36,767 nucleotides of DNA from Deltaproteobacteria bacterium. Its GTDB lineage: Bacteria > Desulfobacterota > Desulfomonilia > UBA1062. The stretch's first letter is position 1, and each line of letters starts with the position of its first letter. The stretch is taken from NCBI GenBank assembly GCA_011046135.1, contig DSBG01000125.1:1-36767 (forward strand), given 5' to 3'. The translations under genes were made by a program, and so were the position numbers. This document shows, piece after piece, positions 1 through 36,767 of this stretch. The notes beneath the pieces are model-generated. The model was not told where the DNA came from. It saw nothing but the letters and a program-made list of their open reading frames with translations, and ran no database searches.

Positions 1-2
1 CC

Positions 3-146
3 CAGTTCAAGTCCAAGCAGCAGTCCCGCCTCAAAGAGATCGAAGAAGCTTTGGGAAAAAACTCAGACAAGGCAAGTATGTTCAGTGAACTGGAAAAAGC
101 CCTCAGGGATCCTTCAACGATGAAGAAGAAAAATCCCCTCGATTAA
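3..146 (+). CDS. C-terminal fragment of an unrecognised protein (5' end outside window)
   Basis: An open frame enters from the left edge and ends at TAA 144-146. It gives 47 residues rich in Lys, Glu and Ser, with a short amphipathic helical look (KEIEEALGKN, FSELEKALRD) and a basic end (MKKKNPLD). I do not recognise the family, and the fragment is too short for a call. It lies about 145 bases upstream of rpsA, with a candidate promoter in between, so it is probably the last gene of an earlier unit. That it is a real gene rests only on the open frame reaching the window edge and on plausible codon use. Confidence 0.5.
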   Translation, partial: QFKSKQQSRLKEIEEALGKNSDKASMFSELEKALRDPSTMKKKNPLD

Positions 147-230
147 TCAGCAGAGGATCGTCCGGAGTTTCTCATCGGCAACACAAGATTTTCCTGCAAC
201 GAGAGGGGTCCACGAACTACTATAATGGCC

Positions 231-259
231 TTGTCTTTTCAGGATCGATATTGTATACC
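231..259 (+). promoter_or_regulatory. Candidate sigma70-type promoter for rpsA
   Basis: A TTGTCT box at 231-236 and a TATACC box at 254-259 are separated by exactly 17 bases. Each matches the sigma70 consensus at 4 of 6 positions. Transcription would start near 266, giving a leader of about 25-40 bases that contains the small hairpin at 267-282. A separate TATAAT at 221-226 has no -35 partner at a suitable distance. Confidence 0.35.
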
Positions 260-266
260 TTGCCAA

Positions 267-282
267 CTTATTGAGGAATAAG
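267..282 (+). promoter_or_regulatory. Small leader hairpin touching the rpsA ribosome binding site
   Basis: CTTATT (267-272) and AATAAG (277-282) are perfect inverted repeats around a GAGG loop. The 3' arm includes the first bases of the AGGA Shine-Dalgarno site (281-284) that serves ATG 292. The stem is AT-rich and weak. Ribosomal protein S1 is known in E. coli to repress its own translation through leader structure, so this could have a similar role, but that is inference. Confidence 0.3.
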
Positions 283-291
283 GAACGACGG

Positions 292-2112
292 ATGGGGGTA
301 GGTATCATGTTTAGCTCAGACGAAACCAAAACAGACCAGGAACTTGAACGCACAGTGAAGGAGGAACACACCCAGGAACATCAAGATGTCGATGTTGAAG
401 CCCAGGAACATCAGGATGTCGATGTTGAAAGTGCTGATCTTGAAGCACTCTATGAGGAAACCCTTGATAAACGGGTAACCTCAGGCTCTGTGGTGACAGG
501 AACGGTTGTCCAGATCGGAGCAGAATACATCATGATTGACATTGGAAGAAAGATCGAAGGGCAGGCACCCATCGGGGAATTCATCGGAGATAGCGGTGAA
601 ATCAGTATTGGCATCGGTGATGAAGTGGAAGTCCTCGTTGAAAATATCAATTCAGCCAAAGGCATCATCAGACTCAGCAAAGAAAAAGCCAAACGCTTAA
701 AGGTCTGGGATGATATTATCAAGGCATACCAGGAAAACACCTATTTAAAAGGGAAAGTGACCGAGAGGATCAAGGGGGGTCTCATCGTGGACATTGGCAC
801 CCCTGCATTCCTTCCCAGTTCACAGGCGACGCTGAGCCCTGTCTCTGAGGGTGAACTTGAAAAGATGATCTCACAGGAGATCGAGGTCTCTGTCATCAAG
901 TTCAACCGTAAGAAGAACAACGTGGTGGTCAGTCATCGCGAGGTTCTTGAGAGGCAGAGGGAGGAAGACAAAAAGAAGCTTCTAGCCACCCTTGCAAAGG
1001 GTGATATTGTTACTGGCAAGGTGAAGAACATCATGAGCTATGGTGCCTTCGTTGATATCGGGGGTATCGATGGGCTCCTGCACATCACCGACATGTCGTG
1101 GGGAAAACTGAAGGATCCAAAAGATAAAGTGTCTCCAGGACAGGAGATCAGGGTGCAGGTCATCGAGTTTGATCCCGAATCAGAAAAGATATCCCTCGGC
1201 ATGAAACAGCTCACAAAAGACCCCTGGGAGGGACTTGAATACCGGTATCCCATCGGAAAAAAGATTTCCGGCAAGGTGACCTCGGTTACGAACTACGGGG
1301 CGTTTATCGAGTTGGAAGAAGGGGTCGAGGGACTGGTGCATATCTCTGAAATGTTCTGGACCAAGCGGATCAGACACCCCTCATCCATTCTGGAAGAGGG
1401 ACAGGCCGTCGATGTAATCGTGCTCGCCGTCGATCAGGAGAGCAGGAGGATTTCGCTGGGGCTCAAACAAACCCTTCCGAACCCGTGGGAAATGCTTCAG
1501 GAATACTATCCAGAAGGTACGGTTGTGGATGCAACGGTGAAGAATGTCACGGATTTTGGACTGTTTGTGAGTGTTGATGAGAATGTCGATGTGGATGGTC
1601 TTATTCATGTGTCGGACATCTCCTGGGATCCCAAAGTGAAGAATCCTCGTGAGCAGTTCAAAAAGGGAGATGTAATCAATGCAAAGGTGCTGGCCATTGA
1701 TCCGGACAACGAAAAGTTTTCCCTTGGCGTCAAGCAGCTCACACCGGATCCCTGGCATCAGATCGCGCTGGATCATCCTCCCGGAAGTGTCATCAAGGGA
1801 AAGATAACTTCCTTGACCGATTTTGGGGCATTCGTGGAGATCAGGCCGGGCATCGAGGGTATGATCCACATTTCAGAGGTAAGCAGCAACAAGATAAACT
1901 CGCTGTCAGAGGTGCTCGAGGTGGGGCAGGACGTTGAAGCCATGGTCCTGAGGATCAGCCCGGAAAACAAGAAAATCGGGCTCTCCATCAAGGCCATCGA
2001 TGAGGCTCACCAGAAGAAGGCTCTTGCCTCTCAGGAAAAGACCTCCGACAAAGTGGGAACGAATCTCGGAGATCTGCTGAAGGAGCTCACAGACAACAAG
2101 GGAAAAAGCTGA
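292..2112 (+). CDS. rpsA: 30S ribosomal protein S1
   Basis: RNA-binding protein of the small ribosomal subunit that helps mRNAs dock on the ribosome. The protein is about 606 residues and carries six S1 (OB-fold) repeats, roughly residues 65-135, 150-215, 235-305, 320-392, 407-480 and 495-565. Repeats 3-6 show the classic GxVxxxxxYGAFVxI...GLxHISxM pattern (for example SYGAFVDIGGIDGLLHITDM). The N-terminal 60 residues are acidic and include a duplicated EHQDVDVE segment encoded by a 30-base tandem repeat. ATG 292 is chosen because AGGA lies 7 bases upstream. ATG 307 is the alternative, and TTG 271 is unlikely. It is the first gene of a tightly packed run, with the next start only 9 bases after its stop. 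Confidence 0.95.
   Translation: MGVGIMFSSDETKTDQELERTVKEEHTQEHQDVDVEAQEHQDVDVESADLEALYEETLDKRVTSGSVVTGTVVQIGAEYIMIDIGRKIEGQAPIGEFIGDSGEISIGIGDEVEVLVENINSAKGIIRLSKEKAKRLKVWDDIIKAYQENTYLKGKVTERIKGGLIVDIGTPAFLPSSQATLSPVSEGELEKMISQEIEVSVIKFNRKKNNVVVSHREVLERQREEDKKKLLATLAKGDIVTGKVKNIMSYGAFVDIGGIDGLLHITDMSWGKLKDPKDKVSPGQEIRVQVIEFDPESEKISLGMKQLTKDPWEGLEYRYPIGKKISGKVTSVTNYGAFIELEEGVEGLVHISEMFWTKRIRHPSSILEEGQAVDVIVLAVDQESRRISLGLKQTLPNPWEMLQEYYPEGTVVDATVKNVTDFGLFVSVDENVDVDGLIHVSDISWDPKVKNPREQFKKGDVINAKVLAIDPDNEKFSLGVKQLTPDPWHQIALDHPPGSVIKGKITSLTDFGAFVEIRPGIEGMIHISEVSSNKINSLSEVLEVGQDVEAMVLRISPENKKIGLSIKAIDEAHQKKALASQEKTSDKVGTNLGDLLKELTDNKGKS
371..430 (+). repeat. 30-bp tandem duplication inside rpsA
   Basis: Bases 371-400 and 401-430 are two direct copies of a 30-base unit beginning CCCAGGAACATCA. 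They differ at only two positions (A384/G414 and G400/A430). The unit is a multiple of three, so the frame is kept and the acidic peptide EHQDVDVE appears twice in the N-terminal tail of S1, before the first S1 domain. Confidence 0.9.
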
Positions 2113-2121
2113 TCTGATAGC

Positions 2122-3087
2122 ATGTGGTATCAGTTCGTTGCAGCCTCTGTCATCATCTTTTTTGCAGGAAGATATCTGAGTGACCTGGCAGAGGAGACGG
2201 CTGATATCACAGGCTTGAGCCGGGGGTTTATAGGGGCCCTGATGCTCGGTCTCATCACCTCCTTACCGGAGTTGATCGGTACGCTCACCGCGGTGATCTC
2301 CAAATCAAACCCTGATCTGGGTGTGGGTAATATCTTTGGCTCGAATCTCTTTAATATTGCCATACTCAGCGCCTCAATTCTGATATTCTCCGCGAAATTG
2401 AAAGATCAACAATGGAGTTGGCGGTCCAATTTCTCTGCGTATATGAGCATCTCTCTTGCTGCCTTCCTGGTGCTGCTCATAGCAATGGCCCCTACAGATC
2501 CCCGGGGCGGGTTTTTCGGTAATTTTTTCATCCTGGGCTTCTATGGTTTGGGCATGTGGATGTATGCCCATCAGGGTGGTGATGGAATCCTCGAACCCCC
2601 AGCATCCGGATCAAAAAAGAGCGGATCTCTGGGCAGAAACCTGGTGATGGTTTTCCTTGCGGGCACCTTCGTCGTAGTTTCAGGGGTGCTCCTGGCAAAT
2701 GCCTGCGATGAGATAGCCCGGCAGACGCGCCTGACCTCAACGTTTGTCGGGTCTCTGTTTATGGCTGCGGCTACGTCGCTCCCCGAGCTCGTGATTACCA
2801 TGAGGTTGCTGCGGTTCGGGAACATCAGCATGGCGACTGGCAACATCTTCGGCTCTAATGCCATGAATCTCACGATCGTTGCGATCGCGGATCTCCTCTA
2901 CCGACCCTCATTGTATACCACGATCACCTCGTTGCAACTCGTTTCCCTGGGAGCCGGACTCCTCATGACCGGGATCTTCCTCTCCGGGGCCCTGGTGAGG
3001 TCGTCAAGAAAGCTCAAAATCCAGATGGATAACATTGCGGTTCTAGGTATTTACATGCTGGTATACATATGGTTGTATAGTCATTGA
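2122..3087 (+). CDS. Calcium/sodium antiporter, CaCA family (YrbG-like)
   Basis: Inner-membrane cation exchanger of 321 residues, about ten hydrophobic segments. It has the two inverted alpha-repeats that define the Ca2+/cation antiporter family: GLITSLPELIGTL with NIFGSNLFNIA in the first half, and AAATSLPELVITM with NIFGSNAMNLT in the second. The conserved Glu in each SLPEL motif is the expected ion ligand. A loop of about residues 150-175 with GDGILEPPASGSKKSG separates the halves. The length is normal for bacterial YrbG-like exchangers. The start lies 9 bases after the rpsA stop with only a weak ribosome site, suggesting translational coupling. The exact ion pair cannot be read from sequence. 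Confidence 0.9.
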   Translation: MWYQFVAASVIIFFAGRYLSDLAEETADITGLSRGFIGALMLGLITSLPELIGTLTAVISKSNPDLGVGNIFGSNLFNIAILSASILIFSAKLKDQQWSWRSNFSAYMSISLAAFLVLLIAMAPTDPRGGFFGNFFILGFYGLGMWMYAHQGGDGILEPPASGSKKSGSLGRNLVMVFLAGTFVVVSGVLLANACDEIARQTRLTSTFVGSLFMAAATSLPELVITMRLLRFGNISMATGNIFGSNAMNLTIVAIADLLYRPSLYTTITSLQLVSLGAGLLMTGIFLSGALVRSSRKLKIQMDNIAVLGIYMLVYIWLYSH

Positions 3088-3119
3088 GATCCCGATTTGC
3101 GGGCCTAAACTCAGAAGGT

Positions 3120-3983
3120 ATGATGAGAAAAATCAAGTGGTTTCTTGGTATTATTTTCGTGATTGGCATATTTGTCTGGGGAGTTCAGGCACTCCAGACC
3201 GTCATGACCCCTGCCATCGGCGTGCTGGAGATCGAGGGATCAATCCATGATTCCGTAGGTTATCTGAAAGGCATCAAAGCTCTCGAAGAGAACGATCAGA
3301 TAAAAGCAATTCTCGTCCGTATCGATAGCCCGGGAGGAAAGGTCGGGCCGTCTCAGGAGATCTACGGATCCCTTCTAAAGATCAAAGGGAAAAAGCCTCT
3401 GGTAGTCTCCATGGGATCGGTGAGTGCATCCGGTGGGTATTATATCGCCTGCGCAGCTGACACCATCTTTGCACTGCCTGGGACCCTCACCGGAAGCATC
3501 GGTGTGATCCTTGAATTTCTGGATATCAGCGAAGGCCTGGAAAAAATCGGCGTAAAGTCTGAGCGGGTTGTCAGCGGGGATATGAAAGAGTCCGGGTCTC
3601 CTTTCAAAACGTTGACAGACAGGGAACGGGAGTATTTCCTGCGGCTCGTCGAGGATGTGCATGAGCAGTTTGTGGAAGCTGTTGCCCTCAGCAGGGAACT
3701 TCCTGTTGAAACTGTGCAGGAATTCGCTGATGGCCGGGTGTTCACTGGAAGGCAGGCCATGGAGCTGGGCCTTGTTGACAGGCTCGGCGGTCTCGAGGAC
3801 GCAATCACAGAGGTCAAGGAGAAGGCGGGGATTGTGGGGAAGGTGCGTTTCATCAGGCCCGAGATCTCAACCGGAATTCTGGAGACCATCAGAAAGGCCC
3901 TCGGTGTTCTCACCCCCCGTGAGTTCGGTGCCACCGCACGGGTATCTGGACGCCTCATTCGTCTCGAATACAGCATTGATTGA
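3120..3983 (+). CDS. sppA: Signal peptide peptidase SppA, short (36K) type
   Basis: Membrane-anchored serine protease that degrades signal peptides left in the membrane after secretion. The protein has about 287 residues, typical of the short bacterial form. Residues 1-25 form one hydrophobic anchor ([16 protein letters not shown]). The ClpP-like core follows with [14 protein letters not shown], then [15 protein letters not shown] with the nucleophile Ser, and the region after [14 protein letters not shown] carrying the likely catalytic Lys. The open frame extends upstream to TTG 3084, overlapping the exchanger stop, but the hydrophobic anchor begins at ATG 3120/3123, just after AGAAGG, so that start is preferred. 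guaB follows 10 bases downstream. Confidence 0.92.
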
Positions 3984-3990
3984 AAGGTGA

Positions 3991-5457
<1,467 letters not shown>

Positions 5458-5464
5458 TCCTGTC

Positions 5465-8400
5465 ATGGGTTTTGTGCACCTTCATTGCCATACCCAGTAC
5501 AGTCTCCTGGACGGCGCAATCCGGATAGACGATCTCCTTGCCACCGTCAGGGGCTATGGCCAGGAGGCGGTTGCCATAACCGATCACGGGGTCATGTATG
5601 GGGTTGTCGATTTCCATGACAAGGCCCTCAAGGCAGGGATAAAGCCGATTATCGGATGCGAGATCTATGTTGCACCAAAAGAGATGGAGCACAAGGATCT
5701 CATCCCCGGTTTTCCAAAGAACTACCACCTGATTCTCCTGGCGGAGAGTTACGAAGGGTACCGGAATCTCATGCAACTCGTGTCCCTGGCGAATACCAGG
5801 GGCTTTTACTACAAGCCGCGGGTTGATCGGAAGCTGCTAGCCCAGCTCAACGGAGGACTTATCGCGTTGAGTGCCTGTCTCCAGGGAGAAATCCCCTACT
5901 GGCTTCTTCGCGACAATGAGGAGCGGGCCCTCGATGGACTCAATTTTCTCAGGTCGACCTTCGAGGGAAGATTCTTCCTTGAAATTCAGGATAACGGACT
6001 CTCAGACCAGGAAAAAGTGAACAAGCTCATCGTGGACATGGCACGGCGATACGATGTTCCCCTGGTTGCCACCAACGACTGCCACTATCTCCGCAGAGAA
6101 GACGCAAAGGCCCATGAGGTTCTGCTGTGCATTCAGACTCAGACCACCATCAATGATACATCCAGGATGAGCTTTGAGAGCGATCAACTCTATGTCAAAA
6201 CGTCTGAAGAGATGTCCCAGAGCTTCAGGTCGGTTCCGGATGCCATCGAAGCAAGCGGAGAGATCGCGAATCGCTGCAGTGTTGAAATTCCCAAGAACGT
6301 GTACTGCTTTCCCACCTATCCCCTGAAAGAAGAAAAATCTCACGAAGAGATCATTGAAGAGGAGGCATTCAAGGGTCTTCAAGAAAGATTCGGGAATGAT
6401 GTCCAGGAGACCTACACGAGCAGGTTCAAGGAAGAGCTTGAGATCATTAAATCCATGGGGTTCTCGGGGTATTTCCTGATCGTTTCCGACTATATCCGGT
6501 ATGCCAGGGAACACAACATACCCGTAGGTCCCGGTCGTGGAAGTGCGGCAGGGTCGCTGGTGGCCTATTGCCTTGGGATAACTGATATCGATCCCATCCG
6601 GTGGAATCTTCTCTTCGAGCGGTTTCTCAATCCTGAGCGCAGGAGCATGCCTGATATCGATGTGGATTTCTGCCAGAGCAGGCGTGACGAGGTGATCGAG
6701 TATGTGAAAAACAAGTATGGCCAGGACTTCGTGAGTCAGATCACCACATTCGGAAACATGAAGGCCAAAGCAGTTGTGCGGGATGTGGGCAGAGTCCTGG
6801 GAATGCCATATCCAGAGGTGGACAGGATCGCGAAGCTCATACCGGCTGATCCAAAAATGACCCTGGACCAGGCGATCCATGAAGAACCCCGATTGAAAGA
6901 GCTCATGAACGGTGATCCCACGGTGGTTCGGCTCATCGATATCGCTCGGGCATTGGAAGGATTGAGCCGCCATGCATCAGTTCATGCCGGCGGAGTGATC
7001 ATCTCGGACTCTCAGCCTCTGACCGAGCATGTTCCCGTGTATGTCGACAAGAAGGGCATGCTCATCAGCCAGTACGACATGAAACGTATCGAGAGGATCG
7101 GGCTCATAAAGTTTGACATGCTTGGCCTGAAAACACTGACCGTCATTCAGAAGACCATCGATATTCTCAAATCTCAGGGGATTGATCTGGGGATATCTGA
7201 AATTCCCCTGGATGATGAGCGCACCTATAAGCTCATCGGCGAGGGTGATACTTCCAGCGTGTTCCAGTTGGAGAGTTCCGGCATGAAACACATGCTTCGA
7301 CAGCTCAAGCCGGAGAAGTTCGAGGATGTGATAGCCGCGGTGGCACTCTACAGACCAGGACCCATGGATCTCATATCCTCGTATATCGAGCGAAGACACG
7401 GCAGAGAGAAAATTGTCTATGCACACCCGCTGCTTGAAACCATCCTGAAGGAAACCTACGGCATCATCGTCTACCAGGAACAGGTCATGCAGATAGCCCA
7501 GAGCCTGGGTGGGTATTCTCTGGGAAAAGCCGACCTCCTCAGGAGGGCCATGGGAAAGAAGATTACCCACGAAATGGCGAAACACCGGGAGATTTTTGTT
7601 GCCGGTGCCCTTGAGAAAGAACTTGATGAGGGAAAGGCAATCGAAATCTTCAACCTCATGGAGAAGTTTGCCCTCTATGGTTTCAATAAATCTCATGCTG
7701 CTGCCTATGCCCTCTTGGCGTTCCAGACAGCCTATCTCAAGGCCCATCACTATAAGGAATTCATGGCGGCCAACCTCACTCTCGATGTAAACAATACGGA
7801 AAAGGTTGCCCGTCACATAGCGGAATGCAGGGCCCGGGACGTCCAGATTCTCTCGCCTGACATCAATGAAAGCCTCTGGGAATTCGTCACCACAGCCGAA
7901 GGAATCCGCTTCGGTCTCGGAGCAATCAAGAATGTCGGAAAGGCCGCAGTGGATGGGATTATCGCAGAGCGAGAGAAGAAGGGAAGATTCACAGACTTCT
8001 CCACATTTCTGCAGAGGATGGCTGCTTCAAAGGTGAACAGACGTGTCCTGGAAGCCCTCATCAAGGCTGGGGCATTTGACACCCTTCACCCGAATCGTCG
8101 CTCACTCTATGAGGTGTTGGATCTCCTGCTCGAAGATGCCCAGAGGATCGCCCGAGGGAGGCTCCTGGGCCAGGAAACATTGTTCAGTCTCGAGGAATTT
8201 TCACAGGACAACCCCGATATTCACCAGGTTATTCCTGATATTCCCGATTGGCCGGAGCTCGAAAGGCTTAAAATGGAACGGGAGGGAATGGGATTCTACA
8301 TATCGGGACATCCCCTCAACAGATATGCTGAGCTCATTGAAAAGCATTCCACGGCAACCACCTTTAGCTTGAAGGAAAAGAACGGGATGGTCATTCTCGC

Positions 8401-8902
8401 AGGCATCCTCAATGATGTACTGGTTACCAGAACGAAAAGAGGTGAATCCATGGCGCGGGCCACGATAGAGGATCTGGAAGGTCAGGCTCCAGTCGTGTTT
8501 TTCCCCCAGTGTTTTACCCAGTATCGAGATCTCATTACCTCTGAAGAGCCTGTGATCGTGGAGGCTCGTGTTGATCGAACCGAGGAGGTGCTTGGCATTG
8601 ATGGTGAATCTGCCCAGGTGGATCTTATTGCTGAGAAGGTGTATCCCCTGGAACAGGCAGATCATCTTCTTGCGAGAAAGGTGCTTGTGAAAATCCCTCC
8701 CCAGATGAAGGACGAATCAATTAGGGGACTCAAAGATATGATTACTCGTTTCAAGGGAGGATGCTGTATCTGTTTTGAGATCGTCACCGACGGCGCTGTG
8801 GTCTGTGTAGATGCGGGAGATGAGTACCGGGTGAACCCATCCAGGGATTTTATTGATGCCCTGGCTGACCTTGTCGGACCCACCGGGGTGGTGCTCCAGT
8901 GA
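5465..8902 (+). CDS. dnaE: DNA polymerase III alpha subunit
   Basis: Replicative DNA polymerase catalytic subunit of 1145 residues, the DnaE1 size. The PHP domain occupies about residues 1-210 (FVHLHCHTQYSLLDGA, AITDHGVMYGVVDF). The polymerase palm holds the catalytic aspartates in PDIDVDF (Asp397, Asp399, Asp401), preceded by the VGPGRGSAAGSLVAY loop. A helix-hairpin-helix region follows near residues 830-880. QETLF at 903-907 resembles a beta-clamp binding motif, and an OB-fold lies near 960-1060. No strong ribosome site sits next to ATG 5465, fitting coupling to guaB. The stop overlaps the accA start by 4 bases (GTGA). Confidence 0.97.
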   Translation: MGFVHLHCHTQYSLLDGAIRIDDLLATVRGYGQEAVAITDHGVMYGVVDFHDKALKAGIKPIIGCEIYVAPKEMEHKDLIPGFPKNYHLILLAESYEGYRNLMQLVSLANTRGFYYKPRVDRKLLAQLNGGLIALSACLQGEIPYWLLRDNEERALDGLNFLRSTFEGRFFLEIQDNGLSDQEKVNKLIVDMARRYDVPLVATNDCHYLRREDAKAHEVLLCIQTQTTINDTSRMSFESDQLYVKTSEEMSQSFRSVPDAIEASGEIANRCSVEIPKNVYCFPTYPLKEEKSHEEIIEEEAFKGLQERFGNDVQETYTSRFKEELEIIKSMGFSGYFLIVSDYIRYAREHNIPVGPGRGSAAGSLVAYCLGITDIDPIRWNLLFERFLNPERRSMPDIDVDFCQSRRDEVIEYVKNKYGQDFVSQITTFGNMKAKAVVRDVGRVLGMPYPEVDRIAKLIPADPKMTLDQAIHEEPRLKELMNGDPTVVRLIDIARALEGLSRHASVHAGGVIISDSQPLTEHVPVYVDKKGMLISQYDMKRIERIGLIKFDMLGLKTLTVIQKTIDILKSQGIDLGISEIPLDDERTYKLIGEGDTSSVFQLESSGMKHMLRQLKPEKFEDVIAAVALYRPGPMDLISSYIERRHGREKIVYAHPLLETILKETYGIIVYQEQVMQIAQSLGGYSLGKADLLRRAMGKKITHEMAKHREIFVAGALEKELDEGKAIEIFNLMEKFALYGFNKSHAAAYALLAFQTAYLKAHHYKEFMAANLTLDVNNTEKVARHIAECRARDVQILSPDINESLWEFVTTAEGIRFGLGAIKNVGKAAVDGIIAEREKKGRFTDFSTFLQRMAASKVNRRVLEALIKAGAFDTLHPNRRSLYEVLDLLLEDAQRIARGRLLGQETLFSLEEFSQDNPDIHQVIPDIPDWPELERLKMEREGMGFYISGHPLNRYAELIEKHSTATTFSLKEKNGMVILAGILNDVLVTRTKRGESMARATIEDLEGQAPVVFFPQCFTQYRDLITSEEPVIVEARVDRTEEVLGIDGESAQVDLIAEKVYPLEQADHLLARKVLVKIPPQMKDESIRGLKDMITRFKGGCCICFEIVTDGAVVCVDAGDEYRVNPSRDFIDALADLVGPTGVVLQ

Positions 8903-9837
8903 CCAAGAAAACCAAGGATAGACTCATAGATGTCGACAATGCCCTCAAGGATCTCCGGGACAGCATTTCTCGACTCGATGTGGCAGATATGTCAGAGTTC
9001 GAACGCAAGGTCGATGATTTCCGCCAAGAGATTTACGACGGGATCACCCGATGGGGCAGCGTGGAGCTTTCGAGGTATCCTGATCGTCCTGGTATCGACG
9101 GGTACATTGAACGGATCTTTGAGAGTTTCATGGAACTCAAGGGAGACAGGACCTATGAGGATGATCCTGCGATCATCGGCGGTCTCGCATTCCTGGATGA
9201 TACACCGGTTGTGATTATCGGGCATAAGAAGCATTCCACCCACACGAAGGACTATATGAAGTATCACTACGGGATGGCAAGTCCTTCTGGTCACCACAAA
9301 GCCATGAGGCTTTTGAGGCTCGCTGAAAAGTTCTCTCGACCGTTGATCACATTTGTGGACACCCCTGGAGCCTATCCTGTCCCAGAGGCAGAATATCGCG
9401 GCCAGGCTTTCTCCATTGCCCAGTGTATCGCGGCCATCGCCAGTGTGCGGGCTCCGGTCGTCGCGTGTATTATCGGTGAGGCGGGTTCCGGTGGTGCCCT
9501 GGCGCTGGGTTTCGGAGACAGGATTATCATGCTGGAGAATGCCTTCTACGGTTCCATCAGTCCCGAAGGCTTTTCCTCCATCATGTTCGGAGATTCTTCC
9601 ATGAAAGTCAGCGCAGCAGATACACTCAAGGGTACGGGCAAGGATCTCTACCGTGAGGGTATTGTTGACAGCCTCGTCAAAGAGCCTGTCGGGGGAGCGC
9701 ACAACAACCCGGAGCTGGTCATTGACGAAGTGGGCAGGCTGATCCGTCACCATGTCCATGAGCTCCAGAGTCTTGCAGTCGATGAGCTGATCATGCAGAG
9801 AACCAGGAGTATCCAGAGCCTTGTCCCTCGGGGTTGA
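8899..9837 (+). CDS. accA: Acetyl-CoA carboxylase carboxyltransferase subunit alpha
   Basis: Subunit of the carboxyltransferase that moves CO2 from biotin to acetyl-CoA, making malonyl-CoA for fatty-acid synthesis. It has 312 residues, normal for AccA. The N-terminal helical region is followed by the crotonase-like core with RPLITFVDTPGAYP, IIGEAGSGGALALGFGD and the NAFYGSISPEGFSSIMF segment. The start is GTG 8899, overlapping the dnaE stop in a GTGA, so translation is probably coupled. Its partner subunit AccD is not in the window. After it the close packing of the operon ends with a 123-base gap. Confidence 0.95.
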   Translation: MTKKTKDRLIDVDNALKDLRDSISRLDVADMSEFERKVDDFRQEIYDGITRWGSVELSRYPDRPGIDGYIERIFESFMELKGDRTYEDDPAIIGGLAFLDDTPVVIIGHKKHSTHTKDYMKYHYGMASPSGHHKAMRLLRLAEKFSRPLITFVDTPGAYPVPEAEYRGQAFSIAQCIAAIASVRAPVVACIIGEAGSGGALALGFGDRIIMLENAFYGSISPEGFSSIMFGDSSMKVSAADTLKGTGKDLYREGIVDSLVKEPVGGAHNNPELVIDEVGRLIRHHVHELQSLAVDELIMQRTRSIQSLVPRG

Positions 9838-9960
9838 GCACATGGATTTTTTTTCCCGGGAACGGGGTAGAATCTTCCTTCTTTTCAATGGGAGAACCCG
9901 TCTCGAAAGAGAAAACATCAGGTGGCACTACATTTGCTTAGAGAAAACCGGGAGGAAATC

Positions 9961-10389
9961 ATGAAGATTGATCCGAATCTCATTATCGGAAATACGCAGG
10001 GAGGCATTCCTCATTCCAAACCGGTTTCTGGATGTTCCTTCGAAGACGTCCTCAGCGCTGTGGAGGGATCTCCCGGTGCGCACAGTGTCAAACTGCATGG
10101 GCCGGTACCCCGGGCCCTTGTTCCCAATCCCTACAAGATCACGGCACTCACGGTGAGTGAGGAGGCCCTTGATCTCCTGGATGGGTATACGCAGGTACTT
10201 GCTAATCCAGGAAGTACCCTTCGTTCGCTTTCTCCCATGGTGGATCAACTGGAGCGTGCTGGAGAAAGGATCAGTACAGCTGCAGCGATGCTTTCAGATG
10301 AAGATCCCCTGAAAGCCATTATGATGGAGCTCACCTCCACGTTGAGCAGTGAGGTCATCCGCTTCAGGAGGGGAGATCTGCTTTCGTGA
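9961..10389 (+). CDS. Hypothetical protein, 142 residues, upstream of prepilin peptidase
   Basis: Soluble, leucine-rich protein without signal peptide, membrane segment or recognised domain. The N-terminal half is Pro/Gly-rich (NTQGGIPHSKPVSG). The C-terminal half looks helical, running LTVSEEALDLLDGYTQ to the end FRRGDLLS. I recall proteins with a similar ending in sulfate reducers, but I cannot name a family or function. ATG 9961 is chosen over the longer frame from 9922 because GGGAGGAAATC lies directly before it. The stop overlaps the GTG start of the prepilin peptidase by 4 bases, so the two are probably translated together. A role in pilus or flagellar assembly would be a guess from context only. 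Confidence 0.8.
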   Translation: MKIDPNLIIGNTQGGIPHSKPVSGCSFEDVLSAVEGSPGAHSVKLHGPVPRALVPNPYKITALTVSEEALDLLDGYTQVLANPGSTLRSLSPMVDQLERAGERISTAAAMLSDEDPLKAIMMELTSTLSSEVIRFRRGDLLS

Positions 10390-11147
10390 TATGGCCGGTA
10401 GTCGTCACCGTGTTTGGCCTTTTTATCGGGAGCTTTCTGAACGTCTGCATCTACAGGATCCCCAAGGCAGAGTCCGTGGTGTGGCCTGGATCACGGTGTC
10501 CACAGTGTCTGAATCACATCAGGGCCTGGGATAACATCCCGGTTTTCAGCTACCTCTTTCTTAGAGGTAAATGCAGATACTGCGGAACCAGAATTGCTCT
10601 TCGCTACCCGGTCGTGGAACTTCTCAGCGCTCTGCTGGCAGTAACCTTTCTCATCCGTTTCGGTCTCTCGATACCCTTCGTCATCTACTACCTCTGGGCA
10701 TGTACGCTCCTGGTCATCACGTTCATTGACCTTGACCACCAGATCATTCCGGACGGCTTGTCTCTGGGCGGGATCGGCGTGGGGCTCATTGCAGTGATAT
10801 GGCTCCCCGTCGCCTACCGCGACGCCCTCATCGGTCTTGTACTCGGTGCCGGGATTCTCATTGCCATCATCTACGGATACTACTTTCTCACCGGCAAGCA
10901 GGGAATGGGTGGCGGCGACGTTAAGCTGCTGGCAATGATCGGCGTGTTCACCGGATGGCAGGGGGTTCTCTTCACCCTCTTTTCGGCATCTCTTATGGGT
11001 ACTCTCGTGGGGATCCCCTGGACGTTCCTGCAGAAAAAGGGGATGCAGGCGGCTATCCCCTTTGGCCCGTTCCTCTCCGTGGGAGCCTTGATCTATGTCC
11101 TGTGGGGATCAGATATCGTGCAGTGGTATTTCCACCTCCTGGGATGA
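10386..11147 (+). CDS. pilD: Type IV prepilin peptidase / N-methyltransferase
   Basis: Inner-membrane aspartic protease that cleaves the leader of type IV pilins and type II secretion pseudopilins and methylates the new N-terminus. It has 253 residues and about eight hydrophobic segments. The N-terminal cytoplasmic loop carries both CxxC pairs (CPQC and CRYC), typical of the bifunctional enzyme. The two catalytic aspartates are in FIDLDHQIIPD and the GGGDVKLLAM segment, equivalent to the family GxGDxK motif. GTG 10386 overlaps the preceding stop. No other pilus gene is in the window, so the pilin substrates must be encoded elsewhere. Confidence 0.92.
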   Translation: MIWPVVVTVFGLFIGSFLNVCIYRIPKAESVVWPGSRCPQCLNHIRAWDNIPVFSYLFLRGKCRYCGTRIALRYPVVELLSALLAVTFLIRFGLSIPFVIYYLWACTLLVITFIDLDHQIIPDGLSLGGIGVGLIAVIWLPVAYRDALIGLVLGAGILIAIIYGYYFLTGKQGMGGGDVKLLAMIGVFTGWQGVLFTLFSASLMGTLVGIPWTFLQKKGMQAAIPFGPFLSVGALIYVLWGSDIVQWYFHLLG

Positions 11148-11414
11148 GCGTCCGGAGGCTGCCAGGAGGAACGATCATCGTTTTTCTTTGAGGCTCCATA
11201 CCATGATGTCTCTGTCAGGATTTCTATGACGGAAAAGGGCTTCTCCCCGAGGCTTATCACGTTCTTCGCAGAAAAGACCCCCCAACAGCTCCTTGACGGA
11301 TCTTGCTGCTTCCTGCTAAAGGGATGGTTCTGGAATCGAACAATCGTGTGAGTTCTCCGAACTAGGTACCATCTGAGCTTCAGGGTGCAGAAGAAGAACG
11401 AAAGGAGGGAATCC
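11148..11414. other. 267-base intergenic region before the first glycosyltransferase
   Basis: No gene can be supported here. An AACGATCATCGTT repeat followed by TTTCTTT (about 11171-11189) could be a weak terminator for pilD. A 41-codon open frame at 11226-11351 starting MTEKGFSPRL has AGGA 6 bases before its ATG but no recognisable product. A TTGACG at 11293-11298 lacks a good -10 partner. Confidence 0.3.
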
Positions 11415-12779
11415 ATGTCAAATTTTGCCCAGAAACACACGAGGATCAGCACGTTTCACCTCCTGAGCGACGAGAATCCCCAGATGGAGCTCGAGTTGCT
11501 CCACCATTCCAAGTGGAAGAAGGCGGTTCTCATCATCCCCCTGCTGGCAACCGAATTCACCTCCCCGGAGAACCGTCCCGTGTTCGAAAACATGGCCCAG
11601 CAGCTTTCCAGTGCCACATACCTTTCCCAGATCATCTTCGGTCTTGACAGGGCAAGCGTAGAGGAAGCCTATGATCTCGCCGGGTTGCTCAATCGGTTCG
11701 GGGTGAAGAACTACCTGATACAGCACAATGACGGGCCCGGCTTCTCCTCCATCTACCAGAAACTCTCCGATGCAGGGTTCGGTCTGGATGAGCCGGGGAA
11801 GGGACGGAACATGTTTATGTCCTTCGGCATTGCCCTGGCGATGGGTGCCCAGACGATCGGGCTGGTCGATGCGGATATCAGGACCTTCGAGCGACAGCAG
11901 CTTGACAGGCTTTTCTATCCGGTGCAGGCACTGAACTATCAGTTCAGTAAAGCCTATTACGCTCGGATCAAAGACAAGCAGATCTACGGGAGGGTGAAGA
12001 GACTCCTGCTGGATCCTCTCCTCATTGCCCTGAAGAGGAAGTTCACCGAAACCCAGGAAGAGAAGGTTTTGCGCCTGGTGGATTTTCTCCTCGGTTTTCA
12101 TTACCAGCTCTCGGGAGAGGTGGTCTTCGACGCCCAGTTGCTCAAAAGAATGCACTTCGCCACGGACTGGGGGGTTGAGATCTTCACCCTGATCGAGATC
12201 TACCGAAAGGCATCGAGCTGTGCACAGGTTGAGATATCCCAAGAGCCCTTTGATCACAAGCATCAGCCGGTCTCAGAAGATGATCGGACCAGGGGTCTCT
12301 ACCGGATGGGCATCGACATCGTCACCACCCTGCTGAGCGCCCTGGTCATCGAAGAGGGCCTCGAGATCAGCGAACATTTCATCAGGGACCTTACCACCAC
12401 CTACCTCAGCGTGGCTGATGATCTCATCAAGATGTACGCGGACAACTCGGCATTCTGCGGTCTGGTCTACGACACCAATAAAGAGGAAGAGATGGTCGAC
12501 AAGGTGTTCAAGAACGTGATTCTCTTTGCTGGAGACCTCCTTCTCTCACCGTCGTTCGTGGTGAACCGGTTCACATCCTTTGTCTCGGCACACAATGAGT
12601 TTCAGCCGTTCATCGAGCAGGGGCTTCTCGATGTCATCGAGAAGACGGGGGAGAGCATCCGCAGCGATATCTACGAGACCCCGAAAACCGTATCCTGGGA
12701 GCGGGTTACCCGCAAGCTTCCCTCCATCATCAATGAGATTGTTGATGTGGTGGAGAGCGAGAAGAAGCTCTATCGATAG
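11415..12779 (+). CDS. GT-A glycosyltransferase, glucosyl-3-phosphoglycerate synthase-like (GT81 type)
   Basis: Probable cytosolic nucleotide-sugar transferase of 454 residues. The GT-A core shows PGKG (residues 127-130) followed by VDADI (151-155), the metal and nucleotide-sugar site, then GRVKRLLLDPLLIAL, YQLSGEVVFD and DWGVEIFTLIE, in the same order as in mycobacterial GpgS. The histidine-containing stretch HKHQPVSEDDRTRGLYRMG matches the acceptor and metal-His region. About 150 extra C-terminal residues are helical and resemble those of mannosylglycerate and glucosylglycerate enzymes. AAAGGAGGG lies just before ATG 11415, so the longer frame from GTG 11385 is not used. Donor and acceptor cannot be read with certainty; a glycerate-type solute is the best inference. 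It is convergent with a second, similar enzyme. Confidence 0.75.
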   Translation: MSNFAQKHTRISTFHLLSDENPQMELELLHHSKWKKAVLIIPLLATEFTSPENRPVFENMAQQLSSATYLSQIIFGLDRASVEEAYDLAGLLNRFGVKNYLIQHNDGPGFSSIYQKLSDAGFGLDEPGKGRNMFMSFGIALAMGAQTIGLVDADIRTFERQQLDRLFYPVQALNYQFSKAYYARIKDKQIYGRVKRLLLDPLLIALKRKFTETQEEKVLRLVDFLLGFHYQLSGEVVFDAQLLKRMHFATDWGVEIFTLIEIYRKASSCAQVEISQEPFDHKHQPVSEDDRTRGLYRMGIDIVTTLLSALVIEEGLEISEHFIRDLTTTYLSVADDLIKMYADNSAFCGLVYDTNKEEEMVDKVFKNVILFAGDLLLSPSFVVNRFTSFVSAHNEFQPFIEQGLLDVIEKTGESIRSDIYETPKTVSWERVTRKLPSIINEIVDVVESEKKLYR

Positions 12780-12898
12780 AAGGAAAACACGGTGACCTCC
12801 GGCGAGGGTGAGAAGGAGGAGGCTCATCCACTTGTTCTCATCCGGCCGGGTATGATCATTGCCGGGTGAACGAGGTCGTCGATGCTGTATGAAAGGAT

Positions 12899-14146
12899 CT
12901 ATTCCTCTGTTTTGTTCTTCCAGACCTCGATGAGGTAGTCCTTGTGTTCTTCAAAGTATTGTGCCTGTTCCTCCACGAGGTTCTCCGCCTCCTCGGAGTT
13001 CATGTCCTTGCTCATGTTCACGAAGGAAGCGACCCGGGCGTAGTACAGAGGCACCATCACGTCGATGAGCTTGTTCCGGTTTTTCTTCCACGCATGGAAC
13101 GTTGCTGCAATTTCGTACAGGACCTTTACCCAGACATCGATGGGAAAAAAGAAATCGGATTTTTCTATCTGAGAGGCTTTCTCGATCTCCTGGAAACACT
13201 CCTGTGAAAAGATGTCCTTCCACAGGGCCCCGAACTGCTGATAGCCGATCTTGAAGTTTTCAAGCATGGCATCAAGGTTCACACGGACCGGCTCAGGCTC
13301 AGTGAATCCCGTCTTGCCAGAGGTTTCCAGAGGGGTGCTTCCCATGACATCCATCCAGAACGGTTCATAGAGTTCCATGAGGTAGAACACTGTCCACATG
13401 ACCTGGCGAAACATGGGTCCCAGATGCAGAGAGGGATCTTTGACGTCGTGGATTTTTACCCCGAGGTTCGACTGGCAGATTTTGAACCCGTGGGTGATGG
13501 CGGTCGTGGTCATCCAGATGTCAATGCCGAACCGGGCCACATCAGTATCCCAGACATCCTGCGCTGTGTAGAACCGTGCAACATCGGCAGAGAAGGCGAA
13601 GTCACCTCCGATGGGTTGCCGGATTCTCTTCCCGTACAGAGCCCGGGTTAGATTGTAAACGATGTTGTTTGTGATGGTTCCGTCGTATTTGTGACGCATG
13701 TAGACAGGAGCTACGAACTGATACCCGTTTTTCAGAACTGGCTCGAGCAGGTAGGATATCCAGTCCGAAGTAATGCTCCTCAGGTCGGAGTCCACCACCG
13801 CGCATGCCCTGACCTTCAGGAGTAGGGCAGCCTCGAATATGGAACGCAGCGCCGAACCCTTACCCGCAGGACCTCGGTAGATGGACACGATCTTTTCCTG
13901 CCATGGTTTTATCTGAAACTCCTTTGCAACCTCTCTCGTATCGTCCGTGGATCCTCCATCGGCAATGAGGATGACGCTGCGAGTATCCTTGAAGTTTTCA
14001 TTGAGTCCGTGGGTTACCATCTGGATCACATGTTCTATCGTGGTCTCATTGTTGTAGCAGGGGATGCCTATGAGAATATCCGCTGACTCTATCTCCTCCA
14101 TGCGTTTGGCAGTGTACCCTCTCATCGCAGTGCTGTAGTATGACAT
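12899..14146 (-). CDS. GT-A glycosyltransferase, glucosylglycerate synthase-like
   Basis: Cytosolic glycosyltransferase of 415 residues. It has the family-2-like N-terminus ILIGIPCYNNETTIEHVI, then ADGGSTDDT (62-70), AGKGSALRS (94-102) and VVDSDLRSI (118-126, the DxD site), followed by QPIGGDFAF and ARFGIDIWMTT. This order is shared with glucosyl-3-phosphoglycerate and glucosylglycerate synthases. The last 180 residues are helical and end in an acidic coiled-looking stretch. GGAGGGCGTAC stands before ATG 14146, and a candidate promoter lies 70-96 bases upstream. It faces the other GT81-like gene tail to tail across 119 bases without a clear terminator. No phosphatase gene (gpgP) is nearby, which would suit an enzyme using free glycerate. 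The substrate is inferred. Confidence 0.75.
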   Translation of the reverse strand: MSYYSTAMRGYTAKRMEEIESADILIGIPCYNNETTIEHVIQMVTHGLNENFKDTRSVILIADGGSTDDTREVAKEFQIKPWQEKIVSIYRGPAGKGSALRSIFEAALLLKVRACAVVDSDLRSITSDWISYLLEPVLKNGYQFVAPVYMRHKYDGTITNNIVYNLTRALYGKRIRQPIGGDFAFSADVARFYTAQDVWDTDVARFGIDIWMTTTAITHGFKICQSNLGVKIHDVKDPSLHLGPMFRQVMWTVFYLMELYEPFWMDVMGSTPLETSGKTGFTEPEPVRVNLDAMLENFKIGYQQFGALWKDIFSQECFQEIEKASQIEKSDFFFPIDVWVKVLYEIAATFHAWKKNRNKLIDVMVPLYYARVASFVNMSKDMNSEEAENLVEEQAQYFEEHKDYLIEVWKNKTEE

Positions 14147-14214
14147 GTACGCCCTCCTTCTCCGATCTCGTGTCCCTTACAGGGCTCCCGGCACAGAGGA
14201 TTCCCTCTTGTATT

Positions 14215-14242
14215 AATCTACTGCCAGGGAAGAAAAAGTCAA
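14215..14242 (-). promoter_or_regulatory. Candidate promoter for the minus-strand glycosyltransferase
   Basis: Read on the minus strand, TTGACT (14242-14237) and TAGATT (14220-14215) are separated by 16 bases. They match the sigma70 boxes at 5 of 6 and 4 of 6 positions. This would give a leader of about 60 bases before ATG 14146. It also suggests that this gene is transcribed separately from the YitT-family gene upstream. Confidence 0.45.
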
Positions 14243-14351
14243 TGCATCCCGGGTCTCATCATGGAGGAGCTTCCTGACACGAGGGAGATGCTCCTGTTTC
14301 CGAGGGGATCGAGAAGTTCACTCCCTGGGCAGAAGGAGACGCTGGGAATCG

Positions 14352-15236
14352 TTACCAGTGCGGCTGGTTCCCAAGCCTTCTTCCCATGACTTCCTGGGTG
14401 TCCGTCACGACCACGAAGGCATCGGGATCGATACGGGAAATCAGCTGCTTCAACTGGGGAAGATCCTGGAAGGCGATGACACTGTAAAGGATGTGTTTGG
14501 CGTTTCCCCGATATGCGCCCTGTGCTTCGATTATGGTGACCCCCCGCCTGTCTTTTTTCAGGATTTCCCGGGATATTTCCTCCCATGCATCCGAAATTAT
14601 GAGGACGGTCTTCCTCTTGCTGAGGCCCATGACCACCAGGTTCATCACCTGAGCGCTCACGTAGATGAACAGCAGAGTGTAGAGCGCAGCATCGAGAGAG
14701 AAGATCAGTGCGGCGAAACACAAAAGGAGCGAGTTGAACATCAGAGAGGTTGTACCCAACTTGAGGGAGAACCGTTTGCTCAGGATGACGGAGAGGATGT
14801 CGAGACCGGCTGCTGAACCAAGAGATCTGAGAATGATGCCGCTGCCGCTTCCGCTGATGATTCCCGCGAGAGCAGCACTCATGATCTTGTCGCTCACCGG
14901 AACCTGGAGGTGAATCAACTGGAGCGAGGCCGAGAAGATGGCCATTCCCAACATGCTGTAGACGAAGAAACGTCTGCCCACAAAGTTCCAACCAATGAAA
15001 AACAGGGGGATATTGATGAGCAGGTAGATAAGGCTCGGAGGCAGGACAGGAAAGAGATAGTAAATGATGAGGGTGACTCCGGTAAATCCTGCACTCAGAA
15101 ATTCCTGAGGGATGAGGATTCCATTGACCGCGAGGGCGCACAGGATACTGCCTGAAGTTATCAGGAAGAGATTCCACAGGAAATCAAGAAAGGGCTTCAT
15201 CCTCTCATTGCGAATGATAATCCCGAGGTGCTTCAT
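14352..15236 (-). CDS. YitT family membrane protein (DUF161/DUF2179)
   Basis: Integral membrane protein of about 294 residues with five or six hydrophobic segments in the first 200 residues: FLITSGSILCALAVNGILI, GVTLIIYYLFPVLP, LIYLLINIPLFFIGW and others. A cytoplasmic C-terminal DUF2179 domain follows, containing RGVTIIEAQGAYRGNAKHILYSVI and the ending DAFVVVTDTQEVMGRRL. This two-part layout is diagnostic of the YitT family, whose transport function is not established. ATG 15236 is taken; GTG 15245 would add three residues. It lies 205 bases upstream of the glycosyltransferase on the same strand and is probably a separate transcript. Confidence 0.88.
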   Translation of the reverse strand: MKHLGIIIRNERMKPFLDFLWNLFLITSGSILCALAVNGILIPQEFLSAGFTGVTLIIYYLFPVLPPSLIYLLINIPLFFIGWNFVGRRFFVYSMLGMAIFSASLQLIHLQVPVSDKIMSAALAGIISGSGSGIILRSLGSAAGLDILSVILSKRFSLKLGTTSLMFNSLLLCFAALIFSLDAALYTLLFIYVSAQVMNLVVMGLSKRKTVLIISDAWEEISREILKKDRRGVTIIEAQGAYRGNAKHILYSVIAFQDLPQLKQLISRIDPDAFVVVTDTQEVMGRRLGNQPHW

Positions 15237-15437
15237 CACAACCACCCACCGGGAGTTTTTCGGTCAGGGCCCTTGAGCCCGGCTCCGCACGACACCTGCA
15301 CGCGTAACAAAGTGGGAGAAGTCTGCAAAACACAGACGTACTCGACAACAATGCCTTTGGCGCTGAAGACTGCCAGGTTATTCAAGGGGTTCAGTGTCTG
15401 CGTCCGAAACAAAACGACATCTCCCCCACAGCCCGTC

Positions 15438-15833
15438 TCACCCGCGATAGGCGGTACAGGCTATTTCGATGAGCACATCCCTGGGAAGCCTCGACACCTG
15501 CACGGCATATCTGGCAGGTTTCGTCTCTGATCCGAAAAAAGAACCGTAGACCTCATTCATCGCGTTGAAGTCGTTCATGTCCTTAAGGAAGACCTCGGTC
15601 TTCACGACATGTTCAAAGGTGAGACCTGCTTCAAGAAGGATGGCCTCCAGGTTTTTCAGAACCTGACGAGTCTGCTCGCGGATAGCTCCTGGAACAATAG
15701 TTGCCGTGGCGGGATCCAGCGGAATCTGGCCCGAGATGAAGACGAAACCGCCCGCACTGATTGCCTGTGAATAGGGTCCGATCGCCTTTGGGGCATTGTG
15801 CGTACATACCTCTGTAAGTGCTGCAGACACCAT
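15438..15833 (-). CDS. ridA: RidA family enamine/imine deaminase
   Basis: Small trimeric cytosolic enzyme that hydrolyses reactive 2-aminoacrylate and related imines made by PLP enzymes. It has 131 residues, normal for the family. Characteristic segments are [12 protein letters not shown] at the N-terminus, [14 protein letters not shown], the central [19 protein letters not shown], the conserved Arg in [15 protein letters not shown] (the expected substrate-binding Arg), and VLIEIACTA at the end. AAAGGAT lies a suitable distance before ATG 15833. The neighbouring small gene on the same strand is 125 bases upstream. Confidence 0.95.
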
Positions 15834-15958
15834 GTGTTGATCCTTTCAGGTTGGTTTAGGTGAGTAAAGCAGTTCTCCTTGGCCAGAGGGCGACTTCGTT
15901 TCAGTGAACTCTCCGGCACGGGGGGTTCCCGAATGCAAAACATGAGTTCCCATAGTCT

Positions 15959-16210
15959 TTAATCGATCTCGGGGAAGTGATGCTTTTCCCGCGTATAGGC
16001 AAGTGCGGTCATCTGGGTGATGGACCATATGAGATAATCCAGATCTTTCTTCAATCCTCCACCTCCCTCATCCCCTCTTCTGCGGGCATTTTCACGGATG
16101 CCCGTGAGTTTTTCGAGGAGGTGTTCGCTGTCTTCGATGGTCCGGATGGGCCTCAGCTTTCCGTTTTCGAAAATGATCAGTCTGGAAAAGATGCCTTCGA
16201 TGGTGCTCAC
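15959..16210 (-). CDS. Small hypothetical protein, 83 residues
   Basis: Soluble protein beginning STIEGIFSRLIIFENGKL, with a helical middle (EDSEHLLEKLTGIRENARRR), a glycine run (GDEGGGG) and a helical end (DLDYLIWSITQMTALAYTRE). No domain is recognised. GTG 16210 is chosen because GGGAGGAATTC lies directly before it; a longer frame reaching 16306 lacks a ribosome site and has an unprotein-like start. It is divergent from the deacetylase-like gene and shares a 192-base intergenic region with it. The opposite-strand open frame of similar length has no ribosome site and is judged a shadow. Confidence 0.6.
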   Translation of the reverse strand: MSTIEGIFSRLIIFENGKLRPIRTIEDSEHLLEKLTGIRENARRRGDEGGGGLKKDLDYLIWSITQMTALAYTREKHHFPEID

Positions 16211-16352
16211 GAATTCCTCCCTTTGTCCAGAGTGTGCATGGAGGGTATGATTACCACACCCGGGTGAACCAGTCCAGAATGGATGTGCCGAAATTATGGA
16301 AGCCAACGTTCATCAGCGCATGGAGTATGTCAAGCCAAAGGTTTTTATTCTT

Positions 16353-16379
16353 TTGCAGGTAGAGAACATCTGATATAAT
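16353..16379 (+). promoter_or_regulatory. Candidate promoter for the deacetylase-like gene
   Basis: A perfect TATAAT at 16374-16379 follows TTGCAG at 16353-16358 with a 15-base spacer, or TTTGCA at 16352 with 16. Transcription would start near 16386, 17 bases before ATG 16403. A T-rich stretch at 16341-16353 could act as an UP-like element. Confidence 0.5.
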
Positions 16380-16402
16380 TATACGTTCAAACCAGGGGTA
16401 CA

Positions 16403-17563
16403 ATGAGCCGACAGGGGGCCCACAGAATGAATTCCGTGTTCATCTACTCGTCAAAGTTTGACACCTACAGCCTTGGCGATAGCCATCCGTTCAAGCCCTA
16501 CAAGGTCAGCATGGTCTATGAACTCTGTTACCGCTATGGGCTGTTCGATCACCCGTGGATTACGATAAAGGAACCGCTGCCTGCAACGGAGGAAGTTCTC
16601 GAGGAATACCACTCACGAGAGTATCTGGATGCCCTCAAGGGAGCGAATTCCGGGAGCTTTGATTTCACCATGATCAACTACGGGCTGGGAACATCGGACA
16701 ACCCTGTATTCAAGGGCGTCTTTGATTTTTCACTTCTGGTAGCCGGGGCTACAACGATGGCCGCAGAACTTCTCGTCTCAGGGGAGGCCGACACCATCTT
16801 CAGTCCCGTGGGAGGACTCCATCATGGGGGATACGCTCATGCAGAAGGGTTCTGCTACATCAACGATATTGTCATAGCGATCCAACGACTGCTCAGAAAG
16901 GGGCATTCCAGGATACTCTACGTCGATATTGATGCTCACCATGGCAATGGTGTTCAGGACGCTTTTTATCACACAAACAAGGTGCTGGTTCTGTCTCTTC
17001 ACCAGAACGGCGAGAGCCTCTATCCCGGAACCGGTTTTGTGGACGAGATGGGTGAAGGAAAGGGCTATGGATACACGGTGAATCTTCCCCTGCCTGAATA
17101 TACCGATGATGAGAGCTATGTGCGGGCATTCATGGCCGTGTATCCTTCGCTGGTCAAGGCATACCAGCCTCAATGCGTGGTAGCCCAGATAGGGCTCGAT
17201 ACATTGAAGAAAGATCCCCTGACGAATCTCCGGCTGACCAACAATGGATACGCCCAGGTGCTCAAAGAGATTCGCAAGAGTTCATCCAAGCTGATTGCCC
17301 TCGGGGGTGGGGGATACAGTGTGCCTGATGTGGTCAGAGGCTGGACGCTGGCATGGGCCATCATGAACAGCATCGAGCCTGAGGACCCCTACCAGGGCAT
17401 GGTGGGAAGCGCCCTCTACAGTCATGACAGGGGGGGGGCGGAGAACCTCTACGACCCCGTCCACGCCATTTCTCCTGTGCTGAGAAAGGATGTTGATGCC
17501 TACATCGATTCGAACATAACCTCGATTCGTGAAAAGATATTTCCTGTCCTGGGCATAGACTAG
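16403..17563 (+). CDS. Histone deacetylase-like / AcuC family zinc hydrolase
   Basis: Zinc-dependent amide hydrolase of the arginase-deacetylase fold, 386 residues. The active site is intact: tandem His in GGLHHGGYAHAEGFCYIND, zinc ligands Asp and His in YVDIDAHHGNG, the third zinc ligand Asp in IGLDTLKKDPL, and the transition-state Tyr in LALGGGGYSVPDVVRGW. The spacing resembles eukaryotic class I deacetylases and bacterial AcuC, which reverses lysine acetylation of acetyl-CoA synthetase; acetylpolyamines are another possible substrate. No acs or acuA gene is nearby to decide. ATG 16427, where the fold begins (MNSVFIYSS) and which AGGGGG precedes, is a fully possible start. It has its own promoter and is followed 69 bases later by the DUF1844 gene. 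Confidence 0.88.
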   Translation: MSRQGAHRMNSVFIYSSKFDTYSLGDSHPFKPYKVSMVYELCYRYGLFDHPWITIKEPLPATEEVLEEYHSREYLDALKGANSGSFDFTMINYGLGTSDNPVFKGVFDFSLLVAGATTMAAELLVSGEADTIFSPVGGLHHGGYAHAEGFCYINDIVIAIQRLLRKGHSRILYVDIDAHHGNGVQDAFYHTNKVLVLSLHQNGESLYPGTGFVDEMGEGKGYGYTVNLPLPEYTDDESYVRAFMAVYPSLVKAYQPQCVVAQIGLDTLKKDPLTNLRLTNNGYAQVLKEIRKSSSKLIALGGGGYSVPDVVRGWTLAWAIMNSIEPEDPYQGMVGSALYSHDRGGAENLYDPVHAISPVLRKDVDAYIDSNITSIREKIFPVLGID

Positions 17564-17632
17564 TAGGGGGAATCTTTTAGAAGGCGAAACAGATACACGA
17601 GAATAGAATCCTGACAGGATGGAGAATTCACT

Positions 17633-18052
17633 ATGGTGGAAGAAAAGAAAGATGAGAGGAAGAGTTACACGTTCATGGATAAACGGGGGAGAGACTCCGA
17701 AGAGACGCCACAGCTCAAGCCCGCAGAGGATGATGTGCGGCTCAAGCCGGATGAAGAGACGCTCGCGACAGGTCCGGAAAGACATGGGAGTAGTGGTTCT
17801 GTGCCAAAAATTGATTTCACCACCCTCATCATGAGCTTCGCCAGCGCATCCATGATCGCCATGGGAAAGATTCCCGATCCGGTAACCGGGCAAGCCATCA
17901 AAGATCTTGCTGTGGCCCAGCAGAATATCGACATCATCACACTCCTGCATGAAAAATCGAAGGAGAATCTCACCCAGGAAGAGTCGGGGATGATGGAGCA
18001 TATTCTCTACGAGCTCAGGATTAATTTTGTGGACGCGATGAAGGAAAAGTGA
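17633..18052 (+). CDS. DUF1844 domain-containing protein
   Basis: Cytosolic protein of 139 residues and unknown function. The first 60 residues are charged and apparently disordered (EEKKDERKSYTFMDKRGRD). The DUF1844 domain occupies about residues 60-137, with IDFTTLIMSFASASMIAMG, the PDPVTG motif, LAVAQQNIDIITLLHEKSKENLT and EESGMMEHILYELRINFV, all recognisable family hallmarks. The family occurs widely in deltaproteobacteria and Acidobacteria, often near envelope or protease genes. Here the stop overlaps the htrA start region (GTGATG), with AAGGA inside its last codons serving the next gene, so the two are very likely coupled. Confidence 0.85.
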   Translation: MVEEKKDERKSYTFMDKRGRDSEETPQLKPAEDDVRLKPDEETLATGPERHGSSGSVPKIDFTTLIMSFASASMIAMGKIPDPVTGQAIKDLAVAQQNIDIITLLHEKSKENLTQEESGMMEHILYELRINFVDAMKEK

Positions 18053-19539
18053 TGCGGAGAAAGATTGTATCCTGGGCAGTGCTGGTAACGGTTGCACTGT
18101 GCTCAGTGTTCGTCGGCATCCTCATCACGACATCATTCAGACTCCCACAGGTTATCGAGGCAGGCACGTTCTGGAAAGAGGCAAGTACGGCATCAGAGTC
18201 CCAGGTGCTCATGCCAAGCCTCAAGAATCTCGCGCGCGCAGTGACACCCACCGTGGTCAACATCAGAACCACCAAGAGCGTCACCTCATCGGATCTTTCC
18301 CGGAGATTTCAGAGTCCCCCGGGAGGAAAGGACTGGTTCGACGAATTCTTCAGAAGATATTTCGACAGTCTCCCCGACCCCGAGGACAGCCCCAGGAGTC
18401 TTGGGTCTGGATTCATCATTACCCGTGACGGGTATGTTTTGACCAACAATCACGTCATATCCAACGCTGACGAAATCATCGTCACGCTGTCGGATGAAGA
18501 AGAATTCGAGGCAAAAATCGTTGGCAGGGATGACACGACGGATATTGCCCTGATCAGAATTGAATCAGACAGGAAGAATTTTCCCGAAGCAGTACTCGGA
18601 AATTCGGATGCTATCGATATCGGTGACTGGGTAATCGCCATCGGGAATCCCTTCGGATTCGGGCACACCCTTACCCATGGGATTGTCTCTGCAAAGTCCC
18701 GGGTTATCGGTGCGGGCCTGTATGATAATTTTATCCAGACGGATGCGGCAATCAATCCGGGCAATTCCGGCGGACCACTTCTCAATATGCAGGGACAGGT
18801 CGTGGGAATCAATACGGCCATTGTTGCTGCAGGACAGGGCATCGGGTTTGCTATCCCCATCAATATGGCCAAGGAGATCCTCTCCGAACTCAGGGATACC
18901 GGAGAGGTCTCTCGGGGGTGGCTTGGTGTTGCAATCCAGGATCTCACCCCTGAGCTTGCCCGAGCAGTAGGCCTGGAGAATCCCCGGGGAGCCATGGTGA
19001 CCGCCGTATATCCGGATGATCCTGCTGAAAGAGCCGGGGTCAAGGCAGGCGATGTCATCCTCAAGATAAACCATCAGGACATCAAGGATCCCCGAGCACT
19101 CACACGGATCATCGGAGCGCTGAAACCGGAATCGGAGATCATCATCCTGGTCTGGAGAGACGAGAAGGCCATCGAACTCAAGACGACACTTCAACGGCGT
19201 GATGAGGAACATATCGCCTCTCTGGGGCGCACACCGAACGATGCCGCCGAGATCAGGGACAGGTTCGGCCTTGTCGTGAAAGAGATCACCCCCGAGGTTC
19301 AGCAGCAGTATGGAATCGAGGAGTCACAGGGGCTTCTCATCGTTGATATCGATCCGGAAAGCATCGCCGCAAACAGCAGCATCCAGAAGATGGATATCAT
19401 CAAGGAGATTGGCAGGATCGAGGTGGGCACGGTGAAAGAGTATCTTGCGGCCCTTAAAAAGATGAAGGCGGGTCAGACCGTATTGCTGCTCGTTGTCAGG
19501 GAATCGAGACCGCTCTACGTCGCAGTTGATATTGAATGA
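18052..19539 (+). CDS. degP: Periplasmic serine endoprotease Do (HtrA/DegP family)
   Basis: Envelope quality-control protease of 495 residues. Residues 6-26 form a signal sequence or anchor (IVSWAVLVTVALCSVFVGIL). The trypsin-like domain has the full triad: His134 in TNNHVIS, Asp164 in DTTDIALI and Ser239 in NPGNSGGPLLN. PDZ1 covers about residues 285-375 (GWLGVAIQDLTPELARAVGL) and PDZ2 about 400-490. It is a normal two-PDZ protease, cutting or refolding misfolded envelope proteins. A long LA-like linker with SDLSRRFQSPPGGKDWFDEFF precedes the protease core. ATG 18052 overlaps the DUF1844 stop by 1 base, and the stop overlaps the ispE start (ATGA). No heat-shock promoter was recognised upstream of the unit. 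Confidence 0.95.
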   Translation: MRRKIVSWAVLVTVALCSVFVGILITTSFRLPQVIEAGTFWKEASTASESQVLMPSLKNLARAVTPTVVNIRTTKSVTSSDLSRRFQSPPGGKDWFDEFFRRYFDSLPDPEDSPRSLGSGFIITRDGYVLTNNHVISNADEIIVTLSDEEEFEAKIVGRDDTTDIALIRIESDRKNFPEAVLGNSDAIDIGDWVIAIGNPFGFGHTLTHGIVSAKSRVIGAGLYDNFIQTDAAINPGNSGGPLLNMQGQVVGINTAIVAAGQGIGFAIPINMAKEILSELRDTGEVSRGWLGVAIQDLTPELARAVGLENPRGAMVTAVYPDDPAERAGVKAGDVILKINHQDIKDPRALTRIIGALKPESEIIILVWRDEKAIELKTTLQRRDEEHIASLGRTPNDAAEIRDRFGLVVKEITPEVQQQYGIEESQGLLIVDIDPESIAANSSIQKMDIIKEIGRIEVGTVKEYLAALKKMKAGQTVLLLVVRESRPLYVAVDIE

Positions 19540-20420
19540 AGGTTTTCTCTCCGGCAAAGATAAATCTCTATCTGAAGGTTCTTGGAAAGAGGGTCGATGG
19601 CTATCATGAGCTCAGGACCATCATGGCTCCCGTATCCCTCTTCGACGAAATCACCATCGAAGAGGCTCCTTCAGGGATACACCTCAGTGCCGAGGGGTGT
19701 GACTGCAGGGAAGAGGACAACCTTGCCTATCTGGCGGCGCGATCATTTCTGAAACATGTTCCCGTGGCGTCGGGTGTTTCCATCGCGGTGAAGAAGAACA
19801 TCCCGGTTGGTGCGGGGCTTGGCGGGGGAAGCAGCGATGCGGCCGGTGTGCTGCGGGGAATGAATGCCCTCTTCAGCGTAAACCTGTCTCGGGAGGATCT
19901 TCTCTCGATGGCTGAGTCCCTGGGGGCGGACTGCCCGTTCTTTCTTCATGCCCAACCCATGCTGATGGGTTCGCGGGGTGATGTCGCCCTCCAGCAGATT
20001 GATCTGGAAGAACGATCCTTCCTGATTGTGATTCCTCCTTTCGGAATATCCACGGCCCGTATTTTTTCTCTCTACAAGTGCCCATTGACTCTGGACAAGG
20101 ATGGAATTACAATACAAAATACCGTTCAGGGCAAAATTGCCCCAGAGATCTGGCTTGAGAACGATCTTGAACAGGTTGCTTTTCATCTTCACCCCGAGCT
20201 TCAGGAGTTGAAAGACGAGCTTCTACACTGTGGAGCATTGGCAGCAATGATGTCTGGAAGCGGATCTGCAGTGTTTGGCGTATTCAGGACACACGAAGAG
20301 TTATGCAATGCAATGGGCCGACTCAACCGGCATGGTGGGTTTCGCTATGTGCCCGCAACAACAGTGACGGGGGAACAGTATGGAGATTACAGAGGTCAAA
20401 GTATTTCCGGTCAAGGATAA
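19536..20420 (+). CDS. ispE: 4-diphosphocytidyl-2-C-methyl-D-erythritol kinase
   Basis: Cytosolic GHMP kinase of the non-mevalonate isoprenoid pathway; it phosphorylates CDP-methylerythritol. The protein has 294 residues, normal length. The start SPAKINLYLKVLGKRVDGYHEL holds the substrate-binding Lys and the catalytic-site residues. The ATP loop is PVGAGLGGGSSDAAG, the catalytic Asp is in SLGADCPFFL, and the C-terminal GHMP motif is AAMMSGSGSAVFGVF. It overlaps degP by 4 bases at the 5' end and spoVG by 41 bases at the 3' end, so translation of all three is linked. Confidence 0.96.
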   Translation: MKVFSPAKINLYLKVLGKRVDGYHELRTIMAPVSLFDEITIEEAPSGIHLSAEGCDCREEDNLAYLAARSFLKHVPVASGVSIAVKKNIPVGAGLGGGSSDAAGVLRGMNALFSVNLSREDLLSMAESLGADCPFFLHAQPMLMGSRGDVALQQIDLEERSFLIVIPPFGISTARIFSLYKCPLTLDKDGITIQNTVQGKIAPEIWLENDLEQVAFHLHPELQELKDELLHCGALAAMMSGSGSAVFGVFRTHEELCNAMGRLNRHGGFRYVPATTVTGEQYGDYRGQSISGQG

Positions 20421-20643
20421 TGACAAACTCAAGGCATACGCATCTATCGTGTTTGACGACTGTTTCGTCATCCGAGACCTGAGGGTCATTAGTGGAACAA
20501 CGGGTTTGTTTGTTGCCATGCCGTCGAGAAAAAGACGAGACGGAACGTTCCGTGACACAGCCCATCCTCTCAACATGGAGACCAGGGACAAAATAGAGAA
20601 CTCCATACTGGAGATCTATAAACAAAAGATTGCCATCGAATAG
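20380..20643 (+). CDS. spoVG: SpoVG family regulatory protein
   Basis: Small DNA/RNA-binding regulator of 87 residues. The sequence EITEVKVFPV, KLKAYASIVFDDCFVIRDLRVI, GLFVAMPSRKRRDG and DTAHPLN is a full SpoVG domain. In Bacillus it affects septation and in Staphylococcus virulence genes; in Gram-negative deltaproteobacteria the role is unknown. ATG 20380 has GGGGGAAC just before it, inside the end of ispE, which overlaps by 41 bases. The last codons contain the TTGCCA box of the promoter that appears to drive the tRNA gene. Confidence 0.95.
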   Translation: MEITEVKVFPVKDNDKLKAYASIVFDDCFVIRDLRVISGTTGLFVAMPSRKRRDGTFRDTAHPLNMETRDKIENSILEIYKQKIAIE

Positions 20644-20658
20644 CAATTCCATTATAGT
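20630..20658 (+). promoter_or_regulatory. Promoter for tRNA-Gln
   Basis: TTGCCA (20630-20635) and TATAGT (20653-20658) are separated by exactly 17 bases, and each matches the sigma70 consensus at 5 of 6 positions. Transcription would begin near 20665, about 27 bases before the mature tRNA 5' end. The -35 box lies in the last codons of spoVG. Confidence 0.65.
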
Positions 20659-20666
20659 TCACTCCC

Positions 20667-20686
20667 GGAAACCTCAGGAAACCTCA
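20667..20686 (+). repeat. 10-bp tandem repeat in the tRNA leader
   Basis: GGAAACCTCA occurs twice head to tail at 20667-20676 and 20677-20686 without mismatch, between the promoter start point and the tRNA 5' end. Its role is unknown; it may simply be slippage. Confidence 0.85.
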
Positions 20687-20691
20687 GGTGA

Positions 20692-20765
20692 TGGGATGTC
20701 GTCTAATGGCAGGACACGAGATTTTGGATCTCGTTATGGTGGTTCGAATCCACCCGTCCCAGCCA
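20692..20765 (+). tRNA. trnQ: tRNA-Gln (anticodon TTG)
   Basis: The 74 bases fold as a full cloverleaf. The acceptor arm pairs TGGGATG with CGTCCCA, including the weak U1-A72 pair typical of glutamine tRNAs. The anticodon arm CGAGA-TTTTGGA-TCTCG presents TTG. The T arm is GGTGG-TTCGAAT-CCACC. Discriminator G and an encoded CCA follow (20762-20765). It has its own promoter and lies between spoVG and prs, a common place for this tRNA in deltaproteobacteria. Confidence 0.96.
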
Positions 20766-20932
20766 TATCCTGATGAGAGAGGAGATCGATCCTGGAGCAT
20801 CGTGACAGGAGACTGGGGATTCCACAAGGCGGGATGACATCAAACGGGCAGGTGTCGTGAACCGGGATTTTTCTGCATCGATGATCGAATTGTTCATCCC
20901 GGCCAATTCCCTGTGGAGAGGTAAAGAACGCA

Positions 20933-21874
20933 ATGAAGTCAAACATCTTTGTATTTTCAGGCAATTCGAACAAGTCCCTCGTGGAGAGTATCTGTCATAA
21001 TCTCGAGATCGATCTCGGGAAAGCAGAAGTCAGAAAATTTTCCGACAGTGAAACCTCGGTGGACATCTACGAGAGTATCCGGGGCAAGGATATCTTCATT
21101 GTCCAGTCCACCTGTACTCCTGCCAACGACAACCTCATGGAACTATTGGTCATGCTCGACGCCACCAGGAGGGCTTCTGCAAAGCGTATTACCGCAGTGA
21201 TTCCCTATTTCGGTTACGCTCGGCAGGACAGAAAGGCATCCCCGAGAACCCCCATTACGGCAAAGCTTGTCGCGAATCTGCTCACCGTCGCCGGGGCGGA
21301 CAGAGTGCTCACCATGGAGCTTCATGCCGCACAAATCCAGGGATTCTTTGATATCCCGGTGGACAACCTCTACGCCAAACCCGTGGTGCTCGACTATATC
21401 AAGGATAAGTTCATGAATCATCTCTGCATCGTGTCCCCGGATGCAGGGGGCGTGGAACGTGCACGGGCCTACGCCAAACCCCTGAAGGCTGACCTTGCCA
21501 TTATCGATAAAAAGCGGGAACGTGCCAATGAGTCGAATGTCATGCATATTATCGGAGATGTCAGGGGGAAGGTGTGCCTCATTATCGATGATATTGTGGA
21601 TACCGCCGGGACTCTTGCCAGTGGTGCAGTGGCACTGATGGATGCCGGCGCAGAAAATATTCTTGCCTGCTGCTCGCATCCCGTTCTCTCGGGTCCGGCA
21701 ATCAGCAGGATCGAGAATTCACCGATCCAGGAACTCGTCGTGACCGATACGATTCCCCTGAAAGGGGATGCCCTGAACTGCTCGAAGATTACGGTTCTCT
21801 CAGTGGCGAATCTCTTTGCAGAGGCAATAAAGAGGATCTACAGTGAGTCGTCCATATCTCAACTGTTCCTCTAG
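20933..21874 (+). CDS. prs: Ribose-phosphate pyrophosphokinase
   Basis: Cytosolic enzyme making PRPP from ribose-5-phosphate and ATP, the sugar donor for nucleotides, His and Trp. It has 313 residues, standard for class I. Present are the ATP-binding [20 protein letters not shown] region, the catalytic flexible-loop Lys-Arg segment ([13 protein letters not shown]), and the PRPP loop [20 protein letters not shown] stands 11 bases before ATG 20933. The 167-base leader after the tRNA contains CCGGGAT (20862-20868) and ATCCCGG (20896-20902), a possible long-loop hairpin of unknown meaning. The usual downstream rplY-pth pair is missing; a convergent comM follows instead. Confidence 0.97.
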
Positions 21875-21959
21875 GCACCTCCGAAAACCTTCCAGACCGA
21901 ACGGACACTGTGTGCTGTTTTATCGCTCCAGATGATTTGGCGTGCTCACCGGCCCCGTG

Positions 21960-23459
21960 CTAGTCACTTCTGAGTTCGGGTCTGTACTGGAGCGCCTCTG
22001 CGAGGTGCATTTCCCCAAGGGAATGAGCATTCTCCAGGTCTGCGATGGTACGTGCGACCTTGATGACTCGTTTGTACCCTCTCATGCTGAGATGGTAGCG
22101 ATTTATGGCCGCAATGAGCAGTGATTTGCAGGAGGCGCTCAGCGGACAGAGATGCTCGATATCCTTGTCAGGAATCCTCGAATTCATGTGTCCCCTGCTG
22201 AGTTGATACTGTTTGGCAGAGAGGACCCGTTCACGGACCGAAGCGGAGATGGTCCCCTTCTGTGCTTTGATAACACTCTCCGCATCCACGGGGTCAACCC
22301 AGACGTGCAGGTCGATCCTGTCCAGGAGTGGTCCTGAAACCTTTGCGCGATACTTTGCGATCTGAACCGGGGTACAGCGGCACTCCTTGCCTCGGTGACC
22401 GAGAAACCCGCAGGGGCAGGGGTTCATGGCCGCAACAAGCTGGAATCGGGCAGGGAACGTAAAGGCCGAGTTCGCCCGGGAAACCGTTACCGTCCCATCC
22501 TCCAGGGGCTGCCTCATGGCCTCCAGGGCGCTGCGCTTGAATTCAGGGAGTTCATCCAGAAACAGGACCCCGTTGTGAGACAGGGTGACTTCCCCGGGAG
22601 AAGGATGTGCTCCCCCGCCGATGAGTCCTGCATCGGAGATGGTGTGGTGGGGGGACCTGAAAGGTCTCCCTGTGAATAAGGTATCGGGTTCAAGCTTGCC
22701 GGAAGCCGAATAGATGCGGATACATTCAAGCATCTCCTCTCGTTCGAGGAGGGGCAGAATCGAAGGCAGGCGTTTTGCAAGCATTGATTTCCCGGCGCCA
22801 GGCGGACCGATCATGAGGAGGTTGTGACCGCCCGCGGCAGCTATTTCCAGTGCCCTCTTGGGCATCTCCTGGCCGGTTACCTCGCACAAATCAGGGGAGT
22901 ACTGATCAGGAGATGGTGGATCAGGGGTTTCCTGGCAAAGGGGAAGCGGTTCATCATGGGAGAGAAAGCGGCAGGCCTGCTTCAGGTCCTTCACCGGTCT
23001 GACCGCGATTCCGGAGAACGAAGCTTCTCTCCAGTTCTGCTCCGGACAGACAATACCTCTGAGCCCCATGCGCTGGGCGAGAAAAGCAGAGGATATAACC
23101 CCCCGCACCGGTCTCAGGCTCCCGTCAAGACCCAGTTCTCCCACATAGAGGTAGCCCCTGGCTTTCTGGGCCGGGACAATCCCCCGTGCCGCAAGGATGG
23201 CAATGGAAATGGGCAGGTCAAAGATACCGCCCTCTTTTTTCACATCCGCAGGGGCGAGATTCAACGTGATGCGCATCGGCGGGAAATCAAGCCCTGAATT
23301 CACGATGGCGGATCTCACACGTTCTCTGCTCTCTTTGACAGAGTTGTCGGGTAGACCGACGATGGAGAAACTGGGAAGACCCCCGTGAACGTCTGCCTCC
23401 ACAGAAACACTAATTGCATCCGTGCCCCACAGGGCCGAAGAGTACACCTGTGCTAACAT
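21960..23459 (-). CDS. comM: YifB/ComM family Mg-chelatase-like AAA+ ATPase
   Basis: Cytosolic hexameric helicase-like ATPase of 499 residues; in naturally competent bacteria ComM promotes branch migration during integration of incoming DNA. The N-terminal LonC-like ChlI domain begins VYSSALWGTDAISVSVEADVHGGLPSFSIVGLPDNSVKES. The AAA+ module has Walker A GPPGAGKSMLAKRLP, the HTISDAGLIGGG segment and Walker B GVLFLDELPEF. A zinc-like CPCGFLGHRGKECRC cluster follows, and the C-terminal helical Mg-chelatase domain ends the protein. ATG 23459 fits the family start exactly although no Shine-Dalgarno precedes it. It is convergent with prs. Confidence 0.93.
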   Translation of the reverse strand: MLAQVYSSALWGTDAISVSVEADVHGGLPSFSIVGLPDNSVKESRERVRSAIVNSGLDFPPMRITLNLAPADVKKEGGIFDLPISIAILAARGIVPAQKARGYLYVGELGLDGSLRPVRGVISSAFLAQRMGLRGIVCPEQNWREASFSGIAVRPVKDLKQACRFLSHDEPLPLCQETPDPPSPDQYSPDLCEVTGQEMPKRALEIAAAGGHNLLMIGPPGAGKSMLAKRLPSILPLLEREEMLECIRIYSASGKLEPDTLFTGRPFRSPHHTISDAGLIGGGAHPSPGEVTLSHNGVLFLDELPEFKRSALEAMRQPLEDGTVTVSRANSAFTFPARFQLVAAMNPCPCGFLGHRGKECRCTPVQIAKYRAKVSGPLLDRIDLHVWVDPVDAESVIKAQKGTISASVRERVLSAKQYQLSRGHMNSRIPDKDIEHLCPLSASCKSLLIAAINRYHLSMRGYKRVIKVARTIADLENAHSLGEMHLAEALQYRPELRSD

Positions 23460-23470
23460 TTCTGAACACC

Positions 23471-23498
23471 ATTATAAGTCACAGGGGAAAAAAGTCCA
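23471..23498 (-). promoter_or_regulatory. Candidate promoter very close to comM
   Basis: On the minus strand TGGACT (23498-23493) and a perfect TATAAT (23476-23471) are 16 bases apart. The expected start point falls only about 5 bases before ATG 23459, so the transcript would be nearly leaderless, which agrees with the lack of a ribosome site. Confidence 0.4.
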
Positions 23499-23538
23499 TA
23501 TGGAGAGTGTCAGTGAAAGGACAGCCCGTTGGGGACAA

Positions 23539-24483
23539 TCAGGGAGAAAAGAATCTGCCAAAGAGGGCAAGCATGAGTGGAAGGCTCACCAGGGAAGCGA
23601 GGAAGCTGGCAACTATGAACTGATCGACAATGGCCCGGTTGCCTCCCTCGCGCTCGGTCATGATGGGTACGGCCGTTATCGGCGGCACCGCACTCTGGAT
23701 CATCACGATCAGTGAGACGGAATAGGGGGGATTCAGCAGGATGAGAACGCCGAGGACTATAAGGGGGAAGATGATGTTCTTGATCAGAACGAATTTCCCT
23801 GTTTCGCGAAGGTTCAGTGTGCCGGCAGATTTCTGCATATCGATGAAAATGTTTCCCCCCAGGATGATCATGAGAAGGGGTACTGCCATTGCACCGATGA
23901 GCTTGAGTCCGGAGGTGATGAAGTCCGGGACGATGACATGGAGATCTGTAAGCCTGAGCGAAATCGCCAGCACTGTTGCTACGAGGACGGGATTGAAGAG
24001 TCTCTTGATTCCCAGCGAACGGAGCTTCTTGCCGAAGAAGAGGGGGGCCGTGTTGAAAAAGAATGCCGGGTAGAGGAGTGTAAAGAGGAACAGATCCACG
24101 AGGAAGGGAGAGTTTGCCGTGAAGATCTCGGCGAGGATGGCCAGGGGGAAGAAGATGCCATTGTGAAAGAACAGGGCGAAACCGAATTCCCGCCTGAAGG
24201 CCCGGGCCGACATCCTGGAACTGAAGAACGTGAGGAGCGCGATCACGCAGGTGAAGGCAATCCACCACAGGGGCAGGCTCCACCACAACGGTTGATCATC
24301 AGGAGTGAAGTTCTGGAGAATGTTCACAAAGATCAGGCAGGGCAGTGCGATATCAATGGCCAGGACAGACAGGGGCCCGAGAAGGTTTTCGATCAGGATC
24401 CTTCTGCTGAGCAGCCAGAACCCCACAATCCCTATGGTGAGCAGCGTCGCAACAGCGGTGAAAGAGGTCATAAACAGAGTCAT
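23539..24483 (-). CDS. AEC family transporter (auxin efflux carrier-like permease)
   Basis: Integral membrane protein of 314 residues with ten hydrophobic segments, arranged as two blocks of five as in the AEC (auxin efflux carrier) family. Recognisable signatures are LGPLSVLAIDIALPCLIFVNI, FGFALFFHNGIFFPLAIL, FNPVLVATVLAISLR, the KLIGAMAVPLLMIILGGNI motif, and QSAVPPITAVPIMTEREGGN near the end. Bacterial members carry dicarboxylates such as malate or malonate, or unknown anions; the substrate cannot be deduced here. GGAG lies 8 bases before ATG 24483. It starts 18 bases after the stop of the YyaL-like gene, suggesting co-transcription. Confidence 0.88.
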   Translation of the reverse strand: MTLFMTSFTAVATLLTIGIVGFWLLSRRILIENLLGPLSVLAIDIALPCLIFVNILQNFTPDDQPLWWSLPLWWIAFTCVIALLTFFSSRMSARAFRREFGFALFFHNGIFFPLAILAEIFTANSPFLVDLFLFTLLYPAFFFNTAPLFFGKKLRSLGIKRLFNPVLVATVLAISLRLTDLHVIVPDFITSGLKLIGAMAVPLLMIILGGNIFIDMQKSAGTLNLRETGKFVLIKNIIFPLIVLGVLILLNPPYSVSLIVMIQSAVPPITAVPIMTEREGGNRAIVDQFIVASFLASLVSLPLMLALFGRFFSP

Positions 24484-24501
24484 CCCGTCTGCTCCGTGAC
24501 C

Positions 24502-26565
24502 TCAGGACAGGAGATCAACCAGGGTTGCAGTCTCGGCAGCAGGCAGAGAGCATACGGAGTCTCTGCACACGGAGGCCATGGCTCTTCCTCCAGAACTTGA
24601 CCTGTTCCTGGTGAGAAATGAGAGGATGTCGTGGGGTGGTTGTTCATCATCGAAGACGGCGAGAACCTTATTGGGGAGAAACCGCTCGTGCACGACTCTG
24701 AGCATGGAGCAGACTTCAGGGTCCGACCTTTTTCCTGCAATGACGATCTCATGAATAGGTCCCAGGTGAAAAGCCAGTGCCGAGAGCAGGAATGCCTGGG
24801 TTGACGGTGCTGAACTGATGGCCGCATGAGATGCGGTGATGAGCGTCCGGGCTATGCCGGACAGTTCTTCGTCACCGGTCATGCCCGCGAGCCGCACGAT
24901 GTTCATGAGTGCCACGGAGTTTCCCGAAGGCACCGCGCCATCATGGATCTCCTTTGGTCGCAGCAGTTCCATCTCCGCATCATCCGGGCTGAGGAAGAAG
25001 CCTCCCTGGTCGGTATCCCAGAAATGCTCGATCGTGGTTTTTGTCAATCCAGAGGCCTTTTCGAGAAAGCTCGGGTTGAAGGATGCTTCGTAGAGATCAA
25101 TCAGCCCCCAGGCAAGAAATGCGTAATCATCCAGGAATCCTGGCCGGCTTGAAATGCCCTCCCGGTACAGGTGCATCAGGCGACCATCGGGAGAGACCTG
25201 GTGTGAGAGTATGAACGAGGCAGCAGTGATGGCAGCCGAGAGATGCTCTGGATTTCCAAAGGCCTGGAATGCCTTTGCAAGGGCAGCGATCATGAGTCCA
25301 TTCCAGTCGGTGAGGATCTTGTCATCCTTGAACGGGGGAGTGCGTCGTGCGCGGTGAGCGAAAAGAACCTGGCGGATTCCGCGGATCCGCTGCACGAGGT
25401 CTTCACGATTCATGCTGTGCTCTCTGGCATAGAGGTCGAGGTCATGATCAAGGTAAGGGATGTTGAATCCACCCCGCATGCCTTCCCGGAAGTTTCCCTC
25501 TTCCCTGATGGAAAAGAGCGTCTTGGCCAGATCTCTGTCGTTTTCCGGCAGCAGGGCCGCGATCTCGTCGAGTCTCCACAGGTAGAATTTTCCCTCCTCG
25601 CCCGCGCTGTCTGCATCCTCGGAGGTGAAGAAGGCACCTTCCTCGGATCGCATATCACGCAGGACGTACCCGATGGTGTCCTCAACGGTCTCCCGGAAGG
25701 TCTCGTTCGGTACCGCCTGGTAGGCCTCGGTGTAGGCCATGCAGAGCAGGGCTTGGTCATAGAGCATTTTTTCAAAGTGGGGAACGAGCCACATCCGGTC
25801 TGTGGAATACCGGTGAAAACCCGAACCCACCTGATCGTATATCCCTCCCCTCCTCATGGCGGAGAGCGTCTCTTCCACCATGGACAGGGCCCGGGAATCA
25901 CCCGTGCGTTTCCAGTATCTCAGCAGGAACATGAAGGTATGGGGTTGAGGAAACTTTGGTGCTGTTCCGAATCCCCCGTGGGCAGGATCATAAGACTTGG
26001 AGAAGTGACTGAAGGCCTTTTTCAGGAGATCCTCTGAAGGTTCACCCGTTGCTGCCGGTTGTTGCCGAGAGGCTTCTTTGAGAAGCTGAGATATTTCGCG
26101 GGCGGTGCCGAAGATGTCTGATCGTTTCTCTGTCCAGGCATCCCGAACGAGGGTGGTGAGTTCAACCATACCGATAGATCCCCTCCGGGAGTGTTTTGGA
26201 AGATACGTGGCAGCAAAAAATGGCTCTTTGTCCGGAGTCATGATGATACTCAGCGGCCACCCGGCACTTCCGTTCATCATCTGGCAGACTCTGAGGTAGA
26301 TGCTGTCGATATGGGGCATTTCCTCCCGATCAACCTTGATCGATACGAACGTTTCGTTCATGAGCGCCGCAACTTCATCGTCAGCGAAACACTCCCGTTC
26401 CATCACATGACACCAGTGGCAGGATGAATACCCGATGGACAGAAAGACAGGGCGATCCCCTTTTCGTGCCTGGGTAAAGGCCTCCGGGCTCCATGGATAC
26501 CAGTCCACGGGATTGGATGCATGCTGGAGCAGGTAGGGGCTGATCTCTCTTGAAAGTCTGTTCAT
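24502..26565 (-). CDS. Thioredoxin-domain protein YyaL/SSP411 (DUF255)
   Basis: Large cytosolic protein of 687 residues. The N-terminal DUF255 thioredoxin-like domain (about 1-165) begins with SPYLLQHASNPVDWYPW and has the family CHWC pair (Cys49, Cys52) in SSCHWCHVMERECFAD. The rest is an alpha/alpha six-hairpin barrel like N-acylglucosamine epimerases and glycosidases, with GGIYDQVGSGFHRYSTD, WLVPHFEKMLYDQALL and ILTDWNGLMIAALAKA. Its full-length size is normal. The function is unproven in bacteria; the mammalian homologue is SPATA20. No good ribosome site precedes ATG 26565. The AEC transporter gene follows closely. Confidence 0.93.
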   Translation of the reverse strand: MNRLSREISPYLLQHASNPVDWYPWSPEAFTQARKGDRPVFLSIGYSSCHWCHVMERECFADDEVAALMNETFVSIKVDREEMPHIDSIYLRVCQMMNGSAGWPLSIIMTPDKEPFFAATYLPKHSRRGSIGMVELTTLVRDAWTEKRSDIFGTAREISQLLKEASRQQPAATGEPSEDLLKKAFSHFSKSYDPAHGGFGTAPKFPQPHTFMFLLRYWKRTGDSRALSMVEETLSAMRRGGIYDQVGSGFHRYSTDRMWLVPHFEKMLYDQALLCMAYTEAYQAVPNETFRETVEDTIGYVLRDMRSEEGAFFTSEDADSAGEEGKFYLWRLDEIAALLPENDRDLAKTLFSIREEGNFREGMRGGFNIPYLDHDLDLYAREHSMNREDLVQRIRGIRQVLFAHRARRTPPFKDDKILTDWNGLMIAALAKAFQAFGNPEHLSAAITAASFILSHQVSPDGRLMHLYREGISSRPGFLDDYAFLAWGLIDLYEASFNPSFLEKASGLTKTTIEHFWDTDQGGFFLSPDDAEMELLRPKEIHDGAVPSGNSVALMNIVRLAGMTGDEELSGIARTLITASHAAISSAPSTQAFLLSALAFHLGPIHEIVIAGKRSDPEVCSMLRVVHERFLPNKVLAVFDDEQPPHDILSFLTRNRSSSGGRAMASVCRDSVCSLPAAETATLVDLLS

Positions 26566-26730
26566 GGGGCTGATTCCGTGTTCTCCCTTTCCCCTGGTGA
26601 AGTCCCGACCCTCATCGTGCGGATCACGCTCCAGAGAACGCGTGTGCTGATCGTGACGCCATATTCTCAGGGGGCATTGAAGCTAATCATTGGGCGGGAG
26701 ACAGGAAAATCAAGGTGACGTGAGTGCCCA

Positions 26731-26780
26731 TGTCAAGAGTCGTGAGAAATGTCCCCCTGTTAAACTCGTTAAAAATGTCC
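26731..26780. mobile_element. Possible remnant of an insertion-sequence end (IS21-like)
   Basis: This stretch starts TGTCAAGAGTCGTGAGAAAT and contains two copies of AAATGTCC (26747-26754, 26773-26780) and two of GTTAAA (26759-26764, 26768-26773). It resembles, from memory, the repeated terminal sequences of IS21-family elements. There is no transposase gene and no second end in the window, so it would be a solo remnant in the 237-base gap between the Yip1-like and YyaL-like genes. The rest of that gap shows nothing recognisable. Confidence 0.35.
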
Positions 26781-26802
26781 GCGGCCTCTGATCGGATGAT
26801 AT

Positions 26803-27333
26803 CTACATTCCCGCCCTGACACCCATGAGGTAGAGGATGGGGGCAATGAGGAGAATCTGAATGATCCAACCGATAATGCATACGCCCACTGCTCTCATGG
26901 TGCTCGTATAGTCAAGGGCCTGTCGAACCGCGATGACCATGGCGACGAGCATCCACACAAAGGACACGAGAAAGACAATCCCTGTGATAAACGGGATCAC
27001 TCCCAGGATCCTGAGCATGCCCGGTGCACTCGAGAACCCGATGGTACGGAGCAACTCTCCGTAATCGGCCCTAGTCTGTGGCTCGGGAAGGAGCTTCGTG
27101 CCGATAATATAGGTGAGAAACGCCCAGATGAACCATCCAATCAGGGCGGAAATTGTCCCTGCAACAATGAATCCAAGACCACCGGTTTGCATGCCCCCGA
27201 TCCCGGCGGCAAGGCTCGAGAGAATTACCACGAGCACTGCCTGGTTCATGGATGACCTGTCCGCCTCAACCTCCTCGTACACTGCGGGATCGAGCTTGAT
27301 TGCCCTGATGACCCGTTCGGTAAAAGAACTCAT
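26803..27333 (-). CDS. Yip1 family membrane protein
   Basis: Polytopic membrane protein of 176 residues with five hydrophobic segments. It starts with a short cytoplasmic stretch (SFTERVIRAIKLDPAVYEEVEAD) typical of bacterial Yip1-domain proteins. QAVLVVILSSLAAGIGG, IVAGTISALIGWFIWAFLTYIIGTKLLPE, RTIGFSSAPGMLRILGVIP and the long paired helices near the end follow. The YGELLRTIGFSSAP segment is the strongest family mark. The bacterial role is unknown; eukaryotic Yip1 proteins act in vesicle traffic. GGGGGATGGT lies just before ATG 27333. Confidence 0.82.
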   Translation of the reverse strand: MSSFTERVIRAIKLDPAVYEEVEADRSSMNQAVLVVILSSLAAGIGGMQTGGLGFIVAGTISALIGWFIWAFLTYIIGTKLLPEPQTRADYGELLRTIGFSSAPGMLRILGVIPFITGIVFLVSFVWMLVAMVIAVRQALDYTSTMRAVGVCIIGWIIQILLIAPILYLMGVRAGM

Positions 27334-27409
27334 ACCATCCCCCTAGTTTTCCTTCTCATTCTAAAGAGTTTCCGTCATGAGTCAAGGGCATTGAAGCCTC
27401 GAAGCATCT

Positions 27410-28342
27410 CTAGAACATGCGGATTCGAACGCTCGTGTGCCCGTCAAACCTCGAGAGCCCTGCCTCTCGTGCAGATTCAACGGCTTCCAGGTATTCTTCC
27501 CGGGTGATCCGACGATCGAGCAGGGGATCGTCATGAGCCCGGTAACAGGGTCGATACTGGTCCATCACATTCACATAGGTGCCTTTAGAGAGTTCCCGGG
27601 CGAGGAACTCCATGACCTGTTCAGTACCGGCAATACCTCCCGGCATCACGAGATGCCTGACTAGCAGCCCCCGTATCGCGATACCGTCGTCTCCGATGGT
27701 GAGGTCTCCCACCTGGCGGTGCATCTCCTTCAGTGCTTCTCTGGCGACATCACAATAATCCGGCGCTGAGCAGAATTTCTCTGCATAGGACTCATCCCAA
27801 AACTTGCAATCAGGCATGTACAGATCAAAGATGCCCTCCAGAAGGTGAAGTGTGGGGACGAGATCATAGGCTCCGGTATTGAACACCAGGGGGATGCGAA
27901 GACCCTGTTCGATCGCCCCGGGAAGTGCCTCGAGTATCTGGGGAACCACATGAGACGGAGTCACGAAGTTGATGTTGTGCACGCCGCTCCTTGAAAGGGA
28001 AACCATGGCCGAGGCCAGATCGGATGGAAACACCTCTTTTCCCGAGCCAAGGTGGCTGATGTCGTAGTTCTGGCAGAAGGTGCACAAGAGATTACACGAG
28101 CTGAAAAATATCGTTCCCGACCCATTCCAGCCTACGAGGGGAGCCTCTTCTCCAAAGTGCTGGCCGAAGCTTGCCATCTTTGCATATCGTCCCGTTGCAC
28201 AGAACCCTGTTTCTCCCCTGGTGCGATCCACGCCACACCTCCGCGGGCAGAGCCGGCACTCTGATAACAGGTCAAGGGCTTGAGAGATCCTCTCCTGCAG
28301 AACCCCGGTTTCATGCCGGGCAAGGTAGGATGGCTCAGGCAT
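27410..28342 (-). CDS. Radical SAM protein, PflX-like (COG1313)
   Basis: Iron-sulfur enzyme of 310 residues related to pyruvate formate-lyase activases. The SAM-binding cluster is CNLLCTFC (Cys83, Cys87, Cys90) in place of the usual CxxxCxxC spacing, which it matches exactly. An extra N-terminal set CRLCPRRCGVDR...GFC (Cys29, Cys32, Cys36, Cys48) is the PflX hallmark and may bind another cluster or zinc. NINFVTPSHVVPQILEAL and DLYMPDCKFWDESYAEKF are conserved further on. ATG 28342 is preferred, with GGTGAG 7 bases upstream; GTG 28354 is the alternative. No glycyl-radical enzyme or AMMECR1 gene is adjacent, so the target is unknown. Confidence 0.88.
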   Translation of the reverse strand: MPEPSYLARHETGVLQERISQALDLLSECRLCPRRCGVDRTRGETGFCATGRYAKMASFGQHFGEEAPLVGWNGSGTIFFSSCNLLCTFCQNYDISHLGSGKEVFPSDLASAMVSLSRSGVHNINFVTPSHVVPQILEALPGAIEQGLRIPLVFNTGAYDLVPTLHLLEGIFDLYMPDCKFWDESYAEKFCSAPDYCDVAREALKEMHRQVGDLTIGDDGIAIRGLLVRHLVMPGGIAGTEQVMEFLARELSKGTYVNVMDQYRPCYRAHDDPLLDRRITREEYLEAVESAREAGLSRFDGHTSVRIRMF

Positions 28343-28417
28343 GATGATTCTCACCCCTGTGCTCCATGGAGAAGATACCTTCCCGCTTCGCCCGGGGGCA
28401 GAGATCTTGAGCAGGGT

Positions 28418-28924
28418 TCATCTTTTCTTGTACGTGCCCATGAGTTCCGTCTGAGTGATGATGTGCCCTTTCATGGCCTTGAGGACCTGCTTCTTCTTTG
28501 CCCCGGGGGGGAGATCGAGGAGCGTGTCCAGCGCATAGAGTCTGAAGAAGTACCGGTGCGTGCCAAAAGGAGGGCAAGGTCCGCCGTAGCCGACCTTCCG
28601 GTATCCGTTCTTTCCCTGGATACCTCCTGCTGCCGGGTGCTCGTCGTGACCGATGTTCTTGTCGAGGGAGCTCACCTCCGGGGGGATGTTGTAGTAAACC
28701 CAGTGGACAAAGGTCAGAAGCGCGAGCGCCGGCATCGGTGCATCCGGGTCATCGCAGATGAGCACGAGGCTCTTCGTGCCGGCAGGTACCCCCGAGATTT
28801 CAAGGGGTGGAGACATGTTGCTCCCATCACAGGTGTACTCGGAGGGAATCATCTCTCCTTGGTCAAAGGCCGGGCTGACCAGTTTCAACCCGTGACGCAC
28901 TTCATCGGTACCTTTCTTGCTCAT
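28418..28924 (-). CDS. YbhB/YbcL family Raf kinase inhibitor-like protein (PEBP fold)
   Basis: Soluble phosphatidylethanolamine-binding-protein fold of 168 residues without a signal peptide. Family segments are KLVSPAFDQGEMIPSEYTCDGSNMSPPLEI, ICDDPDAPMP with the anion-pocket Asp-Pro, FVHWVYYNIP with the pocket His, and GPCPPFGTHRYFFRLYALD. Bacterial members are of unclear function. AAGGAGG lies 5 bases before ATG 28924, one of the strongest ribosome sites in the window, suggesting high expression. A candidate promoter lies in the 77-base gap behind the DUF72 gene. Confidence 0.94.
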   Translation of the reverse strand: MSKKGTDEVRHGLKLVSPAFDQGEMIPSEYTCDGSNMSPPLEISGVPAGTKSLVLICDDPDAPMPALALLTFVHWVYYNIPPEVSSLDKNIGHDEHPAAGGIQGKNGYRKVGYGGPCPPFGTHRYFFRLYALDTLLDLPPGAKKKQVLKAMKGHIITQTELMGTYKKR

Positions 28925-28945
28925 CCAAACCTCCTTATCAAAGCC

Positions 28946-28974
28946 ATTCTATTCATACAAATAATGAGGTACAA
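28946..28974 (-). promoter_or_regulatory. Candidate promoter for the PEBP gene
   Basis: On the minus strand TTGTAC (28974-28969) and TAGAAT (28951-28946) are separated by 17 bases. The -10 matches 5 of 6 positions, the -35 only 3 of 6. It lies after the hairpin that ends the DUF72 gene, consistent with a separate transcript. Confidence 0.35.
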
Positions 28975-28991
28975 CTCAATGGCAACCCTGG

Positions 28992-29014
28992 TTCACCGGG
29001 TTTATCCCGGTGAA
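28992..29014 (-). other. Perfect 9-bp hairpin spanning the DUF72 stop codon
   Basis: TTCACCGGG (28992-29000) and CCCGGTGAA (29006-29014) are perfect inverted repeats around a 5-base loop. The loop contains the TAA stop (29004-29002) of the DUF72 gene. There is no T run after it on the minus strand, so it is not a textbook intrinsic terminator; it may stabilise the 3' end or act with Rho. Confidence 0.6.
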
Positions 29015-29745
29015 ATCCCTGAAATATCTGCGCCGAGGAGCGCCTTGAGCTTCAGTGCATTGTTCGGTGCATACCCCATGAAGTCGTTGTCGAAGTAGGC
29101 GTAGGTGTCCCGCTCCCATCCCTTTATCCTGGCAGCCCATGCCGCGAGTTCATCTTCCGTGTAACTCGAAGCGTAGAGCTTCTTCGAACCATGGAGCCTG
29201 AGATAAACGAAGTCTGCCGTAAGCTCCTCGTAGCAGGGGTAGCGGCCTGCGGTATCGGAGATGCACCATGCTACTTTGTGCTGATGCAGACAGGAGAAGG
29301 CCCTCTCGTTCACCCAGCTCCTGTTGCGTGCCTCGAGGGCGCAGTGAAAATGTTTCGGGATGAGGGAAAGAAACGTCATGAGAAGCCCCTCGTCAAAGGC
29401 AAGGGATGGGGGTAGCTGAAAGAGGATGGGTCCGAGTTTTTCCCCCAGGGGTGCAACAGACGAGAGAAATCGTTCGAGGGGTTCATGGACACCACGGAGG
29501 CGCTTGATATGGGTGATGAGACGGTTCGCCTTAATGGACCAGCAGAAGTCCTCGGGGGTATTCTGCTCCCACTTCTCGACAGTGGATGGCTTCATGTGTC
29601 GATAGAAGGTGGCATTGACCTCCACGGTGGAGAATGCTCGGCAATAGAACTCGAGCCAGCGTGTCTTCGGGATATCCTCCGGGTAGAAAACCCCCCTCCA
29701 GTGATCATAGGTCCACCCCGACGTCCCGATTGAGATCACGTGCAT
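29002..29745 (-). CDS. DUF72 domain-containing protein (YecE-like)
   Basis: Soluble TIM-barrel protein of 247 residues and unknown function. Family marks are the start ISIGTSGWTYDHWRGVFYPE, then FSTVEVNATFYRHMKPSTVEKWEQNTP, FCWSIKANRLITHIKRLRG, LGPILFQLPPSL, HFHCALEARNRSW and the end DTYAYFDNDFMGYAPNNAL. All are typical of DUF72/YecE. An in-frame stop four codons before ATG 29745 fixes the start, yet no ribosome site is present. A small upstream open frame overlaps the start and may supply coupled ribosomes. The gene ends inside a perfect hairpin. Confidence 0.93.
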   Translation of the reverse strand: MHVISIGTSGWTYDHWRGVFYPEDIPKTRWLEFYCRAFSTVEVNATFYRHMKPSTVEKWEQNTPEDFCWSIKANRLITHIKRLRGVHEPLERFLSSVAPLGEKLGPILFQLPPSLAFDEGLLMTFLSLIPKHFHCALEARNRSWVNERAFSCLHQHKVAWCISDTAGRYPCYEELTADFVYLRLHGSKKLYASSYTEDELAAWAARIKGWERDTYAYFDNDFMGYAPNNALKLKALLGADISGISPG

Positions 29746-29906
29746 GACGTTGTCTCAGCAAGATCCCGGAGGGAGAAGCGTACGAATATCTTCATGAAGA
29801 ATCCAGCCCGTATCCTCTCCGGGTTCTCGGACAGATCTGTGTTTCCGCCACGCGTGAAGAGGCCGGTGTCCAGGAGGGCCTGATGGTGAATTCTGAAAAA
29901 ACGCAT
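29736..29906 (-). CDS. Possible 56-residue small ORF overlapping the DUF72 start
   Basis: An open frame of 56 codons begins MRFFRIHHQALLDTGLF and ends at TGA 29738-29736, overlapping the DUF72 ATG by 10 bases. GGGAAG lies about 8 bases before its ATG 29906. No family is recognised and coding character is uncertain. Its main interest is that DUF72 lacks its own ribosome site, so this frame could deliver ribosomes by coupling. It could equally be chance. Confidence 0.3.
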   Translation of the reverse strand: MRFFRIHHQALLDTGLFTRGGNTDLSENPERIRAGFFMKIFVRFSLRDLAETTSCT

Positions 29907-29976
29907 CACGGGTACTTCCCTTCATTGTCTCGAGGTATTACCTTTATCAGTATTACATCAACAATAGGGGGATCAC

Positions 29977-31350
29977 ATGGAGAAGGCAACCATTAGCGAT
30001 GTTGTGGCCAGGCAGAAGGTTTTCTTTGCTTCAGGAGTGACGAAGGATCTGGATTTCCGCCTGCAGCAGCTCAGGAAACTGCACCAGGTCATCAGTGACA
30101 ATGAAAGGCGTATCCTCGATGCCCTGCACACTGACTTGAGAAAACCCACCCTCGAGGCCTATGCGAGCGAGATATCCCTTGTCTTCAGCGAGATTACGTA
30201 CTGCGTAAAGAAACTTCGTTCCTGGGCACGCCCGAGGATGACGCTCACCGCGTTGCCGCTCTTGCCATCACGGAGTTTCATCACGTACGAACCCTTTGGC
30301 GTGGCACTCATCCTGTCCCCGTGGAACTACCCCTTCCAGCTTGCCATCGCCCCCCTGATCGGGGCCATGGCTGCAGGCAACTGTGCCATCATAAAACCCT
30401 CCGAGATCTCTCCCGCAACGAGCAGTGTCATGGCGGAGATCTTCGAGGAGAACTTCGATCCCAGGTATATCTCGGTGATCACAGGTGGGCCTGAGGTTGC
30501 CCAGGCCCTGCTGGAGGAACAGTTCGACACGATTTTTTTCACTGGCAGCACGCGCATTGGAAGGGTTGTCATGGAGGCGGCATCCCGTCATCTGACCCCG
30601 GTAACGCTCGAACTCGGAGGGAAGAGTCCGTGCATCGTGGACAGCGATGTGAATATGGTTTACGCGGCACGCAGGATTGCATGGGCAAAATTCTTCAATG
30701 CCGGTCAGACCTGTGTGGCCCCTGACTACCTCCTCGTGGATGAGAAGATCATGGAGGAGTTTCTCGATATATTGAAACGCCAGGTGCTGAAGTTTTTCGG
30801 AACTGACCCGACCAAGAGTCCTGACTACGCACGGATCATCAGCGAGGGGCATTTTTCACGCTTGAGCGCATATCTCGATCAGGGGGATCTTGTCGTCGGT
30901 GGACAGACAGACCGTGCCCAGCGCTACATTGCACCCACCATCATGCGCAATGCTCCTCAGGATGCTCCCGTCATGCATGAAGAGATCTTCGGGCCGATTC
31001 TTCCGGTACTGAGCTATTCCGGTTTTTCAGAGGCGATCCGCTTCGTCAACTCCCGGCCCAAGCCCCTGTCCCTCTACCTGTTCAGCAGAGACCTTGAGCG
31101 CCAGCAGCAGGTCATCAGAGAGACCTCCTCCGGGGGAATCTGCTTCAACGATGCAATGGTGCACGTCGCTTCTCACTTTCTCCCCTTCGGCGGTGTGGGG
31201 GAGAGCGGTATGGGGTCCTACCATGGAAGGGCGAGCTTCGACGCCTTCAGTCATACAAAGAGTGTCGTGAAGAACACCCTGGCCTTCGACATACCCCTTC
31301 GTTACGTTCCATATCGCTTCAAGCTGCAGCTCGTGAAGTGGTTTTTCTGA
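29977..31350 (+). CDS. Aldehyde dehydrogenase, class 3 (ALDH3) type
   Basis: NAD(P)-dependent oxidation of medium or long-chain fatty or aromatic aldehydes to acids. The 457 residues match the short ALDH3 length. The Rossmann-type motifs are ILSPWNYPFQLAIAPLIGAMAAGN, IIKPSEISPATS and FFTGSTRIGRVVMEAA. The catalytic pair is Glu212 in LELGGKSP and Cys246 in FNAGQTCVAPDYLL. EEIFGPILPVL and LPFGGVGESGMGSYHG are also present. The end PYRFKLQLVKWFF is hydrophobic and basic, as in membrane-attached ALDH3 members. GGGGGATCAC precedes ATG 29977. It is divergent from the DUF72 gene and convergent with the metallo-hydrolase, 21 bases apart. Confidence 0.94.
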   Translation: MEKATISDVVARQKVFFASGVTKDLDFRLQQLRKLHQVISDNERRILDALHTDLRKPTLEAYASEISLVFSEITYCVKKLRSWARPRMTLTALPLLPSRSFITYEPFGVALILSPWNYPFQLAIAPLIGAMAAGNCAIIKPSEISPATSSVMAEIFEENFDPRYISVITGGPEVAQALLEEQFDTIFFTGSTRIGRVVMEAASRHLTPVTLELGGKSPCIVDSDVNMVYAARRIAWAKFFNAGQTCVAPDYLLVDEKIMEEFLDILKRQVLKFFGTDPTKSPDYARIISEGHFSRLSAYLDQGDLVVGGQTDRAQRYIAPTIMRNAPQDAPVMHEEIFGPILPVLSYSGFSEAIRFVNSRPKPLSLYLFSRDLERQQQVIRETSSGGICFNDAMVHVASHFLPFGGVGESGMGSYHGRASFDAFSHTKSVVKNTLAFDIPLRYVPYRFKLQLVKWFF

Positions 31351-31371
31351 GAGACGCTGTTTCCGTGAGTC

Positions 31372-32295
31372 CTATGTGTTGGAGCTCGGTTTCAGGGGAG
31401 GAGAGAGGTTTTTCGCCACGAAACCGGTCATCTGAGCGATGACCATCTGCATGATCTCCCGGGGCAGGAAGTACCCCGAACCCTCTGCCATGAAAAGCTC
31501 TGTGATCTCTTCAGCGGCGCTCCTGACCTCTCCGGTTTTTCGCAGGGTTTCCGCGATGAGTTTTCTGGTCTGGGCAGCGGAATCTCTGGCCTTCTCGAGA
31601 TAGGTTGATGCATCTTCACCCGTGAGGGCCCCGTAATGCTCTGCAAGGTAGACGTTCACCTCACAGGAAGACATTTTCTCGAGACTTGCCTGATACTGAT
31701 CAAAGTTGGAGTTGGCGGAGGTGAAAATGGTATCTCCGTAGAGAATGCCCCCAGCATCCGAGCCGAAGAGAGCCTTTTCCTGCGGTATGTAGATGGCGAT
31801 CGAGCAGGAGGAATGGCCGGGCACCTCGAGCACTTCCAAAGTGAGGTCTCCGCAGGGGATCTTCTCGGTATCTCCCAGGGCCTCTTCCACTTCGATGGAG
31901 GTTATGTCGAGACCATACGCTGAAAGCGATGCAGCCGGTTCTGTTGCCTGGAGCAGGAGCCTACTGAATTCTACGATGGTACTGATCACCTGGGGTTGTG
32001 CAAGCTGGTGCTGGGCTCTCTTCGAGGCGCTCACGACAACCCAGGGCCACTGTTGTTTCAGATAGGGCACTGCACCCACGTGATCGATGTGCGAGTGGAG
32101 GATGATGATACGCCTGATCTTTTCCACATCGATGCCAAGGCGGTTCACCTGGTCCCTGATGTCCGGGATGATGGATGCCATGCCTCCGCCCAGGAGGGCA
32201 TACTCGCCGTTGCCGTCGACCAGATAGACGCATGAATCTCTGCGTCCCAAGAGGGTTATTCTGTCTGTAACTTGTCCGGGGGTCTCTATTCTCAT
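31372..32295 (-). CDS. Metallo-beta-lactamase-fold hydrolase
   Basis: Zinc or iron hydrolase of 307 residues. The metal site HSHIDHVG (His67, His69, Asp71, His72) is intact, followed by VPGHSSCSIAIYIP with the next metal His and ALFGSDAGGILYGD with the bridging Asp. A final His in YLAEHYGAL fits the last ligand. The helical C-terminal 90 residues resemble the extra domain of bacterial MBL proteins acting on thioesters, lactones or flavin partners, but the substrate is unknown. AAGGA lies 8 bases before ATG 32295. It is divergent from the rdgC-like gene. Confidence 0.9.
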   Translation of the reverse strand: MRIETPGQVTDRITLLGRRDSCVYLVDGNGEYALLGGGMASIIPDIRDQVNRLGIDVEKIRRIIILHSHIDHVGAVPYLKQQWPWVVVSASKRAQHQLAQPQVISTIVEFSRLLLQATEPAASLSAYGLDITSIEVEEALGDTEKIPCGDLTLEVLEVPGHSSCSIAIYIPQEKALFGSDAGGILYGDTIFTSANSNFDQYQASLEKMSSCEVNVYLAEHYGALTGEDASTYLEKARDSAAQTRKLIAETLRKTGEVRSAAEEITELFMAEGSGYFLPREIMQMVIAQMTGFVAKNLSPPLKPSSNT

Positions 32296-32568
32296 TGCTC
32301 TGTCCTTGACCGCATAGACTCTTCAAGGCGGTTAGTCGATGGTATCACGAGAAAATACGAGAGTCAAAGAGCCATGTCAATCCGGACTTGAACGCAGCGA
32401 GGACCGGAATGGCTGGAGGGATCGACACATTCCGGGCTGAAGGGGAAGTGACGGGCTTCATCACCATCGGTTCTCAAAACCTCTGTGGGGTATCAGTGAA
32501 GGTTGATCGTGGTCTGCATGTAGTGTATGTCCTGATTTCCTTTGGTCATGCTTGATGAGGAGGACACC
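32296..32568. other. 273-base divergent intergenic region
   Basis: This region separates the metallo-hydrolase (minus) from the rdgC-like gene (plus). It holds a loose inverted repeat CCTTGA/TCAAGG near 32305-32326 and TCCGG/CCGGA pairs near 32381-32410. No promoter with good boxes was found by eye, and no coding frame is convincing. Confidence 0.4.
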
Positions 32569-33732
32569 ATGGGGATTCTTTCCAATACCGTGAGCCTGTT
32601 CCAGTACCGATTACACGGGGTGCGCCCGGAGGGAGACTTTGAGGCATGGATCGGTCGGCAGCTGATGAAGAACCAGTTTATGGGAATCGATAAAACAGCA
32701 GAGGAATCCTCCACGGGCTGGGTTGTGTTCGACAATCACCAGAGTTCGGATTTCACGGATCCCACCACCTTTGTGCGCGATCACTACCTTGTGTTCAGCC
32801 TGCGAAGAGACCAGAGAAAGGTCCCTTCCACGCTGGTGAAAAATCTGCTCTTGGCCGAATGCGACAAGTGGCTTTCTGAGAGACCCGCTATATCCCGGGT
32901 TCCGTCCAGAAGAAGGCTCGAGATGAAAGAGAACATCCACGCATCGCTCATTGCCCGCAGTCTTCCGGTGCCTTCCTCCTGGGATGTGGTCTGGGACACG
33001 AGATCCGATGTGGTGAGCATCACCAGTATCAGTGCCAGGGCCCTTGATCTCATCGAGGATGAAGTCAGCCGAACCTTCGAGGGTTTTCTGCTGGAGCCCA
33101 TTCATCCCATCAGTCGGGCAGAGGCCGTTCTGGTCAAGAGCCTTCACGGGGCTCTGGAAAGGGCCAACCAGGCCCCATCAAAAGATGTGCTTCTCCAGAT
33201 CAAGAAGAATCGATGGCTTGGATGGGAGTTTCTCCTGTGGCTCATGTACCGGACGAGCGCGGGAGTGTCGACGTACGAGGTGACCCAGGATGGCCCAGCC
33301 GAGAGAGATGAGCGATTTCTCAGCTACCTCCACGATCGGTTTGTCCTGTGCTCCGAGGGAGAGGACGGTATCCGCAAGAGTTCCATCATCGGTCCACAGA
33401 GAGATTTTGCCGAGGCGAGAAGGGCCATTCAGGACGGAAAGAACATTACCGAAGCACTCCTTTACTTTGAAAAAGATTCCATGAAGTGGAAGATATCTCT
33501 GAAGGCAGATCTGTTCGCCTTTGGATCCTTTACCTGCCCTCCGGTAACCATCGAGCGCGATGAGATCACGGACCCAATCCAGGAACGGGAGGCGGTATTC
33601 TTCGAGCGCATGAACCTCATCGAGACGGGGCTTCAGCTTTTCGAAAGCGTCTACGCTGCATTCTTGTCCCAGCGGCTGCAGGGCGGGTGGCAGGACACGC
33701 ACAGAGAGATCAGTGCATGGTTGAATCAGTGA
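32569..33732 (+). CDS. rdgC: RdgC-like recombination-associated protein
   Basis: Probable DNA-binding protein of 387 residues that in E. coli forms a ring on DNA and restrains RecA. The N-terminal half aligns in layout with RdgC: LFQYRLHGV at the start, STGWVVFDNH, LVFSLRRDQRKVPSTLVKNLLLAE, then RRLEMKENIHASLIARSLPVPSSWDVVWDTRSDVV-type core (KENIHASLIARSLP, VVWDTRSDVVSI). The protein is about 80 residues longer than E. coli RdgC and the C-terminal half is divergent. ATG 32569 is chosen because GAGGAGGACACC precedes it; the frame upstream to 32542 is not needed. The kinase gene follows after 103 bases holding two small hairpins. Confidence 0.75.
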   Translation: MGILSNTVSLFQYRLHGVRPEGDFEAWIGRQLMKNQFMGIDKTAEESSTGWVVFDNHQSSDFTDPTTFVRDHYLVFSLRRDQRKVPSTLVKNLLLAECDKWLSERPAISRVPSRRRLEMKENIHASLIARSLPVPSSWDVVWDTRSDVVSITSISARALDLIEDEVSRTFEGFLLEPIHPISRAEAVLVKSLHGALERANQAPSKDVLLQIKKNRWLGWEFLLWLMYRTSAGVSTYEVTQDGPAERDERFLSYLHDRFVLCSEGEDGIRKSSIIGPQRDFAEARRAIQDGKNITEALLYFEKDSMKWKISLKADLFAFGSFTCPPVTIERDEITDPIQEREAVFFERMNLIETGLQLFESVYAAFLSQRLQGGWQDTHREISAWLNQ

Positions 33733-33810
33733 GCCGGCATCGACAAGCTGCCATGAAGCGATGGGGAGATGTACACGTTTCTCCAGGGTTTCGTGCCCTG
33801 TGCAGGGGAA

Positions 33811-33826
33811 CCACTGAGAGCAGTGG
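33811..33826 (+). promoter_or_regulatory. Hairpin overlapping the kinase ribosome binding site
   Basis: CCACTG (33811-33816) and CAGTGG (33821-33826) are perfect inverted repeats with an AGAG loop. The 3' arm shares GG with the GGAG ribosome site (33825-33828) that serves GTG 33836. A second stem CAGGG/CCCTG lies just upstream (33784-33800). Together they could limit translation. Confidence 0.45.
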
Positions 33827-33835
33827 AGCACTGAC

Positions 33836-34492
33836 GTGAAGATCTTCATCATCGTCGGCATGCCTGCCTCAGGGAAGAATATTGCCAGGATGTACGCTCA
33901 ATCGAAGGGCATGCCCTACTACTCCACGGGAGATATCGTTCGAGAAGAGATCAGGAACAGGGGACTCGAGGAAGATGCAGTGACTACTGCACGGGTATCT
34001 GATGAACTCAGGAACCCTGACGGCATGGGGGTTACCCGCAGGGCACTGTCTCGGGCCCTCGAACATCACGAGACTGGGGTGTTTCTCGAGGAGATGCGAT
34101 CCTGGCAGGAGGTTGAACTCATAAGACAGCATGCTCCGACTGTTGTCGTTGCATTCCTGGCTCCCCGGGAAACGAGACGAGAGAGGGTGCTCCACAGGGC
34201 TCGTGCAGACGATTCGGCTGATGCCTTTGACGAGCGTGACATGCGGGAGATCGCCTATGGAACCGCCATACCCATTGCGCGCGCAGATACGTATATCATG
34301 AACACCGGGAGTCTCGATGATGGCCGTACAGCACTCGATGCCATCGTGGGAGATCACCTGGGAGCAGGTGATCTCCCACGAAACCGTTCACAAGGGGGGG
34401 GTCGTATCCTTCCTGGAAGATTCGTCTTTCTCATGCTGAACAAGGCAACTCGAAGGATCGAGCTATCACTTCATGGGAATGAACTCCTCTGA
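33836..34492 (+). CDS. UPF0200-like P-loop nucleotide kinase with atypical C-terminal tail
   Basis: Probable small-molecule or nucleotide kinase of 218 residues. Walker A is GMPASGKN (8-15), followed by STGDIVREEIRNRGL, RVSDELRNPDGMGVTRRAL, a LAPRETRRERVLHRARADD lid region and ADTYIMNTGSLDD near residue 150-162. This resembles the archaeal UPF0200 family related to dephospho-CoA and adenylate kinases. The domain ends near residue 176; the last 42 residues (GAGDLPRNRSQGGG onwards) look unlike the family. They begin within a perfect 16-bp inverted repeat and run into the 3' end of the opposite gene. The start is GTG 33836 with GGAG 7 bases upstream. Enzymatic substrate unknown. Confidence 0.75.
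   Translation: MKIFIIVGMPASGKNIARMYAQSKGMPYYSTGDIVREEIRNRGLEEDAVTTARVSDELRNPDGMGVTRRALSRALEHHETGVFLEEMRSWQEVELIRQHAPTVVVAFLAPRETRRERVLHRARADDSADAFDERDMREIAYGTAIPIARADTYIMNTGSLDDGRTALDAIVGDHLGAGDLPRNRSQGGGRILPGRFVFLMLNKATRRIELSLHGNELL
34344..34381. repeat. Perfect 16-bp inverted repeat inside the kinase gene
   Basis: TCGTGGGAGATCACCT (34344-34359) and AGGTGATCTCCCACGA (34366-34381) are exact reverse complements around a 6-base GGGAGC loop. It is the longest perfect hairpin I found in the window. It lies where the recognisable kinase domain ends. There is no T run after it on either strand, so it is not a standard terminator. Confidence 0.95.
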
Positions 34493-35464
34493 TCTCACCT
34501 CAATCAGGGAGATGGCCGCCACGGGGCAGAGGGTTGCACACAGACCGCATCCGATGCAGGTTTCAGCTTCGACCAGGGCCACCTCGCCTCGACTCATACT
34601 GATTGAGCCCACCGGGCAGATGTCAACACACACCTCGCACGCAGTACAGTCTTCTTCGTTCACTGTGGCCCGGTAACGGCTGGGCGCAAGCACTCCCTTT
34701 GTCCTGGAATCCGTTGCAAAACGCAGCATCTCGCAGCAGCAGGTACAGCAGTTGCAGATGACATTGGATTTTCCCCCGATGTTTTCGGTAAGGTGAACGA
34801 GGCCAGAGGCTTGAGCGTCCTTCAGGATCTGTTTCGCCTCCTCGATACCGATCGCTCTGCCGGTCCCCCTCTTGAGGTTGTACTCTGCTCCCTTGTTGAT
34901 CTGGATGCAGTTTTCAATGGCATTCTCGCATTTTTTTAAAAGCTTCCTGCACACGCAGGTGGTCACCGCTATAGTGGAAGCGTTTTCCAGGAGCTGGAGA
35001 GCGTCTTCATAGGCGAGAACCTGATTTTTTGTCGCTAAGGTTTCGTTTATGGGGATGACCCGCATGAAGGCAGGCATCCTGATCTGGGTGACGAGCTCCA
35101 GGAGCCGGGGATAATCCGTCTCGCCGAACTCTATCCAGAGGTCCATCATCTCCTGCGGAGCCTCATCCCACAGGATTGTCGCGTCATGGAACTGGACCAC
35201 ATGGCGGGGCATGCGGTAATGGGTGGCACCATCTCGCACATAGTCAAACACCACGCCACGGTGATAGAGATTTTCCAGGAGGGACTGCATCTCCTCCTGG
35301 GGTTTCGCGAATCTCGAAGCAAGATCCTCTGCGGTTGCAGGCAGCGCGTTGATGATTTCCGCTTCCTCGAGAGAGCAGATGGAATTCCAGATCTCCGGAA
35401 GGATCGATGAGTGCTCCATCATGAGCTTTTTCGATAATTCTCTGTACACATCTTGCTGGGTCAT
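34466..35464 (-). CDS. Cysteine-rich 4Fe-4S protein with N-terminal helical domain
   Basis: Cytosolic protein of 332 residues. The C-terminus is a bacterial 2[4Fe-4S] ferredoxin domain: CTACEVCVDICPVG (273-286) and CIGCGLCATLCPVA (303-316). A central cysteine set has CVCRKLLKKC...C (Cys170, 172, 179, 186) and the dense cluster CNCCTCCC (237-244), probably another metal site. Residues 30-90 look like a winged-helix module (EIINALPATAEDLASRFAKP, NLYHRGVVFDYVRDG). This suggests an electron-transfer or redox-sensing protein, partner unknown. AAGGAGGTGAGC precedes ATG 35464, so the longer frame to 35524 is rejected. Its 3' end overlaps the convergent kinase gene by 27 bases. Confidence 0.85.
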   Translation of the reverse strand: MTQQDVYRELSKKLMMEHSSILPEIWNSICSLEEAEIINALPATAEDLASRFAKPQEEMQSLLENLYHRGVVFDYVRDGATHYRMPRHVVQFHDATILWDEAPQEMMDLWIEFGETDYPRLLELVTQIRMPAFMRVIPINETLATKNQVLAYEDALQLLENASTIAVTTCVCRKLLKKCENAIENCIQINKGAEYNLKRGTGRAIGIEEAKQILKDAQASGLVHLTENIGGKSNVICNCCTCCCEMLRFATDSRTKGVLAPSRYRATVNEEDCTACEVCVDICPVGSISMSRGEVALVEAETCIGCGLCATLCPVAAISLIEVRSEEFIPMK

Positions 35465-35571
35465 GCTCACCTCCTTATTAGTAGGGGTATAGTAGCTTTT
35501 CAGTATGGTGAAAGGCAACTCCATTCATCGGGCATACGTAACCGGGAGCAGGAACACTGACTGGAGGGGGA

Positions 35572-36450
35572 ATGGCTATGACTCATCTCTATTCCCATGA
35601 AGATATCAGGAGTACGTATGAACCTATCGATGACCACCGTCAAACCAGTCAGCTCATCCAGCGGTATGCGGCCAATGCACGCGACATCAGGGAGGTGGCT
35701 CTCGAAGGGCTCCGTCTCACGGGCTACACCAGGGTCATCGATCTTGGCTGCGGGTATGGATTCTTCACCGAAAAGCTCAGGGACAGGCTCGCTCCATCAG
35801 CGACCATTGTCGGTGTCGATGTGGTCAATGCCGCAAACAGGCAGTCCTTCGAGGAGACCGTCTCAGCCCTCGGCTACGGTGTCGAGTACATTCATGGCAG
35901 CGCAGATCTCATCACGGAGATGGATGATGCCTGCTGGGACCTCGTTGTGGCGAGTTATTCCCTGTACTTCTTTCCCCACCTGATTCCACAGATATCCCGT
36001 ATCTTGCGCCCCGGTGGTATATTCATCGCGCTCACCCACAGCAGGCACTCGCTGAAAGAAGCCATTTCTTTGGTGCCGGGCTGCATGAAGATTTCGGGTC
36101 TTGATCCCCCGGGAGAACTCAGGATAAACAGACTCTTTGAAGCATTTTCTCTCGAGGGAGGTTATGAGCAGTTGCGCGGACATTTCGCCAGGATCGAGCG
36201 GATCGTGTACGAGAACACCCTGACATTCCCGCATGATCAGATCCGTGACTGTATTAAGTATTTCGACAAGAAGAGGCACCTGATTTTCAAAGAGGTGATG
36301 GAGGCCTACCCCTACAAGGTGGAAGAGGTTCTTTCTCGCTTCAACCGCGCAATCAGCGAACAGTCACAGATCAACGGCAAGGTGACGATCACGAAAGACG
36401 ATGCTGTGTTCCGCTGTTCCCATTCGGGACAGGGAGTGATGCAGCCATGA
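35572..36450 (+). CDS. Class I SAM-dependent methyltransferase
   Basis: Methyltransferase of 292 residues with unknown substrate. Motif I is VIDLGCGYGFFTEKL (about 54-68), the acidic ribose-binding residue is in ATIVGVDVVN, motif post-II is DLVVASYSLYFFPHL, and ILRPGGIFIALTHS is motif III. The C-terminal 90 residues carry a helical cap (RIVYENTLTFPHDQIRDCIKYFDKKRHL). GGAGGGGG lies 4-10 bases before ATG 35572 and ATG 35578; either may start. Its stop overlaps the NUDIX gene start (ATGA), so the two are coupled. It is divergent from the iron-sulfur gene across about 107 bases. Confidence 0.9.
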   Translation: MAMTHLYSHEDIRSTYEPIDDHRQTSQLIQRYAANARDIREVALEGLRLTGYTRVIDLGCGYGFFTEKLRDRLAPSATIVGVDVVNAANRQSFEETVSALGYGVEYIHGSADLITEMDDACWDLVVASYSLYFFPHLIPQISRILRPGGIFIALTHSRHSLKEAISLVPGCMKISGLDPPGELRINRLFEAFSLEGGYEQLRGHFARIERIVYENTLTFPHDQIRDCIKYFDKKRHLIFKEVMEAYPYKVEEVLSRFNRAISEQSQINGKVTITKDDAVFRCSHSGQGVMQP

Positions 36451-36767
36451 AAAAAAACCGGCGGTTCTGTCCCTACTGTGCTCATCGCTTAAGCCGCATG
36501 CAGATTGACGACAAGCCGAGGGACTTCTGCTGTTCCTGTGAAACCGTGTTTTATGAGAATCCCCTTCCGGTTGCAAGCAGTATCGTTGTCAATGAGAACA
36601 AGGAGATTCTGCTCGTAAAACGAAAGAACGATCCCCACCGGGGGATGTGGTGCCTGCCCATCGGGTTTGCAGAATCTGGTGAGGATGTTGCCCAGGCGGC
36701 GCTGCGTGAATTGCGGGAAGAGGCAGGACTAGTCGGCGAGATTGTACGGCTTATCGATGTGGATACC
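36447..36767 (+). CDS. NUDIX hydrolase with N-terminal zinc ribbon (3' end outside window)
   Basis: Truncated by the right edge after 107 codons. The N-terminus has two Cys pairs, CPYC and CCSC (about 8-11 and 29-32), a zinc ribbon like that of NudC-type NADH pyrophosphatases. The NUDIX box is complete, GFAESGEDVAQAALRELREE followed by AGL, with the REXXEE core present. It hydrolyses a nucleoside diphosphate linked to another group; NADH or ADP-ribose are possible. ATG 36447 overlaps the methyltransferase stop by 4 bases. The poly-A run just after the start (ATGAAAAAAAAC) is a possible slippage site. Confidence 0.9.
   Translation, partial: MKKNRRFCPYCAHRLSRMQIDDKPRDFCCSCETVFYENPLPVASSIVVNENKEILLVKRKNDPHRGMWCLPIGFAESGEDVAQAALRELREEAGLVGEIVRLIDVDT

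Follow-up and report, generated by a model that had tools for sequence, protein, structure and literature searches.

A perfect inverted repeat occupies positions 34344-34381 of the 36,767-nucleotide stretch of DNA analysed here, from an uncultured deltaproteobacterium of Syntrophales type (contig DSBG01000125.1; hereafter the window), where it forms a 17-bp stem with 17/17 complementarity around a GGAG loop at the end of a nucleotide kinase gene. The frame of this kinase stays open through the hairpin and reaches 218 residues, ~41 beyond the family end, before it closes inside a convergent iron-sulfur (Fe-S) gene. The hairpin is unique in its genome, and both it and the tail are absent from the relatives compared. 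The account tentatively preferred here is that a local inverted copy quite possibly made the hairpin and removed the kinase stop codon, leaving the frame to overrun by chance, and that the hairpin probably serves as a U-less 3'-end structure mainly for the Fe-S transcript. The hairpin itself is real and statistically striking, yet an ordinary feature, and taken together the case resembles a local mutation within a familiar class of gene-end hairpin more than it does a new system.

The left arm (TCGTGGGAGATCACCTG; 34344-34360, + strand) lies within the codons for the I-V-G-D-H-L stretch that closes the kinase domain, and is followed by the loop (34361-34364, +) and by a right arm (CAGGTGATCTCCCACGA; 34365-34381, +) that is its exact reverse complement. 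An earlier note on this DNA had described a 16-bp hairpin with a 6-base loop, which is the same structure minus its innermost pair. The stem is GC-rich and stable, with a fold energy of -34.0 / -32.5 kcal/mol, and the RNA of the surrounding 151 nt (34330-34480) folds with a z-score of -4.1 on the + strand and -4.2 on the - strand. Elsewhere in the window, the longest exact inverted repeat with a loop of 3-12 measures 9 bp. Rank and statistics for the genome derive from 0.80 Mb sampled by regions (27% of the genome), among which this hairpin is the longest exact short-loop repeat, the runner-up having 15 bp and a 14-nt loop. On base composition, arms of at least 17 with loops of 3-20 are expected by chance 4e-5 times per window, or ~0.0035 times per genome.

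The kinase ORF (33836-34492, +) begins with a GTG start and encodes 218 aa, of which residues 1-177 (33836-34366, +) constitute a P-loop nucleotide kinase domain of the AAA_17 / adenylate-kinase-like type (Pfam AAA_17, E 3e-11), the full family length in relatives. The gene had previously been read as a UPF0200-like kinase; the kinase assignment stands, and no UPF0200-named model is among the matches. Eleven same-family homologues (58-64% identity) end at about 174-183 residues, and ~40 further bacterial kinase loci, partly from the same genomes as the 11, end at 173-188 aa. The earlier claim of a non-family tail of ~40 residues past the hairpin is therefore borne out, and the window tail, sought in the 11 homologues and ~40 loci, is common to none of them. 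A Thermoplasmata MAG (L063) carries a kinase that reaches 216 residues with an unrelated tail. The comparison of homologue ends, proposed along with that claim, also fixes the hairpin relative to the family. The conserved ...LDAIV aligns to the first codons of the left arm; the last family helix spans residues 160-175 in the AlphaFold model, with its end encoded by the left arm; and the right arm starts about where relatives carry their stop codon. Among these relatives, neither a conserved tail lacking the hairpin nor a repeat kept as ordinary codons was found, the two observations that the earlier note had named as contrary to its view.

The sequence past the hairpin has little of the character of a gene. 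The rest of the overrun frame (34382-34489, +; residues 183-218) scores as non-coding-like, contains a run of eight G (34394-34401, +) and is closed by a TGA (34490-34492, +) that lies inside the Fe-S gene. Residues 178-218 have a codon score of -0.03, whereas coding chunks average 0.18 and open intergenic ones 0.00; the value is typical of open intergenic sequence and would rank in the bottom 4% of coding chunks. The GC3 of the tail is 0.44 versus 0.66 for genes. From residue 177 to the end, AlphaFold assigns a pLDDT below 50 almost throughout. The frame remains open for 36 codons past the right arm, which has a chance of ~0.18 at the local GC, and selection is therefore not needed as an explanation. 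For annotation, the 218-aa product probably bears ~40 residues of read-through sequence and should be treated with caution.

The convergent gene (34466-35524, -) encodes a 352-aa protein with two C-terminal 4Fe-4S binding stretches (Fer4, E 3e-13). ORF coordinates confirm that the kinase frame crosses 27 bp of this gene, as had been noted. The end of the Fe-S protein (...EVRSEEFIPMK) resembles that of its relatives (...EVRPPDFIPA), and thus the overlap is due to the kinase frame alone. Fe-S homologues are convergent with the kinase in eight relatives, with gaps of 1-202 nt and one at 700. On the - strand the hairpin arm begins 84 nt past the Fe-S stop codon and is untranslated there; accordingly, the hairpin can serve the Fe-S transcript. 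It may act as a U-less RNA 3'-end structure, most plausibly for that transcript, for which it provides a stable stem past the stop codon. The same cannot be said of the kinase, whose reading frame has not yet closed where the hairpin lies. A function in the kinase mRNA is less likely since translating ribosomes would open the stem, and a 3' end at this point would yield a stop-less message. Of the earlier suggestion that a transcript-end structure serves both genes, the Fe-S half is thus plausible and the kinase half less so.

As a terminator, the hairpin does not take the canonical intrinsic (Rho-independent) form. It shares with that form a stable GC-rich hairpin at a gene end, but lacks the T-rich tract: no T-run lies beside the stem on either strand (flanks AACCGTTCAC on + and TGGCATCGAG on -), and no terminator-like site was found in 33700-35700. 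Two forms of U-less gene-end hairpin have been described, namely I-shaped terminators and the GC-rich U-less stems to which transcripts are trimmed back after Rho termination (PMC13289151, PMC8269248). The window hairpin resembles these in its long GC-rich stem, short loop, position at convergent gene ends and want of a U-tract on either strand, and Rho is encoded in the genome; it differs in having one arm within coding sequence, that of a gene with no stop codon ahead of the hairpin. Hairpins of this kind are usual here: of 19 gene-hairpin pairs no more than 120 nt apart, 16 lack a T-tract and 3 have one. In the 0.80 Mb sample, exact hairpins of at least 9 bp peak 0-60 nt past stop codons, where two 30-nt bins hold 16 of them and the other bins 0-4 each, gene positions having been taken from a simple longest-ORF caller so that a few counted neighbours may be spurious ORFs. 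Other long perfect hairpins just past stop codons in this genome, at 3503-3535 of L143, 3791-3825 of L138 and 13756-13785 of L130, mostly lack T-tracts as well, a wider gene-end hairpin habit.

The preferred account of origin supposes that the ancestral kinase gene stopped near codon 178, like all bacterial relatives, and that its last coding bases were then copied in inverted orientation just downstream, by a replication template switch or palindrome correction. Such a copy would have eliminated the stop codon and left a perfect 17-bp hairpin spanning the gene end; the frame would then continue through what was once intergenic sequence until it met a fortuitous TGA, 27 bp into the Fe-S gene. 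At the RNA level, the hairpin would form an exonuclease barrier after Rho-type termination, mainly of the Fe-S transcript. The right arm is taken as the probable copy since the left arm codes for the end of the family's last helix, while the right one begins only at the point where relatives have ended; both this direction of copying and the loss of the stop codon in the same event are deduced from the arrangement of the sequence. Perfect stems can arise by template switching in one event (PMC8794818), and a single switch would jointly explain the perfect stem, its restriction to one lineage and the missing stop codon. Template-switch or quasipalindrome mutations (PMC8794818, PMC7202029) likewise present a perfect repeat with a short spacer in one lineage and an apparent reverse-complement copy of adjoining sequence, although in the present case the switch points cannot be reconstructed as the ancestor is unseen. 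The near-perfect repeat, the short spacer and the absence from relatives are all observed, the nearest relatives being ~60-67% identical. The earlier idea of a small insertion that removed the stop codon is compatible with these data and, if taken as a local inverted copy, is the preferred option, given the position of the right arm at the relatives' stop and the non-coding-like tail. Two points count against this account: the distance from the Fe-S stop codon to the hairpin (84 nt) exceeds that of most gene-end hairpins here, and a point change or indel independent of the copying could account for the loss of the kinase stop. Should the origin be as proposed, it would represent a clear bacterial case in which one local mutation yields both a perfect gene-end hairpin and a lengthened neighbouring frame.

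An ordinary selected hairpin of the convergent junction, perfected gradually by compensatory change, is the next explanation to be weighed, with the kinase stop lost separately and the overrun incidental. This genome does put strong hairpins past stop codons, some of them in convergent gaps, and the kinase/Fe-S gaps of relatives are of the size given above. Additionally, a distant homologue (L032, ~3500-3600) bears its own near-perfect hairpin, GGGGATATAACACCAATT / AATTGGTGTTATGTCCCC, with 18-nt arms and one mismatch, the left arm of which contains the kinase stop codon. Its sequence is unrelated to that of the window, and as a single-copy element it was ruled out as a REP element. Among 41 relatives folded at this gene end, L032 alone approaches the window (z -4.1 vs -5.1), and exact inverted repeats of more than 8 bp at the kinase end are found in none of the 11 homologues and ~40 bacterial loci. 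The L032 case is mild evidence that hairpins at the end of this gene are either put to use repeatedly or prone to arise by mutation. Against gradual selection, one arm of the window hairpin lies within kinase-domain codons, a placement for which the sample holds just one hairpin of at least 9 bp whose centre falls within the 30 nt upstream of a stop codon, and the arms are perfect, which gradual change does not require. This explanation is judged rather unlikely, while still deserving consideration.

Less probable again is that the gain or loss of a single base near the gene end, whether genuine or introduced in assembly, hides the true stop codon. The first stop in frame +2 is an out-of-frame TGA within the right arm (34369-34371, +), and an extra base upstream would bring it into frame, giving a protein of ~178 aa, the family length; the genome is moreover a draft of 181 contigs. 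However, the protein can be aligned in frame as far as residue ~171, which leaves some 20 bases for the indel, and a stop in one of the two other frames at this point is not improbable by chance. The 8-G run lies 3' of the hairpin and is hence irrelevant.

That the palindrome is a DNA-level site, whether an operator, a recombination site or a mobile or repeat element, is very unlikely. Its length and perfection would suit such a site, but a search of the genome for other copies, as the earlier note had advised, returned no second one, so that a mobile or repeated element, part of the recombination or regulatory element once suggested, is not supported; the multiple genomic copies that define REP or mobile palindromic elements are lacking. 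The 17-nt arm has as many near neighbours as random genomic 17-mers, and an apparent excess of 3-mismatch arm matches over a reversed control vanished against such 17-mers. An Rfam search of the window gave a tRNA elsewhere as its sole match and none at the hairpin, and the position between two gene ends is away from gene starts. Similarly improbable, and slightly more so, is that the tail is a genuine C-terminal extension peculiar to this lineage, the hairpin then being either incidental or an influence on how the extension is translated: the 36 open codons past the right arm speak for it, but a run of that length can arise by chance, and the codon score, the low pLDDT and the absence of the tail from all relatives compared speak against it. 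Finally, it is scarcely credible that the kinase transcript ends at the hairpin, ahead of any stop codon, in which case most of the kinase would come from stop-less messages and its amount would be controlled by ribosome rescue and tagging.

Upstream of the kinase, the ORF at 32542-33732 matches RdgC (Pfam E 1e-8) over approximately residues 38-199 only, far under NCBIfam cut-offs. Almost all of the closest relatives of the kinase itself come from deltaproteobacterial MAGs, with Syntrophaceae and Smithella frequent among their names, and archaeal homologues, mostly from Methanosarcinales, are found at about 31-40% identity. The family is distributed chiefly over Syntrophales-type bacteria and archaea that are methanogenic (Methanosarcinales and others), a pattern that gene exchange between syntrophic partners might explain.
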